Shown here one piece after another: positions 1 through 64,000 of a DNA stretch of 64,000 nucleotides. A program made the translations under genes and the position numbers. The DNA comes from Lutibacter oricola (GTDB lineage: Bacteria > Bacteroidota > Bacteroidia > Flavobacteriales > Flavobacteriaceae), in the NCBI RefSeq assembly GCF_900106565.1, contig NZ_FNNJ01000011.1, forward strand, positions 1-64,000. Direction: 5' to 3'. Under the pieces are notes generated by a model. It saw only the letters and a program-made list of their open reading frames with translations. It was not told where the DNA came from and did not search any database. Numbering within the stretch: position 1 is the first letter of the stretch; every line of letters starts with the position of its first letter.

Positions 1-33
1 TATAAACAAAACATTCAATAAAAAAACAAAACA

Positions 34-804
34 ATGAGTATTTTAAATAAATTTAGTCTAGAAGGTAAAGTTGCAATTGTAACAGGTTGCAAACGAGGAA
101 TAGGAATGGCAATGGCAGTAGGTTTAGCTGAAGCCGGAGCAAATATTATAGGAGTATCAGCTTCATTAGAAAAAGAAGGAAGTGCAGTTTCAAAAGCAGT
201 TGAAGCAGTAGGAAAAGAGTTTACAGCTTACCAATGTGATTTTTCAGATAGAAAAGCATTGTACGCATTTATTGCAGAAGTAAAAGCCAATCACCCTCAA
301 ATTGATATTTTGGTAAACAATGCAGGTACTATTTTAAGAACACCAGCAGCAGAACACCCAGACGAAATGTGGGATAAAGTAATTGAGGTTAATCAAAACG
401 CTCAGTTTATCTTAACAAGAGAGTTTGGTAGAGATATGATTGCTCGAGGTTCAGGAAAAGTAATTTTTACAGCATCATTATTAACATTCCAAGGAGGAAT
501 TACAGTGCCAGGTTACGCAGCAAGTAAAGGAGCAATTGGTCAAATGACGATGGCTTTTGCTAATGAATGGGCAGGAAAAGGAGTAAATGTAAACGCAATT
601 GCACCAGGATATATTTCAACAGATAACACAGAAGCATTAAGAAATGATCCAGTACGTTCAGAATCTATTTTATCACGTATTCCAGCAGGACGTTGGGGGG
701 ATGCAGTAGATTTTGCAGGTCCAACTGTATTTTTAGCATCAGAAGCAGCAGCATATATGCACGGAGCAGTAGTTCTTGTTGATGGTGGATGGATGGGTAG
801 ATAA
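34..804 (+). CDS. kduD: KduD-like short-chain dehydrogenase (2-keto-3-deoxy sugar acid dehydrogenase)
   Basis: This is a 256-residue classical short-chain dehydrogenase without a signal peptide, so it is cytoplasmic. The NAD-binding TGCKRGIG motif lies near residue 18, NNAG follows, and the catalytic set is Ser148 with Tyr161-x3-Lys165. Length and sequence resemble KduD, which oxidises or reduces 2-keto-3-deoxy-gluconate at C5. In agar catabolism a related enzyme acts on 2-keto-3-deoxy-L-galactonate made from 3,6-anhydro-L-galactose, and that role would suit this locus; it is an inference. The start is the only ATG in good context, and the MaoC gene follows after 25 bases. The exact substrate cannot be read from sequence, so the symbol is tentative. 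Confidence 0.8.
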   Translation: MSILNKFSLEGKVAIVTGCKRGIGMAMAVGLAEAGANIIGVSASLEKEGSAVSKAVEAVGKEFTAYQCDFSDRKALYAFIAEVKANHPQIDILVNNAGTILRTPAAEHPDEMWDKVIEVNQNAQFILTREFGRDMIARGSGKVIFTASLLTFQGGITVPGYAASKGAIGQMTMAFANEWAGKGVNVNAIAPGYISTDNTEALRNDPVRSESILSRIPAGRWGDAVDFAGPTVFLASEAAAYMHGAVVLVDGGWMGR

Positions 805-829
805 TTGATTAACTTTAAAAAATCATAAA

Positions 830-1276
830 ATGCATATAGTATCAAGATTTTACGAAGACTACGAGTTAGGTAGTAAAAGAGAAACCTTAGGAAGAACAAT
901 AACTGAAACAGATTTTGTTGTTCACGCCGGTCATACGGGAGATTATTTCCCTCATCATATGGATGCAGAGTGGTGTGCGACACAACCATTTAAACAAAGA
1001 ATTGCTCACGGAACTTTAACTTTTGCTGTTGGAATTGGAATGACAGCAACAGAAATTAATCCAGAAGCTTTTTCTAAAGGCTATGATCGTTTACGTTTTG
1101 TAAAACCTGTTTATATTAATGACACTATTAGGGTTGTTATTACTATAAGTGAGAAAAAGGAATCTAAACGTCCTGAATTAGGTCATATAAATGAGCACGT
1201 TGAAATTTTTAATCAACGAGATGAACTAGTTTTAGTTTGTGATCATATTTTATTGGCTAAGAAAAAGAGTATATAA
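830..1276 (+). CDS. MaoC-like hot-dog-fold dehydratase/hydratase
   Basis: This 148-residue cytoplasmic protein carries the (R)-hydratase signature around residues 34-45 ([13 protein letters not shown]), with Asp38 and His43 at the positions of the hydratase-2 catalytic pair. MaoC-family proteins hydrate or dehydrate enoyl thioesters, but many in sugar loci have no assigned substrate. It sits 25 bases after the KduD-like gene and 21 bases before the GH29 gene, so all three are probably one transcript. A role in sugar-acid breakdown is inferred only from that position; a fatty-acid-like role cannot be excluded. Confidence 0.75.
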
Positions 1277-1297
1277 TAATCAATCAAATTATAAATT

Positions 1298-2863
1298 ATG
1301 AAAAATTATTTAGTAGGAATTCTAACTGTTTTATTGTTGATTTCTTGTAATTCAAAAGACAAAAAAGCTGAAGAGCAAGTAAGACAAGAACCAAAATATA
1401 CAGCAGATTGGGAATCTTTAAAACAACATAAAACACCAGAGTGGTTTTTAGATGCTAAGTTTGGTATTTATGCGCATTGGGGGCCATATTCTGTTCCTGC
1501 ATATGAAACGGAGTGGTATGCACACTGGATGTATGTAGATGCTAACAATCCTGAAGCTAGAAAAGGTGAAGCACATAAAATTAACAAGCATCATATTGAA
1601 ACTTATGGGCCTTTAAATGAATTTGGGTATAAAGATTTTATTCCAATGTTTAAGGCTGAAAAATTTGATGCAGCTGAATGGGCAGATTTGTTTGAAAAAG
1701 CAGGAGCTAAATTTGCAGGTCCAGTATCTGAACATGCAGATGGTTTTGCTATGTGGGATAGTGAATTAACAGAATGGGATTCAAAAGATATGGGGCCTAA
1801 ACGTGATATTATGGGCGAATTATCTAAAGAAATTCGTAAACGTGATATGAAATTTATCGCAACTTACCACCGTCATTGGTTATTTGGATGGTACCCAACT
1901 TGGGATGAAAATACAGATGCATCTGATCCAAAATATGCTGGTTTATATGGTCCTAAATTAAAAAAAGGAGATAATAAAATGCCTAGAAGCAAACACGAAA
2001 TTGATGAAGGTGTTCAAAGCTATTACCCTGTTGCTGATAAAGAATTTAACGATGATTGGTTAAATAGATTAAAAGAAATTATCAATAAATACGATCCAGA
2101 TTTAGTATGGTTTGATAATAAAATGGATATTGTTAGCGAAGAGCATAGAAAAGAGTTTTTAGAGTATTACTATAATAAAGCAGATAATAACAATAAAGGA
2201 GTTGTTTCAACATATAAATTCTACGATTTTGCAAAAGGTTCTGCTGTGTACGATTTAGAACGTGCAAGAATGAGCGAGAAAAAAGATTTTCCTTGGTTAA
2301 CAGATGATTCTATAGATTGGAATGCTTGGTGTAACATTAGCAACCCTAATTATAAATCTACAAATCGTTTAATAGACTTTTTAGTAGATGTTGTAAGTAA
2401 AAACGGTGCTGTTTTATTAAACATTACTCCAAGAGCAGATGGAACTATTCCTGAGCCAGTAAAAGAACGTTTATTAGAAATGGGACAATGGTTAAAAGTA
2501 AATGGTGAAGCTATTTACGGTACACGAACTTTCGAGGTTTATGGAGAAGGTGATGCTAAAGTTGTTGAAGGGCATTTAAGTGAAAACAAAAATGCAGATA
2601 ATACGGCAAAAGATATTCGTTTTACAACTAAAGGAGATATTTTATACGCAACTGTATTAGATTGGCCAAAAGGAGATGAGTTTACAATTCGTTCCTTAAA
2701 AGGAGGAAATGGATTGTATAAACATCAAATCGAATCAATTAAAATGTTGGGTACAGAAGGTAATTTAGAATTTAAATCTACAGATAAAGGATTAACAATA
2801 AAATTACCAAAAACAAAAGTTGGTAACCACGCTTTTTCTTTTAAAATTACTCCTAAAAAATAG
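1298..2863 (+). CDS. GH29 alpha-L-fucosidase/alpha-L-galactosidase, lipoprotein
   Basis: The 521-residue protein starts with a lipoprotein signal ending in LISC, so it should be membrane-anchored on the outside. GH29 hallmarks are EWFLDAKFGIYAHWGPYSVPAYETEWY near residue 45, HADGFAMWDS near 147 and LVWFDN, where Asp273 is the expected nucleophile. The C-terminal 120 residues look like the usual beta-sandwich. GH29 enzymes remove alpha-L-fucose, and in a porphyran locus of Bacteroides plebeius a GH29 acts on alpha-L-galactose, which would fit the galactan theme here. It is the last gene before a strong terminator. Fucosidase against galactosidase cannot be decided by eye. Confidence 0.9.
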   Translation: MKNYLVGILTVLLLISCNSKDKKAEEQVRQEPKYTADWESLKQHKTPEWFLDAKFGIYAHWGPYSVPAYETEWYAHWMYVDANNPEARKGEAHKINKHHIETYGPLNEFGYKDFIPMFKAEKFDAAEWADLFEKAGAKFAGPVSEHADGFAMWDSELTEWDSKDMGPKRDIMGELSKEIRKRDMKFIATYHRHWLFGWYPTWDENTDASDPKYAGLYGPKLKKGDNKMPRSKHEIDEGVQSYYPVADKEFNDDWLNRLKEIINKYDPDLVWFDNKMDIVSEEHRKEFLEYYYNKADNNNKGVVSTYKFYDFAKGSAVYDLERARMSEKKDFPWLTDDSIDWNAWCNISNPNYKSTNRLIDFLVDVVSKNGAVLLNITPRADGTIPEPVKERLLEMGQWLKVNGEAIYGTRTFEVYGEGDAKVVEGHLSENKNADNTAKDIRFTTKGDILYATVLDWPKGDEFTIRSLKGGNGLYKHQIESIKMLGTEGNLEFKSTDKGLTIKLPKTKVGNHAFSFKITPKK

Positions 2864-2887
2864 ACCTTAGTATTAATATTAAATAAG

Positions 2888-2920
2888 TCCTCTATCATTA
2901 ATTTGATAGAGGATTTTTTT
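2888..2920 (+). terminator. Rho-independent terminator after the GH29 gene
   Basis: A 10-bp perfect stem (TCCTCTATCA at 2888-2897 and TGATAGAGGA at 2904-2913) with a six-base TTAATT loop is followed at once by seven T. It lies 24 bases after the GH29 stop. This ends the first operon and separates it from the GH2 gene at 3134. Confidence 0.92.
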
Positions 2921-3133
2921 GTTATAGTTAATTTAGAATGCAACATAACATATGTTATTTTCTAGATCTAGAGTCTATTTTAATTCTGTAAAACAGGGTT
3001 TAATGAACATTTTGATTTAAAAGATAGAACAAATGTTTTTTTAAAGCAATTAGCAATCTCAATTTTTTAATGTGGTAGTTTATTAAATTATATTTACGTT
3101 GCAAAAAAAATGTAATACCAAAAGTCATTAAAA

Positions 3134-5617
3134 ATGGATAAACTCAAATTGTATTTCAAATCATTTTTCTTAATTCTAATTATAACTTTTATTTCTTGTA
3201 ATAAAGAAGATATAAGTTCTGTAGAAGATCAAAATTTTAATAAAGATTGGTTGTTTCAAAAAGAAGCACCAGACCAAGCAAAATCTATTACTTTTGATGA
3301 TACCAATTGGAGAAAACTTAATTTACCACACGATTGGGCAATTGAAGGTCCGTTTAGTAATAAATACAATGCTAGAACTGGAGGTTTACCTGTTCACGGA
3401 ATTGCATGGTACAGAAAACATTTTACGGTAGATAATAAATTTAGCCAAAAACAAATTTCTATTGAATTTGATGGGGCAATGAACAATGCTAAAGTATGGC
3501 TAAATGGTGAATATGTAGGCGAAAGGCCATATGGTTATATTGGTTTTGAATTAGATTTAACAAAACACATTAAATTTGGAGAAGATAATGTAATTGCTGT
3601 TCAATTATCTCCTGAAGATTTGGCAGCGCGTTGGTATTCGGGTGCTGGTATTTATAGAAATGTTCGTTTAAAAATGAACAATTCAGTACATATTCCGCAG
3701 TATGGAACATACATTACTACTCCTAAAGTAACTTCAAAATCTGCTGAAGTTACTATTGAAACAAAAATTAAAAATGCAGGAAGCTCGGTTTCAAAAGCAG
3801 AATTGCAAACAAGTGTTTTAAATGCTGAAGGAATTGTAGTTGTTGAAACAACTTCAGAAATTACAGTTAATTCAACTTCAGAAGAAAAAATAAACGTTGC
3901 TTTAAATGTTGAAAATCCAAATTTATGGGATGTTAAAAATCCTGTTTTATATACTGCAATTAGTAAAGTTGTTGTAAACAATAAAGTTGTAGATGAATAC
4001 AAAACTAAATTTGGAATTAGAACTATAGAGTTTGATAAAGACAAAGGATTTTTATTAAATGGGAATGCTGTTGAATTGAATGGTGTTTGTATGCACCACG
4101 ATCAAGGGCCTTTAGGAACAGCCATTAACTTTAGAGCAAAACAACGTCAAATGCAAATTATGCAAAGTATGGGTGTTAATGCTTTACGTACAAGTCACAA
4201 TCCACCTTCACCAGAAATTTTACAAGCCTGTGATGAATTAGGTATTGTTGTAATTGTTGAAGCTTTTGACGAGTGGAAAATGGGGAAAGTTAAAAACGGT
4301 TACAATAAGTTTTTTGACAAATGGCACGAACGTGATTTACGTGATATGATTAAACGTGATCGTAACCATCCATCGGTTATTATGTGGAGTATTGGAAATG
4401 AAATTTTAGAGCAAAGCAGAAAAGACGGTTGGAAAGTAGCTAAAATGCTAAACGATATTTGTCACGATGAGGATAATACGCGTCCTACAACTGTTGGATT
4501 TAACTACTATCCAGCTCCGTTTAAAAATAAATTAGCCTACGAAGTTGATATTGTTGGTATGAACTATTGGCCAGAAAATTACAATGAAATTTTAGAGGCA
4601 AATCCTGATATGATTTTGTATGGATCTGAAACTGCATCATTAACAAGTAGTAGAGGTGTTTATCATTTACCAATTGAATATACAGAAAGACATTCAACAA
4701 ATCACGTTTCTAGTTACGATGTTATTGTTGGTCCGCCTTGGGCATATCCTCCAGATGTAGAGTTTGATGCTCAAGAAAAATGCCCAAAATCATTAGGTGA
4801 GTTTATGTGGACAGGTTTCGATTATATTGGAGAACCAACACCTTATGGAGGTAGAGACAATTCAACACACGGTTATTGGAACGACGATTGGCCATCACGT
4901 TCATCGTATTTTGCGCCAGTAGATTTATGTGGTTTTCCAAAAGATAGATATTACTTGTACCAAAGTCAATGGACTACGGAGCCAATGGTTCACGTATTAC
5001 CACATTGGAATTGGGAAGGTAAAGAAGGAGAAACAATTCCGGTTTACTCTTACACAAATTGTGAAGAAGTTGAATTATTTGTGAACGGAAAATCATTTGG
5101 TAAGAAAGTAAAAGGTAAAGATTTTACAATGATTCCAGCAGAATACCACGATTATGAAAAAGGAATGTACAAATCTAAATACCGTTTATCTTGGAATGTA
5201 CCTTACCGACCTAGAAGTATTAAAGTTGTTGCTTATAATAATGGCAAAGAAATTGTAACTAAAGAGATAAAAACAGCAGGAAAACCAGCTAAAATTTCGT
5301 TAGTAGCAGATAGAACAGAAATTGACGCTGACGGAAATGACTTATCGTTTATTACAGTTAAAATTGAGGATAAAGATGGAAATATGTGTCCATTAGCAGA
5401 TAATCTAGTGAATTTTGATATTCAAGGAGCTGGAACTTTGGCAGCTGTTGGAAGTGGAGATCAAACTTCTTTAGAAGGGTTTCAAGTTCCAAAAAGAAAG
5501 GTGTTTAATGGTATGTGTTTACTGGTTGTAAAATCAACTGAAAGTGCAGGTTCAATTTCAATAAAAGCAACTTCAGAAGGATTACAAGATTCAAAAGTTT
5601 CAATTCAGACAAAATAA
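3134..5617 (+). CDS. GH2 beta-galactosidase-type enzyme with DUF4982, lipoprotein
   Basis: This 827-residue protein has a lipoprotein signal (TFISC). The order is GH2 jelly roll (about 35-190), immunoglobulin-like domain (about 195-295), TIM barrel (about 300-570), DUF4982 (about 615-680) and a C-terminal immunoglobulin-like domain (about 715-825). The acid/base is Glu423 in MWSIGNE and the nucleophile is Glu499 in LYGSE. The TSHNPPSPE barrel motif is intact. GH2 enzymes with DUF4982 are common in galactan loci and usually release beta-galactose. It opens the operon after the terminator and is followed with only two bases between by the DUF1080 gene. Confidence 0.88.
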   Translation: MDKLKLYFKSFFLILIITFISCNKEDISSVEDQNFNKDWLFQKEAPDQAKSITFDDTNWRKLNLPHDWAIEGPFSNKYNARTGGLPVHGIAWYRKHFTVDNKFSQKQISIEFDGAMNNAKVWLNGEYVGERPYGYIGFELDLTKHIKFGEDNVIAVQLSPEDLAARWYSGAGIYRNVRLKMNNSVHIPQYGTYITTPKVTSKSAEVTIETKIKNAGSSVSKAELQTSVLNAEGIVVVETTSEITVNSTSEEKINVALNVENPNLWDVKNPVLYTAISKVVVNNKVVDEYKTKFGIRTIEFDKDKGFLLNGNAVELNGVCMHHDQGPLGTAINFRAKQRQMQIMQSMGVNALRTSHNPPSPEILQACDELGIVVIVEAFDEWKMGKVKNGYNKFFDKWHERDLRDMIKRDRNHPSVIMWSIGNEILEQSRKDGWKVAKMLNDICHDEDNTRPTTVGFNYYPAPFKNKLAYEVDIVGMNYWPENYNEILEANPDMILYGSETASLTSSRGVYHLPIEYTERHSTNHVSSYDVIVGPPWAYPPDVEFDAQEKCPKSLGEFMWTGFDYIGEPTPYGGRDNSTHGYWNDDWPSRSSYFAPVDLCGFPKDRYYLYQSQWTTEPMVHVLPHWNWEGKEGETIPVYSYTNCEEVELFVNGKSFGKKVKGKDFTMIPAEYHDYEKGMYKSKYRLSWNVPYRPRSIKVVAYNNGKEIVTKEIKTAGKPAKISLVADRTEIDADGNDLSFITVKIEDKDGNMCPLADNLVNFDIQGAGTLAAVGSGDQTSLEGFQVPKRKVFNGMCLLVVKSTESAGSISIKATSEGLQDSKVSIQTK

Positions 5618-5619
5618 AA

Positions 5620-7041
5620 ATGAGATTAACTCGATTAAAATTATTTGTTACAACAATTTTAACTTTTGCAATTGTTTTTAATTCGATTGCTCAAAAAAGT
5701 AAACGTGTTTATTTAAAAGATAGATTACACGATGTAACTAGAGAAAAACCAGTTAGGGTAATTCCAGGAAAAGGTACAAGAACAGCACCTCCTTCTGATG
5801 CAATTATTCTTTTTGATGGAAGCAATTTAGATGCTTGGAAACCAGGAAACTTTAAAATTGTGGATAGTTCGCATATGGTTGCTGGTAAAGGTGGACTTAC
5901 TTCAAAGCAAAAATTTGGTGACATGCAAATGCATATTGAATGGAGAGTGAATGATACTTTAAAAGTAAAGGGTCAAAAAGGTTGTAATAGTGGAATTTAC
6001 ATAATGGGTAAGTTTGAAGTTCAGATTTTGGAGAGCTTTGTAAATGAAACTTATGCAGATGGACAAGCTGGTGCTATTTATGGCCAGTTTCCACCTTTGG
6101 TAAATGCATCAACTCCACAAGGTAATTGGAATAGCTATGATATAATTTTTAAAGCGCCTGTATATGAAAATGGTAAAATGAAAGAAAAAGCTAGCATAAC
6201 AGTTTTGCATAATGGTGTTTTAATTCAAAATAATCAAGTGTATGAAGGCCCAACATTGTATAGAAAGGTAACTTCTTATCCTGATAATTTGGCTGCTAAA
6301 GGACCAATTTATTTGCAGTATCATAACGATCCTATTGAATATAGAAACATTTGGGTAAGAGAAGTAACTGAACAAAAACAAGCGAATAAAGTTGATTGGA
6401 AAAATCCTTTCCCAAAAGATGGTTTAGGTAGCGTTTATACTACTTCGGAGGAAGAGAATGAATTAGGGAATAAACATTTTGAAGTAAAAGAAAACAGGAT
6501 TGAAGTACTTAAAAAGTGGAAAGGTAAAAAAGCGCCATTTGCAATAATTACAACTAATAAAGAGTTCAGCAATTTTAATTTAGAACTAGAATATAAATGG
6601 GGTGAGCGCAAATTTGAACCTAGAGCTGAAGCCAAACGTGATGCGGGAATTTTATTTCACGTTCAAGGTAAAAAAGAGGTTTGGCCAACTAGTTTAGAAT
6701 GTCAAATTCAAGAAGATGATACAGCAGATTTATGGGTAATAAAAGGCCCAAAAGTTACAGTTGTTGGAAAAGATGGAAATGAAAAAGTTTTAGATTCAAA
6801 AGTAAAAAGATTTCAGCGCAATATTAAATACAATAATTATGAAATTGAAGGTTGGAATGCTGTTAGAATTGAAGTTAGAGGATCGAAATCAGCTAAGTAT
6901 TATGTAAATGGTCATTTGGTTAATGAAATTAAAAATTTCTTTGATGAAACTGGAAAGCCATTAACTAAAGGAAATATATGTTTACAAGCTGAAGGAGCAG
7001 AGTTAACCTATAGAAACGTTAGAATTCAAGAATTAAAATAA
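5620..7041 (+). CDS. Tandem DUF1080 (3-keto-disaccharide hydrolase-like) secreted protein
   Basis: A 473-residue protein with a signal peptide ending near IAQ (residue 25). Two DUF1080 concanavalin-like domains follow one another. The first is about residues 60-248 (IILFDGSNLDAWKP, CNSGIYIMGKFEVQILES). The second is about 268-472 (SNFNLELEYKWGE, DAGILFHVQG, LECQIQEDD). Pfam names the family 3-keto-disaccharide hydrolase; other members may only bind sugar. No dehydrogenase that makes 3-keto sugars is encoded beside it, so its role here is open. It begins two bases after the GH2 stop and ends 15 bases before the sulfatase, which argues for one transcript. Confidence 0.82.
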   Translation: MRLTRLKLFVTTILTFAIVFNSIAQKSKRVYLKDRLHDVTREKPVRVIPGKGTRTAPPSDAIILFDGSNLDAWKPGNFKIVDSSHMVAGKGGLTSKQKFGDMQMHIEWRVNDTLKVKGQKGCNSGIYIMGKFEVQILESFVNETYADGQAGAIYGQFPPLVNASTPQGNWNSYDIIFKAPVYENGKMKEKASITVLHNGVLIQNNQVYEGPTLYRKVTSYPDNLAAKGPIYLQYHNDPIEYRNIWVREVTEQKQANKVDWKNPFPKDGLGSVYTTSEEENELGNKHFEVKENRIEVLKKWKGKKAPFAIITTNKEFSNFNLELEYKWGERKFEPRAEAKRDAGILFHVQGKKEVWPTSLECQIQEDDTADLWVIKGPKVTVVGKDGNEKVLDSKVKRFQRNIKYNNYEIEGWNAVRIEVRGSKSAKYYVNGHLVNEIKNFFDETGKPLTKGNICLQAEGAELTYRNVRIQELK

Positions 7042-7056
7042 ATTATAAAATAAAAA

Positions 7057-8709
7057 ATGAAAAAAACTTTATTAATAGTAGCACTTTTAATCACTAGCTT
7101 TTTAAAGTTAAGTGCTCAAGAACGTCCAAATATTGTATTCATTTTAACCGATGATCAATCGTATGGAATGATGGGTTGTACAGGAAATGAAATTGTACAA
7201 ACGCCAAACATAGATAAAATGGCTGGTGAAGGTGTGTTATTTACCAATGCACATATTACAAGTGCTATTTGTACACCAAGTAGAATCTCAATTTTGTTAA
7301 GTCAATACGAACGTAAACACGGTGTAAACTTTAATTCAGGAACAAGTGTTTCTGATGAAGCTTGGGAGCAATCTTACCCAATGGTAATGCGTAAAGCTGG
7401 TTATTTTACGGGTTGGATTGGTAAAAATCACGCTCCAATTGGAGAAGGTGGATATACAAGTGGGCTAATGGACAATAGTTTTGATTATTGGTATGCAGGT
7501 CACGGACATTTAAGTTTTTACCCAAAAGATCGTCACAAAATATTTAATGATGCAATTGCATTTACGCAACCAGAATTATTAAATGAAGCTGTTGATGATT
7601 TTATTGACCCGAACGAGCGTAATTTAAAAGGAGCTATTAAGTTTTTAGATGAAAGACCAGCAAACAAACCTTTTATGTTGTCGATTAATTTCAATTTGCC
7701 ACATAGTGCAAGTACAGGTACTATGAAAATGAAAAAAGATGATGATGAAATTTACAAAACATTGTATCGTGATTTAAAAATTCCATTACCAGAAAATTAT
7801 GTAGCTAAAAAGGATATTAAAACACCAAAATTACCAGCTTCAATTCATAAAGTTGAAGACAGACAAACTGGTTATAATTATTCTGATACTCCTGAAGGAA
7901 CTATTGAACGTTACACACGTCAGTTACAAGCTATGACAGGTATTGATCGTTTGGTTGGAAATTTAAGAGCGAAGCTAAAAGATTTAAAATTAGATAAAAA
8001 TACTGTGATTATTTTTACTTCAGATCACGGTTTATTTATGGGTGAACAAGGTTTAGGTGGAAAATCTTTGTGTTACGAAAAAACAACACACGTACCTATG
8101 ATTGTTTTAGATCCACGATTAAAGAAAAAACAAAGAGGTTTTAAAAGTAATGCTTTAGTGCAAAGTATTGATGTAGCTGCAACAATGGTTGCAATGGCAG
8201 GAATTGAAAAACCTGCTTCTTTTCAAGGGAAAGATATTTCAAACTTAATTAAAGGGGAAAAAGAAGAAGTAAGAGAGTATGTTTATACTGAAAACTTATG
8301 GTCTACACATTTTGGAAATCCACGTTGTGAATCTGTTCAAGATAAAGAATGGAAATACATTAGATATTATAAAAACAACAATTTTTCAGCAACTAAAGAA
8401 ATTGAAACTGCTAAAATGATGGGAATACCTGTAAGTAAAATGTTGTATGCTGTTCACGATCCTGCAATTGCTGTGTATAGAAGTTATATAGATGCTCCAG
8501 TTGAAGGTGAAAAACCAGTTTATGAAGAGTTATATAATTTGAAAAATGATCCTGCTGAATTACATAATTTAGCTTCTAAAGAAGAGCATAAAACTATTTT
8601 AGAAAACTTACGTAAAGTTTGGAAAACTGAAATTGTTGCAGCAAGAGGAGTTGGAAAACCAAAAGTATTAAGATATACAAATGATAGTCATCCTAAAGGA
8701 GGACATTAA
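7057..8709 (+). CDS. S1 family sulfatase (CTPSR)
   Basis: A 550-residue secreted sulfatase with a signal peptide ending in LSAQ. The metal-binding segment NIVFILTDDQ is near residue 25. Cys72 in CTPSR is the residue expected to become formylglycine. Later landmarks are GWIGKNH near residue 127 and FTSDHG near residue 329. It should hydrolyse a sulfate ester on the algal galactan in the periplasm or outside the cell. Many relatives keep WHL where this protein has NHA after the GK, so subfamily placement needs a search. It closes the first part of the operon, and a repeat-bearing gap follows. Confidence 0.92.
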   Translation: MKKTLLIVALLITSFLKLSAQERPNIVFILTDDQSYGMMGCTGNEIVQTPNIDKMAGEGVLFTNAHITSAICTPSRISILLSQYERKHGVNFNSGTSVSDEAWEQSYPMVMRKAGYFTGWIGKNHAPIGEGGYTSGLMDNSFDYWYAGHGHLSFYPKDRHKIFNDAIAFTQPELLNEAVDDFIDPNERNLKGAIKFLDERPANKPFMLSINFNLPHSASTGTMKMKKDDDEIYKTLYRDLKIPLPENYVAKKDIKTPKLPASIHKVEDRQTGYNYSDTPEGTIERYTRQLQAMTGIDRLVGNLRAKLKDLKLDKNTVIIFTSDHGLFMGEQGLGGKSLCYEKTTHVPMIVLDPRLKKKQRGFKSNALVQSIDVAATMVAMAGIEKPASFQGKDISNLIKGEKEEVREYVYTENLWSTHFGNPRCESVQDKEWKYIRYYKNNNFSATKEIETAKMMGIPVSKMLYAVHDPAIAVYRSYIDAPVEGEKPVYEELYNLKNDPAELHNLASKEEHKTILENLRKVWKTEIVAARGVGKPKVLRYTNDSHPKGGH

Positions 8710-8717
8710 TATAAAAT

Positions 8718-8911
8718 GTCATTGCGAATGTAGCACAGCAGAATGTGGCAATCTCACGAAAAATTGATAAATAGAGATTCTTCATTTCCTTTCATTCAAT
8801 TATTAAATCCGTCATTCTGAACTTGTTTCAGAATCTCATTCTAATGGTTACTAGTATGATGAGAACCAGCATTTCGACTCCGCTTAATGACCGGTTGCTG
8901 AGCGGAGTCGA
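8718..8911. repeat. Intergenic imperfect palindromic repeat cluster
   Basis: The 234-base gap between two sulfatase genes holds several elements. GTCATTGCGA at 8718 pairs loosely with GCAATCTCAC at 8748. GTCATTCTGAACTTGTTTCA starts at 8811 and continues into GAATCTCA. A hairpin has the arms TCGACTCCGCT (8874-8884) and AGCGGAGTCGA (8901-8911). A related copy is found at 18705-18772. Such short GTCATTCTGAA elements are widespread in flavobacterial intergenic DNA and look like non-coding palindromic repeats. An ORF across this stretch overlaps the next gene and has no support. Confidence 0.75.
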
Positions 8912-8943
8912 CGCACTTATTGAAGTAAATAAATTTTATACCA

Positions 8944-10230
8944 ATGAAAAAACTACTATTTATAGTACTACAAATTTGTTTGGGTGTTCAAATAAACGCT
9001 CAAACAAATATTGTTTTTATAGAATCTGATGATCAAAGTAACCAAGCTTTAGGAGCTTATGGAAATTCAGCAATGGTTACTCCAAATATTGATGCTTTAG
9101 CAAAAGAAGGAGTATCATTTACTGCAGCTTATAATATGGGTTGTTGGTCTCCTGCGGTTTGTATTCCTAGTAGAACTATGTTGTTTTACGGGCAACATAT
9201 TTGGAAATCTCAAAAAATAACTAATAAAAATGCTCCAAAAGCATTTCCTGAAGTTTTAAGAGAAAACGGTTATTCAACTTATATGACAGGTAAATGGCAC
9301 GCTTGGGGAAAGAAACCATCAGCTATTTTTGATGAATTAGGAAGTATTCAACCTGGACAATTAAAAACATACAATACAACTGGCGGACACGTAACTGATA
9401 TTACAGGTAATGAAGCTGTGGATTATATAAATAATTACAAAAGTGAGAAGCCGTTTTTTATGTATGTTGCTTTTAATGCTCCACACGTTCCAAGGCAAAC
9501 TACTCAAAATTATTACGATTTATATCCAGCAAAAGATATGGTGTTACCGCCAAGTGTAGTAAATGGTAAGCCTTTAAATAAAAACGTAAAATATCAATAC
9601 ACAAACAATCCTTTAAGTTCTAAAACAATGCAATCTAGAGTTCAACAAAATAATGCAATGGTTACGCATATGGATGATAGAATTGGAGACATAATAAAAG
9701 CGTTAAAACAAAAAGGTGTTTATGATAATACTATTATTGTATTTATGTCTGATCACGGAATTAACTTTGGTGAAAATGGCGTTGCAGGTAAGGTTTGTTT
9801 ATATGAGCCAAGTGTAACAGCACCTTTAATTATTAAAGCACCAAAAATTAAACCAAACACTAAAATTAAGGAACGTGTTTATTTGCAAGATGTGAATCCT
9901 ACGTTATTCGATTTATTAGGAATTCAAGGCCCAAAAAACATTGATTTTCAAAGTTTAAAACCGCTAATTAATAAAGAAGCTAAAGGAAGAGAATCAATAT
10001 ATTTAGCAATGTTTGATGATCAAAGAGGAGTGGTTTCTGGGAATAAAAAACTAATTGTATATCCTAAAACGGGCGATGTAGAATATTTTAATTTAAAGAA
10101 TGATCCTTGGGAAACAACAAATTTGATAAATGAAAAATCTTCAACTTCCGAAGTGAAAAATTTATTAAACCAATTAAAAAATTGGCAACTAAAAGTAGGT
10201 GATACGGTTAAAATTTCTGGAAATTTTTAA
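8944..10230 (+). CDS. S1 family sulfatase (CIPSR)
   Basis: A 428-residue sulfatase, the shortest complete one in the window. The signal peptide ends in INAQ, followed directly by NIVFIESDDQ. Cys73 in CIPSR is the formylglycine position. GKWHAWG near residue 117 and MSDHG near residue 270 complete the active-site landmarks. Where most relatives read TDD the metal motif reads SDD, which keeps both acidic ligands. The next gene starts two bases after the stop, showing tight coupling. The compact length lacks part of the usual C-terminal region. Its substrate position on the sugar cannot be stated. Confidence 0.9.
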   Translation: MKKLLFIVLQICLGVQINAQTNIVFIESDDQSNQALGAYGNSAMVTPNIDALAKEGVSFTAAYNMGCWSPAVCIPSRTMLFYGQHIWKSQKITNKNAPKAFPEVLRENGYSTYMTGKWHAWGKKPSAIFDELGSIQPGQLKTYNTTGGHVTDITGNEAVDYINNYKSEKPFFMYVAFNAPHVPRQTTQNYYDLYPAKDMVLPPSVVNGKPLNKNVKYQYTNNPLSSKTMQSRVQQNNAMVTHMDDRIGDIIKALKQKGVYDNTIIVFMSDHGINFGENGVAGKVCLYEPSVTAPLIIKAPKIKPNTKIKERVYLQDVNPTLFDLLGIQGPKNIDFQSLKPLINKEAKGRESIYLAMFDDQRGVVSGNKKLIVYPKTGDVEYFNLKNDPWETTNLINEKSSTSEVKNLLNQLKNWQLKVGDTVKISGNF

Positions 10231-10231
10231 A

Positions 10232-12190
10232 ATGAAAATAAAATTTAACGTATTTATTGTTTCAGTTTTTATACTATTTTTTGTGGTAGACATTTCAGCT
10301 CAAAATTTAGAACAATCAGAGTGGAAAGGTTTTAAAAGAATAAATTTTGAAGTTGAAAATTGTAATGCTAGGTTAGTAATTCCTAAAAAAGCTTTAAACG
10401 GAAATCCTTGGGTTTGGAGAGCTCGTTTTCCAGAGTATCATAACAAGATAGATAGTAGTTTAGTTGCTGAAGGATTCCATATTGCATATATAAATACAGA
10501 TAATAAATTTGGAAGTCCAAATGCTGTTAAAATTTGGAATAAGTTTTATAAATATTTAGTAAAAAATTATAAGCTTCAAAAAAAAGTAGCCATTCACTGC
10601 CATAGTAGAGGTGGTTTGTTTGCATACAATTGGGCGAAAGTTAATCCGGAAAAAGTTGCTTGTATTTATGCTGATGCAATTGTGTGTGATTTTAAAAGTT
10701 GGCCAGCCGGATTTGGCGCTGGCGATGGAAGTAAGAATGAATGGAAACGATTGAAACAAGAATATGGTTTTAAAAATGATGAAGAGGCTATTGCTTATTT
10801 AAATAATCCCATTGATAATTTAGAAGAATTAGCTAAAAACAGAGTTCCTATTTTGCACTCCATAAGTAACCAAGATAAAATTGTTCCTCCAAAAGAAAAC
10901 TCGTTAAAACTGATTCAAAGATATATTGAATTGGATGCGCCAGCTTCTATTTTACCATGTTCTAAAGGAATTCAAAAGTTAAAAGGGCATCATTATGAAA
11001 TTGACAACCCTCAATTGGTTATCGATTTTATTAAGTACAATTCTATTCAAAAAGGGAAATTAAATTCATCTAATTATCATTTAGAAAGAAAAGGAATTGC
11101 TAACAGTTACATCAAGTTTGAAAGAGAAAAAGTAGGAAGAGTAGCATTTTTAGGAGGCTCAATTACATATAATACAGGTTGGAGAGATAGTATTTCAGCT
11201 TATCTAGTAAAACGCTTTCCACAAACAAAATTTGAATTTGTAGCAGCTGGTATTCCTTCAATGGGAAGTACGCCGGGCGCATTTAGGCTGCAAAGAGATG
11301 TTTTGTCTAAAGGAAAAATAGATTTGTTATTTGAAGAAGCTGCAGTTAATGATTCCACAAACGAAAGAACTTCAGAAGAGCAAATTAAAGGAATGGAAGG
11401 AATTGTAAGACATTTAAGAAAAACGAACCCTGAAATGGATATAGTTATGATGCATTTTGTAGATCCAGATAAAATGGAAGACTATAGGAGAGGTGTTGAA
11501 CCAGAAGTTATTACAAATCATAATTTAATTGCTGATCATTATGGAATTTCAACCATAAATTTAGCCAAAGAAGTAACAGATAGAATTGATAATGGAGAGT
11601 TTACTTGGGAGAAAGATTTCAAAAACTTACATCCATCGCCTTTTGGTCAAGGAATTTATGCACATTCAATGCTTCAATTTTTGGAGAATTCATTTTCAAA
11701 GCATTTGGATGCTGACGATAAGATTTTCTCTTATGACTTACAGGAAAAAATAAATGAGTTTTCATATGAAAATGGTGAGCTTGTAGATATTTCAACTATA
11801 AAATTACCAAAAGGTTGGTTTATTAATTCCTCTTGGAATCCGAATGATGGTAAAAGAACAAGACCAAATTATGTAGATGTTCCAATGTTAATTGGTGATA
11901 AACCAAGCAAAGTTTTAAAATTTAAGTTTGAAGGGAATACAGTTGGTATTGCAATTGCTGCTGGTAAAGATGCTGGAATTATTGAATACAGAATAGATAA
12001 AGGAGAATGGAAAACACAAAACTTATTTACCAAATGGAGTGGGCAAGTTCATTTACCTTGGTATTATACATTAGCTAGTGAATTATCCAACAAAAAGCAT
12101 ACACTTGAAATAAAAATTTCAGAAATCAAAGATGCTAGAAGCGAAGGGAACGCTTGTAGAATAAGATACTTTTATATAAATAAAAATTAA
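10232..12190 (+). CDS. Two-enzyme fusion: alpha/beta-hydrolase plus SGNH/GDSL esterase
   Basis: The start at 10232 gives a clean signal peptide (ending in ISAQ) two bases after the sulfatase stop; a start at 10199 would overlap that gene. The product has 652 residues. The N-terminal alpha/beta-hydrolase (about 30-275) has Ser125 in HSRGG, Asp215 in NQDK and His253/254 in GHH, a full triad. The middle SGNH domain (about 285-500) has Ser310 in GGSIT, Asn in AAVND and His467 in LHPSPFG. A C-terminal beta-sandwich (about 515-650) follows. Both modules are esterase folds, so acyl removal from a polysaccharide is likely; the ester is unknown. Confidence 0.82.
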   Translation: MKIKFNVFIVSVFILFFVVDISAQNLEQSEWKGFKRINFEVENCNARLVIPKKALNGNPWVWRARFPEYHNKIDSSLVAEGFHIAYINTDNKFGSPNAVKIWNKFYKYLVKNYKLQKKVAIHCHSRGGLFAYNWAKVNPEKVACIYADAIVCDFKSWPAGFGAGDGSKNEWKRLKQEYGFKNDEEAIAYLNNPIDNLEELAKNRVPILHSISNQDKIVPPKENSLKLIQRYIELDAPASILPCSKGIQKLKGHHYEIDNPQLVIDFIKYNSIQKGKLNSSNYHLERKGIANSYIKFEREKVGRVAFLGGSITYNTGWRDSISAYLVKRFPQTKFEFVAAGIPSMGSTPGAFRLQRDVLSKGKIDLLFEEAAVNDSTNERTSEEQIKGMEGIVRHLRKTNPEMDIVMMHFVDPDKMEDYRRGVEPEVITNHNLIADHYGISTINLAKEVTDRIDNGEFTWEKDFKNLHPSPFGQGIYAHSMLQFLENSFSKHLDADDKIFSYDLQEKINEFSYENGELVDISTIKLPKGWFINSSWNPNDGKRTRPNYVDVPMLIGDKPSKVLKFKFEGNTVGIAIAAGKDAGIIEYRIDKGEWKTQNLFTKWSGQVHLPWYYTLASELSNKKHTLEIKISEIKDARSEGNACRIRYFYINKN

Positions 12191-12195
12191 ACAAA

Positions 12196-13581
12196 ATGAA
12201 AAAAATAATCTTCTTATTGGTAATCGGGTTTCAGTTGCAAGTTTTTGCAACCGATTTTAATGTAATAGATTACGGAGCAAAAGCAGATGGAGTAACAAAA
12301 GATACAAAAGCAGTACAGGCGGCAATAGATGTTTGCACCAAAAATGGAGGTGGAAAAGTTATCATTCCTGCTGGTAAAACGGTAATGATTGGAACCATTT
12401 ATATGAAAGATTTTGTTACACTTCATGTTGAAAATGGAGCCGTTTTATTAGGAAGTCCAGATATTGAAGATTATACAACCGATACGCATAAAAATATGTA
12501 TAAAAACGAACCTCATATGGATCGTTGTTTAATTTTTGCGAAGGATGCCAAGTCGTTTGCTTTTGAAGGTTATGGTACTATTGATGGAAATGGGCATATG
12601 AAGAATTTCAATAGAAAAACTGGAAGACCTATGATGATGCGTTTTTTGAATTGTCAGAAAATTCATATGAATGATATTACATTGATCAATCCAGCAGCTT
12701 GGACTTCGGCTTGGTTGTATTGCGATGAAATTGTTGTAGATGGAATTAAAATTCATAGTAGAGTAAATGGTAATGGAGATGGTTTAGATTTTGATGGTTG
12801 TACCAATGTTCGTGTTGCTAATTGTTCATTTGATACAAGTGATGATTCTATTTGTTTACAAACTTCAAGACCAGATAAACCTTGTAAAGATATTGTAGTA
12901 ACAAATTGTGTGTTTACAAGTAAATGGGCAGCTTTAAGAATAGGATTGTCTTCTCGTGGAGATTTTGATTCTGTAACTGTTTCAAATTGTACGTTTCACG
13001 ATATTCAAGATTCTGGGTTTAAAATTCAAATGAATGAAGGCGGAGAAATGAAAAATATGTCGTTTACAAATATTGTTATGCGTAACGTACCTAGACCGGT
13101 GTTTATGACTTTCTGTCAACAACGTGCAGGAGTTGATGCTCCAATGGGAATGTTACCAATGAAAGCAATGCATAGTTTTATTTTTAGTGATTTTATTGTG
13201 GATAATAGAGAATTGGATAAGGATTCATCTTTCTTTTTAACAGGAATGCCTAATCATTATATTAACGATATTCAAATTAATAATGTTCAAATGACAGTTG
13301 CTGGTGGAGGTACAAAAGAAGATGCTTCAAAAGAAATTAAAGAATACACGTTGGATGTTTTAGGTAAATGGTGGCCAGAATTTTATTTGGTAAAAACGTT
13401 ACCAGCTTCAGGAATTTATGCGCGTCATATTAAAGGGTTAACAATCAGTAATTTTCATTTAAATACAGTGAAAGAAGATAAACGTAAACCTATTGTTTTT
13501 GATGATGTAATTGATGGGTTTACCAGTAGTATTTTTCTGAATAGAAAAGAAATTTCAAAAAGAGATATAGAGAGAAAATAG
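12196..13581 (+). CDS. GH28-type right-handed beta-helix hydrolase
   Basis: A 461-residue secreted protein with a short signal peptide (ending QVFA). It opens with the pectinase-type segment NVIDYGAKADGVTKDTKAVQAAID. GH28-like acidic sites are GDGLDFDG (Asp198, Asp200) and SDDS (Asp216, Asp217). The usual GHG and RIK motifs appear only as RIGLSSRG and FKIQ, so it belongs to a divergent branch, not to ordinary polygalacturonases. GH28 members act on galacturonan or rhamnogalacturonan, and some may act on other uronides. It ends the + strand operon and faces the LacI gene with three bases between stops. Confidence 0.82.
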   Translation: MKKIIFLLVIGFQLQVFATDFNVIDYGAKADGVTKDTKAVQAAIDVCTKNGGGKVIIPAGKTVMIGTIYMKDFVTLHVENGAVLLGSPDIEDYTTDTHKNMYKNEPHMDRCLIFAKDAKSFAFEGYGTIDGNGHMKNFNRKTGRPMMMRFLNCQKIHMNDITLINPAAWTSAWLYCDEIVVDGIKIHSRVNGNGDGLDFDGCTNVRVANCSFDTSDDSICLQTSRPDKPCKDIVVTNCVFTSKWAALRIGLSSRGDFDSVTVSNCTFHDIQDSGFKIQMNEGGEMKNMSFTNIVMRNVPRPVFMTFCQQRAGVDAPMGMLPMKAMHSFIFSDFIVDNRELDKDSSFFLTGMPNHYINDIQINNVQMTVAGGGTKEDASKEIKEYTLDVLGKWWPEFYLVKTLPASGIYARHIKGLTISNFHLNTVKEDKRKPIVFDDVIDGFTSSIFLNRKEISKRDIERK

Positions 13582-13584
13582 TTG

Positions 13585-14598
13585 TTACTTTTTCAGAGAA
13601 GATTCTCTAATATGAAGTTCTCCATCTAATTTTACAGTTTGAGGAGTGTGTTTAGTACCTGCTTCAATTTGATCTAATAATAATTTAGCAGCCTGCTTTC
13701 CAATTTCGAAAGTAGGCTGTTTTACTGAAGAAAGTGGAGGTTCAACCATACTTCCCATTTTAGATTCAGAAAAACCAACAAAGGCAATATCTTTAGGTAC
13801 CTTAAAACCATGCTTTTTAAAAACACTCATTGCACCCATAGCTAGTTGATCGTTTGCGGCAAAAATAGCATCTGGTATTGTATTGTTTTCAATTAATTGT
13901 GCTGCAATTTTTTCACCATCTTCCATGTGAAATCCAGAAGTTATAACTTGACTCTTGTCGTAAGTTAATTTATGTTTTTTGTGAGCATCAACAAAGCCTC
14001 TTCTCCTTTCTTTTGATAGTGTTAAGGATTTTATTCCTTGTAAATGATAGATATTCTTGTAGCCTTGTCTAATTAAATGTTCAGTTGCAAACATTGCCCA
14101 TTTATAGTCATTAAATAGTACTTTTGAAGCTTTAATTTCTTTGTAGGTTCTATTAAAAAATATAATTGGAAATCCACTATTTACTAAATCTTGGTAATAG
14201 TCAATATTATCCGTTTCCGAAGATAAAGAAATCAGTAATCCATCAACCATACTATTTTCTAACGATTGTACATTTTTTAATTCTGTTGTGTAGCATTCAT
14301 TAGATTGAGTAATTAAAACTTGGTATCCTTTTTTGAATAAAACTTCTTGAGCTCCCATTATCACTTCAGGAAAAAAGCTATTTACAAATTCAGGAACTAC
14401 TATACCAATATTATAAGTTCTCTTTTGAACCAAATTTTTCGCCATTCTATTTTGGCGATAACCCATTTCTTTGGCAGTTTTTAATACTAATTCTTTGGTT
14501 TTAGCACTAATATCCGATTTATCATTAAACGCACGTGAAACTGTTGAAACAGATGTGTTTAGTTTTTTAGCGATATCTTTTATGGTTATGTACTTCAT
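13585..14598 (-). CDS. LacI family transcriptional regulator
   Basis: The protein is 337 residues from the ATG at 14598, where ITIKDIAKKLNTSVSTVSRAFN gives the LacI helix-turn-helix at residues 3-24; an upstream ATG at 14628 would add ten residues unlike the family. The rest is a periplasmic-binding-protein-like effector domain (IGIVVPEFVNSFFPEV near 60, then AIFAANDQLAMGAM). It is transcribed away from the symporter gene. Two palindromes with central CG in the shared upstream region are its probable operators, so it most likely controls itself and the symporter/oxidoreductase unit in response to a sugar or sugar acid. Confidence 0.93.
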   Translation of the reverse strand: MKYITIKDIAKKLNTSVSTVSRAFNDKSDISAKTKELVLKTAKEMGYRQNRMAKNLVQKRTYNIGIVVPEFVNSFFPEVIMGAQEVLFKKGYQVLITQSNECYTTELKNVQSLENSMVDGLLISLSSETDNIDYYQDLVNSGFPIIFFNRTYKEIKASKVLFNDYKWAMFATEHLIRQGYKNIYHLQGIKSLTLSKERRRGFVDAHKKHKLTYDKSQVITSGFHMEDGEKIAAQLIENNTIPDAIFAANDQLAMGAMSVFKKHGFKVPKDIAFVGFSESKMGSMVEPPLSSVKQPTFEIGKQAAKLLLDQIEAGTKHTPQTVKLDGELHIRESSLKK

Positions 14599-14617
14599 TA
14601 TTAGTTCTAGAAAGTAC

Positions 14618-14625
14618 CAAAGATA
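14618..14625 (-). promoter_or_regulatory. Possible Bacteroidota -7 box for the LacI gene
   Basis: Read on the minus strand, TATCTTTG matches the Bacteroidota -7 consensus TAnnTTTG and lies 19 bases before the LacI start codon. The 24-bp operator begins 12 bases further upstream and would cover the -33 region, so binding should block this promoter. No clear -33 TTG was identified. Confidence 0.5.
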
Positions 14626-14637
14626 CAATCTTTTTGA

Positions 14638-14661
14638 ATTTCCGAGAACGTTCTCGGAAAT
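14638..14661. promoter_or_regulatory. LacI-type operator 1, perfect 24-bp palindrome
   Basis: The core TCCGAGAACGTTCTCGGA (14641-14658) is a perfect palindrome centred on CG, and symmetry extends three bases further on each side. A central CpG in an even palindrome is typical of LacI/PurR-family sites. It lies 39 bases upstream of the divergent LacI gene and 101 bases upstream of the symporter gene. Confidence 0.85.
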
Positions 14662-14673
14662 ATTTTACCTGTC

Positions 14674-14687
14674 CGAAAACGTTTTCG
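14674..14687. promoter_or_regulatory. LacI-type operator 2, perfect 14-bp palindrome
   Basis: CGAAAACGTTTTCG is a perfect palindrome with the same AACGTT core as operator 1. The two centres (between 14649 and 14650, and between 14680 and 14681) are 31 bases apart, about three helical turns, so two repressor dimers could sit on one face of the DNA. It lies 75 bases before the symporter ATG. Confidence 0.8.
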
Positions 14688-14762
14688 TTGGGCGTATTTA
14701 AAGATTATTGTTAAACGCATTTAGCTATTGATTAAATTTACTTGAAAGAAAAATAAACAATT

Positions 14763-16427
14763 ATGAGTTCTATTGATATCGGAGTTATTTTAATTTTTAC
14801 CCTTCTAGTTTTTATTTGCGGATTAAGCTTTGCAAAATCTGGAAAAAATATGAAATCCTTTTTTGCCGCAGGTGGAGCACTACCTTGGTGGATGAGTGGT
14901 TTATCATTATTTATGAGTTTTTTCTCGGCAGGAACATTTGTAGTTTGGGGCTCTATCGCATACAGCAGCGGTTGGGTTGCAGTAACCATACAATGGACAA
15001 TGTGTATTGCGGGTTTAATTATTGGTTTTGTAATTGCTCCAAAATGGCAAAAAACAAAAGCCTTAACAGCAGCTGAATTTATTACGGATAGATTGGGTTA
15101 CAATACTCAAAAAATTTACACTTATTTATTTTTAGGAATATCGGTATTTACTACAGGCGCATTTTTATATCCTGTAGCAAAAATTGTGGAAGTTTCAACA
15201 GGAATTCCAATTTCAGCAAGTATCATTTTTTTAGGAGTATTAATTTTAATTTATACAGCAGTTGGTGGTTTATGGGCTGTAATTGTAACTGATGTTTTAC
15301 AATTTGTGGTATTAACCGCAGCAGTTTTAATTGTTGTACCATTATCGTTTGATAAAATTGGAGGAATAGACAATTTTATAGCTCAAGCACCAGATAACTT
15401 TTTCAACTTTACCAATGCCGAATACTCTTGGGAGTTTATGGTAACTTTTGGTTTATATAATTTGTTTTTTATTGCAGGAAACTGGGCTTACATTCAACGT
15501 TATACAAGTGTTGCCACACCTAGAGATGCAAAAAAAGTAGGTTGGTTGTTTGGAGGTTTATATACAATTAGTCCGCTAATTTGGATGTTACCACCAATGA
15601 TTTATAAAGTATTAAATCCAGATTTAGGTGGTTTAGCCGATGAAGGAGCGTATTTATTAATGTGTAAAGAAGTATTACCAATTGGTATGCTTGGCTTAAT
15701 GTTAGGTGGAATGATTTTCGCAACATCAAGTTCAGTAAATACTACATTAAATATTTCTGCAGGCGTACTATCTAATGATGTTTATAAACATTTTTTCCCA
15801 GAAACTTCTGGAGATAAATTAGTGAAAGTTGGTAGAATGGCAACAATTGTTTTAGGTTTAATAACTATTGTGGTAGCATTATTAGTGCCTTATATGGGCG
15901 GAATTGTTGAAGTTGTTATGAGTTTAGCTGCCATTACAGGTGGAGCAATGTTTTTACCGCCATTAGTTGCATTGTTTTCAAAATATCAAACTGGTAAAAG
16001 TGTATTGGTGGTAACTATAGTTTCTTTGATAATTAACTCGTTTTTCAAATTTGTAATGCCTTCAATGTTCGATTATAGTTTAAATAGAGCAATGGAAATG
16101 ACTGCAGGTGTAGGAATTCCTATTCTTATGTTAATCATTTTTGAAGTTTATTTCAGAACAAAAAACACAGATACTTCTCAATATGAAAGCTATTTAGAAA
16201 AAGTAGATTCAAAAGTACCTCAAGATGCTGCAGAATCTAAAGGAGGAAATAAAAAAGGAGGAAGAGTTATTGGAATTGGAGTTGCTTCAACAGGGTTGTT
16301 AATCATTATTATTTCAATGTTAGAAGGGAATCCAACACTTTTAGTTACGGGAATGGGAGCGTTAGTTTTAGCGCTAGGAAGTTATATTATTTTAAAAAAT
16401 TCAAAAAAAGAAATAAATGTTAGTTAA
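14763..16427 (+). CDS. Sodium/solute symporter (SSS family)
   Basis: A 554-residue inner-membrane transporter with about 13-14 hydrophobic segments starting at residue 5. Family signs include the early KNMKSFFAAGGALPWWMSGLSLFMSFFSAGTF region and the ATSSSVNTTLNI segment near residue 320. A hydrophilic loop at about 465-505 precedes the last two membrane segments. SSS proteins import sugars, sugar acids or related solutes with sodium. It is the only transporter gene in the window and lies directly downstream of the LacI operators, so it probably brings in the degradation product that the regulator senses. It overlaps the next gene by 11 bases. Confidence 0.9.
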   Translation: MSSIDIGVILIFTLLVFICGLSFAKSGKNMKSFFAAGGALPWWMSGLSLFMSFFSAGTFVVWGSIAYSSGWVAVTIQWTMCIAGLIIGFVIAPKWQKTKALTAAEFITDRLGYNTQKIYTYLFLGISVFTTGAFLYPVAKIVEVSTGIPISASIIFLGVLILIYTAVGGLWAVIVTDVLQFVVLTAAVLIVVPLSFDKIGGIDNFIAQAPDNFFNFTNAEYSWEFMVTFGLYNLFFIAGNWAYIQRYTSVATPRDAKKVGWLFGGLYTISPLIWMLPPMIYKVLNPDLGGLADEGAYLLMCKEVLPIGMLGLMLGGMIFATSSSVNTTLNISAGVLSNDVYKHFFPETSGDKLVKVGRMATIVLGLITIVVALLVPYMGGIVEVVMSLAAITGGAMFLPPLVALFSKYQTGKSVLVVTIVSLIINSFFKFVMPSMFDYSLNRAMEMTAGVGIPILMLIIFEVYFRTKNTDTSQYESYLEKVDSKVPQDAAESKGGNKKGGRVIGIGVASTGLLIIIISMLEGNPTLLVTGMGALVLALGSYIILKNSKKEINVS

Positions 16428-18696
16428 GGGTTTTAACAAAGAAGTAAGATCTAATAAGGTTGAAGAATTACAAAGTGAATTTGTAGTTATTGGTGGAGGA
16501 ACAGCAGGAGTTTGTGCAGCTATAACAGCGGCAAGAAAAGGAACAAAAACGGTATTAGTTCAAGACAGACCAGTTTTGGGAGGAAATGCTTCTTCTGAAG
16601 TTAGATTATGGATATTGGGAGCAACTTCGCATATGGGAAACAACAACCGTTGGTCTCGTGAAGGTGGCGTAATGGATGAAATTTTAGTTGAAAACCTATA
16701 TAGAAACAAAGAAGGTAACGCTGTTATTTTTGATACGGTTTTATTAGAAAAAGTATTGAATGAAGAAAACATTACACTTTTACTAAACACAAGTGTGTAC
16801 GATGTGTCAAAATCGAGCGATACCAAAATTGAATCGGTTAAAGCATTTAATCCTCAAAACTCAACAGAATATGTTATAAATGCACCATTATTTTGCGATG
16901 CATCTGGTGATGGAATTGTAGCTTTTAAAGCTGGAGCTTCATTTAGAATGGGAGCAGAAAGTAAAGAAGAATTCGGAGAATTATTTGCTCCAGACAAATC
17001 ATATGGTGAGTTATTGGGGCACTCAATGTATTTCTACAGTAAAACTACCGACAAGCCGGTTAAGTTTGTTGCTCCAGATTTTGCATTGAAAGACATCAAG
17101 AAAATTCCTCGTTATAAAGCCATTGGAAAAGACGATAAAGGTTGTCGTTTTTGGTGGTTTGAATATGGTGGAGAAGGAGATACCATTCACGATACAGAAG
17201 AAATTAAATACGAACTTTGGAAAGTAATTTATGGAGTTTGGGATTATATTAAAAATTCAGGAGAATTTGAAGATGTAGATAATATGACCTTGGAATGGGT
17301 TGGAACAGTTCCTGGAAAACGTGAAAGTCGCCGTTTTGAAGGTTTGTATATGATGAAACAGCAAGATGTAATTGGTCAGGCTAATTTTGATGATGCAATA
17401 GCGCACGGTGGTTGGGCAATTGATTTACATCCAGCAGAAGGTGTTTATAGCGAATTGTCTGGTTGTACGCAATGGCATTCAAAAGGTGTGTATCAAATTC
17501 CTTATCGTTCGTTTGTAAGTAAAGATATTGATAACCTGTTTTTAGCAGGAAGAATTATAAGTGCTACACACGTTGCTTTTGGTTCTACAAGAGTTATGGC
17601 AACAACTGGTTTATGTGCTCAAGCTGTTGGTATGGCTGCTGCTGTTTGTATTGAAAACAGTGTGAAACCTGCTGAAATTTTGGAGAATGGTTTAATAAAA
17701 ATACTTCAAAATGAATTGAATTTAACGGGGCAAAGTATTCCTAATATTCCTATTCAAACTGAAAGTAATTTAGTGAATTCGGCAACTGTTACAAGTTCTT
17801 CAAATTTAAATTTAAATGAAATTCCTTTTGATGGAGAATGGACAAATTTAGCAACTTCTGCAGCACAATTATTACCTTTTAGAGCCAATGAAAATTACAA
17901 GTTTAAGGTATTAGTAAAAGCTGATGAAGACACCAAAATTGCAGTGCAATTAAGAACTTCAACAGCGTCTAAAAATTATACTCCAGAAGCTATTTACGAA
18001 ACGCAAAGCATCAACCTTAAAAAAGGAGAGCAAGAAATAGAATTTGAATTTTCAACATCAATACCTAATAATCAATATGCTTTTGTCACTTTTATGTCGA
18101 ACGAAAAAGTGTATTTAAAAAATAGTAACAAACGTTATTCAGGTGTTCTATCAGTGTTTAACGGAGTAAACAAAGCGGTTTCAAATAACGGAAAACAAAC
18201 ACCACCAGATGGAATTGGTGTTGATACTTTTGAGTTTTGGATTCCACAACGTAGACCTGATGGTTTTAATATTGCAATGGAAATTTCTCCAGCAATAGAA
18301 GCTTTTGATAGTTCAAATATTGGTAATGGTTATGTGCGCCCTTGGGGAACGGTAAACGCTTGGAGTGCAAGTTTAGAAGATAAAAATCCTACTCTAAAAA
18401 TTGAGTGGGATTCAGAAAAAGAATTGTCAGAAATTAAATTGTTTTTGGATCCAGATTACGATCATCCGTTAGAATGTACATTAATGGGACATCCAGAAGA
18501 GGTTGCGCCATTTTGTGTAAGAAATTATACTATTAAAGATTTAAACGGAACAATTTTAGTTCAAAAAGAAGGAAATTACCAAACCATAAATACGTGGAAA
18601 TTGGATTCGAAAATAAAAACAAAAGGAATAATTATAGAAGCCGAACATCCATCAGAAAATGTTCCTGCATCAATATTTGAAATAATCTGTAGTTAA
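16417..18696 (+). CDS. FAD-dependent oxidoreductase with C-terminal beta-sandwich regions
   Basis: A 759-residue protein with no signal peptide. A Rossmann FAD site, VVIGGGTAGVCAAITAARKG, lies at about residues 23-42, and the FAD-dependent oxidoreductase fold runs to about 430 (LFLAGRIISATHVAFGSTRVMATTG near 370-395 is the second FAD motif). Residues 460-759 look like beta-sandwich, carbohydrate-binding-like modules, unusual for a cytoplasmic enzyme. The ATG lies inside the end of the symporter gene, an 11-base overlap that implies translational coupling. It may oxidise a sugar imported by that transporter; the substrate is unknown. Similar genes occur in many polysaccharide loci without assigned function. 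Confidence 0.78.
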   Translation: MLVKGFNKEVRSNKVEELQSEFVVIGGGTAGVCAAITAARKGTKTVLVQDRPVLGGNASSEVRLWILGATSHMGNNNRWSREGGVMDEILVENLYRNKEGNAVIFDTVLLEKVLNEENITLLLNTSVYDVSKSSDTKIESVKAFNPQNSTEYVINAPLFCDASGDGIVAFKAGASFRMGAESKEEFGELFAPDKSYGELLGHSMYFYSKTTDKPVKFVAPDFALKDIKKIPRYKAIGKDDKGCRFWWFEYGGEGDTIHDTEEIKYELWKVIYGVWDYIKNSGEFEDVDNMTLEWVGTVPGKRESRRFEGLYMMKQQDVIGQANFDDAIAHGGWAIDLHPAEGVYSELSGCTQWHSKGVYQIPYRSFVSKDIDNLFLAGRIISATHVAFGSTRVMATTGLCAQAVGMAAAVCIENSVKPAEILENGLIKILQNELNLTGQSIPNIPIQTESNLVNSATVTSSSNLNLNEIPFDGEWTNLATSAAQLLPFRANENYKFKVLVKADEDTKIAVQLRTSTASKNYTPEAIYETQSINLKKGEQEIEFEFSTSIPNNQYAFVTFMSNEKVYLKNSNKRYSGVLSVFNGVNKAVSNNGKQTPPDGIGVDTFEFWIPQRRPDGFNIAMEISPAIEAFDSSNIGNGYVRPWGTVNAWSASLEDKNPTLKIEWDSEKELSEIKLFLDPDYDHPLECTLMGHPEEVAPFCVRNYTIKDLNGTILVQKEGNYQTINTWKLDSKIKTKGIIIEAEHPSENVPASIFEIICS

Positions 18697-18704
18697 CTTT
18701 TTTT

Positions 18705-18772
18705 GTTATTCTGAACTTGTTTCAAGTTTGTAGAAAAAGTGAGATGAAATTCTGAAATAAATTTAGAATGAC
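18705..18772. repeat. Inverted pair of GTCATTCTGAA-type repeats
   Basis: GTTATTCTGAACTTGTTTCA at 18705-18724 is mirrored by TGAAATAAATTTAGAATGAC at 18753-18772, imperfect inverted copies about 28 bases apart. The first copy is a 19/20 match to the element at 8811-8830. It fills the gap between the oxidoreductase and the GH2 gene and could fold into a hairpin in RNA. Confidence 0.75.
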
Positions 18773-18819
18773 GATTCTCAAAAAAATTAAATCAGAATTC
18801 ATAAATAATAAATGAACCA

Positions 18820-21800
18820 ATGAAAAAAATATTCTTAATTATTGCAATCATCAGTAGCTTAATTGCTTGTGAGACTGTAAAAAATGCAGAGCAATTACAC
18901 GCTGATGCTGAAAATGTAGCATTGTTAAACGGTAACTGGAAATTCAATGCACTTGCCGGCCAAGGAACCAATCCAATGAATGTAGTTGAAGAAGAAGGAG
19001 ATATTATTATCGATAATTTGGATTCAGAATTGGTTGAAGTGAAAGGAAAATGGAGAACCAAAAAAGTAGGAGCAAGAGGAACAGATGTCTATAAAGAAAA
19101 CTATTTTGAGCGTAATTTTAAAGCTGGTGAATCTGCAGAAAATTATGTGCGTTTTTATCTTAAAAATGATGAAACATCTTATTACGAAGCGTTTGCAATG
19201 TATCCGTTTGGAAGTCATACAACGGCTCAGTTTAACGTAAAACATTCCGGAGGAAAAACACCAAAACATTTCCTTCAACGTAGCAATAATGGAAAATGGA
19301 TGAGTTTGGGAATCTACAAATTCAATAAAAATGAAGAAAATTATGTGGAAGTTACAGCTATTACCGATGGTGGTGTTGTAGCTGATGCAGTGATGTTCAA
19401 GCCAATTTCAGAAGAATTCTTTTTAAAAACGAAAAAAGATGCAAAAGAAGTTTTTCAAACCAATTTTGATGACAGCGATTGGAAAAATTTAAAAGTTCCG
19501 GGCCACTGGGGAATGATTAACGATTATTCAAATTACAATGGCTTTGGCTGGTATAGAAAAGCATTCAAATTACCTGAAAACTGGTCGCAAAATGCTAATG
19601 AGCGCATTAGAATTAAGTTTGAAGGTGTGTACCACGTTTGTAAAGTGTATTTAAACGATGAATTAATTGGTGAGAACCGTGGAGGATTCACACCTTTTGA
19701 GTTTGATATTACCAATAAATTAAACTACGGAAAAGCCAATGTAATTGCTGTTGAAGTTGATAACAGAAATATAGTTGGTGCAACGTGGAATTGGGGTGGA
19801 ATTATTCGTGATGTGTATTTAACAAAGAATAACGAAGTTAGAATTAACAATCAGAATATACACGCAAACCCTGATTTGGCTAAAGGTTCGGCAGATTTAA
19901 AACTAAAGGTTCGTTTGGAAAATAATTCTGAAGTAGAAAAAGAGATCGCGGTAAAATCGGTGGTTTCAAGAAATGGAGAATTATTGGAATTAACCAAAAC
20001 CGTAAAAGTTCCTGCTAATAAAATTATTGATGAATTTTTAGAAGGGAAATTAGCGTCGAAAGACGTAGCGTTATGGCATTTTGATCATCCGAATTTATAT
20101 GAAATTAAAACCACTATTTCAGAAGGAGAAACTGTAATTGATAGTAGAAAAGACAACTTCGGAATAAGAAAAATAGAATTAACAGCTTCAAAATTATTAT
20201 TGAATGGAGAACCTGTTCGTTTAGGAGGATTTAACCGTGTTAGCGAACATAGATATTGGGGTTCATCAGAGCCGTTACAAGTTTTGGAAGAAGATGTTGA
20301 TTTAATGAAAGAAGCGGGAGCAAACTTTATGCGAATTATGCACGGAACGCAAAACGAAAAGCTAATCGATTTATGCGATAAAAAAGGAATTTTATTGTTT
20401 GAAGAAGTCAATGTTCGAAATTTAACAAACCCTGAATTTACAGCTCCGGAATATCCGTTAATTAAAAAATGGATTACTGGTATGGTAGAACGTGATTGGA
20501 ACCATCCAAGTATTATTGGTTGGAGTATTGGAAATGAACTTTCAAACCATTACGATTATGCAAAATATGCAATGGATTTTACCCGTGAATTAGACCCAAA
20601 CAGATTACTGACTTGTGTGAGTAATAGCGGTCAAAAATCATTTTCAAATCGTAAAACCGACCCAAATACAGAGGTGGATTTGATTATGCACAATATGTAT
20701 CGTTGGCAGGGAACACCTCAGGAAATTATTGATAAATTAAGAAGCGAATGGCCAGAAAAACCAATATTTATTTCAGAATATGGTTTTGATCCATACCCAA
20801 CAACTTCATTGGATGGTGACCAGCAAATTGTTTCTGATTGGAATCAACATTGGAGAGGTAAAAATGATTTTGTAATTGGAGCTTCAATGTGGACTTTTAA
20901 TGATTACAGAAGTGCTTATGCAGCGACTTCAGAAGAAGAAAATCGAGTTTGGGGATTGATTGATGTATGGCGTAATAAAAGAAGGTTGTTCCATAGAGTT
21001 GAGAAGGAATTCAGCCCAATAAAAAATATTGTAGTTGAAAATATTGACCTTTCCAAAGGAAAAGCTTCCGTAGAGATGCCAATTAGAGGTTTGAATGATT
21101 ATCCAAGTTATAGTTTACAAGGTTATAAATTGGAGTGGGATGTAAGAAACAAAGGCGGAAAAGTAGTAGCAAAAAATGCTAAAGAATTGCCGTTGATTAA
21201 GCCGGGAAATAAAGTTTGGAAAGGAGACATACATTGGAATAAAACTTCAAACGATGTGTTGGATTTAAGAGTACGATTGATAAGTGCAAATGGTTACCAA
21301 CGTTACGAAAAAGTGATACCGTTTACCGTGCCATTATCGCCAAAAATTACCGGAATTGATGTTGGAGATAAGTCTGTACGAGTTTGGTTTAAAAAGGTTG
21401 CCGGAGCTGATGAATATTTGGTTGAATATAAAAATGAAGGTGAAACGGTTCGTTCTTTTAAAACCATTACCAATGCTGTTGAAATTGATGGTTTAACAAA
21501 TGGAAAAGCAGTTGATTTCAGTGTGATTGCAATCAATGAAAAAGGTGAAAGTCAGCAACCAAATTCAATTTCAGGAACACCAAATGGAAAGCCGTTAGCA
21601 CCAAAAGTTTGGAAATCTTTTATTGAAGATAACAAAATTGTAATTGGTTATACCAGTGAAAAACAAGACGATTTTTACGTAGTAAAATACGGGACATCGA
21701 AAGATAATTTAGATGAAGAATTTAGATCTAATGTAAGAGGAATGATGACCATTGATTTAGAAAATGAGAGTGAAGTTTATTTCCAAATTCAACGCGAGAT

Positions 21801-21846
21801 TAAAGGTCAAAAAGGGAATTGGTCTGCTATAATTAAAGCAAATTAG
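18820..21846 (+). CDS. GH2 glycosidase with inserted golvesin-like domain and C-terminal FnIII, lipoprotein
   Basis: A 1008-residue protein with a lipoprotein signal (LIAC). The GH2 jelly roll begins at LNGNWKF (about 31), is interrupted by a golvesin/Xly-type beta-sandwich at about 72-195, and resumes at FDDSDWKNLKVPGHWG (about 214). The barrel has acid/base Glu573 in GWSIGNE and nucleophile Glu653 in IFISE. Fibronectin type III-like modules occupy about 835-1008. It should cut a beta-linked sugar, probably galactose, and the extra modules probably bind glycan. It starts a run of closely spaced genes to 36123. The substrate is inferred from neighbours. Confidence 0.86.
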   Translation: MKKIFLIIAIISSLIACETVKNAEQLHADAENVALLNGNWKFNALAGQGTNPMNVVEEEGDIIIDNLDSELVEVKGKWRTKKVGARGTDVYKENYFERNFKAGESAENYVRFYLKNDETSYYEAFAMYPFGSHTTAQFNVKHSGGKTPKHFLQRSNNGKWMSLGIYKFNKNEENYVEVTAITDGGVVADAVMFKPISEEFFLKTKKDAKEVFQTNFDDSDWKNLKVPGHWGMINDYSNYNGFGWYRKAFKLPENWSQNANERIRIKFEGVYHVCKVYLNDELIGENRGGFTPFEFDITNKLNYGKANVIAVEVDNRNIVGATWNWGGIIRDVYLTKNNEVRINNQNIHANPDLAKGSADLKLKVRLENNSEVEKEIAVKSVVSRNGELLELTKTVKVPANKIIDEFLEGKLASKDVALWHFDHPNLYEIKTTISEGETVIDSRKDNFGIRKIELTASKLLLNGEPVRLGGFNRVSEHRYWGSSEPLQVLEEDVDLMKEAGANFMRIMHGTQNEKLIDLCDKKGILLFEEVNVRNLTNPEFTAPEYPLIKKWITGMVERDWNHPSIIGWSIGNELSNHYDYAKYAMDFTRELDPNRLLTCVSNSGQKSFSNRKTDPNTEVDLIMHNMYRWQGTPQEIIDKLRSEWPEKPIFISEYGFDPYPTTSLDGDQQIVSDWNQHWRGKNDFVIGASMWTFNDYRSAYAATSEEENRVWGLIDVWRNKRRLFHRVEKEFSPIKNIVVENIDLSKGKASVEMPIRGLNDYPSYSLQGYKLEWDVRNKGGKVVAKNAKELPLIKPGNKVWKGDIHWNKTSNDVLDLRVRLISANGYQRYEKVIPFTVPLSPKITGIDVGDKSVRVWFKKVAGADEYLVEYKNEGETVRSFKTITNAVEIDGLTNGKAVDFSVIAINEKGESQQPNSISGTPNGKPLAPKVWKSFIEDNKIVIGYTSEKQDDFYVVKYGTSKDNLDEEFRSNVRGMMTIDLENESEVYFQIQREIKGQKGNWSAIIKAN

Positions 21847-21847
21847 T

Positions 21848-23092
21848 ATGAACTTAAAATCTGTAATAGTTTCAATTATATTAGTTTTTAGTTTTTTGCA
21901 ACTTAAAGCTCAACAAACAGTTAATAAAATCAATTTGAATGAATGGGATTTAGTTTGGCAAGATGAGTTTGATTATAGTAATAAAAAACTAGATAAAAAT
22001 TGGGAATCTCAAAATGGCCCAAGCGGACATATTTTATGCAGTAGGTGGAGAGAAAATGCAGTGGTGAAAAATGGTGTTTTAGAGTTACAGGCACGAAAAG
22101 AAAACAGAGGAGGACAGGAATGGACCGCAGGTAATATTTGGAGTAAAAAGAAATTCAAATATGGATATTTTGAATGTCGTTATAAGTATGCAGGAGCAAC
22201 GGCAACCAACAATTCTTTTTGGTTAATGACAAGAGGAGGTGAGCCAACTGAAGGTAAAAGATTTGAAATTGATATAAACGAAGGACATTTTCCAAATGAA
22301 GTAAATACAAATATTCATAACTGGTCAGACTTTACGTATAATCAAAATGGGAAAAAAACGCATCCTTCAAGCCATAAAGGATTTTCATATGGCGCAAAGC
22401 CAGATTATTCGTTTCAGTTAGAAATTCCAATTGAAACAAAAAAAGTTAGACTAATTTCTAAAAGCAATTCAAAATTTCACCTTAGAGAGTTTAGAGTTTA
22501 TGGAACACAAACCGAAACGTTTCCTGAAACATTGTCTAATTCAGCAGATAATGATGTGGATGGTTTGGTTAATTATGTTAGAAAAAATGATGTGAAAATA
22601 ACTTCAAGTGGTTCATTTAAAAATCAAAAATCCGAATATGGTTTAGCTGATGGTAAAATTGAAACTTCTTGGATTTCACAAATAAAAGGAGACAAGTGGA
22701 TTGAATTTGAATGGAAAGAAAACATTACTATTGGTTGCATTCAATTTATTAATGGTTGGAATAGTAAGGGAAATTGGCACGATTTAATGTCCAATTATAA
22801 AGTACAATATTTTAAAAATGGTGTATGGAAAGATATTGCAACTTTAGATGTTGAGAAAAGTAGCAATTTTGCTAAAGATTATCAAACATATGGTTTAGAA
22901 TGGAATGAAAACGAGATTGTATTTTACTTTAATGGAGAAGAAATTAGAAGAGAAAAAAATACATTTTGTTTTAGTGAAACTCCTATTTGGTTAAGTCTTG
23001 CCATTATAAAATGGTCCGGTTCAGTTACCGACGAAATAGATGGAAAATCTATGAAGGTAGATTATGTAAGATATTATAAAAAGAAGCAATAA
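21848..23092 (+). CDS. GH16 endo-hydrolase with a discoidin-like domain inserted in the fold
   Basis: A 414-residue secreted protein with a signal peptide ending LKAQ. It starts one base after the GH2 stop. GH16 features are WDLVWQDEFDYSNKKLDKNWE near 30 and the catalytic EIDINE (Glu140, Asp142, Glu145). The GH16 fold then breaks at about residue 185, and about 155 residues resembling a discoidin/F5-8C or CBM32 module follow (LISKSNSKFHLREFRVYG, then DGKIETSWISQ). It resumes at YQTYGLEWNENEIVFYFNGEE near 345. GH16 enzymes in this branch cut beta-1,4 galactans such as agar or porphyran. The short catalytic core is complete. Confidence 0.82.
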   Translation: MNLKSVIVSIILVFSFLQLKAQQTVNKINLNEWDLVWQDEFDYSNKKLDKNWESQNGPSGHILCSRWRENAVVKNGVLELQARKENRGGQEWTAGNIWSKKKFKYGYFECRYKYAGATATNNSFWLMTRGGEPTEGKRFEIDINEGHFPNEVNTNIHNWSDFTYNQNGKKTHPSSHKGFSYGAKPDYSFQLEIPIETKKVRLISKSNSKFHLREFRVYGTQTETFPETLSNSADNDVDGLVNYVRKNDVKITSSGSFKNQKSEYGLADGKIETSWISQIKGDKWIEFEWKENITIGCIQFINGWNSKGNWHDLMSNYKVQYFKNGVWKDIATLDVEKSSNFAKDYQTYGLEWNENEIVFYFNGEEIRREKNTFCFSETPIWLSLAIIKWSGSVTDEIDGKSMKVDYVRYYKKKQ

Positions 23093-23125
23093 GAATTAAT
23101 AAATACATTATTTAAAAAGCACAAA

Positions 23126-24229
23126 ATGAGATTTCTAACACTATTTTTAATAACAGTTACTTTTTTAAGTTCTTGTAAAGAACAGCCCAAAAAAACTGTA
23201 GAAATAAAAAAATCAGATTTTAAAGTTGAATTGGGAGAAGTTGCTAAATTCTCAAAATTTGAGAGTGATACAATGAGTATTTGGGGAGGATCTATTACAA
23301 AAGGTAATGATGGTTTGTATCATATGTTTTATTCTCGATGGAAAAAAGATTTAGGTTGGGTTTGGGATTCGCATTCTGAAATTGCACATGCAACTTCAAA
23401 ATCGCCTTTTGGACCTTTTAAACACAAAGATGTTGCCTTAGAAATTAGAGATTCAAAATTATGGGATGGTTTGTGTACGCATAACCCAACAGTACATAAG
23501 TTTGGCGACAAATACTACTTGTATTATATGGGAAATACTGGAGATGGAAAGATTTACAGTAAGCCAGGAAAAATAAAATTAAACCCTATTCATAGAAATA
23601 ATCAGCGAATTGGTGTAGCCGTTGCCGATAGTCCGAACGGACCGTGGAAACGCTTTGATAAACCCTTGGTTGATGTAAGTAAGGACAGCACAGCTATTGA
23701 TGCTTTGATGGTGAGCAATCCATCAATTACTAAAAGACCAGATGGTGGTTATTTAATGGTGTACAAGGCTGTTGGGAAAAAGAAAAAAGGAATTTGGGGA
23801 GGACCGGTGGTACATTGTGTAGCAACTTCTGAAAGTCCAACAGGACCGTTTGTTAAATATGGAAAACCAGTATTTTTAGCAGAAGGACATGATTTTCCTG
23901 CTGAAGATCCATTTATTTGGTATGAAGCTGGAAAATATAGAGCTATTTTAAAAGATATGCATGGAGCATTTACAGATGCTGGTCAGGCATTGGTTTTATT
24001 TGAATCTGAAGATGGCTTTGATTGGAAACTATCGAAAAATGCATTGGTTTCAAAATTAGAAATTAAGTGGGAAGATGGAGCAGTGCAGAAAGTAGCCCAT
24101 TTAGAACGACCTCAAGTTTATTTAGAAAACGGAATTCCTAAAGTTCTTGTATGTGCTTCAGATGTTAAAGATAGTGCTGGTGTTCTTCAATCCTTTAATG
24201 TTCAAATTCCAATTAAAACTAAACAATAA
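23126..24229 (+). CDS. Uncharacterised GH43/GH117-like beta-propeller lipoprotein, copy 1
   Basis: A 367-residue lipoprotein (signal LSSC). It is built of repeating propeller blades with motifs such as DGLYHMFYSRW, KYYLYYMGN, GVAVADSPNGPWKRF and KYRAILKD. Conserved points shared with the gene at 29184 are SIWGGS (Trp53), CTHNP or ATHNP (His119-Asn120-Pro121), FPAEDP (Glu260, Asp261) and LERPQ (Glu327). It looks like the five-bladed clan that includes GH43, GH62, GH117 and GH130, but the usual blade-one Asp-Pro is not obvious. Probably an exo-glycosidase for an anhydro- or sulfated galactose; that is inferred. The next gene overlaps its stop by one base. Confidence 0.7.
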   Translation: MRFLTLFLITVTFLSSCKEQPKKTVEIKKSDFKVELGEVAKFSKFESDTMSIWGGSITKGNDGLYHMFYSRWKKDLGWVWDSHSEIAHATSKSPFGPFKHKDVALEIRDSKLWDGLCTHNPTVHKFGDKYYLYYMGNTGDGKIYSKPGKIKLNPIHRNNQRIGVAVADSPNGPWKRFDKPLVDVSKDSTAIDALMVSNPSITKRPDGGYLMVYKAVGKKKKGIWGGPVVHCVATSESPTGPFVKYGKPVFLAEGHDFPAEDPFIWYEAGKYRAILKDMHGAFTDAGQALVLFESEDGFDWKLSKNALVSKLEIKWEDGAVQKVAHLERPQVYLENGIPKVLVCASDVKDSAGVLQSFNVQIPIKTKQ

Positions 24230-25284
24230 TGAAAAATTCTATAAAAATATTGATTGCTTTTTTAAGTATTTGGCAAGTTTCCAATGCTCAAACACCACAG
24301 CAACTTTCTGAAAATGGAAATCAGTATGAAACTTATAGAGATAATAGTATTTCAGATGAATTTAATAGTAAAAAATTGAATACTAATAAATGGGGAAGAA
24401 GAAATACAGGAGGAGCTTCAATAGAAAATTATGTTGCAGACAAATCTTTGGTTGTAATGGAAAAGGAAACTAATAAAGGTGTAACAACCAATTTTGTTTC
24501 AATAAAAGCAACTACGGAAAAAGGATCCCCAAAAACAGCTGGTTTAGTTAGTAATGCGTCAGCTTTTTATGGGTTTTATACAGTGAAATTTAGATTTAGA
24601 GGTTTTGATACTGAAGATGTAAAAGAGAAAGGTTCAGTTTGGCATCCAGCAGTTTGGTGTGCTATAAATAATAATACTGATGGAGTAAAAAGGAGCTCAA
24701 TAAAAAACAAAGATTTTTGGACAGAAATTGATTTTATGGAGTGGGAAAATGGAGCAAATGGTTGGAGCAGTGATGCACCCGCAAGATTAAAAGATAGTAA
24801 AGGTGTAAAGCGAAAAGTGATAACTAAAGGAAAAGGTGCTGAAAAAGCAATTATGACAAAAGGTCCTTTTCAAACTTATAATCCTGTTTGGCAAACCGTA
24901 GGTTTAGAGTATACACCTGAATATATAAAACTGTGGGAATGGAAAAATGGAGAATGGGTACATATGGGGAAAAGAGTTGTAAAATTTGTAGATGAAGATG
25001 AATCAAATCCAGAAAGCAAATACACTATTAGTACTATTGGAAAGAATGCTAGAAAACCTGCGTTTTGGTTATTAGGAAACATTGTAGCCAGGTATGTGCT
25101 TGCTAAAGTTGAAGATGGAACAAATACGCATACTATAAATGATTTGTCTGTAGATTTTGATTTCTTTAGGTATTACCGCCATAAAAGTACTAGAGATATT
25201 GATTGGAATTGGGAAAATGGAGTAAAACAAGGAGGAGGAAAAATTAAGAAAGATTTTTCTCCAATTCAAACTATAAAAAAATAA
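24229..25284 (+). CDS. GH16-like endo-hydrolase
   Basis: A 351-residue secreted protein (signal peptide ending SNAQ). GH16 signs are ISDEFNSKKLNTNKWGRR near residue 41, the catalytic EIDFME (Glu166, Asp168, Glu171) and WQTVGLEYTPEYIKLWEW near 222. The C-terminal tail after the last strand carries a Trp-rich, Lys-rich extension (DIDWNWENG). It differs strongly from the other two GH16 proteins in the window, so it probably cuts a different bond or sulfation pattern. The ATG uses the last A of the preceding stop codon, a one-base overlap, so it should be translated with copy 1 of the propeller family. Confidence 0.8.
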   Translation: MKNSIKILIAFLSIWQVSNAQTPQQLSENGNQYETYRDNSISDEFNSKKLNTNKWGRRNTGGASIENYVADKSLVVMEKETNKGVTTNFVSIKATTEKGSPKTAGLVSNASAFYGFYTVKFRFRGFDTEDVKEKGSVWHPAVWCAINNNTDGVKRSSIKNKDFWTEIDFMEWENGANGWSSDAPARLKDSKGVKRKVITKGKGAEKAIMTKGPFQTYNPVWQTVGLEYTPEYIKLWEWKNGEWVHMGKRVVKFVDEDESNPESKYTISTIGKNARKPAFWLLGNIVARYVLAKVEDGTNTHTINDLSVDFDFFRYYRHKSTRDIDWNWENGVKQGGGKIKKDFSPIQTIKK

Positions 25285-25290
25285 TAAATT

Positions 25291-27591
25291 ATGAATCTTA
25301 AAAGTAGTGTAATTTCTGTTTTTTCATTTTTTGTAACCTTTATTGGTTTTGCACAAGCAGATTTCGATTTTAAAGAGTTGCTTCCTGAAAAATTTAATAA
25401 AGAAAATATTATTGAAGAAGAAGACTATAATGTTTGGGGAACAAATATTTTAAAAGGAAAAGATGGTAAATACCACGCAATTTATTCACGTTGGTTAAAA
25501 TCTAGAGGGCATTTAGGTTGGGTTACACATTCTGAAATAGCACACGCCGTTTCCGATAATTTAACGGGTCCTTATAAATTTAAAAATTTAGTATTGCCGC
25601 CTAGAGGTAAAAAATATTGGGATGGTGATTGTACTCATAATCCTCACGTATTGGAGCACAATGGGAAGTATTATTTATACCATATGGGAAACAAAGGAAG
25701 TGGTTTTTGGGATAAAACTGCAGACTCAGTTATGCCAAAATATACAGATAAAGAATGGTGGATAAATAGAAATAATCAACGCGTTGGATTAGCTGTAGCT
25801 GACGATTTAAATGGTGAATGGCAACGTTTTGATAAACCATTAATTGATGTTACAGGAGATAGAATGATGACTTCAACTCCAACTATTTCAAAACGTACTG
25901 ATGGTAAGTTTTTGTTAGCATATAAATATGTAGAACCAAACGAAAAATTTAAAAATGGAAAGGTTGTTCACGTAACTTCTCTTTCTAATTCACCAATGGG
26001 ACCTTTTGTAGATACGGGAGTTCCTTTTATTACGCACCCAACAGCAAGTTTTGCAATAGATGATCATTTAGAATGGGTTTACAACGGAAATTACTATTGC
26101 ATTGCAAAAGATTCACGTGGTGCTTGGAGTGATTATCCTAATGGTTCAACAATGTTGTTTGAAGGTGATGATTTGGGATTAAAGTGGAAACCAGCCAAAA
26201 ACTTTTTAGTTTTAAAAGCAGGTGAAATTAAATGGACAGATGGTACTACTACAAAAACAGCACGTACTGCGGATATGCCTAAGTTCTATATGGAAAATGG
26301 AATTCCAAAAGCATTAATTATAGCCATTTTACCAAAAGACAGTGAAATATCATATTCATTAGTTATACCTTTAAAAACTCCAAAACCAAGTACAGATGTC
26401 TTTCCTTATCAGGTAACTGAATATTCTAAAGAACGTAAATTAAGTGCTGCTTTGAATAGAAGTTTTAATCAATATCCATCGCATGTAAATGCTGAAAATG
26501 AGTTGTATAGTCAGTTTAAATACACAAAACTTACTGGGTTCGATTATAATGATGGAGATGCAACTATTACGCGTAGAGATCCTTCAAAAATAATTAAAGA
26601 AAATGGAAAATATTATGTTTGGTATACCAAGCGAGATACTAAAACTCCACCAGTTGGAGCTAGAAATGCACATTTAGCAACGGATAAAATTCCTTCTACA
26701 GACTGGGATTTAGCTGAAATTTGGTATGCTACAAGTAAAGATGGTTTTCATTGGGAAGAACAAAGAGTTGCTGTTAAACGTCCTCCATATCCAACTCCAG
26801 GTTGGAGAGCAGTAGCAACTCCAGATGTATTAAAATTTAAAGGGAAATATTATATCTATTATCAGGCTTTTACAGAGGCAAGTGGTAAACGAGGAGATTA
26901 TTGTCCTGTTAGTGTAGCGTTTTCAGATTCACCTGATGGACCTTGGACGCACGTTAATAAAGCCGTAATTCCTACTGGAGCAAAAGGAGAATGGGATCAA
27001 TTTGCGATACAAGCTCCAACACCTTTGGTTCATAACGGAAAAATATATGTGTATTATAAAGCAGCCTTTAATCGTCCAGGAACTGTTTGGAGTGGAATAG
27101 GATTAGCAATAGCAGATGATCCGTTAGGACCGTTTAAGAAACACGAATTAAATCCAGTTCAGAATTCAGGTCACGAAATTTGTTTTTTTCCTTGGAAAGA
27201 AGGCTTGGCTTCAATGACAATTCGTGATGGATCTGAGCACTTTACAATTCAATATGCTAAAGACTGGGTTAATTTTGAAATTATGTCTATAACTGAAATG
27301 ATGCCAATTGGTCCAAATGCTTATATACCAGATGCCTTTTTAGATAATAAAAACGGACGAGGAATTACTTGGGGAATTGGTCACTTTATTAATTTTAAAG
27401 GGAAAAATAGTGATAAATGGCATTCAGAATTATATAGATTTGACTGTGATTTAAGTCTTGATGTTGATGATCCTGAAATGAAGCATCACAATAATAGATG
27501 GAATCCTGAAGATTATTTTCGTTGGGGACTGAGTGAAAAACAAATTGAAAGAATTCAAGAAGAAAACAATAAAACGGATAGCAAAAATTAA
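25291..27591 (+). CDS. Fusion of propeller-family domain and GH117 domain
   Basis: A 766-residue secreted protein (signal ending GFAQ). Residues about 45-365 match the propellers at 23126 and 29184 (VWGTN, CTHNP, NNQRVGLAVADD). However, the AEDP and ERPQ motifs read IDDH and DMPK. Residues about 380-760 form a GH117 domain. It has the SxAxxR dimerisation motif starting at Ser385 (SAALNR), RRDPS with Asp430 and SGHE (His628, Glu629). The HDP motif of the other GH117 proteins reads QAP here (Ala575 in place of Asp). It may combine two exo-activities or act partly as a binding protein. Spacing to neighbours is 6 and 9 bases. Confidence 0.8.
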   Translation: MNLKSSVISVFSFFVTFIGFAQADFDFKELLPEKFNKENIIEEEDYNVWGTNILKGKDGKYHAIYSRWLKSRGHLGWVTHSEIAHAVSDNLTGPYKFKNLVLPPRGKKYWDGDCTHNPHVLEHNGKYYLYHMGNKGSGFWDKTADSVMPKYTDKEWWINRNNQRVGLAVADDLNGEWQRFDKPLIDVTGDRMMTSTPTISKRTDGKFLLAYKYVEPNEKFKNGKVVHVTSLSNSPMGPFVDTGVPFITHPTASFAIDDHLEWVYNGNYYCIAKDSRGAWSDYPNGSTMLFEGDDLGLKWKPAKNFLVLKAGEIKWTDGTTTKTARTADMPKFYMENGIPKALIIAILPKDSEISYSLVIPLKTPKPSTDVFPYQVTEYSKERKLSAALNRSFNQYPSHVNAENELYSQFKYTKLTGFDYNDGDATITRRDPSKIIKENGKYYVWYTKRDTKTPPVGARNAHLATDKIPSTDWDLAEIWYATSKDGFHWEEQRVAVKRPPYPTPGWRAVATPDVLKFKGKYYIYYQAFTEASGKRGDYCPVSVAFSDSPDGPWTHVNKAVIPTGAKGEWDQFAIQAPTPLVHNGKIYVYYKAAFNRPGTVWSGIGLAIADDPLGPFKKHELNPVQNSGHEICFFPWKEGLASMTIRDGSEHFTIQYAKDWVNFEIMSITEMMPIGPNAYIPDAFLDNKNGRGITWGIGHFINFKGKNSDKWHSELYRFDCDLSLDVDDPEMKHHNNRWNPEDYFRWGLSEKQIERIQEENNKTDSKN

Positions 27592-27600
27592 ATTGAATAA

Positions 27601-29163
27601 ATGAAAACAAGAATATTAAAATATAGTTTGTTAATTGTTTTTTATGCTTTCTCTTTTTTAGGAATAAGTCAGAGTAATTCTCAAAAAAATATAATTCTTA
27701 TAATAACCGATGATCACGCTTACCAAGCAATTAGTGCTTATAATCATCGTTTAGCTAACATTGCTCCAACTCCAAATATTGACAAATTGGCCAATAGTGG
27801 AGTTCGTTTTGAAAGAAGTTACGTTGGGAATTCTATTTGTGCGCCATCTAGAGCAACAATGCTTACAGGAAAACACAGTCATTTAAACGGAATAAAAACC
27901 TTAAAAGAAAAGTTTGATGGAAGTCAGCCAACAATTGCTAATATTCTTCAAAAAAACGGATACGAAACTTCATTTTTTGGCAAATGGCATTTGAAAAATA
28001 GTCCAGAAGGTTTTTCTAATTGGGATGTTTTAATTGGACAAGGAGATTATTACAATTCAGATTTTAAAACTAAAGAAGGAGTTACCAGAAGTGAAGGTTA
28101 TGTAACCGATGTAATTACTGATAAAGCAATAAATTGGTTAGATGCTGAAAGAGAAAAAGAGAAACCTTTTATGATGATTGTTGGGCATAAAGCACCGCAC
28201 GCAAATTGGTTGCCACCTGTAAAATATTTAACCACATTTGATGCTATTGAAATTCCAGAACCAACTAATTTATTTGATGATCATTCAGGAAATGGATTGG
28301 GAGTTAAAGAAACAGATATGACTATTGGAGAAATGCCAATGGGTTGGTATTGTCAACTTTGGTCTGAAATGAAAGAGAAACCAAACAGGTATGAAGATTT
28401 TGGAGGCACACTTTGGAAGCGTGCTTATGGAAGATTAAGTAATGAAGAAAAAGCAAGTTTTGATAAAGTTTTCAATCCAAAAAATGAAGCTTTTTTAAAG
28501 GCTAATTTAAAAGGAGAAGATTTAATTCGTTGGAAATATCAGCGAATTATGAAAAACTATTTAGGTTGTGTAAAATCTGTTGATGATAATGTTGGTAGAT
28601 TAATGGATTATGTGAAAACTGCTGGTTTGGAAGAAAATACGTTGGTTATTTATGTTTCGGATCAAGGATTATTTTTAGGAGAACACGGTTGGTATGACAA
28701 ACGTATGATGTATGAAGAAGCATTTAGAACACCACTTATTGTTTCTTGTCCGTCAATACGAACTAAAGGAATAGTTAGCAAACAATTGGTTCAAAATATA
28801 GATTACGCACCAACTATTTTAGATTTTGCAGGAGTTGAAATTCCATCAGATATGCAAGGAGAAAGTTTGGTGCCAATTCTAAGTAAAGGAAAAGCAAAAA
28901 ATTGGAGAAAAAGTTTGTACTATCAATATTACGATTATCCTGGAGGACACGATATTCATAAACATCAAGGAGTAGTAACGAAAAGATTTAAGTTAATATA
29001 CTTTTATGAAATTGGTGAATGGGAATTCTACGATTTAAAGAAAGATCCTTCAGAAATGAAAAATCAATATAAAAATTCAATATATAAAAAAGAAATAGCG
29101 CTTTTAAAAAAGGAATTAAACAAGCTTCAAAAAATGTATAACGTACCAAAAAACAATTTATAA
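27601..29163 (+). CDS. S1 family sulfatase (CAPSR)
   Basis: A 520-residue secreted sulfatase with a signal peptide ending near GISQS. NIILIITDDHAYQAISAY near residue 30 holds the metal ligands, and Cys80 in CAPSR is the formylglycine position. FFGKWHLKN near 126 and YVSDQGLFLGEHGWYDKRMMYEE near 349 are typical. It resembles the sulfatase at 58087 in motif set and length (ITDDHA, WHLKN, DQG). It starts nine bases after the fusion gene and probably removes a sulfate that blocks the exo-enzymes beside it; which carbon is not readable. Confidence 0.93.
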   Translation: MKTRILKYSLLIVFYAFSFLGISQSNSQKNIILIITDDHAYQAISAYNHRLANIAPTPNIDKLANSGVRFERSYVGNSICAPSRATMLTGKHSHLNGIKTLKEKFDGSQPTIANILQKNGYETSFFGKWHLKNSPEGFSNWDVLIGQGDYYNSDFKTKEGVTRSEGYVTDVITDKAINWLDAEREKEKPFMMIVGHKAPHANWLPPVKYLTTFDAIEIPEPTNLFDDHSGNGLGVKETDMTIGEMPMGWYCQLWSEMKEKPNRYEDFGGTLWKRAYGRLSNEEKASFDKVFNPKNEAFLKANLKGEDLIRWKYQRIMKNYLGCVKSVDDNVGRLMDYVKTAGLEENTLVIYVSDQGLFLGEHGWYDKRMMYEEAFRTPLIVSCPSIRTKGIVSKQLVQNIDYAPTILDFAGVEIPSDMQGESLVPILSKGKAKNWRKSLYYQYYDYPGGHDIHKHQGVVTKRFKLIYFYEIGEWEFYDLKKDPSEMKNQYKNSIYKKEIALLKKELNKLQKMYNVPKNNL

Positions 29164-29183
29164 TTACTAAAATAATAAACAAC

Positions 29184-30305
29184 ATGAAATATTTAGCAAC
29201 ACTAGTATTAGCAGTATTCGTATTAGTTTCTTGTGGAGAGAAACCTAAAAAAACGGTTGAAAAAGAAGTTCCTCAAAAGGAAATTGATTTTAAAATTGAG
29301 TTTGGAAAAGTATCTCCAAAGTCTGTATTTAGTGGAGGAGATTCTATAAGTATTTGGGGAGGTTCAGTAGTAAAAGGAGAAGATGGTTTGTACCATATGT
29401 TATATGCACGTTGGCCAAAAAAAATAGGTTGGGAATGGGTAAACTATTCTGAAGTTGCACACGCTACATCAAAATCACCTTTCGGACCATTTAAACATGT
29501 GGATATTGCTTTAGACGAACGAGGAGAAAAATTTTGGGATGGTTCGGCAACCCACAATCCAACAGTTCATAAAATGAACGGAAAATATTACCTGTATTAT
29601 ATGGGTAATTTTGGAGATAAAAAAATTGTAAGTGTTCCTGGAAAGGCTAAAATAAATTGGATGCACCGTAACAATCAGCGCATTGGAGTTGCAGTTGCAG
29701 ATTCTCCAAACGGACCTTGGAAACGATTCGACAAGCCAGTTTTAGACATTACATATAATAATGAGGATGCTCCTGATGCTTTAATGACTTCAAACCCGTC
29801 TGTTTGTCAAATGACTGATGGTAGAGTTTTAATGGTGTACAAAGCGGTAGGTAAAAAATTTCCATTACCTCAAGGAGGTCCAGTTGTTCATATGGTTGCA
29901 ATTGCTGATAGCCCAACAGGTCCGTTTGTAAAGCAAGAAAAATTAGCTTTTGAAATTAAAGGAGAACGTTTTCCTGCTGAAGATCCATATATCTGGCATC
30001 AAGATGGGAAATACAGAGCTATTGTAAAAAGAATTAAGCATGTTGGCAAAAAGCGTGTATTCTCTTTAGTTCAATATGATTCAAAAGATGGATTGGATTG
30101 GAAACCATCAAAACACCACGAAATTTCGGATAGAATTGTTACTTGGGAAAATGGAAGAGAGCAACAGTTTACACATTTAGAACGTCCACAAGTTGTGGTT
30201 GAAAATGGAGAAGCAATTGCTTTAATGTGTGCAGCTGATACGTTAGTGAATAAAGTTAGAAATTCATTTAACATTCAAATTCCTTTAAAAGTTACTAAAG
30301 AATAA
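29184..30305 (+). CDS. Uncharacterised GH43/GH117-like beta-propeller lipoprotein, copy 2
   Basis: A 373-residue lipoprotein (signal LVSC) and the close paralogue of the protein at 23126. SIWGGS, DGLYHMLYARW, ATHNPTVH, HRNNQRIGVAVADSPNGPWKRFDKP, FPAEDP and LERPQ are all present and in the same order. The length differs by only six residues, so this is a recent-looking gene duplication within the locus. Function is not known to me. The conserved acidic motifs (AED, ER) suggest an active enzyme. It lies 20 bases after a sulfatase and nine bases before a GH2, consistent with one long operon. Confidence 0.7.
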   Translation: MKYLATLVLAVFVLVSCGEKPKKTVEKEVPQKEIDFKIEFGKVSPKSVFSGGDSISIWGGSVVKGEDGLYHMLYARWPKKIGWEWVNYSEVAHATSKSPFGPFKHVDIALDERGEKFWDGSATHNPTVHKMNGKYYLYYMGNFGDKKIVSVPGKAKINWMHRNNQRIGVAVADSPNGPWKRFDKPVLDITYNNEDAPDALMTSNPSVCQMTDGRVLMVYKAVGKKFPLPQGGPVVHMVAIADSPTGPFVKQEKLAFEIKGERFPAEDPYIWHQDGKYRAIVKRIKHVGKKRVFSLVQYDSKDGLDWKPSKHHEISDRIVTWENGREQQFTHLERPQVVVENGEAIALMCAADTLVNKVRNSFNIQIPLKVTKE

Positions 30306-30314
30306 ATTTTAATT

Positions 30315-32036
30315 ATGAAGGCACTTTTTAACATTCTCATACTACTTTTTTTAGTTACGGCTTGTACTAGTTCTCAAGAAGAGAATTCTAATAATCAGCT
30401 ATCATTAAATGGTACTTGGCAGTTTATTGCATCTAATAAATTGAACGAAAACTCCATTGTAAAAAATAAGGATATTCAATGGGACACGATACAAGTTCCT
30501 GGAAATTGGGATACTCGTAAGCGATATTCAGAATATGAAGGAAAGGGATATTATTATAAACAGTTTAAAGTGCCTACTAATTGGGAAAAAAAACAAATTC
30601 ATCTAAAATTTAATGCTGTTTATGAAACTGCTAAAGTTTGGTTAAACGGAGAATTATTAGGAAAACATATTGGTGGTTACACGCCTTTTGAATTTAATAT
30701 TACTGATAAAGTAACTACTGGTAATTTAAATTCTATAGTTGTTATGGCAGATAATTCTTATAAACGTGGAGCTTGGTGGGCTTGGGGAGGTATAAGTAGA
30801 GATGTTAATTTATTTGCAACTGAAGAGGTAAGAATAATTTATCAACACATAACTTCTGAACCAGATTTTGTAAATAATAAAGTAAATTATACAATTAAAT
30901 ATAAACTCGAAAATAACGGAAATAAAGAAGCTTCAGCAAAAGTTTATTCCAATATTAATGGTGTTGAAGTTGATTCTTTAGAAATGTTAATTAAAGCGAA
31001 ATCAAATGCTATTTCATCAATAAAATTTCAAAAAGAATTGGCTAATGTAAAACTTTGGCATTTTAATAATCCATATTTATATGAATTAAATAGTATCGTA
31101 AAAGTTGAAAATAGTAGAGTAGATTCGGTTTCAGACAAATTTGGCGTTCGAAAATTTGAAGTTCGTGGAGAGCAATTTTTCTTAAATAATAAAGCTGTAA
31201 GAATGAATGGAGTAAATCGTGTTCACGACCATCCAGATTATGGAAATACAGAACCAGACCATTTAATAAAAAGTGATTTGTTAGACATTAAAAATAATTT
31301 AGGTTGTAATTTTTCACGATTAATGCACGCTCCGCTTTCTAAAAATATATTGAAATTTTGCGATAGTATTGGTTTTTTATTGGTTGAAGAAATTCCTGTA
31401 TGGGGAGAAAATGACCCGCAATCTAAACCTAATAACCCATTAACAAAAAAATGGATGAAAGAAATGATTGAGCGAGATTACAATCACCCAAGTGTTGTGG
31501 CGTGGAGTGTTGGAAATGAATTGAGAACTACGGAGCCTAAATGGGGAATGCAACACCTTACAAATGATCAATATGAGTATGTAAATGAAATGATTGATTA
31601 TACAAGCTCTTTAGATAATTCAAGGCTTAAAACCTATGTGAGTAATACCTCATATCAAGGAGGTGAAATAGGCAATGAACCTTATGAGAATTTAGATTTT
31701 CTATGTGTAAATAGCTATGGAAATGCTATAAAAATAATAGAAAATGTTTATGAGAAATTTCCTAATAAACCCATTTTTGTTTCAGAAATTGGAAGAGGGC
31801 AAATAGGACCAGCACCTGACGCGCAATTACAAGAAGATTTGATTGATTTTATGAAGAATCTAAAAAACTATCCATATGTAACAGGGATTTCTATTTGGAG
31901 TTATAATGATTATAGAAGTAATTATAAAGGTACTCCAGATTCTGGGTTTAGAGAATGGGGAATTGTTGATGAAAAACGCAATAGAAAGAAAGCTTATTAT
32001 CAACTCCAAGAAGTTTACAAAGAGTGGCAAGATTAA
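30315..32036 (+). CDS. GH2 glycosidase, short form, lipoprotein
   Basis: A 573-residue lipoprotein (signal VTAC) with the three core GH2 domains only: jelly roll (LNGTWQF to DVNLFATEEV, about 30-175), immunoglobulin-like (about 180-275) and barrel (about 280-573). The acid/base is Glu402 in AWSVGNE and the nucleophile is Glu491 in IFVSE. It lacks the extra modules of the other two GH2 proteins. Family knowledge supports beta-galactosidase or beta-glucuronidase chemistry; galactose is favoured by the surrounding GH117 and GH16 genes. Confidence 0.85.
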   Translation: MKALFNILILLFLVTACTSSQEENSNNQLSLNGTWQFIASNKLNENSIVKNKDIQWDTIQVPGNWDTRKRYSEYEGKGYYYKQFKVPTNWEKKQIHLKFNAVYETAKVWLNGELLGKHIGGYTPFEFNITDKVTTGNLNSIVVMADNSYKRGAWWAWGGISRDVNLFATEEVRIIYQHITSEPDFVNNKVNYTIKYKLENNGNKEASAKVYSNINGVEVDSLEMLIKAKSNAISSIKFQKELANVKLWHFNNPYLYELNSIVKVENSRVDSVSDKFGVRKFEVRGEQFFLNNKAVRMNGVNRVHDHPDYGNTEPDHLIKSDLLDIKNNLGCNFSRLMHAPLSKNILKFCDSIGFLLVEEIPVWGENDPQSKPNNPLTKKWMKEMIERDYNHPSVVAWSVGNELRTTEPKWGMQHLTNDQYEYVNEMIDYTSSLDNSRLKTYVSNTSYQGGEIGNEPYENLDFLCVNSYGNAIKIIENVYEKFPNKPIFVSEIGRGQIGPAPDAQLQEDLIDFMKNLKNYPYVTGISIWSYNDYRSNYKGTPDSGFREWGIVDEKRNRKKAYYQLQEVYKEWQD

Positions 32037-32055
32037 CTTAAATTAAAAAATACTA

Positions 32056-33312
32056 ATGAAAACCATTTTACCATATATAGCAACTGTTTTATTAATTGTA
32101 ATAGCATCTTGTTCCAATGAAAAAAACACAGAGAAAAAAGAGATTAAACCATTTCCGTATACTGTAACAGAGGAAACTGCAAATATTGAAATGAGTGCTG
32201 CAATGAAGCGTAGCTTCAATAATTATAGTGCCATTCACCCAGCAGATAATGAGTTGTACACCAAATTTAAATACACAAAACTAAAAGGTTTTGATTACAA
32301 CAATCATGACGGAACAGTAAGTAGAAGAGATCCTTCAAAAGTAATTTTTGAAAATGGGAAATATTATGTGTGGTACACCTATCGTAATACTCCAACTATT
32401 CCAATGGGACCTAAAAAATGTAACGATACTATCCCTTCTACAGATTGGGATTTAGCTGAAATTTGGTATGCTACTAGTAAAGATGGTTTAACTTGGGAAG
32501 AACAAGGAGTTGCTGTACCAAGACCACCTAAACCTAATGTAGGTTGGAGAGCTGTTGCAACTACTGATATTTTAAAATGGAAAGGCAAGTATTATTTATA
32601 CTATCAAGGTTTTATGGAAGCTAGTGGTAAAAAAGGAGATTATTGCCCTGTTGCAGTTTCATATGCAGATTCACCAGATGGTCCTTGGACTCCAACAAAT
32701 GAAATTGTGATTCCTACTGGTCCAAAAGGAGCTTGGGATCAATACGCAATTCACGATCCTTATCCAATTGTTCATGATGGAAAAATATATTTATATTATA
32801 AATCGGCATTCAACAGGCCTGGTAATGTTTGGGTAGCTGGTGGTTTAGCCATTGCCGATAATCCTTTAGGGCCATTCACAAAATATGAACTGAATCCTGT
32901 ATTAAATTCAGGACATGAATTAACATTGTTTCCTTTTAAAGAAGGTGTAGCTGCTATTGTTGCCAAAGATGGAAACGAGCATTTTACCATTCAATATGCC
33001 AAAGATTGGGTAAATTTTGAAATTGCTTCAATTTTATCATTGGTTCCTGCTGCATCGGCTCCTTATGTACCTGATGCATTTACGGATACCAAAGATGGAC
33101 AAGGAATTTCTTGGGGATTATGTCATTTTATAAATGCAGGAAAACCAAAAGTGAATCCACATTCCATTTTAGCTAGATTTGATTGTGATTTAAGTAGAAC
33201 TATTGATGACCACGAAATGAAAGAAACCAGAACTCATTACGATATGGATCATTATTTTAAACAAGGTTTAAGTAAAAAACAAAAGGAGCGAATTTTTAAT
33301 ACAAGTAAATAG
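32056..33312 (+). CDS. GH117 3,6-anhydro-alpha-L-galactosidase-type, lipoprotein
   Basis: A 418-residue lipoprotein (signal IASC). The N-terminal helix pair has the SxAxxR motif (SAAMKR) known for dimer formation in GH117. The five-bladed propeller follows, with RRDPS (Asp92), IHDPYP (Asp234) and SGHE (His287, Glu288) as the probable active-site set. GH117 enzymes release 3,6-anhydro-L-galactose from the non-reducing end of neoagaro-oligosaccharides, although not every clade has that activity. It is one of two GH117 genes in tandem, 20 bases after the GH2, so the pair would cut alternating linkages of an agar-like oligosaccharide. Confidence 0.9.
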   Translation: MKTILPYIATVLLIVIASCSNEKNTEKKEIKPFPYTVTEETANIEMSAAMKRSFNNYSAIHPADNELYTKFKYTKLKGFDYNNHDGTVSRRDPSKVIFENGKYYVWYTYRNTPTIPMGPKKCNDTIPSTDWDLAEIWYATSKDGLTWEEQGVAVPRPPKPNVGWRAVATTDILKWKGKYYLYYQGFMEASGKKGDYCPVAVSYADSPDGPWTPTNEIVIPTGPKGAWDQYAIHDPYPIVHDGKIYLYYKSAFNRPGNVWVAGGLAIADNPLGPFTKYELNPVLNSGHELTLFPFKEGVAAIVAKDGNEHFTIQYAKDWVNFEIASILSLVPAASAPYVPDAFTDTKDGQGISWGLCHFINAGKPKVNPHSILARFDCDLSRTIDDHEMKETRTHYDMDHYFKQGLSKKQKERIFNTSK

Positions 33313-33355
33313 GTGTATTAAAGTTTCAGTTTTAATAATAAAATAAAATATAAAA

Positions 33356-34651
33356 ATGAAAAGAATAAATAAACTTCAAAAAATAGGATTTCTTGTATTA
33401 GTTATTGGAACCCTTTTTTCTTGTTCAGAAAATAAAGTAAAATCAGAAGCTATTGATAAAAATGAAGCAAAGGCTAAAACAATGTTTCCTTTTAAAATGC
33501 CTTCTGAAAAGCCAAACATTGAAATGAGTACTGCTTCAGAAAGAATGTTTGAATATTCAACTCCAAGAGTGCAAGATAATGAGTTGTTTAGCCAGTTTAA
33601 ATATACACGTTTAAAGGGATTTGATTATAATAACGGTGATGGAACTATTTCAAGAAGAGATCCTTCACGACCAATTTTGGTTGATGGAACGTATTACATT
33701 TGGTATACAAAACGACATACAAAGGTACCGCCAATTGGATGGAATAGAGCAAAAGAAGCTACTGATGAAATCCCTTCAACAGATTGGGATTTATGTGATA
33801 TTTGGTATGCTACAAGTAAAGATGGAACAACTTGGGAAGAGCAAGGAGCGGCAGTTACAAGACCAGAAAAACCTAAATCTGGATGGCGTTCGGTTGCAAC
33901 ACCAGATATTTTGGTTTGGAAAGGTAAGTACTACTTATATTATCAAGCATTTGATGAACCAAGTGGATTAAGAGGAGATTTATGTCCAGTTTCTGTTTCA
34001 TATGCCGATTCTCCAAATGGACCTTGGACTCACGGAGGAGATAAAGTGATTCCTTTTGGAAAAGAGACTGATTGGGATAGAAATGCAACACACGATCCGC
34101 ATCCAATTGTTTACAAAGGAAAAATTTATATTTATTATAAAGCTGCATATAACAAATGGCCAGATAACAGAAATAATTATGCTGTTGGGCACGGATTGGC
34201 AATTGGTGAAGATCCATTAGGTCCATTTAAAAAACATCCATTAAATCCAGTTATGCAATCTGGACACGAAACTACTTATTGGCCTTTTAAAGGTGGTATT
34301 GCCACTTTAGCAATTAAAGATGGTAATGAACGTGAAACTATTCAATATTCTGAAGATGGTGTTAATTTTAAAATTGCTTCAGCAGTTTCATTAACTCCAA
34401 CGGCGGCGGCACCATTTGTTGCAGATGCTTTTACAAATACAACTGATGGAAGAGGTTTTACTTGGGGATTATGTCATTTTGTAAATGCAGGAAAACCTAA
34501 AAAAGGATATTCTATAATGGCTCGTTTTGATTGTGATTTAAGCCTAGATTATAACGAACCAATGTTGAAAAAAACAGGTGTATGGCATAGACCAGAGGTT
34601 TATTTTGCACAAGGAATGGGAAGTATAGGAAAAAATCCTGAAGGTAGATAG
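33356..34651 (+). CDS. GH117 family glycosidase, second tandem copy, lipoprotein
   Basis: A 431-residue lipoprotein (signal LFSC). SxAxxR reads STASER, followed by RRDPS (Asp102), THDPHP (Asp247) and SGHE (His304, Glu305), so all probable active-site residues are kept. Sequence loops around KRHTKVPPIGWNRAKE and YNKWPDNRNNYAVGHG differ from the neighbour at 32056, suggesting a different acceptor site or sulfation preference. It sits 43 bases after that paralogue and 26 bases before a sulfatase. Confidence 0.88.
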   Translation: MKRINKLQKIGFLVLVIGTLFSCSENKVKSEAIDKNEAKAKTMFPFKMPSEKPNIEMSTASERMFEYSTPRVQDNELFSQFKYTRLKGFDYNNGDGTISRRDPSRPILVDGTYYIWYTKRHTKVPPIGWNRAKEATDEIPSTDWDLCDIWYATSKDGTTWEEQGAAVTRPEKPKSGWRSVATPDILVWKGKYYLYYQAFDEPSGLRGDLCPVSVSYADSPNGPWTHGGDKVIPFGKETDWDRNATHDPHPIVYKGKIYIYYKAAYNKWPDNRNNYAVGHGLAIGEDPLGPFKKHPLNPVMQSGHETTYWPFKGGIATLAIKDGNERETIQYSEDGVNFKIASAVSLTPTAAAPFVADAFTNTTDGRGFTWGLCHFVNAGKPKKGYSIMARFDCDLSLDYNEPMLKKTGVWHRPEVYFAQGMGSIGKNPEGR

Positions 34652-34677
34652 AAGAATTTCATCAAAAAAAATTAATA

Positions 34678-36123
34678 ATGGATAATATTTTAAAATTTGT
34701 TGTAGCTATATTTTTAGTTACTGTAGCGGTTTCTTGTACTTCAAAAAAAGAAGTTAAAGTTCAACCAAACATTCTTTGGATTAATTGTGATGATTTAGGT
34801 AGAGAACTGGCTTGCTACGGAAATCCAGATGTATACACACCAAATATGGATAAATTGGCAAAACAAGGTGTAAAATATGTAAATGCATATTCTAATGCGC
34901 CAGTTTGTTCTGCGAGTCGTTCGTCACAAATTACAGGAACTTACCCTAGTGCCTATAATTTACTAAACCACCGAACAATGGATAGAGTTCCTTTAGAAGA
35001 AGGAATTGTTCCAATTATGGAACTATTTAGAAAAGAAGGATATTTCTGTACCAATGGTTGGGCACATAAAATGACTAAAAACGGTAAAGAAGATTACAAT
35101 TTTTCAGGTAAAAACTTTTTTGATGGTACTGATTGGAATCAACGTGCAGAAGGACAACCATTTTTTGCACAAGTTCAAATTCACGAACCACATAGAGTTT
35201 TTGTTGAAGATAAAGAACATCCTTTAGATGCTGAAAAAATTACAATTCCTGAAGTTTATCCAGATCATCCAATAATTAGAGCAGATTGGAAACTGTATTT
35301 AGAAAGTGTTCAAACTGCCGATAAGAGAGTTGGTTATATTTTAGATAGATTGGAAAAAGAAGGATTGGCGGATAACACTATTGTTATTTTATTTGGAGAT
35401 CACGGCCGTCCACATTTACGTGATAAACAATGGTTATATGAAGGTGGTTTGGCAATTCCGTTAATTGTTCGTTATCCTAAAAAAATGAATGCAGGTGAAA
35501 TTAAACAAGACTTGATAAGTTTAGTTGATGTTACTGCTAGTTCATTAAAATTAGCTGGAATTGAAGTTCCAGAATATATGCACGGAAAAGATGTATTAAA
35601 CGGTGAAAAAAGAGAATATATGTTTGGTTTTCGTCAACGTTGTGGAGATGCTGTTGATAATATTCGTTCTATAACTGATGGTCGCTACAAACTAATTTGG
35701 AACAGAATGCCAGAGTTACCTTATATGCAATTAACGTCTTATAAAAAATTACAATATCCTGCTTTTACTTTGTACAAAGTTTTAGATAAAAAAGGAGAAT
35801 TAAAAGCACCATACAATCAATTTATGGCTGAAACAAGACCTGAATTTGAATTGTATGATTTATCTAAGGATCCAAATGAGTTTAAAAATTTAGCTGAATC
35901 TAAAGAGCATACTAAAATTCTAAAAAGACTTTCTGATAAATTAATTTCAGAATTGAAAATAATTGAAAAAAATATGTTTGTTGAAAGTTCAGATGCTGTT
36001 GAAAGAGCAAAACAAGGATCACATGCGTTTTTGGCAAAAGGCTTCAAGAAAAAAGGGCTAAATATAGACGCTTCGGATGAAGAAATATTAAAAGTTTGGG
36101 AAGAGAAATTATTGAATAAATAA
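34678..36123 (+). CDS. S1 family sulfatase (CSASR), lipoprotein
   Basis: A 481-residue sulfatase and the only complete one in the window with a lipoprotein signal (AVSC). The metal motif is NILWINCDDLGRELACYG, close to heparan N-sulfatase-type S1 proteins. Cys77 lies in CSASR, where Ala replaces the usual Pro; C-x-A-x-R is an accepted variant for formylglycine formation. LFGDHGRPH near residue 239 gives the second metal site. It ends the long operon; a 174-base gap follows. Anchoring suggests it works with the neighbouring lipoprotein GH117 enzymes on small oligosaccharides. Confidence 0.9.
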   Translation: MDNILKFVVAIFLVTVAVSCTSKKEVKVQPNILWINCDDLGRELACYGNPDVYTPNMDKLAKQGVKYVNAYSNAPVCSASRSSQITGTYPSAYNLLNHRTMDRVPLEEGIVPIMELFRKEGYFCTNGWAHKMTKNGKEDYNFSGKNFFDGTDWNQRAEGQPFFAQVQIHEPHRVFVEDKEHPLDAEKITIPEVYPDHPIIRADWKLYLESVQTADKRVGYILDRLEKEGLADNTIVILFGDHGRPHLRDKQWLYEGGLAIPLIVRYPKKMNAGEIKQDLISLVDVTASSLKLAGIEVPEYMHGKDVLNGEKREYMFGFRQRCGDAVDNIRSITDGRYKLIWNRMPELPYMQLTSYKKLQYPAFTLYKVLDKKGELKAPYNQFMAETRPEFELYDLSKDPNEFKNLAESKEHTKILKRLSDKLISELKIIEKNMFVESSDAVERAKQGSHAFLAKGFKKKGLNIDASDEEILKVWEEKLLNK

Positions 36124-36297
36124 AATAAAAGTACTGTAGATTTTAAACAAGAAAAGTATTCTACTCTTCATAAAAAAACAATTATAGCGTATAAGGGATT
36201 AAAAAACTAATTGTTGTTAATAAAAAACGAATCGTTGTATTCCTTTACGCTTTATCGTCTTATTATTGATATACTTTAAAGTTAAAATTATATCATT

Positions 36298-38883
36298 ATG
36301 CTAAAAACATTACGTTTTTTTATTTATCTATCAATTATTTTATTCAGCTTAAATGTTTCTGCCGAAAATATTTATGTTGCTACAAATGGAAGTGATTCTA
36401 ATACTGGAACAATAGAAAGCCCTTTTAAAACTTTTAGTAAAGCAATTTCTGTAATGTCTGCAGGAGATGTTTGTATTATTAGAGGTGGAGTGTATGAAGA
36501 AGAATTATTAATAAGTAAAAATGGAACAGCCGGCAATTATTTAACTTTTAAAGCAGCAGATGGAGAAACCGTAGATATTAAAGCAACAAAAGCTTTAAGT
36601 GGTTGGCAAGTTCATAGTGGTAGTATATACAAAGTTAATGTAAATATGTCTATAGACAGTAGGTTTCGTGCTGTTTACCATAATAATGAATTTATGGATT
36701 TGGCTCGATGGCCAAATAATACCGATAATAATCGTTGGACTATTAATTGTACTCCAGTTACCGGAGGTGATGGAACACATTTTATTGCAAACAATATTCC
36801 TAGTATAGATTGGACTGGAGGGTTAGTATATTATTTAGGGGCACATTCAGGAGCAAGTTGGACGAGAACTGTTACTAATAGTTCTACAACTAGAATAGAT
36901 TTTACTGAGGTAGATATTACTAAATGGCCTTTTAGTACTCACAACCCAACTACATGGCGAGATTATCCTGGTAATAACCGTGGACAATTATACCTATTTA
37001 ATAAATTAGAGGCATTAGATTATGCTAGAGAATGGTTTTATGACCAAGATACGCAAACCTTATATTTTCAAACAGCAGATGGTTCTATACCAGCTAATGG
37101 AACTGTTGAATATGCTGCTAATAAATTTGCCGCACAATTAACAGGAGATTATATTAAATTAGAAGGCTTAAACTTTTTTGGAGGTAGTATTAAAATCAAC
37201 AATAATGCAGATAATAATCAAATTATAAATTGTAAAGTAGTTCATGGTAGCGAAGGTCATGATAGCTTAACTAATACATCAGCACAAGTAGGTGAAGCTG
37301 CTATTGAAATTCTGGGTGATAACACATTAATAAAAGGTTGTACTATTGACCATAGTTCTGTAAGTGGTATAAATATTGGTGGTTGGGCAGCTTCAAATTG
37401 TACTGTTGAAGAAAACTATATTAGTAATATAGATTATGTAGGTATTCACGCATCTCCAATAAGAACTAGTGCAAACGATATGAAAATATTAAAAAACACT
37501 ATTTTTAATGCAGGTAGAGATGGTATGTATGTAAGTGGTACTAATTGCGAAATAGCATATAATGATGTTTCTGTTTCACAAAAAATTAATAGTGACTCAG
37601 GTATTTTTTACACAGTTGGAAATTCATCTTTAAAAAATAATGAAATCCATCACAATTGGTTTCACGATGCTACGGCACCAGATTACTCTCATAATCCAAG
37701 TGACCCAGCTAAAGCTGCAGGAATTTATTTAGATAATAATAGTAAAGGATACACAGTTCACCATAATGTTGTATGGAATGTGTCTTGGAGTGGCTATCAA
37801 GTTAATTGGAATAATACGGATTTAGATTTTTATCATAATACTATTTGGAATGCAGAAAGAGCAATGGATTCTTGGGTAAATGGTTATACGCAAGAAAATA
37901 ATAAGATTTATAATAATTTTGCTAGTGCAGGAAATTGGTTTACTGAAACATCAACAGATTTCGATATTCAAAATAATTTAATAACTAGCACTTCTCCGTT
38001 TGAAGATGCAAACAATCAAAATTTTATGCCTTCTGCAGGAAGTGCTGTTACCGATGCAGGAATGATTATTTCTGGATTTGATAAGCCTTTTAAAGGTAGT
38101 GCACCAGATATAGGAGCTTATGAAAGATTTGGTACAAATTGGACAGCAGGTGTTAATGCCATTGAAGATACTGGAGAAGGAGAAACATTGTCTGTATTAG
38201 ATGCATTGTTTACGATAACAACTACATCAGAAACTTGTACTAACGAGAACAATGGTAAAATTAATATAGTTGCAGATATATCTCAAGATTATATTGTTAG
38301 TTTTAATAATGTAGATACAAATTTTACAAATGAAATTAACTTTGAAGATTTAGAACCAGGTGTTTACCAATTATGTATTTCGGTTAAAAACCTTACCGAG
38401 AGTCAGTGTTTTAATTTTGAAATTAAACAGGCCTCAGAGATTTCTGGTAAAACATCTTTAGCAAATAGACAGCTTTCGGTTAATATGGAAACTGGGACAA
38501 CTCCATTTATGGTATTTGTTAACAATGAAATGCAATACCAAACATTTGATAAATCATTTGTTATTAACGTTGATCAAGGTGATGAAGTTAAAATTAAAAC
38601 AAGTAAAGATTGTGAAGGAGAATTGGTCGATACTATTAATTTTTATGAAGATATAATTGCTTTTCCAAATGCAACAAATGGAGATTTTCAATTGTTAGTG
38701 CCAGTAATGGAAGGTGAAATTATTGTAAGAATATATGATGTTTATTCTCGTTTAATTTCATCTAAATTATATACTATTCAATCAGGTAGAATAAGTTTAA
38801 GTTTAAAAAATAAACCTTCAGGAATATACTTTGCCAGAGTTATGAGCGAAAAACCTGTAAGTGTAAAAGTTATAAAGAAATAA
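36298..38883 (+). CDS. Secreted right-handed beta-helix protein with T9SS tail
   Basis: An 861-residue protein with a signal peptide ending VSA. NIYVATNGSDSNTGTIESPFKTF at about 23 starts a DUF1565-type right-handed parallel beta-helix to about 625, with FMDLARWPN and EWFYDQDTQTLYF segments seen in GH141-like and lyase-like proteins. Two immunoglobulin-like modules with paired Cys (about 640-785) precede a type IX sorting domain (about 785-861, ending RVMSEKPVSVKVIKK). It is the only T9SS cargo in the window, so it is probably released or surface-bound and attacks intact polysaccharide. Hydrolase or lyase family cannot be fixed by eye. Confidence 0.75.
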   Translation: MLKTLRFFIYLSIILFSLNVSAENIYVATNGSDSNTGTIESPFKTFSKAISVMSAGDVCIIRGGVYEEELLISKNGTAGNYLTFKAADGETVDIKATKALSGWQVHSGSIYKVNVNMSIDSRFRAVYHNNEFMDLARWPNNTDNNRWTINCTPVTGGDGTHFIANNIPSIDWTGGLVYYLGAHSGASWTRTVTNSSTTRIDFTEVDITKWPFSTHNPTTWRDYPGNNRGQLYLFNKLEALDYAREWFYDQDTQTLYFQTADGSIPANGTVEYAANKFAAQLTGDYIKLEGLNFFGGSIKINNNADNNQIINCKVVHGSEGHDSLTNTSAQVGEAAIEILGDNTLIKGCTIDHSSVSGINIGGWAASNCTVEENYISNIDYVGIHASPIRTSANDMKILKNTIFNAGRDGMYVSGTNCEIAYNDVSVSQKINSDSGIFYTVGNSSLKNNEIHHNWFHDATAPDYSHNPSDPAKAAGIYLDNNSKGYTVHHNVVWNVSWSGYQVNWNNTDLDFYHNTIWNAERAMDSWVNGYTQENNKIYNNFASAGNWFTETSTDFDIQNNLITSTSPFEDANNQNFMPSAGSAVTDAGMIISGFDKPFKGSAPDIGAYERFGTNWTAGVNAIEDTGEGETLSVLDALFTITTTSETCTNENNGKINIVADISQDYIVSFNNVDTNFTNEINFEDLEPGVYQLCISVKNLTESQCFNFEIKQASEISGKTSLANRQLSVNMETGTTPFMVFVNNEMQYQTFDKSFVINVDQGDEVKIKTSKDCEGELVDTINFYEDIIAFPNATNGDFQLLVPVMEGEIIVRIYDVYSRLISSKLYTIQSGRISLSLKNKPSGIYFARVMSEKPVSVKVIKK

Positions 38884-38955
38884 TAAAAATATCTGAAAAG
38901 GATAATTAATAGAATAGTATAAGAAATACAATTTATAGGAATAAAGTTTAATCCA

Positions 38956-38963
38956 TATATTTG
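38956..38963 (+). promoter_or_regulatory. Possible -7 box for the TPR/HTH regulator
   Basis: TATATTTG matches the Bacteroidota -7 consensus TAnnTTTG and lies 19 bases before the ATG at 38983. No clear -33 TTG is visible at the usual distance, so this is a weak call. Confidence 0.4.
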
Positions 38964-38982
38964 TATTGATTAAAGTATAAAT

Positions 38983-40611
38983 ATGCGTTTCTACAAATTA
39001 TTGTTATTTGTTACATTTTGTGTATTAGTAAATTACACTTGTAATAGTCAAAACTGGAGTAAAAAAATATATAAGAAGGCAAACTCATTAAAGTTTAAAG
39101 AGTTAGATAGTTCTGCATATTATTATAATAAAGGCTATGAATTAAGTTTAGAAAAAAAAGATACAGTAAAGGCTATTAATTTTTTAATAGAATTAGCAGA
39201 TTTACATGGTCATAATGTAAACTACGAAAAATCGTACGATTATTATTGGCAAGCTCTATTATTGGCAGATAAATCGAACGATTTAATTTCTAAAGTTAAA
39301 ATTTATAGAGGTTTAGGTTGGTTATACAGTTTTTATAAACGAGATAAAGAGGCTTTAAAATATTTCGACTTATCACTAAAACTTCATAAAAAATTGGTGG
39401 CAGCTAACAAAGTTGAACCCAATAATGTTTTAAACAGTTATTTTTCTATAATTAATTTATATAGAATGAATAATGAGTTTGATATGGCTCAAAAATATAT
39501 AGACAGTAGTTATGCTTTAGGAGCAGAATCTAAGCGTAGAGTAAAAAGTCATTATTTAGAAATAGAGAAAGGTTATATTGAAGCTGTTAATGGAGATTAT
39601 ACCAAATCTATAGATAGAATTAATGCATCATCAATTTATTTTAAAGAAAAACAACCTTCGTATTTAATTGTTATTTATGCGCTTTTAGGAGATATTTATA
39701 AAAAAATGAATCGTTTTGATGAGAGCATTCAGTATTATAAAAAATCTTTAGAGTTTTCTTCAAAATACAATCGACATTTAAACTATAAAATGTTGGTGTA
39801 CGAATCATTAGCTAATTTATATGCAATAAGAAAAAATCATGAAGAAGCTTATAAGTACTTGAACTTAGCAAAATTGGAGAATGATTTTATATTTGGATCT
39901 AGAAGTAAAAACAATCAACATTTATTAGAAATTAAGGATAAATTTAGAATTGAAAAAGATAAACAGCAAAGCCTCGAAAAAAACCAACGTATAAAAGAGT
40001 TGGAAACAGAAGATAAAATATGGTTTCTTCAAAAAGTAATTTTAATTGTTTCATTTATTTTTACATTACTGTTTGGTTATGTGTTTATACGTTTTTTAAG
40101 AAATAAACACAAGAACGAAAAATCGATTTTAAAAGAAAAACAACGCTTAAAACTTCAAGAGCAAGAATTAAAATTAAAGCAACAGTCTGAAATTTTAGAA
40201 ATAAAAAATAAAGAACTTACAGAATCTGCTTTGCGACTTATTGAAAAAGACGAATTAATTAGTAGTATTGAAAAGAGATTGGCAGATGAAAAAGGTAATA
40301 TTAATGCGAATTCTTTAAAAAGAATGTTGAAAGCAATTAAGGGAAGTGATGATAATAATTGGGAACAATTTGAAGCTAGATTTACTGCCGTTAATCAAAG
40401 TTTTTATATGACATTGAAAACTAATTTTCCTAAACTAACACCTGCAGATCAAAAAATGTGTGCTTTGGTTAAACTTAATATGCCAAGTAAGCATATGGCT
40501 AAATTACTGGGTATTTCTGTAGAAAGCGTACATTCATCTAGATACAGACTTCGAAAAAAATTAGGTTTAAGTAGAAGTGATAATTTAGAAGAGTTTATAA
40601 ATAGCATTTAA
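38983..40611 (+). CDS. TPR-transmembrane-HTH regulator
   Basis: A 542-residue protein. A signal-like hydrophobic N-terminus (about 1-22) precedes TPR-type helical repeats (about 30-320, for example DESIQYYKKSLEFS). One membrane segment follows at about 347-368 (VILIVSFIFTLLFGYVFI), then a coiled coil (about 370-430), and finally a LuxR-like helix-turn-helix at about 478-540 (LTPADQKMCALVKLNMPSKHMAKLLGIS). The repeats should lie in the periplasm and the DNA-binding end in the cytoplasm. Such proteins are common beside flavobacterial degradation loci and probably sense substrate. The architecture is shared with the gene at 59765. Confidence 0.85.
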   Translation: MRFYKLLLFVTFCVLVNYTCNSQNWSKKIYKKANSLKFKELDSSAYYYNKGYELSLEKKDTVKAINFLIELADLHGHNVNYEKSYDYYWQALLLADKSNDLISKVKIYRGLGWLYSFYKRDKEALKYFDLSLKLHKKLVAANKVEPNNVLNSYFSIINLYRMNNEFDMAQKYIDSSYALGAESKRRVKSHYLEIEKGYIEAVNGDYTKSIDRINASSIYFKEKQPSYLIVIYALLGDIYKKMNRFDESIQYYKKSLEFSSKYNRHLNYKMLVYESLANLYAIRKNHEEAYKYLNLAKLENDFIFGSRSKNNQHLLEIKDKFRIEKDKQQSLEKNQRIKELETEDKIWFLQKVILIVSFIFTLLFGYVFIRFLRNKHKNEKSILKEKQRLKLQEQELKLKQQSEILEIKNKELTESALRLIEKDELISSIEKRLADEKGNINANSLKRMLKAIKGSDDNNWEQFEARFTAVNQSFYMTLKTNFPKLTPADQKMCALVKLNMPSKHMAKLLGISVESVHSSRYRLRKKLGLSRSDNLEEFINSI

Positions 40612-40692
40612 TTATTAGTCTAGTTAAAATCTAGTTTAAATTCTAGGTTTGTTCTATTTCATTGAAATTAATAGGTAAATAATTATACATAT

Positions 40693-40709
40693 AAAAACAT
40701 ATGTGTATG
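40693..40709. promoter_or_regulatory. CATATG-centred candidate regulatory site upstream of GH117
   Basis: AAAAACATATGTGTATG lies 50 bases before the GH117 start at 40760. It resembles the AAAATCATATGTAC sites near 46000 and 51790, with a shared A-run followed by CATATG. It may be a binding site for one of the TPR/HTH regulators. The resemblance is short and the DNA is AT-rich, so the call is tentative. Confidence 0.35.
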
Positions 40710-40759
40710 TTTCATTTTTGGTTTTATTTTACCTTAGAGGTATCTAAAATTAAATATAA

Positions 40760-42037
40760 ATGAAAGTTTTAAAATTTACATTATACAGTTTTGCTATTAT
40801 TCTTTTAGCAGCTTGTTCAAATTCTCAAAACCAAAAAGAAGAGGTTAAATTAAAAGAAGGAAATTTTCCCTATAAATTTCCAAATGAAAAACCGAATATT
40901 AAAATAAGTTCGGCAATGGAGCGTAATTATGATAATTATATGGCACCTCGCCCTCAAGATAATGAATTGTATTCTCAATTTAAATATACCAAATTAAAAG
41001 GGTTAGATTATAGTAATCATGATGGTACAATTACGCGTAGAGATCCTTCAAAAGTAATTTTTGCAAATGGTAAATATTATGTATGGTACACACATAGAAA
41101 AACTCCAACACCGCCACAAGGAGCAAAAAAATGTACAGATGTAATTCCTTCAAGCGATTGGGATTTATGTGATATATACTATGCAACAAGTAAAGATGGA
41201 TTTACTTGGGAAGAACAAGGAGTTGCAGTACCAAGACCAGAAAAACCAAATGTAGGTTGGAGATCTGTAGCTACTACTGATATTTTGGAGTGGAAAGGTA
41301 AATACTATTTATACTACCAAGGGTTTATGGAAGCAAGTGGAAAACGTGGAGATGATTGCCCTGTAGCAGTTTCATATGCAGATTCACCTGACGGACCTTG
41401 GACACCTTATAATAAAATTGTAATTCCTAATGGAGCAGAAGGCGAGTGGGATCAATACTCTATTCACGATCCATACCCAATGGTTTATAAAGGAAAAATA
41501 TATTTGTATTATAAATCAGATTCTAATGGACAGCCAAATTTAATTAGAATGCAAGGATTGGCAACTGCCGATAATCCTTTAGGGCCATTTACAAAACATC
41601 CTCAAAATCCTATTATAAATTCAGGGCACGAAACAACATTGTTTCCTTTTAAAGGAGGTATTGCTGCGTTGGTTATTAGAGATGGAAACGAGCACAATAC
41701 CGTGCAATATTCTGAAGATGGTGTAAACTTTAACATTGCTTCAATTACAACAGATATGCCAAATGCAGGTGGGCCTTTTATTCCTGATGCTTTTACTGAT
41801 ACAAAAGACGGAAGAGGAATTACTTGGGGAATTTCGCATTTTACAGCTGTAAACGGTTGGTCAACTAATCATGCAGTTTTAACACGTTTTGATTGTGATT
41901 TAAGTTTAGATGTAAATGATCCGGATATGAAAAAGACACATGTATACCATAAACCAGAATATTATTATAAAATGGGGTTGAATGGTAAACAAAGAAAAAG
42001 AATTGCAGAAGAAAATAAAGCTTTAAATAACCAATAA
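40760..42037 (+). CDS. GH117 family glycosidase, lipoprotein
   Basis: A 425-residue lipoprotein (signal LAAC). SxAxxR reads SSAMER, and RRDPS (Asp95), IHDPYP (Asp237) and SGHE (His290, Glu291) are all kept with the same spacing as in the copy at 32056 (142 and 54 residues). It should release 3,6-anhydro-L-galactose or a close relative from oligosaccharide ends. It opens a three-gene unit with GH16 one base downstream and GH3 after that, a compact endo-plus-exo set. Confidence 0.9.
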   Translation: MKVLKFTLYSFAIILLAACSNSQNQKEEVKLKEGNFPYKFPNEKPNIKISSAMERNYDNYMAPRPQDNELYSQFKYTKLKGLDYSNHDGTITRRDPSKVIFANGKYYVWYTHRKTPTPPQGAKKCTDVIPSSDWDLCDIYYATSKDGFTWEEQGVAVPRPEKPNVGWRSVATTDILEWKGKYYLYYQGFMEASGKRGDDCPVAVSYADSPDGPWTPYNKIVIPNGAEGEWDQYSIHDPYPMVYKGKIYLYYKSDSNGQPNLIRMQGLATADNPLGPFTKHPQNPIINSGHETTLFPFKGGIAALVIRDGNEHNTVQYSEDGVNFNIASITTDMPNAGGPFIPDAFTDTKDGRGITWGISHFTAVNGWSTNHAVLTRFDCDLSLDVNDPDMKKTHVYHKPEYYYKMGLNGKQRKRIAEENKALNNQ

Positions 42038-42038
42038 A

Positions 42039-43280
42039 ATGTATAAAAAGTTAATAATTCTTTTAGTTGTTTCATTAATAACTTCAGTTTTAAGAGCCGA
42101 TCCGCCAGATCCACCAGTTGGAAAAAGATGGGTTTTAAATGCTAAGTTTTCTGATGAATTTAACGGAAACAAATTAGATGCTACAAAATGGTATGATTAT
42201 CACCCAAATTGGAGTGGTAGAGAGCCTGGTATATTTTTACCTTCACAAGTAAAAGTTGGAAATGGATATATGTCTATTACTGGAAAAAAATTAGAGAAAG
42301 ATTCTATTCAAATTAGAAAAGATGGAACTAAGAAAATTTTTAACATAGCAGGTGGAGCCGTGGTTTCAAAAACTACAGATGCTTATTTTGGATATTATGA
42401 GTGTAAATTTAAGGCAGCCAAAACAACTATGTCTACAACTTTTTGGATGTCTACCAGAGGAAGTACAGATGGACCAACAGATTGTGAAAGTGATAAATAC
42501 GGATTGGAGTTAGATTTTCAGGAATGTATTGGTAGAGAAGGTGATTTTGATGGTAAATATTTTGCTCGTGGAATGAATTCTAATTCGCATTATTGGTATA
42601 CAGATTGTGAAGGAAAACGACACGATTATCGTGCACCACAATCTAAAATTGAAACCAAAACAATGCCTTCCGAAGATTTTTATACTTATGGAGGTTGGTG
42701 GCACAACGAAAGTAAAGTGAGTTATTTTTTAAATGATAGAAAGGTTAAAACGGTTGATTTTTATGATGAAATTACTAAAAAGCCTTTTGATAAAACAATG
42801 GGATTAAATATGGTTTCGGAAACCTATCCTTTTCCTTGGATTAAATTACCAAATGATGAAGAATTAGCTGATCCAACAAAAAACACGTGCTATTACGATT
42901 GGGTACGAGTTTATGATTTAGTTGATATAGACGAGAAAGTTAAAAATAATGCAACAGAGAATTTAACCATTTTTAATGATAGAGTATACTTCAACAATAA
43001 GCTATCTAAAATTTCTTCAAAAAATAATATAGATGTAAGCTACTCATATATGTCTAATGTAGACAGAGAAGTTTTAATTAAATTATTTGATGAAAATAAA
43101 AAGCCCGTTATTCAAACAAAACATACTGTATTTGCTGGCTTTGGAAATAGAGATTTGCAATTAAAGTTGAATAATAAATTAAAGAATAATAAAACATATG
43201 TTGCTAAAATTTTTGTTAAGCAACCTAATGGAAAAAAGAATATTGTAACAGATGAATTTAAGTTTGTTTACAAAAAGTAG
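42039..43280 (+). CDS. GH16 beta-agarase/beta-porphyranase-like enzyme
   Basis: A 413-residue secreted protein with a signal peptide to about residue 20. It opens DPPDPPVGKRWVLNAKFSDEFNG, a start typical of agarase and porphyranase GH16 proteins. The catalytic motif is ELDFQE (Glu157, Asp159, Glu162), and SNSHYWYTDCEG follows near 184. A C-terminal beta-sandwich module occupies about 310-413. It should cut internal beta-1,4 bonds of an agar- or porphyran-type chain. It starts one base after the GH117 stop. Of the three GH16 proteins this is the closest to textbook agarases; the exact subfamily needs a search. Confidence 0.85.
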   Translation: MYKKLIILLVVSLITSVLRADPPDPPVGKRWVLNAKFSDEFNGNKLDATKWYDYHPNWSGREPGIFLPSQVKVGNGYMSITGKKLEKDSIQIRKDGTKKIFNIAGGAVVSKTTDAYFGYYECKFKAAKTTMSTTFWMSTRGSTDGPTDCESDKYGLELDFQECIGREGDFDGKYFARGMNSNSHYWYTDCEGKRHDYRAPQSKIETKTMPSEDFYTYGGWWHNESKVSYFLNDRKVKTVDFYDEITKKPFDKTMGLNMVSETYPFPWIKLPNDEELADPTKNTCYYDWVRVYDLVDIDEKVKNNATENLTIFNDRVYFNNKLSKISSKNNIDVSYSYMSNVDREVLIKLFDENKKPVIQTKHTVFAGFGNRDLQLKLNNKLKNNKTYVAKIFVKQPNGKKNIVTDEFKFVYKK

Positions 43281-43305
43281 ATAGCAACAAGATATATTTA
43301 GAAGT

Positions 43306-45507
43306 ATGATTAAAATGAAATATAAATTTTTTGCATTTTTAGTTGTTTGCGTTGCAAGTAGCTTTAATTTAAAAGCACAGGAAGTAGATTTTTCTTTTCA
43401 AGATTCATCTCTTTCAATTGATAAGCGAGTGGATATTTTAGTGTCTCAAATGACATTAGAAGAAAAAGTTGGGCAATTAGTAAATACAGCTCCAGCAATT
43501 GATCGTTTAAAAGTTCCAGATTATGATTGGTGGAATGAAGCCCTTCACGGAATTGCTCGTAACGGAAAAGCAACCATTTTTCCTCAAGGAATTGGTTTAG
43601 GAGCAACTTTTGATCCAGTTTTAGCTAAAAAAGTAGCTTCTGCAATATCTGATGAAGCAAGAGCTAAATACAAGGTTTCACAAAGTATGGGGAATCATAG
43701 TAGATATGCTGGATTAACTTTTTGGACTCCAAACGTAAATATTTTTAGAGATCCACGTTGGGGAAGAGGTCAAGAAACTTATGGAGAAGATCCTCTTTTA
43801 ATGTCTAAAATTGGTGTTGCATTTGTAAATGGTTTACAAGGAGATAACGATAAATATTTAAAAACTGCGGCTTGTGCAAAACACTTTGCTGTTCATTCTG
43901 GGCCAGAAAATGTTCGTCATACTTTTAATGCAGAACCTAATAAGCAAGACTTATATGAAACATATTTTCCTGCTTTTGAAGCTTTGGTAAAAGAAGGTAA
44001 AGTTGAAGGTGTTATGGCAGCTTATAATGCAGTATACGGAAAACCAGCAGCAGCAAGTCCTTATTTATTAAAAGAAGTTTTAAGAGATACTTGGGGATTT
44101 GATGGTTATATAACATCAGATTGTGGTGCTGTTGGAGGAATTGCTTATAAAATGAAGTATGTGAAAACTGGTGTTGAAGCTGCAGCTGTAGCTATAAATG
44201 CAGGAACTAATTTAAATTGTGGAAGTACATTTAAACATGTAAAAGAAGCAATGGAAAAAGGCCTTGTAACGGAAGAGTTGATTACTGAAAGAACAAAACA
44301 GTTATTTAAAACTCGTTTTAGATTAGGAATGTTCGATAAAGATGATAACAATCCTTATTTAAATATTGGAAAAGAAGAAATTCATTGCGATGAACATGTA
44401 CAATTAGCGTTAGAAACTGCTGAAAAGTCAATTGTTTTATTAAAAAACAAAAACAACGTATTGCCATTACCAAAAGACATTAAAGTTCCTTATGTAACTG
44501 GGCCTTTTGCTAATTCTGGAGATATGTTAATGGGTAGCTACTATGGTGTAAGTTCTAATTTAGTTACAATTTTAGAAGGAATTACAGATATTGTTTCACT
44601 TGGAACTTCATTAAATTATAGAAGTGGAGCATTGCCTTTTCATAAAAATATAAACCCTAAAAATTATGCACCAGTTGTTGCTTCAATGTCTGATGTAACA
44701 ATTTGTGTGGTAGGTTTAACAGCTGATAGAGAAGGTGAAGAAGTTGATGCTATTGCCTCACAAGATATTGGTGATAAAGCAGATTTAAAACTACCTGAAA
44801 ATCAAATTAATTATGTAAAGGAAATAGCTGAGCGTAAAAAAGGACCACTTGTATTAGTTGTGGCTAGCGGTAGCCCAATTTCATTAGAAGGAATTGAAGA
44901 AGATTGTGATGCAATTTTACAAATTTGGTATCCAGGTGAACAAGGAGGAAACGCAGTAGCTAGAATTTTATTCGGAGATGTTTCACCTTCAGGGCATTTG
45001 CCAATTACATTTCCTAAAAGCATAGCTCAACTACCTGCTTATGATGATTATTCTATGCAAGGTAGAACTTATAAGTATATGAAAGAAGAGCCAATGTTTC
45101 CATTTGGTTTTGGTTTAACATATTCAAAAACTGAAATTAAAAACCTTACTTTAAATAAAGATAAACTTAAAAGTAAAGATGATTTAAATGTTTCTGTTGA
45201 AGTGAGCAATACTGGTAATTTCGATATTGATGATGTTGTTCAATTGTATATTAGCCCAGTTGAAAATGATGACAATTTACCAAATACTTCATTAAAAGGG
45301 TTTCAACGTATTTCATTAAAAAAAGGGGAATCAAAAACAGTTAACTTCACTATTAAAGCTGAAGAACTTAAAGTTATAAATGTTGCAGGAGAAAAGGTAT
45401 GGAGAAAAGGCGAATATAAAGTTATAGTTGGTAATTCTTCACCTTCAGCATTAAGCGAAAAATTAGGTGCGGCTAAACCGCAATCTTCAATAATTAGATT
45501 GAGATAA
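43306..45507 (+). CDS. GH3 beta-glycosidase
   Basis: A 733-residue secreted enzyme (signal ending LKAQ). The start could be 43306 or 43315; both give a usable signal peptide. The GH3 barrel includes MTLEEKVGQL, the WTPNVNIFRDPRWGRGQETYGEDP segment and nucleophile Asp272 in ITSDCG. The alpha/beta sandwich and a C-terminal FnIII-like domain (about 625-725) follow. This sequence type is common among beta-xylosidases and beta-glucosidases; in this setting a beta-galactoside or beta-xyloside is possible. A perfect bidirectional terminator follows the stop. Confidence 0.9.
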   Translation: MIKMKYKFFAFLVVCVASSFNLKAQEVDFSFQDSSLSIDKRVDILVSQMTLEEKVGQLVNTAPAIDRLKVPDYDWWNEALHGIARNGKATIFPQGIGLGATFDPVLAKKVASAISDEARAKYKVSQSMGNHSRYAGLTFWTPNVNIFRDPRWGRGQETYGEDPLLMSKIGVAFVNGLQGDNDKYLKTAACAKHFAVHSGPENVRHTFNAEPNKQDLYETYFPAFEALVKEGKVEGVMAAYNAVYGKPAAASPYLLKEVLRDTWGFDGYITSDCGAVGGIAYKMKYVKTGVEAAAVAINAGTNLNCGSTFKHVKEAMEKGLVTEELITERTKQLFKTRFRLGMFDKDDNNPYLNIGKEEIHCDEHVQLALETAEKSIVLLKNKNNVLPLPKDIKVPYVTGPFANSGDMLMGSYYGVSSNLVTILEGITDIVSLGTSLNYRSGALPFHKNINPKNYAPVVASMSDVTICVVGLTADREGEEVDAIASQDIGDKADLKLPENQINYVKEIAERKKGPLVLVVASGSPISLEGIEEDCDAILQIWYPGEQGGNAVARILFGDVSPSGHLPITFPKSIAQLPAYDDYSMQGRTYKYMKEEPMFPFGFGLTYSKTEIKNLTLNKDKLKSKDDLNVSVEVSNTGNFDIDDVVQLYISPVENDDNLPNTSLKGFQRISLKKGESKTVNFTIKAEELKVINVAGEKVWRKGEYKVIVGNSSPSALSEKLGAAKPQSSIIRLR

Positions 45508-45525
45508 ATTATAAAAAGTTTTAAT

Positions 45526-45563
45526 AAAAAAAGCTCCTTTTAAATTTAAAAGGAGCTTTTTTT
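45526..45563. terminator. Bidirectional terminator, perfect 38-base palindrome
   Basis: Positions 45526-45544 and 45545-45563 are exact reverse complements, with a core of AGCTCCTTTTAAA and its mirror and no unpaired loop. Seven A and seven T flank it, so it works for both the GH3 gene (+) and the small gene at 45581-45940 (-), which converge here. Confidence 0.93.
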
Positions 45564-45580
45564 ATGGAGTTTTATTAAAC

Positions 45581-45940
45581 TTACTTTTTAAGAATTTTTT
45601 TACCTTTTTGTCTTGCAACATTTTGAGCCTTTGTTAAAATTTCTTGTTTTAGTTTAATACTAAATGTTCTATAAAGTTCTTTAATTTGGGCTTGTTTCTC
45701 AGTTTTATCAGTAACTGTTTTTTTAACTTCTTTAATTGCTTTTAGATTTTTTACAAATGCAGCCGTAAATTCCTTTTCTTGTTTTTTTGATAATGCCACA
45801 GATGCATCACCAGTAACTATTTCTTTTTTTAGTTTTTCTAATCCTTTAGCAGCTGCCATTGCAGATTTATCTTGAGCAACTGTTGAAAATGAAATTGTAA
45901 CTACAAAAAGTAACGATACTAATAATTTAATGTGTTTCAT
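45581..45940 (-). CDS. Small Lys-rich secreted helical protein
   Basis: A 119-residue protein with a signal peptide ending TVAQ. The mature part is about 97 residues, very rich in Lys, and predicted helical with heptad-like stretches (KKQEKEFTAAFVKNLKAIKEVKK). The pattern faintly recalls Spy-like periplasmic helical proteins of flavobacteria, but I do not recognise the family. It stands alone on the minus strand between the GH3 terminator and the divergent sulfatase operon at 46181. The shared 240-base upstream gap contains an inverted pair of AAAATCATATGTAC motifs, so it may be co-regulated with the sulfatases. Confidence 0.75.
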   Translation of the reverse strand: MKHIKLLVSLLFVVTISFSTVAQDKSAMAAAKGLEKLKKEIVTGDASVALSKKQEKEFTAAFVKNLKAIKEVKKTVTDKTEKQAQIKELYRTFSIKLKQEILTKAQNVARQKGKKILKK

Positions 45941-45993
45941 AATAATATTTAGTTTTAGACTACAAATTTGAGAATAAAGTTATTATTGTGCTT

Positions 45994-46073
45994 GTACATA
46001 TGATTTTAAGATTAGTACATATTACTTTTTAATTATAATTGTAGGACTTGTAAACTGAAAAAATCATATGTAC
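45994..46073. promoter_or_regulatory. Inverted pair of AAAATCATATGTAC motifs
   Basis: GTACATATGATTTT (45994-46007) and its exact reverse complement AAAATCATATGTAC (46060-46073) lie 52 bases apart. They sit in the 240-base gap between the divergent small gene and the sulfatase at 46181. A 13/14 match is found at 51786-51799 upstream of another sulfatase operon. Two inverted copies between divergent genes suggest a regulator-binding site. Confidence 0.6.
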
Positions 46074-46138
46074 TAGTAATTTTTTGAAATGTAGTATTAT
46101 AAGGAAGCTTAAAAGAGGTAATTGCGTTGATAAAATTA

Positions 46139-46146
46139 TAAATTTG
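46139..46146 (+). promoter_or_regulatory. Possible -7 box for the sulfatase operon at 46181
   Basis: TAAATTTG fits TAnnTTTG and lies 34 bases before the ATG. Two TTG triplets are upstream but too close for a standard -33 element. Confidence 0.4.
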
Positions 46147-46180
46147 ATTTAGTTCTAAATGAATCAATACATAAGTAAAA

Positions 46181-47803
46181 ATGAAATTAAATAAATTTAT
46201 AGTTTCAATAGTTATTATCATATTGGCTGGTAATATTTATGCTCAAAAGCAAAACAAGCAAAAGCCAAATATAGTAGTAGTTTTTGCTGATGATATTAGT
46301 GCTAGAGAATTTCCAATTTATAATTCAACAGTTTGGAATGCAGATTTTAAAGGAGAATCTACAGATTTGAAAATGAGGGCTAAGACCCCAGTTTTAAGTC
46401 GTTTGGCAGAAGAAGGTGTATTTATAAAAACTGCTTGGGCTGCAACAATTTGTTCGCCTAGTAGAGCAATGATGATGACTGGTCGTTATGCAGATAAGCA
46501 TAAGTGGTGGCATAATGGAGATTTGGGAATGTCTATAAGTAAAGAAGGAAAAAGAAGACCATGGCCTTTGTATGAAAGTTCAACTTTAATTGGGCATATT
46601 GCTCAAAAAGCTGGTTACGCTACTATGTGGTCTGGTAAAACACAAATGAAAGGATCAGATTTATTAAAATTTGGTTTTGATGAAGGTGTATTTACACCTG
46701 GAGAACAAGGTGCTCCAAACAACCCAATGACAGATTTTAAAATTATTCCAAAAAAATTAGGTGGAAAGAAGGTTTATATAAATGCAGATACCGGAAAAGA
46801 AATGAATACCTATCAACAGTATGGTTGGTATTGGCAGCCACATGTGCGTTTAATGAACCATCCAAGTTCTAATAAAAAATTAGATTGGTGGCCAAATACA
46901 AAAGAGTCTAAAGAAAAGTATGGTTTAAATACTTTTGGGCCTGATGTAGAATTGGAATTAATTTTCGATTTTATGGAGCGTAAACAAAAAGAAAAGAAAC
47001 CATTTTTTGTATATCATACAACGCATTTAGGTCACGGTTCTGTAGATTTCTTCAATCAGCATCCAGATAATAATTACCCACAAACACCAAAAATAAAATG
47101 GACTGGTAATGAGTATATTAGATTTGAACCAAATGTAACTGGTGATAAAGGAGTTTATAATACGCATAATTCATTGTCTGAACCTGGAATTAGAAATCAT
47201 GTAAACTATTTAGATTACCAAGCCTGGTTGTATATAAACAAGTTTAAAGAAATGGGTATTGAGAATAATACTATTTTTATTTTCTGTGCAGATAATGGAA
47301 CTCATTATTATGGAAAAGGAAGTCCGGTAAGCCAAAAAGGGACACATGTACCATTTATAGTGTATGCTCCTGGAATGCATTTAACAAAAAAAGGAGAACA
47401 AGATATTTTAGTAAATATAGCCGATGTTATGCCAACTATAGCAGATATTGTTGGAGTGAAAATAGAAAAAAATTATGAGGTTGATGGTGTAAGTTTATGG
47501 CCGTATTTAACAACTTCAACTAAAAAACATAGAGAGTGGATTTATTCTTATAAAAAAGGAATGCAGTTAATTAGAGGTTTCAATGTAATGAAAGATGGAG
47601 AAGGTACTTGGTACAATGTAGCTGAAGATGCTGATGATTTAGTAAGCTTCCCAAAAATAAAAGATTGGTCTAAAATGTCTAAAGTACATTTAGATGAAAG
47701 AGATCAATTAAACACAATTTTACCAAAATATAATTTGCATGCTACTGCCCACGATGCACCAGGCTATATTGATAAAAAGAAGCTAAAAAAAAATAAAAAA
47801 TAA
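46181..47803 (+). CDS. S1 family sulfatase (CSPSR), DDISARE type
   Basis: A 540-residue secreted sulfatase (signal ending IYAQ). The metal motif reads FADDISAREFPIYNS where most sulfatases have DDQ or DDH followed by a Gly-rich turn. Cys91 in CSPSR is the formylglycine site, followed by MMMTGRYADKHKWWHNGD. The second metal site reads FCADNGTH near residue 369. The C-terminus is very Lys-rich. The gene at 53736 encodes a close paralogue, so two enzymes of one subfamily serve this locus. It starts the sulfatase-sulfatase-GH3 unit that runs to 51662. Confidence 0.92.
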   Translation: MKLNKFIVSIVIIILAGNIYAQKQNKQKPNIVVVFADDISAREFPIYNSTVWNADFKGESTDLKMRAKTPVLSRLAEEGVFIKTAWAATICSPSRAMMMTGRYADKHKWWHNGDLGMSISKEGKRRPWPLYESSTLIGHIAQKAGYATMWSGKTQMKGSDLLKFGFDEGVFTPGEQGAPNNPMTDFKIIPKKLGGKKVYINADTGKEMNTYQQYGWYWQPHVRLMNHPSSNKKLDWWPNTKESKEKYGLNTFGPDVELELIFDFMERKQKEKKPFFVYHTTHLGHGSVDFFNQHPDNNYPQTPKIKWTGNEYIRFEPNVTGDKGVYNTHNSLSEPGIRNHVNYLDYQAWLYINKFKEMGIENNTIFIFCADNGTHYYGKGSPVSQKGTHVPFIVYAPGMHLTKKGEQDILVNIADVMPTIADIVGVKIEKNYEVDGVSLWPYLTTSTKKHREWIYSYKKGMQLIRGFNVMKDGEGTWYNVAEDADDLVSFPKIKDWSKMSKVHLDERDQLNTILPKYNLHATAHDAPGYIDKKKLKKNKK

Positions 47804-47827
47804 TAATTTAGAAAAGTATAAAGAATC

Positions 47828-49393
47828 ATGAAAAGTAATTTCATAAAAAAAATTGTAGTACTAACTATTGGAATTCTTACCGTAGTACCAAATTTTGCTC
47901 AAAGTAAAAGAAAGAAAAAAGGGAAAAAGCCAAATGTTTTGGTAATTTATACGGATGATCATAGATTTACAGGTGTGCACGCTTTAGGTGGTATGGCTGT
48001 AAAAACACCAAATATGGATGCATTGGCACACGATGGTATTTCATTTACAAATGCATATCTAATGGGTTCTTTTTCTGGTGCTACTTGTGTACCTAGTAGA
48101 GCAATGTTACATACAGGTAGACAATTATTTAGTTTAAAAGAACAAGGCCGCCATATTCCAACTACAGATACTACTATGGGTGAAGCTTTTCAACAAGCAG
48201 GTTATAACTCACATATTGTTGGTAAATGGCATCAAGGAAATCCTTCACTAAACCGTTCATTTGATACAGGTGATAATATTATGGGGCGAAGCGCTTACCT
48301 AACCGATCATTTTAGAATGCCTTATTGGGATTTCAATAAAAATAGTAATTATACAAGAGATGAGGCATTTTTATTAATTTATGATAAAGATGGAAATAGA
48401 AAAAGAAGAGGTTTAACCAAAGATGATAAACGCGGACCAACAGCAACAGAAGCTTTTGGGCCTCATACTTCTGAAGTTTTTGCAGAAAAAGCTTCAAAAT
48501 ACATTCAGCAAGCAGATAAGAAAAAACCATTTTTTATGTATCTAGCTTTTCACGCACCACACGATCCTCGTCAAGCTCCAAAGGAATATATAGATATGTA
48601 TCCTGTAAAAGATATTAATTTACCACCATCGTATTTGGAACAACATCCATTTGATAATGGAGATATGGTGTTAAGAGATGAGGCTTTAGCTGCTTGGCCA
48701 AGAACCTTAAATGTTGCAAAAGAACAATTGGCAAGCTATTATGCAATTATTACACATTTAGATGCCCAAATTGGAAAAGTAATTAAAACCTTAAAAGAAA
48801 CTGGTGTTTACGAAAATACAATTATTGTATTGGCAGGTGATAGTGGTTTGGCAGTTGGAAACCACGGTCTAATGGGTAAGCAAAGCGTTTATAATGAAGA
48901 TGGAATTCACGTGCCTTTTATTATTTCAGGAAATTTAGTTGAAGATAAAGGTAGAAGAATTGATGCGTTAACGTACATACACGATATTTTTCCAACAGTT
49001 TGTGATTTAGCTAAAATAGAAAAACCAACTTCAATTGAAGGGAAAAGTTTGTTGCCTATAATTAATAATGAAATTAAGCAAGTTCGAAATTCTATGTATT
49101 TTGCTTATAAACAATTTCAAAGAGCTTATAGAAAAGGCGATTTTAAATTAATTGAATATGTAAGAGCAGATGGAAAACATCGTAAAACTGGTGAGTTTGT
49201 TGCAGGTTCTAGAGTAACACAACTATTTAATATTGTTAAAGATCCTTGGGAAACTACAGATCTTTCATTTTTTCCGGAGTACAAAGAAAAAGTTGCTGAA
49301 ATGCGAAAAGAAATGAAAGAAAATGCGATTAAATTAGGCGATGATAAGGATAAAATCGATGCGGTAGATTTCGATTTTTGGGATTATTATTAG
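47828..49393 (+). CDS. S1 family sulfatase (CVPSR)
   Basis: A 521-residue secreted sulfatase (signal ending NFAQ) with the basic run KRKKKGKK directly after the cleavage site. IYTDDHRFTGVHALGG supplies the first metal ligands, Cys87 in CVPSR is the formylglycine site, GKWHQGN is near 136 and LAGDSGLAVGNHG near 337. HAPHDPRQAP near 240 resembles the HVPRQT region of the sulfatase at 8944. It lies 24 bases after the preceding sulfatase. The substrate position is unknown. Confidence 0.92.
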   Translation: MKSNFIKKIVVLTIGILTVVPNFAQSKRKKKGKKPNVLVIYTDDHRFTGVHALGGMAVKTPNMDALAHDGISFTNAYLMGSFSGATCVPSRAMLHTGRQLFSLKEQGRHIPTTDTTMGEAFQQAGYNSHIVGKWHQGNPSLNRSFDTGDNIMGRSAYLTDHFRMPYWDFNKNSNYTRDEAFLLIYDKDGNRKRRGLTKDDKRGPTATEAFGPHTSEVFAEKASKYIQQADKKKPFFMYLAFHAPHDPRQAPKEYIDMYPVKDINLPPSYLEQHPFDNGDMVLRDEALAAWPRTLNVAKEQLASYYAIITHLDAQIGKVIKTLKETGVYENTIIVLAGDSGLAVGNHGLMGKQSVYNEDGIHVPFIISGNLVEDKGRRIDALTYIHDIFPTVCDLAKIEKPTSIEGKSLLPIINNEIKQVRNSMYFAYKQFQRAYRKGDFKLIEYVRADGKHRKTGEFVAGSRVTQLFNIVKDPWETTDLSFFPEYKEKVAEMRKEMKENAIKLGDDKDKIDAVDFDFWDYY

Positions 49394-49424
49394 TAAATTT
49401 ATCACACTTGAATAAAATTAAAAA

Positions 49425-51662
49425 ATGACATATATATTTAAAAAAAGCTATCAATTATTATTGGTGGCTTTTGTTTTGTTAGTAGCGTGTAATCAAAAAG
49501 ATAATAAACCAAAAAACACAAAGGTTGATTCTTTGATTAGCAAAATGACTCTCGAAGAAAAAGTTGGGCAAATGACTCAAATTACGCTGAGTGTATTTTA
49601 TAAAAAAGGAGTTCTTCAAGAAGAAAAACTAAAAGAATATATAGTTAAAAATGGAGTAGGTTCTTTATTAAATGTAGATGGTTCAGTTCCTTTTTCTGTT
49701 GAAGAATGGCACGAGTTAATTACTAAAATTCAAGATTACGCTAAAGAAAGTAGGTTACAAATACCTGTTTTATATGGAATTGATGCCATTCACGGTGCAA
49801 CATATACTGAAGGAGCCACCTTGTTTCCTCACAATATTGGATTGGCAGCTTCTCGAAATCCTAAATTAGCTTTTGAAATTGCTGAAATTACAGCTAAAGA
49901 AGTGAGGGCAAGTGGTATTCGTTGGAATTTTGATCCAGTTTTAGGTGTTGGAAAACAACCATTATGGCCTCGTTTTGAAGAAACTTTTGGAGAAGATGTG
50001 TTACTAGTTTCAGAATTTGGAACACAAGTAATTAAAGGTTATGAAAAAGACAATTTAAAAAGCAATACAAATGTAGCATCTTGTATGAAACATTTTTTAG
50101 GTTATACAGTTCCGCAATCTGGAAAAGATAGAACACCTGCATATATTCCCGATATTGTATTAAGAGAAACGTTTATGCCGCCATTTAAAAAGGCTGTTGA
50201 AACAGGTTCTCCAACTATTATGATTAATTCAGGGTCAATAAATGGAATTCCAGTGCATATAAATAAGTATTTATTAACCGATTTGTTGAAAAACGAGTGG
50301 GGTTTTAAAGGATTCGTGGTTACCGATTGGGAAGATATTATGTATTTACACAAAGAACATAAAGTAGCTAAAAACAACAAAGACGCAGTGAAAATGGCTA
50401 TAAATGCAGGTGTTGATATGAGTATGGTTCCAAATAAGTTAGATTTTTATCACGACTTAATTGAGCTAGTAAATGAAGGAGAGGTTTCAATGGATCGAAT
50501 AGATGATGCAGTAAGGAGAATTTTAAAAGTAAAATTCGATTTAGGGTTATTTGACAATCCGTATCCTGAAAAAGAAGCAGTTGCTAATTTTGGCTTGGCT
50601 TCATATAAAGAAACAGCCTTAAAAACTGCTGAACAAAGTATGACTTTGTTGAAAAACAAATCAATAAATAATAAACCAATTTTGCCGTTAAGTAAAAATT
50701 CAAAAGTGTTAATTGCTGGGCCTGCAGCAAATTCTTTAGCTACATTACACGGTAGTTGGTCGTATACTTGGCAAGGCGATAGAGAACATTTATATGCTGA
50801 ATCTACTTTAACAATTAAAGAAGCTATAGAAATCAAAATAGGAAAAGAAAATGTTACGTGTGTTGCGCCAAATAAATTTCAAAAAATAACTACTTCAGAA
50901 ATAAAAAGTGTAACTCAAAAAGCTAAAAATGTAGATTGTATTATTTTGTGTTTGGGTGAAATAAGCTATGCGGAAACTAAAGGAAATATAGATGATTTAG
51001 AACTGTCTAAAGATCAAATTACACTAGCAAAGGCTGCAATTGCAACAAATAAACCTGTAATTTTAGTGTTAACCGAAGGAAGACCAAGAATTGTAAATGA
51101 ATTTATTGAAGGAATAGATGGTGTTTTAATGGCATACAGGCCTGGAAGTCAAGGCGCAAATGCAATAACAAATGTGTTATTTGGAGATTATAACCCAAGT
51201 GGGAAATTACCATTTTCATATCCTAAATATTCCGGTAATTTATTAAATTATGATGCTCCGGTTCGTAATATAAAAACCTATAAACCGCAATGGGCTTTTG
51301 GTGAAGGTTTAAGTTATACTTTATTTGAATATGATGAAATTGAATTGAGTTCTAAAACATTGAAAGAGAATGAATCGTTAACTGTAAAAGTAAAAGTCAC
51401 CAATACAGGTAAAGTTGATGGCGATTTGGTTATCGATTTATTTGTAAAAGATTTAGTTGCTTCTGTAATTCCACCAATGAAAAAATTAAGAAAGTTTAAC
51501 CGTATTCATTTAAAAGCTAGAGCCTCAAAAATAGTAGAATTTATATTGAATAAAGATGATTTATCGTTTATAAATGCAAATTTAGAGCGAGTTACAGAAG
51601 ATGGAGAGTTTGAAATTTTAATAGGTGATAAATCAGCAAAATTTATTTTTGTTAAAAATTAA
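49425..51662 (+). CDS. GH3 beta-glycosidase, lipoprotein
   Basis: A 745-residue lipoprotein (signal LVAC). The barrel contains MTLEEKVGQMTQIT, GIDAIHGATYTEGATLFPHNIG and nucleophile Asp301 in VVTDWED. The sandwich domain and a C-terminal FnIII-like domain (about 640-740) are complete. This barrel pattern is typical of beta-glucosidase-like GH3 enzymes. It is clearly distinct from the GH3 at 43306, whose pattern is xylosidase-like. It ends the unit that begins at 46181, with no obvious hairpin terminator in the following 220 bases. Confidence 0.9.
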   Translation: MTYIFKKSYQLLLVAFVLLVACNQKDNKPKNTKVDSLISKMTLEEKVGQMTQITLSVFYKKGVLQEEKLKEYIVKNGVGSLLNVDGSVPFSVEEWHELITKIQDYAKESRLQIPVLYGIDAIHGATYTEGATLFPHNIGLAASRNPKLAFEIAEITAKEVRASGIRWNFDPVLGVGKQPLWPRFEETFGEDVLLVSEFGTQVIKGYEKDNLKSNTNVASCMKHFLGYTVPQSGKDRTPAYIPDIVLRETFMPPFKKAVETGSPTIMINSGSINGIPVHINKYLLTDLLKNEWGFKGFVVTDWEDIMYLHKEHKVAKNNKDAVKMAINAGVDMSMVPNKLDFYHDLIELVNEGEVSMDRIDDAVRRILKVKFDLGLFDNPYPEKEAVANFGLASYKETALKTAEQSMTLLKNKSINNKPILPLSKNSKVLIAGPAANSLATLHGSWSYTWQGDREHLYAESTLTIKEAIEIKIGKENVTCVAPNKFQKITTSEIKSVTQKAKNVDCIILCLGEISYAETKGNIDDLELSKDQITLAKAAIATNKPVILVLTEGRPRIVNEFIEGIDGVLMAYRPGSQGANAITNVLFGDYNPSGKLPFSYPKYSGNLLNYDAPVRNIKTYKPQWAFGEGLSYTLFEYDEIELSSKTLKENESLTVKVKVTNTGKVDGDLVIDLFVKDLVASVIPPMKKLRKFNRIHLKARASKIVEFILNKDDLSFINANLERVTEDGEFEILIGDKSAKFIFVKN

Positions 51663-51785
51663 ATTACTGACAAGTAGTGTTTTATGGAGTGTTGTGTAGA
51701 ATAATGTATATATACTTTTTATATACAACGTACTATTTTTTACTGTAAATATCTCATTTTTTGATTAAACATTTGTGTCGGTTTT

Positions 51786-51799
51786 AAAATCATATGAAC
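51786..51799 (+). promoter_or_regulatory. AAAATCATATGAAC candidate regulatory site
   Basis: This 14-mer differs by one base from AAAATCATATGTAC at 46060-46073 and lies 83 bases before the sulfatase start at 51883. The rest of the 220-base gap (51663-51882) shows nothing else I can name. Confidence 0.5.
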
Positions 51800-51882
51800 T
51801 GAGGTTTACATATTTTATTTTGTTCTTTTGGTATTGTAATTGTAATCTATCTATTAAGGTAATTTTATCAAATCAATATTAA

Positions 51883-53724
51883 ATGAAAACCATATTAAAA
51901 ATTTTATTCCTTTTAGTTTTAAGTTTAAAGCTATCTGCACAAGAAAATAAACCAAATATTCTTTGGATTATGACCGATGATCAAAGAATGGATTCAAATG
52001 GCTATTTTAACGAAATAACTACTGGTAAAAAAGAAAGTCCGTTAGGTTATGTGGAGTCTCCAAATTTAGATGCTTTAGCAAAAGAAGGAACTGTTTATAC
52101 AAATTTTCATTGTAATTCACCGGCTTGTGCTCCTTCTAGAGGAAGTATTGTTGTAGGTAAATATCCACATCATGCTGGAATTTATGGTTTTGAAAAAACG
52201 CACAATCAAAATGATAATTTCAATAAAACCTTACCCGAAGTAATGATTGATAATGGCTACCAAACTACAATGTTTGGTAAAAAAGGGTATTATATTTTTG
52301 AATGGAATGGGAAAACTATAAAAGGAGACCCTGAATTTTATGAGCAATATGTGTATTCAAATGATTTACGAAGAAATTCTAAAACAACTGATTGGGATAA
52401 CAATTCAGTTTGGGGTAAAGTAAACGGAAAAAGTAAAAAAACTGATTCTAGAGTAAATTTCTACTATCCAGATGGAACTCATAAGTCTTTCTCCAGATTA
52501 GAAAGTATTTCAAAAGAAGAAAAGAAAGTTAAAGCTGAGGTAGAGAAGGAGTTAGATATATTATATGCGTATACAAGAAGCAGTTCCGATTTAATTGTTG
52601 GTGGTGTAAACTCAATGCCAGCAGGTAAAACTTTAGATGGTAATATTACAAGAGAATTTTTAGATTATTTAAAAAATGCTAATAAAAGTTACCAATCGCC
52701 AATGGGAAGAAAACTTAATGGAGCAGATACTTCTAAACCAATTTTTACAAGTTTAAGTTACCATTTTCCGCATACACCAGTTATGCCTCCAAAAGAATTT
52801 AGAGATCGTTTTAAAGGAAAAACATATAGCATACCGGAGTTTAGTAAATCTGAATTAAAGAAATTACCGCCTCAGTTAAAAAAGTTATATGATAAAGGCC
52901 AAATAGATGGTTTAACTGAAGAAGAAAAGCAACAAACTATTAGAGACTATTATGCTTTTTGCGCTTATGGAGATTCAGAAATAGGAAAAGCAATAAATGA
53001 ATTTAAGGCATATAGCAAAAGAAACAACCAAGAATACATGATTTTCTATGTTTGTGGAGATCACGGTTGGCAATTAGGTGAACAAGGAATAGAAACTAAA
53101 TTTTCTCCTTGGGAATTATCAAACCATACTTCTGCTATTATTGTTTCTTCAGAAAAAAAGAAATTTCCAGCAGGTAAAGTATATAAAGGATTTACAGAAT
53201 ATGTAGATATTTTTCCAACAATTGTTTCAGCTGGAGGTTCAGATGTTTCAAAAAAAGAATTCAATTTTTTAGATGGTTATGATTTGGCTGAAGTGTTAGA
53301 AAACAAAAAGCTTAACAGAGATTATGTTATTGCTGAAATGAACCACGTAATTGGTCCAAGAGCATATATACGCACTAAAAACTTTTCTTTTTCTATGCGA
53401 ACAAGAGAAAAAAATTCAAAAGCAAGTAATAAGTATAGACCTAATACAAATGTAAAATGGGGAGTTGAAGCAGATAGAAATGCCGTTGAAATGGCTATGT
53501 ATGATTTACGTGTAGACCCAAAAGAAAGAAACAATGTAGCCAATGATAAAGAGTATATAAAATTGGCAGATTGGTTTAGACAAAAATTAGGAAATATTGT
53601 GCTGGGAGATGGAAGAGTTGAAAGTAATTGGTCTAAAGTAAACGATTATAATGTTTCAGATTTTGCTTTAGGATCTGATGATAAAAAAATTAATATTCCA
53701 AAGAAAATAATTCCGAAGAAATAA
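51883..53724 (+). CDS. S1 family sulfatase (CAPSR), long form
   Basis: A 613-residue secreted sulfatase (signal ending LSAQ), the longest in the window. LWIMTDDQRMDSNGYF is the first metal site, Cys82 in CAPSR the formylglycine position and VCGDHGWQLGEQG near residue 389 the second metal site. The extra length is an insertion at about 150-250 containing charged, helical sequence. The motif GKKGYY replaces the usual GKWH at about 130, so one substrate-binding His may be missing. It starts the unit that holds a second sulfatase and ends in a strong terminator. Confidence 0.9.
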   Translation: MKTILKILFLLVLSLKLSAQENKPNILWIMTDDQRMDSNGYFNEITTGKKESPLGYVESPNLDALAKEGTVYTNFHCNSPACAPSRGSIVVGKYPHHAGIYGFEKTHNQNDNFNKTLPEVMIDNGYQTTMFGKKGYYIFEWNGKTIKGDPEFYEQYVYSNDLRRNSKTTDWDNNSVWGKVNGKSKKTDSRVNFYYPDGTHKSFSRLESISKEEKKVKAEVEKELDILYAYTRSSSDLIVGGVNSMPAGKTLDGNITREFLDYLKNANKSYQSPMGRKLNGADTSKPIFTSLSYHFPHTPVMPPKEFRDRFKGKTYSIPEFSKSELKKLPPQLKKLYDKGQIDGLTEEEKQQTIRDYYAFCAYGDSEIGKAINEFKAYSKRNNQEYMIFYVCGDHGWQLGEQGIETKFSPWELSNHTSAIIVSSEKKKFPAGKVYKGFTEYVDIFPTIVSAGGSDVSKKEFNFLDGYDLAEVLENKKLNRDYVIAEMNHVIGPRAYIRTKNFSFSMRTREKNSKASNKYRPNTNVKWGVEADRNAVEMAMYDLRVDPKERNNVANDKEYIKLADWFRQKLGNIVLGDGRVESNWSKVNDYNVSDFALGSDDKKINIPKKIIPKK

Positions 53725-53735
53725 AAACAACAACT

Positions 53736-55391
53736 ATGTTTAAATACATTCAATTCATTTTAATTTTTGCTGTAACATTTTCTGTTTTAGCACAAAAAAG
53801 TAAAAAACCAAATATCATTTTAATTTATGCAGATGATATTAGCGCAAGAGAAATGCCTATTTACAAATCAGATACTTGGAGTCCACCAAAAGGTGGAAAT
53901 ACGCAAGATATGAAGTATAGAGCCCAAACGCCTGTATTAGATAATATTGCAAATGAAGGTGTTTTTGTAAAGACAGCTTGGGCAGCCGTTGTATGTTCTC
54001 CAAGTAGAGCTATGATGATGACTGGTAGATATGCACATATTCATAAATGGTGGGCAAATAGTGATATTGGAAGGTATTCAATAGGCAAAAAGAAAACAGC
54101 TACGTATCCACTTTTTAAAAGTTCTCCTAAATTAATTGGACATATTGCTCAAGAAGGTGGTTACAAAACATTTTGGGTTGGAAAAACTCAAATGCGTAAT
54201 GACGATTTAGAAGAATATGGATTTGAAGAAGGTGTGTTTACAGCGGGTAATGTTAGACTGGCAGGTGATAATCCTTATACTACATTTCAAGTGGAACAAA
54301 TTAAAAAGGATGGGAAAAAATTAGTGGTTAATAATGATTCAGGTGAAGAAGTTGTTACCTATCCACAATCTAGTTGGTATTGGAAACCACAAGTAATGCT
54401 AATGAATCACCCAACTTCAAACAAGAAATTTGAATGGTGGCCAAACACTAAGAAATCTAAAAAAGAATTCAGCGTAAATACATATGGACCTGATGTTGAG
54501 TTAGATTTTGCGTTAGATTTTATGGAGCGAAAAGTGAAAAAAGATGAACCTTTCTTTTTGTATCATACTTCGCATTTAGGACACGATGGATTTGATTTTT
54601 TACATCCTACGGAAGGCAATAAATGGCCTGGAACTCCAATTGTTACATATAAAAACGGTAAATACAAAAGAACAAAACCAAATGTAACAGGAAGTAAAGG
54701 GAATTACAAAACAAACGGTACTGTAACTGAACCTGGAATGCATAGTCATCTAAAATATTTAGATTATCAGGTTTCGCTGTATTTGAAAAAAATGAAGGAA
54801 TTAAAAATTGAAGATAATACAATTCTAATATTTTGTGCTGATAATGGAACGAGTGGATATGGTAAAAATAGTAACGAAATACAAAAAGGTGTACACGTTC
54901 CATTTATTGTGTATGCTCCCGGTTTTAACTTTACTAAAAAAGGTGAACAAGATATTTTGTTAAATATTTCAGATGTATATCCTACAATTGCTGAAATAGT
55001 TGGAGTTGAAATTCCTGATAACTACGAAATAAATGGAGAAAGTTTTTGGCCTTATTTAACTACAGATAAAAAAGAGCATAGAAAATGGATTTACGCTTAC
55101 AAATCTGGTACGCAAATTATTAGAAGTAAAAACGTTTTAAAAGATGGTAGAGATAAATGGTTTGATGTTAGTAAAACACCTTCAGATTTAATTAGTTATC
55201 CTGTAATTAAAGATTGGAATACTGTACCTAAAAATTTGAAGGCAGAAAAAAGTAAATTGAAAAAGGTGTTACCTAAGTTTGATTTATTTGCTACAGCACC
55301 ACACGGACCATTAGAGCCTGGAGCAGTATTGCCAATAAAGAAAAATAAATCTTGGTTAAAAAATAAAAATAAAAAAAAGAATAAACATTAG
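53736..55391 (+). CDS. S1 family sulfatase (CSPSR), DDISARE type, paralogue
   Basis: A 551-residue secreted sulfatase (signal ending VLAQ), paralogous to the one at 46181. It shares YADDISAREMPIYKS, CSPSR (Cys87), MMMTGRYAHIHKWW, GKTQMRN, HHTS-type region YHTSHLGHDGFDF and FCADNGTSGYG. The C-terminus is again Lys/Asn-rich. It starts 11 bases after the long sulfatase. Duplication of this type in two operons suggests two isomeric sulfate positions or two chain contexts. Confidence 0.92.
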   Translation: MFKYIQFILIFAVTFSVLAQKSKKPNIILIYADDISAREMPIYKSDTWSPPKGGNTQDMKYRAQTPVLDNIANEGVFVKTAWAAVVCSPSRAMMMTGRYAHIHKWWANSDIGRYSIGKKKTATYPLFKSSPKLIGHIAQEGGYKTFWVGKTQMRNDDLEEYGFEEGVFTAGNVRLAGDNPYTTFQVEQIKKDGKKLVVNNDSGEEVVTYPQSSWYWKPQVMLMNHPTSNKKFEWWPNTKKSKKEFSVNTYGPDVELDFALDFMERKVKKDEPFFLYHTSHLGHDGFDFLHPTEGNKWPGTPIVTYKNGKYKRTKPNVTGSKGNYKTNGTVTEPGMHSHLKYLDYQVSLYLKKMKELKIEDNTILIFCADNGTSGYGKNSNEIQKGVHVPFIVYAPGFNFTKKGEQDILLNISDVYPTIAEIVGVEIPDNYEINGESFWPYLTTDKKEHRKWIYAYKSGTQIIRSKNVLKDGRDKWFDVSKTPSDLISYPVIKDWNTVPKNLKAEKSKLKKVLPKFDLFATAPHGPLEPGAVLPIKKNKSWLKNKNKKKNKH

Positions 55392-55410
55392 CTTGAGTTT
55401 GGTAATGTTG

Positions 55411-55452
55411 AACTCCAAAATTGTAACCAACTACAATTTTGGAGTTTTTTTT
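55411..55452 (+). terminator. Rho-independent terminator after the sulfatase pair
   Basis: A 15-bp perfect stem (AACTCCAAAATTGTA at 55411-55425 and TACAATTTTGGAGTT at 55432-55446) with a six-base loop is followed by a T run. It lies 19 bases after the sulfatase stop. Confidence 0.94.
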
Positions 55453-55620
55453 AAAATTATCATTTACTATTTTGCTTTAAATTTTAAAGACATAGTGTAA
55501 ATTTTATTAAATAAACTTATCAATTGTTGTAATAATAACACTCTTGGTTTGAATTGTTGTTCTATTGAGTTTTTAAACTATTTAAATGGAATATTTAGAA
55601 AAACGAAACTTTAATAGTTT

Positions 55621-55628
55621 TATATTTG
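55621..55628 (+). promoter_or_regulatory. Possible -7 box for the GH3 gene at 55672
   Basis: TATATTTG matches TAnnTTTG and lies 43 bases before the ATG, in a gap that begins with a terminator, so a new promoter is needed here. The -33 element is not clear. Confidence 0.45.
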
Positions 55629-55671
55629 ATTGAAGTTATTATAAAAACAAGTAAAATATAATTATTATAAA

Positions 55672-58032
55672 ATGAGAGTTTTATCAATTCTACTAATCAC
55701 TTTTTTTCTTTTTTCGTGTTCAGAGAAGCAGGAAAAACCAGAACAATTAATTTCTAATTTTTCAACCTCAGAGATTGACCAAAAAGTTGAGTCCATTATG
55801 AGTAACATGACAATGGATGAAAAGTTGGCTCAAATTCAAGGTATTCGTCCAATGGAGATAATGACAGATGGAAAAATTTCATTAGAAAAATGTAGAGAGA
55901 TGATTCCACATGGAATTGGGCATTTTAGTCAGTTTTCATCGGGTTTAACTATGGAGCCAAGTGAATTAAGAGATTTTGTACGTTCAGTTCAAAATTATTT
56001 AATGACTGAAACTAATTCTAAAATCCCAGCAATTTTTCACGAAGAGGCTATAACAGGTTTTGCAACACAAGGCGCAACAACGTTTCCACAACAAATTGGA
56101 ATGGGCTGTTCTTGGAATGAAGAGTTAATTTCAAAAAACACAAATTCTACTAGATTAAATATGAGAGCGGCTGGGGCCACATATGCTCTTTCTCCAATGT
56201 TAGATATTAGTAGAACTGCACATTGGGAGCGTATTGAAGAAAGTTATGGTGAAGATGCATATTTAACTTCTGCTTTAGGTTTAGCTTTTGTAAATGGTTT
56301 ACAAGGTGAAGATTTAAGTAGTGGTGTTGCTTGTACCACAAAACATTTTGCAGGCTATGGAGCACAAAATAATGATCCAAAAGAATTATATGAAGAATAC
56401 TTGATGCCGCATGAAGTAGCAATTAAATTAGGAGGTGTTAAAAGTGTAATGCCTTCTTATGGAAAGTACAAAGGAATGGCAGTTGTAGCAAACAAAGAAA
56501 TGTTAACTACTATGTTACGTGATCAAGTTGGATTTAACGGTGTTGTTGTTAGTGATTATGGTTCAATTCGATTAACTTATAAAGGTCATAAACAAGCAAA
56601 AACTATGGTTGAAGCTGGAGCCATGGCTTTAAATGCAGGGACAGATATTGAACTATCAGAAGGACAATGTTTTCCATTATTGCCTGAAGCAATTCAACAA
56701 AATTTAACAACCTTAGAAAAAGTAAATGATGCTGTAAGACGTTCATTAATTATGAAAGCTAGGTTAGGATTGTTAGATGAAAAACCACAAATTGGTGTAG
56801 ATGGAGAATTAGATTTTGATCCACCTGTAAACAGAGAGTTGGCATATGAATCTGCTTGTCAGTCTATTGTATTGTTGAAGAACAATGGAATTTTACCATT
56901 AAAAAAGGACATTAAAAAAGTAGCTTTAGTTGGTCCAAACGCAGCAAGTGTTTATGGTATGTTAGGAGATTATACGTACCAATCAATGATTTCATTTTGG
57001 TGGAGTACAAAATTTGATGCTAATAATCCAAAATTGGTTCCTTTAAGTGAAGGTTTAGCATCTAAATTGGGTGATAATGTTATCATTCAACATGAAAGAG
57101 GCTGTGATTGGAGTGCTCCATTAGAATCTAAGGTAGAAGCTGGAATGGGAGATGATAGATTAAGTAAACTAAAAGTAATGGCTATTGAAGGTTTGCCACA
57201 ACCAGACTTGGATAATGCATTAAAAATTTCAAAAGAGAGTGATGTAATTGTTGCGGCAGTTGGTGAAAATATCTATTTAGTTGGTGAAGGAAGAAAGCGA
57301 AAAGGAATTAAACTTCCGGGAGAACAAGAAGCTTTTGTAGAAAAATTGATTGCTACAGGTAAACCAGTGGTTTTAGTTATAATGGGAGGAAGACAACAAT
57401 TGGTAAGCAAGTTTGAAGATAAATGTGCAGCAATTGTACAAGCTTGGTTTCCTGGTGAAGAAGGAGGAAATGCTATAGCAGATATTTTAGTTGGTAATGT
57501 AAACCCAACGGCTAAATTGTGTGTAACCTATCCAAGTAACGAGAGTAAAAAAGAAATAAATTATAAAAATGGGTATTCAAAAGATAACCAACCACAATAT
57601 CCATTTGGTTTTGGATTGTCGTATACAAATTATGAATACAGCGATTTAAAAATGGAAACTTTTGCAAACGTTAAAGATGAAAGAATTCCATTATCATTTA
57701 AAGTAAAGAACATTGGTAAAGTTGATGGAACAGAAATTGTTCAGTTATATGTTTCTCCAAAAAGTGAAACTTCAACCTTAAACAAAATCCAATTAGAAGG
57801 GTTTAAAAGAGTGGAATTAAAAGCAGGAGAAGAGAAAACAGTAACATTTAAAGTATCTCCACAACAGTTTACACAGTATAAAAATGGAGAATGGGTTATA
57901 GAACCTGAAAATTTTGAATTTTTAATTGGAGCATCTTCAACAGATATTCGTTTAAAATCGGATTTAGAATTAAAAGGAAAAAGAAAAGTTTTAAAAAACG
58001 GAAGATCAGTGTTTTTCTCTGAAAGAAATTAA
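55672..58032 (+). CDS. GH3 beta-glycosidase, lipoprotein
   Basis: A 786-residue lipoprotein (signal LFSC). MTMDEKLAQIQGIRP, FHEEAITGFATQGATTFPQQIG and nucleophile Asp295 in VVVSDYG mark the barrel. The sandwich (about 405-610) and FnIII-like C-terminus (about 655-755) are complete. This third GH3 differs from the others by the HEEA motif where relatives have DxxHG, a feature of another GH3 branch. It begins a unit with the sulfatase at 58087. Which beta-linked sugar it removes is not readable. Confidence 0.9.
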   Translation: MRVLSILLITFFLFSCSEKQEKPEQLISNFSTSEIDQKVESIMSNMTMDEKLAQIQGIRPMEIMTDGKISLEKCREMIPHGIGHFSQFSSGLTMEPSELRDFVRSVQNYLMTETNSKIPAIFHEEAITGFATQGATTFPQQIGMGCSWNEELISKNTNSTRLNMRAAGATYALSPMLDISRTAHWERIEESYGEDAYLTSALGLAFVNGLQGEDLSSGVACTTKHFAGYGAQNNDPKELYEEYLMPHEVAIKLGGVKSVMPSYGKYKGMAVVANKEMLTTMLRDQVGFNGVVVSDYGSIRLTYKGHKQAKTMVEAGAMALNAGTDIELSEGQCFPLLPEAIQQNLTTLEKVNDAVRRSLIMKARLGLLDEKPQIGVDGELDFDPPVNRELAYESACQSIVLLKNNGILPLKKDIKKVALVGPNAASVYGMLGDYTYQSMISFWWSTKFDANNPKLVPLSEGLASKLGDNVIIQHERGCDWSAPLESKVEAGMGDDRLSKLKVMAIEGLPQPDLDNALKISKESDVIVAAVGENIYLVGEGRKRKGIKLPGEQEAFVEKLIATGKPVVLVIMGGRQQLVSKFEDKCAAIVQAWFPGEEGGNAIADILVGNVNPTAKLCVTYPSNESKKEINYKNGYSKDNQPQYPFGFGLSYTNYEYSDLKMETFANVKDERIPLSFKVKNIGKVDGTEIVQLYVSPKSETSTLNKIQLEGFKRVELKAGEEKTVTFKVSPQQFTQYKNGEWVIEPENFEFLIGASSTDIRLKSDLELKGKRKVLKNGRSVFFSERN

Positions 58033-58086
58033 AATAATGAGTTAGGTTTTATTAATCTATTAAAATTAAATAGTATTAAATTAATT

Positions 58087-59673
58087 ATGTGTGCAATTAA
58101 AAATTATTTACAAGTAGGTTTTTTCTTTATGGCAACAATGTTGTTTGCCCAAAAACAACCAAATATTATTTACATAATGTCTGACGATCACGCTGCACAG
58201 GCAATTGGAGCTTATGGCGGTGAATTGGCAACATTAAATCCAACACCGAATTTAGATAAGTTAGCTTCCGAAGGAATGTTATTTAATAATGCATTTTGCA
58301 ACAATTCAATTTGTACGCCAAGTAGGGCTAGTATTATTAGTGGGCAATATCCACAAACCAATGGTGTTTTAGATTTGGACATGGCCTTAGATACTCGTAA
58401 GCAATATTTACCAATTGAAATGAAAAAATTGGGGTATTCTACAGCTATGATTGGTAAATGGCATTTGAAAAACGAGCCAGTAAATTTTGATTATTATAAG
58501 GTTTTACCAAGTCAGGGAAAATATTTTAATCCTACTTTTAGAGAAAAAGGAAAAGGAGAATGGCCAAAAAACCTTTCAAAATCTAAAGGACATTCATCAG
58601 ATGTTATTACAGATTTAGCTATAAATTATTTAGAAAATGTAGACAAGTCTAAACCTTTCTTTTTAATGCATCATTACAAAGCGCCGCATGATATGTTTGA
58701 ATATGCGCCACGTTATGAAGATTATTTAAAAAATACTGAAATTCCAGAACCTGCTAGTATGTACAACCAACCATATTGGGGATCAGCAGGTACAAAAGGC
58801 GAAAACGATAGGTTAATTAATTATATAGGAACTTCAGTTTCACCAAGACATAGGAATCCTTTAAAAGCATCAGATTATACAACACGTTTTTTTGGTGAAG
58901 AAATCGAGCCTAAATTAGGAACTCACTTAGCGTATCAAAAGTATTTGAAAGATTATTTACGTTGTGTAAAAGGTGTTGATGATAATTTAGGTCGTTTGTT
59001 TGAATATTTGAAGAAAGAAGGTCTTTGGAAAAATACTGTAATTATTTATACTGGAGACCAAGGTATGATGCTAGGAGCACACGATTTAATTGATAAACGT
59101 TGGATGTATGAAGAAGCTATGCAAATGCCTTTTATTGTGCATTATCCTAAAATGATTAAAGAAGGAAAAACTACAGACTTATTAATTAATAATACAGATT
59201 ATGCACCTACTATGATTGAACTTGCTGGAGGTAAAACACCAGAATATATGCAGGGTAAAAGTTTTTTAAACACCTTAAAAGGTAAAAGCGAAACCAATTG
59301 GAGAACAGCAACTTATTACCGTTACTGGATGCATATGATTCATCACGCAGTTCCTGCACATTTTGGAGTAAGAACTAAAGATTATAAATTAATTTTTTAC
59401 TATGGTTCGCATTATTTAACTAAAAAAGATTTTAAAAATCAGTATTGGATAAAAAATAAACTAGGTCATGATGTTCAAACTCCAGTAACTTGGGAATTTT
59501 ATGATTTAAAAAATGATCCAAAAGAAATACATAACAGATACAATGATCCTGCTTTTAAAGAAATTATTGAAGAGCTAAAAAAAGAGTTGAAAAGACAACG
59601 TGAGGAATTAAATGAAACGGATAAAGAGTATCCGCATATTCAAAAAATTGTTAATAAACATTGGAATGATTAA
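58087..59673 (+). CDS. S1 family sulfatase (CTPSR)
   Basis: A 528-residue secreted sulfatase with a signal peptide ending LFAQ. IYIMSDDHAAQAIGAYGG carries the first metal ligands, Cys76 in CTPSR the formylglycine site, GKWHLKN is near 122 and TGDQGMMLGAHDLIDKRWMYEE near 322. It resembles the sulfatase at 27601 (DDHA, WHLKN, DQG, MYEE), so both may belong to one subfamily. The next features are a terminator and a convergent regulator gene. Confidence 0.92.
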   Translation: MCAIKNYLQVGFFFMATMLFAQKQPNIIYIMSDDHAAQAIGAYGGELATLNPTPNLDKLASEGMLFNNAFCNNSICTPSRASIISGQYPQTNGVLDLDMALDTRKQYLPIEMKKLGYSTAMIGKWHLKNEPVNFDYYKVLPSQGKYFNPTFREKGKGEWPKNLSKSKGHSSDVITDLAINYLENVDKSKPFFLMHHYKAPHDMFEYAPRYEDYLKNTEIPEPASMYNQPYWGSAGTKGENDRLINYIGTSVSPRHRNPLKASDYTTRFFGEEIEPKLGTHLAYQKYLKDYLRCVKGVDDNLGRLFEYLKKEGLWKNTVIIYTGDQGMMLGAHDLIDKRWMYEEAMQMPFIVHYPKMIKEGKTTDLLINNTDYAPTMIELAGGKTPEYMQGKSFLNTLKGKSETNWRTATYYRYWMHMIHHAVPAHFGVRTKDYKLIFYYGSHYLTKKDFKNQYWIKNKLGHDVQTPVTWEFYDLKNDPKEIHNRYNDPAFKEIIEELKKELKRQREELNETDKEYPHIQKIVNKHWND

Positions 59674-59700
59674 AAACAAAAAAAGCATTACAATTAGATT

Positions 59701-59735
59701 AAAAAAGGGATTACTATAATTAGTAATCCTTTTTT
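59701..59735. terminator. Bidirectional terminator between convergent genes
   Basis: GGATTACTA (59708-59716) pairs with TAGTAATCC (59721-59729) around a TAAT loop, flanked by A and T runs, so it can stop both the sulfatase transcript (+) and the regulator transcript (-). A wider pairing of AAGCATTA (near 59684) with TAATGCTT surrounds it. Confidence 0.9.
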
Positions 59736-59764
59736 ATTTGATAATTTAAATATAATGCTTGTAG

Positions 59765-61336
59765 TTATTTAAAGTCTTGTAAAAATTCAGCTAGAATTAT
59801 TTTTCTATCTAGCTGCATTTTTTTACGTAATCTACTTCTAGAAGTATTAATTCCTTCAACGCTTAGCCCCATTATTTGCGACATATCTTTACTACTAAAT
59901 CCAAGTTTAATAAATGCGCACATTTTTAAATCTGTAGGTGTAAGTTTTGGAAATTTATTTTTTAAGGTGGTATAAAAATTATCATTTACAGATGTAAAAT
60001 GCGATTCAAATTCTTTCCATTTAATACTTGTATTAATTTTAAGAGAGCTTTTAAGTTCTTTTACAATTTCTGTATTTTCTCCTTTTACGTTAAGTTTGTC
60101 TAACTGTTTTTTTATTTCTTTTTGTTGAGAATCGCGTTCTAGTAATTGTGTAGCAGAGGTTAGTAATTCTTTGTTTTTTAATTCAAGAAACTCTTCTTTT
60201 TTCTGAAGTTCAAGTTGTTGTTTTACAATTTTAATTTTACTTTTTCTTTTGAAAGAATAAAAGATAAAGCCAAACAAACTAGATAGGAAAGCGCTAATAA
60301 GAATAATTTTAAAGCGCCAAAATGTTTTTTCCTTTTCTAAAATTTGTAGCCGCTGAGATTTTAATTCCTCTTTGTTTTGTTGAATTTGAGCCTCATATTT
60401 ATTCTTAATTTCAAATAATTCTTTGTTTTGAGATTTGTTGCTGCTAAAAAGTTGTTCACTTAAAGTAAAAGCTTCGGTTAGTTTTAGGAGTGCTTTTTTA
60501 GAATTTCCTTTTTGAGCATATATTTCTGAAAGATTTTTTAATGTTTGAAGTTTTTTATCTGCATGTGTATTATAAGTATCAATAGCAGCAATACTTAATT
60601 CATAAAAATAGATTGCAGAATCACTCTTTTGCTTCATTTTGTAATACAAACCTAATCGTTCATACAGTAAACCGTGAATTGGTTGTAAAGGTAATGGATA
60701 AGAATGGCTAACTTTAATAAGTGAAGATTTAGCTTTTTCTAATTCTCCCATACTTAAATATATTTGAGAAAGGTGAAGTTGACCGTAGTGGACAGCTGTT
60801 TTATTATTCTTTACTTGTTGGCTATAAGAAATGCTTTTAAGAGCTAATTTTTCAGCTTCTTTTAAGTTTTTATGTGCTTGCAAGGCTATCCAAGCTCCTT
60901 TTGTATAAAGCTGAGCTAGTAATTCTATTTGAGTTTGTTTATCTGTTATTTGGGTAGCAGCAATTTGTTGTGCCTCTTTATAAGTTTCTTCAGCTTTTAC
61001 ATACTGTTCTAAAACCATATAAAGAGTAATTAATTTGTATAATACCTCTGTTTTTTGAACTGAATATTTTGGAGAGTTAACTAAAGGAAGCAGCGTCCAT
61101 ATTTCATCGTAACATTTGCTGTATAAACCTTTTCCTGAAAAATGATGGACAAGATTTAATTTTGATTCAATTATTTTTAGAGTATCTTTTTTTTGTGTTG
61201 CTTCTGAAATTTCTCCAGTATATTTTATAAGCAAACTATCTTTTTGTTGTTGAGAATAAATAGAGCTTATCGAAATAAATAAAACTACGGATAATAAAGC
61301 AAGTTGTAAGATTGTTTTTTTTGAAATTAAACTCAT
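59765..61336 (-). CDS. TPR-transmembrane-HTH regulator, second copy
   Basis: A 523-residue protein with the same plan as the regulator at 38983. It has a signal-like N-terminus (ending IYSQQ), TPR-type repeats (about 30-320), a coiled stretch, one membrane segment at about 338-360 (IILISAFLSSLFGFIFY), a second coiled coil and a C-terminal LuxR-like helix-turn-helix (LTPTDLKMCAFIKLGFSSKDMSQIMGLS, about 460-523). It lies between two sulfatase units, convergent to one and divergent from the other, so control of the unit at 61527 is likely. Confidence 0.85.
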   Translation of the reverse strand: MSLISKKTILQLALLSVVLFISISSIYSQQQKDSLLIKYTGEISEATQKKDTLKIIESKLNLVHHFSGKGLYSKCYDEIWTLLPLVNSPKYSVQKTEVLYKLITLYMVLEQYVKAEETYKEAQQIAATQITDKQTQIELLAQLYTKGAWIALQAHKNLKEAEKLALKSISYSQQVKNNKTAVHYGQLHLSQIYLSMGELEKAKSSLIKVSHSYPLPLQPIHGLLYERLGLYYKMKQKSDSAIYFYELSIAAIDTYNTHADKKLQTLKNLSEIYAQKGNSKKALLKLTEAFTLSEQLFSSNKSQNKELFEIKNKYEAQIQQNKEELKSQRLQILEKEKTFWRFKIILISAFLSSLFGFIFYSFKRKSKIKIVKQQLELQKKEEFLELKNKELLTSATQLLERDSQQKEIKKQLDKLNVKGENTEIVKELKSSLKINTSIKWKEFESHFTSVNDNFYTTLKNKFPKLTPTDLKMCAFIKLGFSSKDMSQIMGLSVEGINTSRSRLRKKMQLDRKIILAEFLQDFK

Positions 61337-61526
61337 TGAAATATTTTATAAAATATATAGTGCTGATACTCTGATGTGTAAATGTAAATAATAAATGGTA
61401 ATGCTTTGTTGTATATATGGTTAAATATACGCATTGCTATGTTTATTCTATGGTTAAAATAAGAAAATCATCAACTTTTAAGACGATATTTGTTGGAGTT
61501 AGTTGAATATTTAATATAAATGTGAA

Positions 61527-63110
61527 ATGAAAAATAGAAGGCAATTTTTAAAAATGTTTTTGATGTTATTTAGTATTCTTTTTTGTACTTTAATTCAAAG
61601 TCAAAATAAAAAGCCAAATATCATATTTTTACTTTCTGATGATCAACGAGATAATACATTTGGAGCTATGGGGCATCCAATAGTAAAATCGCCTAATGTA
61701 GATCAATTAATTAATGAGGGAATTCGATTTTCAAACACATACATTGCCGAGCCAGTTTGTGCTTCAAGTAGAGCAGCTTTATTTACTGGTACATATGAAC
61801 GTGTAAATGGTATTGGTTTTACATCTAGTTATTCGTTAACGGAGAGTCAATGGGAAAATAGTTATCCTGAATTATTACGCAACAATGGGTATTATACTGG
61901 ATTTATTGGAAAATTTGGAATAGAATATTACACATTTAAAGGTAATGCTTCAAAAAAGTTTGATTATTGGAGAGCACACGATGGCTGGTCTAAATTTTGG
62001 CCAAAAGGTTTAGAAAACTGTTCAGAATATTTCGATTCAAAAGAAGATATTATTACACCAATAATGGGTGAAAGCATTGAAGACTTTTTACAAAAAACAC
62101 CTAGTAATAAACCATTTTGTTTGTCGGTTAGTTTTTCAGTACCTCACGGAAGTCAAATAATGTCTATGCATCCAGAAAATAGGCAAGCAGAAATATGTTT
62201 AGAACCTGCAAATAATTACGAAAAATTAAAAGGATTAGAATTTTACGATACTTTATATAGAGATGGTAAAATTGAAATTCCAAAAGAAACAGCAACAGAT
62301 CCCTATAAATACATTCCAAAACGAATAATTGATCAAAATAAAGGTAGAGCTACGCAAACCTATATTTATGATTATAACACCATTTCTTGTAATGAGCATT
62401 ACATTAGATATTATCAACAAATTTCCGGCATGGATAAAGTTATTGGTGATATGGTAAAATCTTTGGAAGAAAAAGGAATAGCAGATAATACAATTATCAT
62501 TTTTGCGAGTGATCACGGTTTATTAATGGGAGAATACGGTATGGGAGGTAAGGCTTTGTTATACGATTTAGCTTCAAAAATCCCTTGTTTTATTTACGAT
62601 CCTCGTTTGCCTGAGAATAAAAAAGGACAAAATATTGAAGAGTTGGTTTCTAGTCTAGATTTAACTTCAACAATTTTGGAGTATGCAGGTATTGAATCTC
62701 CAAAAGAAATGCAAGGAACAAGCTTAACCCCTTTAATCAATGGGAACAATAAGAATTGGCGAAAAGAATTGTTTTTAGAAAGCTTTTTTACAGGAAGAGA
62801 TAATCCATTTTGTGAAGGAATTAGAATGGGAGATTGGAAATATATTAGAATGTATCGTGGAGGTTTTTGGGGGTATAATGAAACTCACCTAGATTTTAAT
62901 AATAAGAAACCCGATTTTGAGCAATTATTTAATTTAAAGGATGATCCTAAAGAAATGAATAATCTAATTGAACAATATGAAGGCAGTAAGTTATTGGTTG
63001 AACTTAGAGCTAAAACAGCCAATTATGCCAATACTATGAATAAAACACGCGAAGATTACAAACAAACTCACGAAATAGCATTAAGAAAGAAGAATAAAAA
63101 CAAGAAGTAA
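61527..63110 (+). CDS. S1 family sulfatase with atypical CASSR motif
   Basis: A 527-residue protein with a signal peptide ending IQSQ. It has the normal metal site FLLSDDQRDNTFGAMGHP and ASDHGLLMGEYGMGGKALLYD near 327. The formylglycine motif reads CASSR (Cys78), with Ser where Pro or Ala is expected. The codons are unambiguous and the frame is intact. It resembles the sulfatase at 7057 in the central region (ESQWENSYPELLRNNGYYTGFIGKFG; LYRDGKIEIP). Whether Cys78 is matured is uncertain. The following sulfatase starts directly after the stop codon. Confidence 0.88.
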   Translation: MKNRRQFLKMFLMLFSILFCTLIQSQNKKPNIIFLLSDDQRDNTFGAMGHPIVKSPNVDQLINEGIRFSNTYIAEPVCASSRAALFTGTYERVNGIGFTSSYSLTESQWENSYPELLRNNGYYTGFIGKFGIEYYTFKGNASKKFDYWRAHDGWSKFWPKGLENCSEYFDSKEDIITPIMGESIEDFLQKTPSNKPFCLSVSFSVPHGSQIMSMHPENRQAEICLEPANNYEKLKGLEFYDTLYRDGKIEIPKETATDPYKYIPKRIIDQNKGRATQTYIYDYNTISCNEHYIRYYQQISGMDKVIGDMVKSLEEKGIADNTIIIFASDHGLLMGEYGMGGKALLYDLASKIPCFIYDPRLPENKKGQNIEELVSSLDLTSTILEYAGIESPKEMQGTSLTPLINGNNKNWRKELFLESFFTGRDNPFCEGIRMGDWKYIRMYRGGFWGYNETHLDFNNKKPDFEQLFNLKDDPKEMNNLIEQYEGSKLLVELRAKTANYANTMNKTREDYKQTHEIALRKKNKNKK

Positions 63111-64000
63111 ATGAAAAATAATATCAAAAATATATTCAGAAAAATATTATTACTTACTGTTGTAATAGTATTTGCTAACAGATTAGAAGCTCAAGAACGT
63201 CCAAATATAATTTTAATAATGACAGATGATCAAGGCTGGTTTGATGCTGGATTTAATGGAAATAAAACAATTAAAACTCCAAATTTAGATTTGTTAGCTT
63301 CAAAAGGAGTTATTTTCGATCGTTTTTATTCAGCTTCAGCAGTTTGTTCTCCTACAAGAGCTAGTGTTATAACTGGGAGAAATCCGTATAGAATTGAAAT
63401 TCCTGATGCAAATTCAGGACATATGAAAACTCAAGAAATTACTATTGCTGAATTGGTGAAAAAAGAAGGTTATGCTACAGCACATTTTGGAAAATGGCAT
63501 TTAGGAATTCATACTAAAAAAGAGTTGGATGCAAATAGAGGAGGTAAAGAAAAACACTTTAAACATTATAGTGTACCTAGCATGCATGGTTACGATGAGT
63601 ATTTCTGTACAGAATCAAAAGTTCCTACTTATGACCCTATGATTTCTCCAGCTGTTTATGCTGAAGGAGAATCGTTAAAATACGGTTGGTCAGCAATTAA
63701 AAAAGGAACTCAATCTAAAGATTACAATACGGCTTATTGGATTGGGGATGAAGAAAAAGCTACTGAAAATTTAGAAGGAGACGACACCAAAGTAATAATG
63801 GATAGATTGCTGCCTTTTATTGAAAAATCTGTAAAAGCTAATAAGCCATTTTTTACAACTGTTTGGCCACATACACCACATTTACCGGTAGTTGCAAGTG
63901 AGTACTATAAAAATAAATATTATGGTATATCTAATAAACAAAAACTGTATTACGGTTGTATTACTGCTTTAGATGATCAAATTGGAAGATTATGGAAAGA
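63111..64000 (+). CDS. S1 family sulfatase (CSPTR), cut by the window end
   Basis: The ATG follows the previous stop codon directly. The visible 296 residues read on without a stop to the window edge. The signal peptide ends LEAQ. LIMTDDQGWFDAGFNGN carries the metal ligands, Cys79 in CSPTR is the formylglycine position, and HFGKWHLGIHTKKE is near 125. WPHTPHLPV near 247 resembles the substrate-binding His region of other S1 proteins. The C-terminal third is missing, including the second metal site. This is the eleventh sulfatase in the window. Confidence 0.88.
   Translation, partial: MKNNIKNIFRKILLLTVVIVFANRLEAQERPNIILIMTDDQGWFDAGFNGNKTIKTPNLDLLASKGVIFDRFYSASAVCSPTRASVITGRNPYRIEIPDANSGHMKTQEITIAELVKKEGYATAHFGKWHLGIHTKKELDANRGGKEKHFKHYSVPSMHGYDEYFCTESKVPTYDPMISPAVYAEGESLKYGWSAIKKGTQSKDYNTAYWIGDEEKATENLEGDDTKVIMDRLLPFIEKSVKANKPFFTTVWPHTPHLPVVASEYYKNKYYGISNKQKLYYGCITALDDQIGRLWK

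Follow-up and report, generated by a model that had tools for sequence, protein, structure and literature searches.

Can a GH117 domain that has lost an aspartate kept by most of its family, and that is joined to a second propeller, still work as an enzyme? The question is raised by a gene of Lutibacter oricola lying within the 64,000 nucleotides analysed here (contig NZ_FNNJ01000011.1, positions 1 to 64,000; this whole stretch is called the window). The first-pass annotation had described its product as one secreted protein made of an uncharacterised propeller and a GH117 domain, both halves departing from conserved motifs, and had proposed either a non-catalytic glycan-binding or sensing protein or an enzyme with changed chemistry.

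Layout of the fusion protein

The reading frame was found to be open along its whole annotated length on the plus strand (Table 1), and comparison with solved structures gave a GH117 match over the full length from about residue 366 onward. The annotated motifs were also borne out. In the N-half, IDDH and DMPK stand where both propeller paralogues in the window read AEDP and ERPQ, and in the C-half QAP, with Ala575, stands where the three other GH117 proteins of the window read HDP, RRDPS and SGHE being intact. The readable starts of the other fusions end in AQ or GQ, and both stand-alone QAP proteins have an ASC lipobox; on sequence grounds, the fusion looks secreted and soluble. In the L. 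oricola genome, 15 matches of all kinds to the fusion protein were found at E <= 0.001, so that its relatives there outnumber those in the window.

Table 1. Coordinates of the fusion protein, its motifs and related genes in the window
Feature	Positions	Strand	Support or conservation
Fusion protein, 766 aa	25291..27591	+	Open frame; orthologous fusions in 11 other genomes, one with a broken frame
Probable type I signal peptide, residues 1-22, end FAQ, no clear lipobox	25291..25356	+	Read by eye
N-half, remote GH117/GH43-like propeller, DDH/DMPK subfamily	25354..26373	+	Profile comparison
IDDH motif, residues 256-259 (paralogues: AEDP)	26056..26067	+	
DMPK motif, residues 328-331 (paralogues: ERPQ)	26272..26283	+	
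C-half, GH117 domain	26386..27588	+	4u6d E 7e-154, 4u6b E 2e-149, 4ak7 E 1e-56
SxAxxR signature of GH117, SAALNR, residues 385-390	26443..26460	+	14/14 clade members
RRDPS; Asp430 = PpGH117 Asp90, general base	26572..26586	+	14/14; role from the available text of PMC11574756
QAP, residues 574-576; Gln574-Ala575 at PpGH117 His244-Asp245	27010..27018	+	Ala 13, Asp 1 of 14
SGHE; His628 = His302, Glu629 = Glu303	27166..27177	+	His and Glu in 103/103 GH117 domains
Asp646 = Asp320, partner of the acid His	27226..27228	+	14/14 clade members
Nprop1, stand-alone propeller paralogue (AEDP/ERPQ)	23126..24229	+	48% identity to N-half
Nprop2, stand-alone propeller paralogue (AEDP/ERPQ)	29184..30305	+	40% identity to N-half
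GH117a (HDP), group neighbouring the QAP clade	32056..33312	+	SH-aLRT 91, joint group
GH117b (HDP), branch of 4u6b	33356..34651	+	SH-aLRT 87
GH117c (HDP), branch of 4u6d	40760..42037	+	SH-aLRT 92
GH16, porphyranase-like; substrate context	42039..43280	+	4awd beta-porphyranase E 2e-50

Active site of the GH117 half

We mapped residues of the C-half onto PpGH117 through alignments to solved structures (chain numbers minus 2). Among the mapped active-site residues only His244 and Asp245 are replaced, and the eight others are fixed in all 14 members of the clade that carries QAP: the equivalents of Asp90, Thr165, Gln180, Lys260, His302, Glu303 and Asp320 are identical, and that of Glu167 is Asp. 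The position of His244 is occupied by Gln in 14/14 clade members, and that of Asp245 by Ala in 13 and by Asp in one. In the fusion, the acid dyad is His628-Asp646, and Glu629 and Lys590 are also kept (14/14). A family-wide alignment at Ala575 was run; of 103 GH117 domains, 91 have Asp at this position, 11 have Ala and one has Gly. Trp472 is likewise invariant in 14/14 and was excluded from the counts; the Trp128 named in the available text of PMC8152962 falls one residue off in our numbering of 4ak5. Motif calls based on BLAST misplaced very distant rows, including one 'EKP' that MAFFT did not give.

According to the available text of a QM/MM study of PpGH117, Asp90 acts as the base and His302 with Asp320 as the acid dyad, and the enzyme is inactivated by single mutation of Glu303, Asp90, Asp245, Glu167 or His302 (PMC11574756); a second report, in its available part, gives Asp245 a probable role in substrate coordination (PMC8152962). 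Because the published mechanism assigns the base and the acid to these other residues, the lost aspartate is neither. With the acid/base set kept and Gln-Ala at the substrate contact, the clade thus retains the proton-transfer machinery, and its substrate-contact wall is changed. The term 'non-catalytic' therefore does not follow from the motif change, and a change of chemistry or specificity is, for the C-half, the better supported of the two annotated readings, neither being proven.

On the blade-III wall of the -1 pocket, His-Asp-Pro-Tyr is replaced by Gln-Ala-Pro-Thr. In a comparison with 82 other GH117 rows that excluded nine distant ones, the clade-typical changes are Thr577 in place of Tyr/His (12/12), Ile630 and Cys631 (12/12 each) and Phe632 (11/12) next to the catalytic His-Glu, and Gly674-Pro675-Asn676 in the loop 674-676 (12/12). 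The -1 pocket of the QAP clade would accordingly differ from the ordinary one and, judged by residue type alone, is probably roomier. Since mutation of Asp245 inactivates PpGH117, a loss of activity on neoagarobiose is plausible for the fusion by analogy.

By descent the C-half is a GH117 domain, having the SxAxxR signature, the base and the acid site of the family and lacking HDP at the substrate site. It is homologous along its length to the 3,6-anhydro-alpha-L-galactosidase PpGH117/BpGH117 (4ak5-4ak7), with which SxAxxR is shared, but it has Gln-Ala for His244-Asp245 and Asp for Glu167, and the fusion adds an N-terminal propeller. Its closest solved relatives are the Zobellia galactanivorans GH117 proteins 4u6d and 4u6b, which we take to be Zg3615 and Zg3597; both lie in the same broad GH117 branch but are single-domain HDP proteins, from which the QAP clade is separate (SH-aLRT 100).

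The N-terminal propeller

The N-half is, by profile, a remote GH117-like propeller without the base and acid sites, and is not filed here as GH117. Its profile matched the GH117 profile over 238 columns (hhalign probability 99.4%, E 1.3e-21), its best PDB matches were the GH117 structures 4ak5-4ak7 (E about 4e-13), and by our reading of the alignment blades II and III of the two profiles are in register. The position equivalent to Asp245 is Thr196 in the N-half and Asn in the paralogues, and 52 of 53 N-type rows have Gly at the blade-I base position, the remaining row having a gap. A Gly-His-Asp ahead of AEDP in the Nprop1-type paralogues aligns with the SGHE of GH117. The fusion has Thr-Ala-Ser at this place, and the DDH subfamily has neither this stretch nor the Gly-Glu-Arg that can precede AEDP in paralogues. 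As Gly occupies the blade-I base position and no SGHE-like stretch is present, it is doubtful that the N-half is catalytic, and the usual mechanism is made less likely by the lack of the base and the His.

The fusion also matches the GH43 family PF04616 of Pfam, its best stretch falling in the C-half, and both stand-alone paralogues match it over about 76 residues with 46.0 and 48.0 bits against a gathering threshold of 32.2. The catalytic set of GH43 is Asp/Asp/Glu, and the blade-I Asp of this set is absent from the N-half. We rejected the idea that IDDH has lost a catalytic Asp, as the Asp of AEDP persists in the alignment (A-E-D-P versus I-D-D-H); both N-half motifs swap a Glu for an Asp, so that the acids are kept in kind.

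Residues fixed in the DDH clade and present in more than 90% of 32 AEDP rows include Asp58, His62, His116, Asp186, Lys212 and Asp258, and the run Arg160 to Arg164 (RNNQR) behaves likewise. Ten positions (119, 196, 241, 247, 257, 259, 270, 328, 329 and 331) are fixed differently in 16/16 DDH and 32/32 AEDP rows, a comparison in which 257 and 259 themselves served to sort the rows and five remoter rows were excluded. This is a pattern typical of changed specificity. Stand-alone GH43/GH117-like propellers annotated as 'glycoside hydrolase family protein' (e.g. WP_338399542.1) belong to the same family as the N-half; the Persicobacter psychrovividus protein itself reads LDDH/DMPK, and AEDP/ERPQ occurs in 32/53 N-type rows. 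Among the N-type propellers outside the DDH/DMPK clade, none was found fused to GH117.

Phylogeny of the two halves

Both trees were built with the motif columns removed; that of GH117 was made by a quick method with SH-aLRT and no bootstrap, and without the Persicobacter QAP protein and L154. In this tree of 103 GH117 domains, the QAP clade consists of 12 rows (11 QAP, one QDP) with an SH-aLRT of 100, and its stem is 0.48 changes per column long. The stand-alone QAP protein of Lutibacter citreus branches outside the fused ones with a support of only 83. Since the QDP protein of Pelagicoccus falls within the clade, the Asp was lost once and regained there, or was lost twice; a QDP group on another GH117 branch is distinct from it. 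HDP is the reading in all three solved GH117 sequences included in the tree and in 4ak5, and QAP was thus not found to be the norm of a GH117 clade known to be active. In the tree of 53 N-type domains, all 16 DDH rows fall together (SH-aLRT 100) with no row of another motif among them, and two stand-alone DDH copies are nested among fused ones, implying that domains were lost or split off. The annotated departure of both halves from conserved motifs therefore stands in comparison with the stand-alone families, but each of the two altered motif sets marks a well-supported clade.

Two further GH117 variants were seen in other genomes. Anaerolineae MAGs hold frames of about 832 aa with two tandem GH117 domains, both HDP (L049:5628-8123 and L050:5377-7875, minus strand), and a Pelagicoccus GH117 (L118:16392-17585, minus strand) reads HGP for HDP, another natural loss of the Asp.

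Fused and unfused relatives

A scan of species genomes with the fusion protein gave 19 loci. Including that of the window, 12 fusions were found, each half being 73-98% identical to the window's, in hosts from several Bacteroidota lineages, one Verrucomicrobiota isolate and one Calditrichaeota MAG (there on an 8.8 kb contig, so that mis-binning is possible). Apart from the window and the Calditrichaeota MAG, the hosts are an uncultured Lutibacter, Flavobacterium sp. UMI-01, Labilibacter marinus, Ochrovirga pacifica, Saccharicrinis aurantiacus, a Seonamhaeicola MAG, Reichenbachiella versicolor, a Draconibacterium MAG, the Verrucomicrobiota isolate Pelagicoccus mobilis and one further genome. 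These counts are a lower bound, the searches having used strict E-values and scored the best few candidates per genome. A pattern search of 395 genomes of the class matched only the window's own gene, and a search of 286 genomes of the class around Pelagicoccus gave no second fusion. A limited literature search turned up no published account of a propeller-GH117 fusion, which is no proof of absence.

QAP is present in 11 of the 12 fusions, Pelagicoccus having QDP, and in two stand-alone GH117s, from L. citreus and Persicobacter sp. JZB09; after each of these two genes the same order follows, with a GH117c-like, a distant GH2-like and a GH29-like gene. Given 12 fusions, and Ala575 in 13 of 14 clade GH117 domains, we rejected chance or a single-genome oddity as the source of the combination, and the stand-alone QAP proteins led us to reject an origin of QAP only through fusion. 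DDH/DMPK is found in all 12 fusions, DDH being preceded by Ile, Leu or Cys, and none of the 20 distinct N-domains with DDH (12 fused, eight alone) lacks DMPK; matches aligned over fewer than about 230 residues were excluded from these motif counts and identical frames counted once. The eight stand-alone propellers come from L. citreus (two) and, one each, from Seonamhaeicola algicola, the Draconibacterium MAG that also has a fusion, Persicobacter sp. JZB09, P. psychrovividus and two further genomes. In Persicobacter sp. JZB09, the DDH propeller and QAP GH117 genes lie on large plasmids 3 and 2 (L128 and L130).

A DDH/DMPK propeller accompanies the QAP-clade GH117 in every genome found to encode the latter (14/14; 12 fused, two as separate genes), a co-occurrence that is suggestive, in a sample biased by the use of the fusion as query to find all 14 genomes. 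The reverse fails, as S. algicola has a DDH propeller and no C-half match above 63% identity. Long open frames first taken for further N-GH117 fusions (G812, G038, G165) or an N-N fusion (G813) proved to be separate adjacent frames.

The Pelagicoccus fusion (L044:9977-12291) has a frame broken in the N-half near residue 118, possibly by a sequencing error, and among the 14 clade members Asp at 575 occurs in its C-half alone. P. mobilis also encodes a joined GH2b-like enzyme and AEDP-type propeller, a relative of Nprop1 (L118:3874-8106, minus strand; 1411 aa from stop to stop), suggesting that the two act on the same oligosaccharide and linking these propellers to galactan breakdown.

Selection and conservation

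Both halves are under purifying selection. Compared with the near relative L034, dN/dS was 0.056 in each half and 0.021-0.196 in nine neighbour genes, values from this one pair only, with dS saturated for most others. Among ten QAP fusions the codon for Ala575 is GCT, GCA, GCG or GCC; all four third bases thus occur, and Ala has been kept through synonymous turnover. In nine of ten named fusion loci, no gene shared with the window is better conserved than the fusion within 10 kb flanks; in L034, one GH117b is higher. Conservation across loci and the low dN/dS speak against decay. Because the fusion is nearly unchanged in distantly related seaweed-eating bacteria, an enzyme specialised for a modified sugar of red algae would be likelier than a decayed or dead one.

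Gene-cluster setting

Alongside two AEDP propellers and three HDP GH117s, the surrounding cluster contains GH2, GH3, GH16, GH29 and about ten sulfatases. Pfam scans covered ten proteins, and three GH16-type proteins were compared with the PDB; the names GH2, GH3, GH28, GH29 and DUF1080, and those of nine of ten sulfatases in the synteny table, are our own reading of the proteins. At 24229-25284 of the window lies a GH16-like secreted protein with, by our reading, an EIDxxE-type motif and relatives in several fusion loci; it had no match to a Pfam family at E 0.01 or to a PDB sequence at E 0.001. A single P450 match in another part of the genome gave no help on the substrate.

Possible functions

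Our leading reading, held tentatively and at slightly less than an even chance, is that the protein is secreted and serves in agar/porphyran utilisation as an exo-acting enzyme with two propellers, the -1 pocket of its GH117 half being altered. The C-half would use Asp430 as base and the His628-Asp646 dyad together with Glu629 and Lys590, and the remodelled blade-III wall would most likely serve to cleave a terminal unit of the alpha-L-galactose type not accepted by ordinary GH117; a substituted or non-anhydro unit within the agar-porphyran continuum would be one example. The N-half, as a specialised subfamily, would most likely bind or process the same or an adjacent residue of that oligosaccharide.

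The main rival, doubtful though a serious contender, is a non-catalytic glycan-binding or sensing protein in which the GH117 fold would act as a lectin-like capture domain and the N-half as a second binding site. It would agree with the inactivation of PpGH117 by mutation of Asp245 (available text of PMC11574756), with the lack of the base Asp throughout the N-half family (Gly in 52/53 rows, one gap) and with the secreted, soluble look of the fusion, but a pure binder has no obvious need for a base, an acid, an acid partner, Glu629 and Lys590 that are invariant in 14/14 members. Pfam, moreover, found no other domain in the fusion, and the Pelagicoccus copy has Asp at position 575.

Rather unlikely, in our estimate, is a bifunctional double-propeller glycosidase whose halves act in turn on one red-algal oligosaccharide. 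Here the Asp-less GH117 would cleave a modified alpha-L-galactose unit, and the N-half would found a glycosidase family without the blade-I base, with acids at Asp257/Asp258 and Asp328 on the fourth and fifth blades.

A division of labour in which the N-half alone works, the QAP GH117 being retained as a dimerising or binding module, seems quite unlikely. The N-half does occur alone (8/20 N-domains), in L. citreus as a 91% identical stand-alone protein encoded immediately ahead of the same sulfatase gene as in the window, with no C-half at that place, and SxAxxR is kept in the C-half. However, L. citreus and Persicobacter sp. JZB09 keep the QAP GH117 as a separate gene in another cluster, the C-half is under the same dN/dS constraint as the N-half, and it is the N-half that lacks the usual acid/base set.

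Very improbable is an ordinary 3,6-anhydro-alpha-L-galactosidase acting on neoagaro-oligosaccharides, with Ala575 tolerated in this background. The high overall similarity to 4u6d (E 7e-154) would suit such an enzyme, but Asp is kept at this position in 91/103 GH117 domains and, in the available text of PMC11574756, the PpGH117 mutant is inactive. Several other GH117 matches are also present in the 11 genomes that were searched whole, and outside the clade the GH117s read carry HDP or QDP, the exceptions being one HGP and three remote DDA rows. A degenerating gene or a sequencing or assembly artefact, as the broken N-half frame of Pelagicoccus might suggest, is hardly credible against the low dN/dS and the conservation in many separate assemblies.

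Zobellia genomes carry six to nine GH117 paralogues each, for which new specificities have been proposed (available text of PMC6950322). A precedent for GH117 paralogues with other substrates comes from Bacteroides uniformis NP1, in which a GH117A lies beside an active GH117B, the available text of PMC5849685 reporting that no GH117A activity was found on agarose.

The protein is a variant of a known family, in which a GH117 domain from a clade lacking Asp245 is coupled to a specialised propeller remotely like GH117. Agar-degrading genomes carry several GH117 paralogues, some of them, such as GH117A, without a known substrate (available text of PMC6950322 and PMC5849685). The QAP clade is a natural, strictly maintained counterpart of the mutation that kills the model enzyme PpGH117 in the available account, and can show the role of Asp245 and which sugar the altered pocket serves; its natural versions, with the N-half alone, the C-half alone and the two fused, permit a clean dissection.
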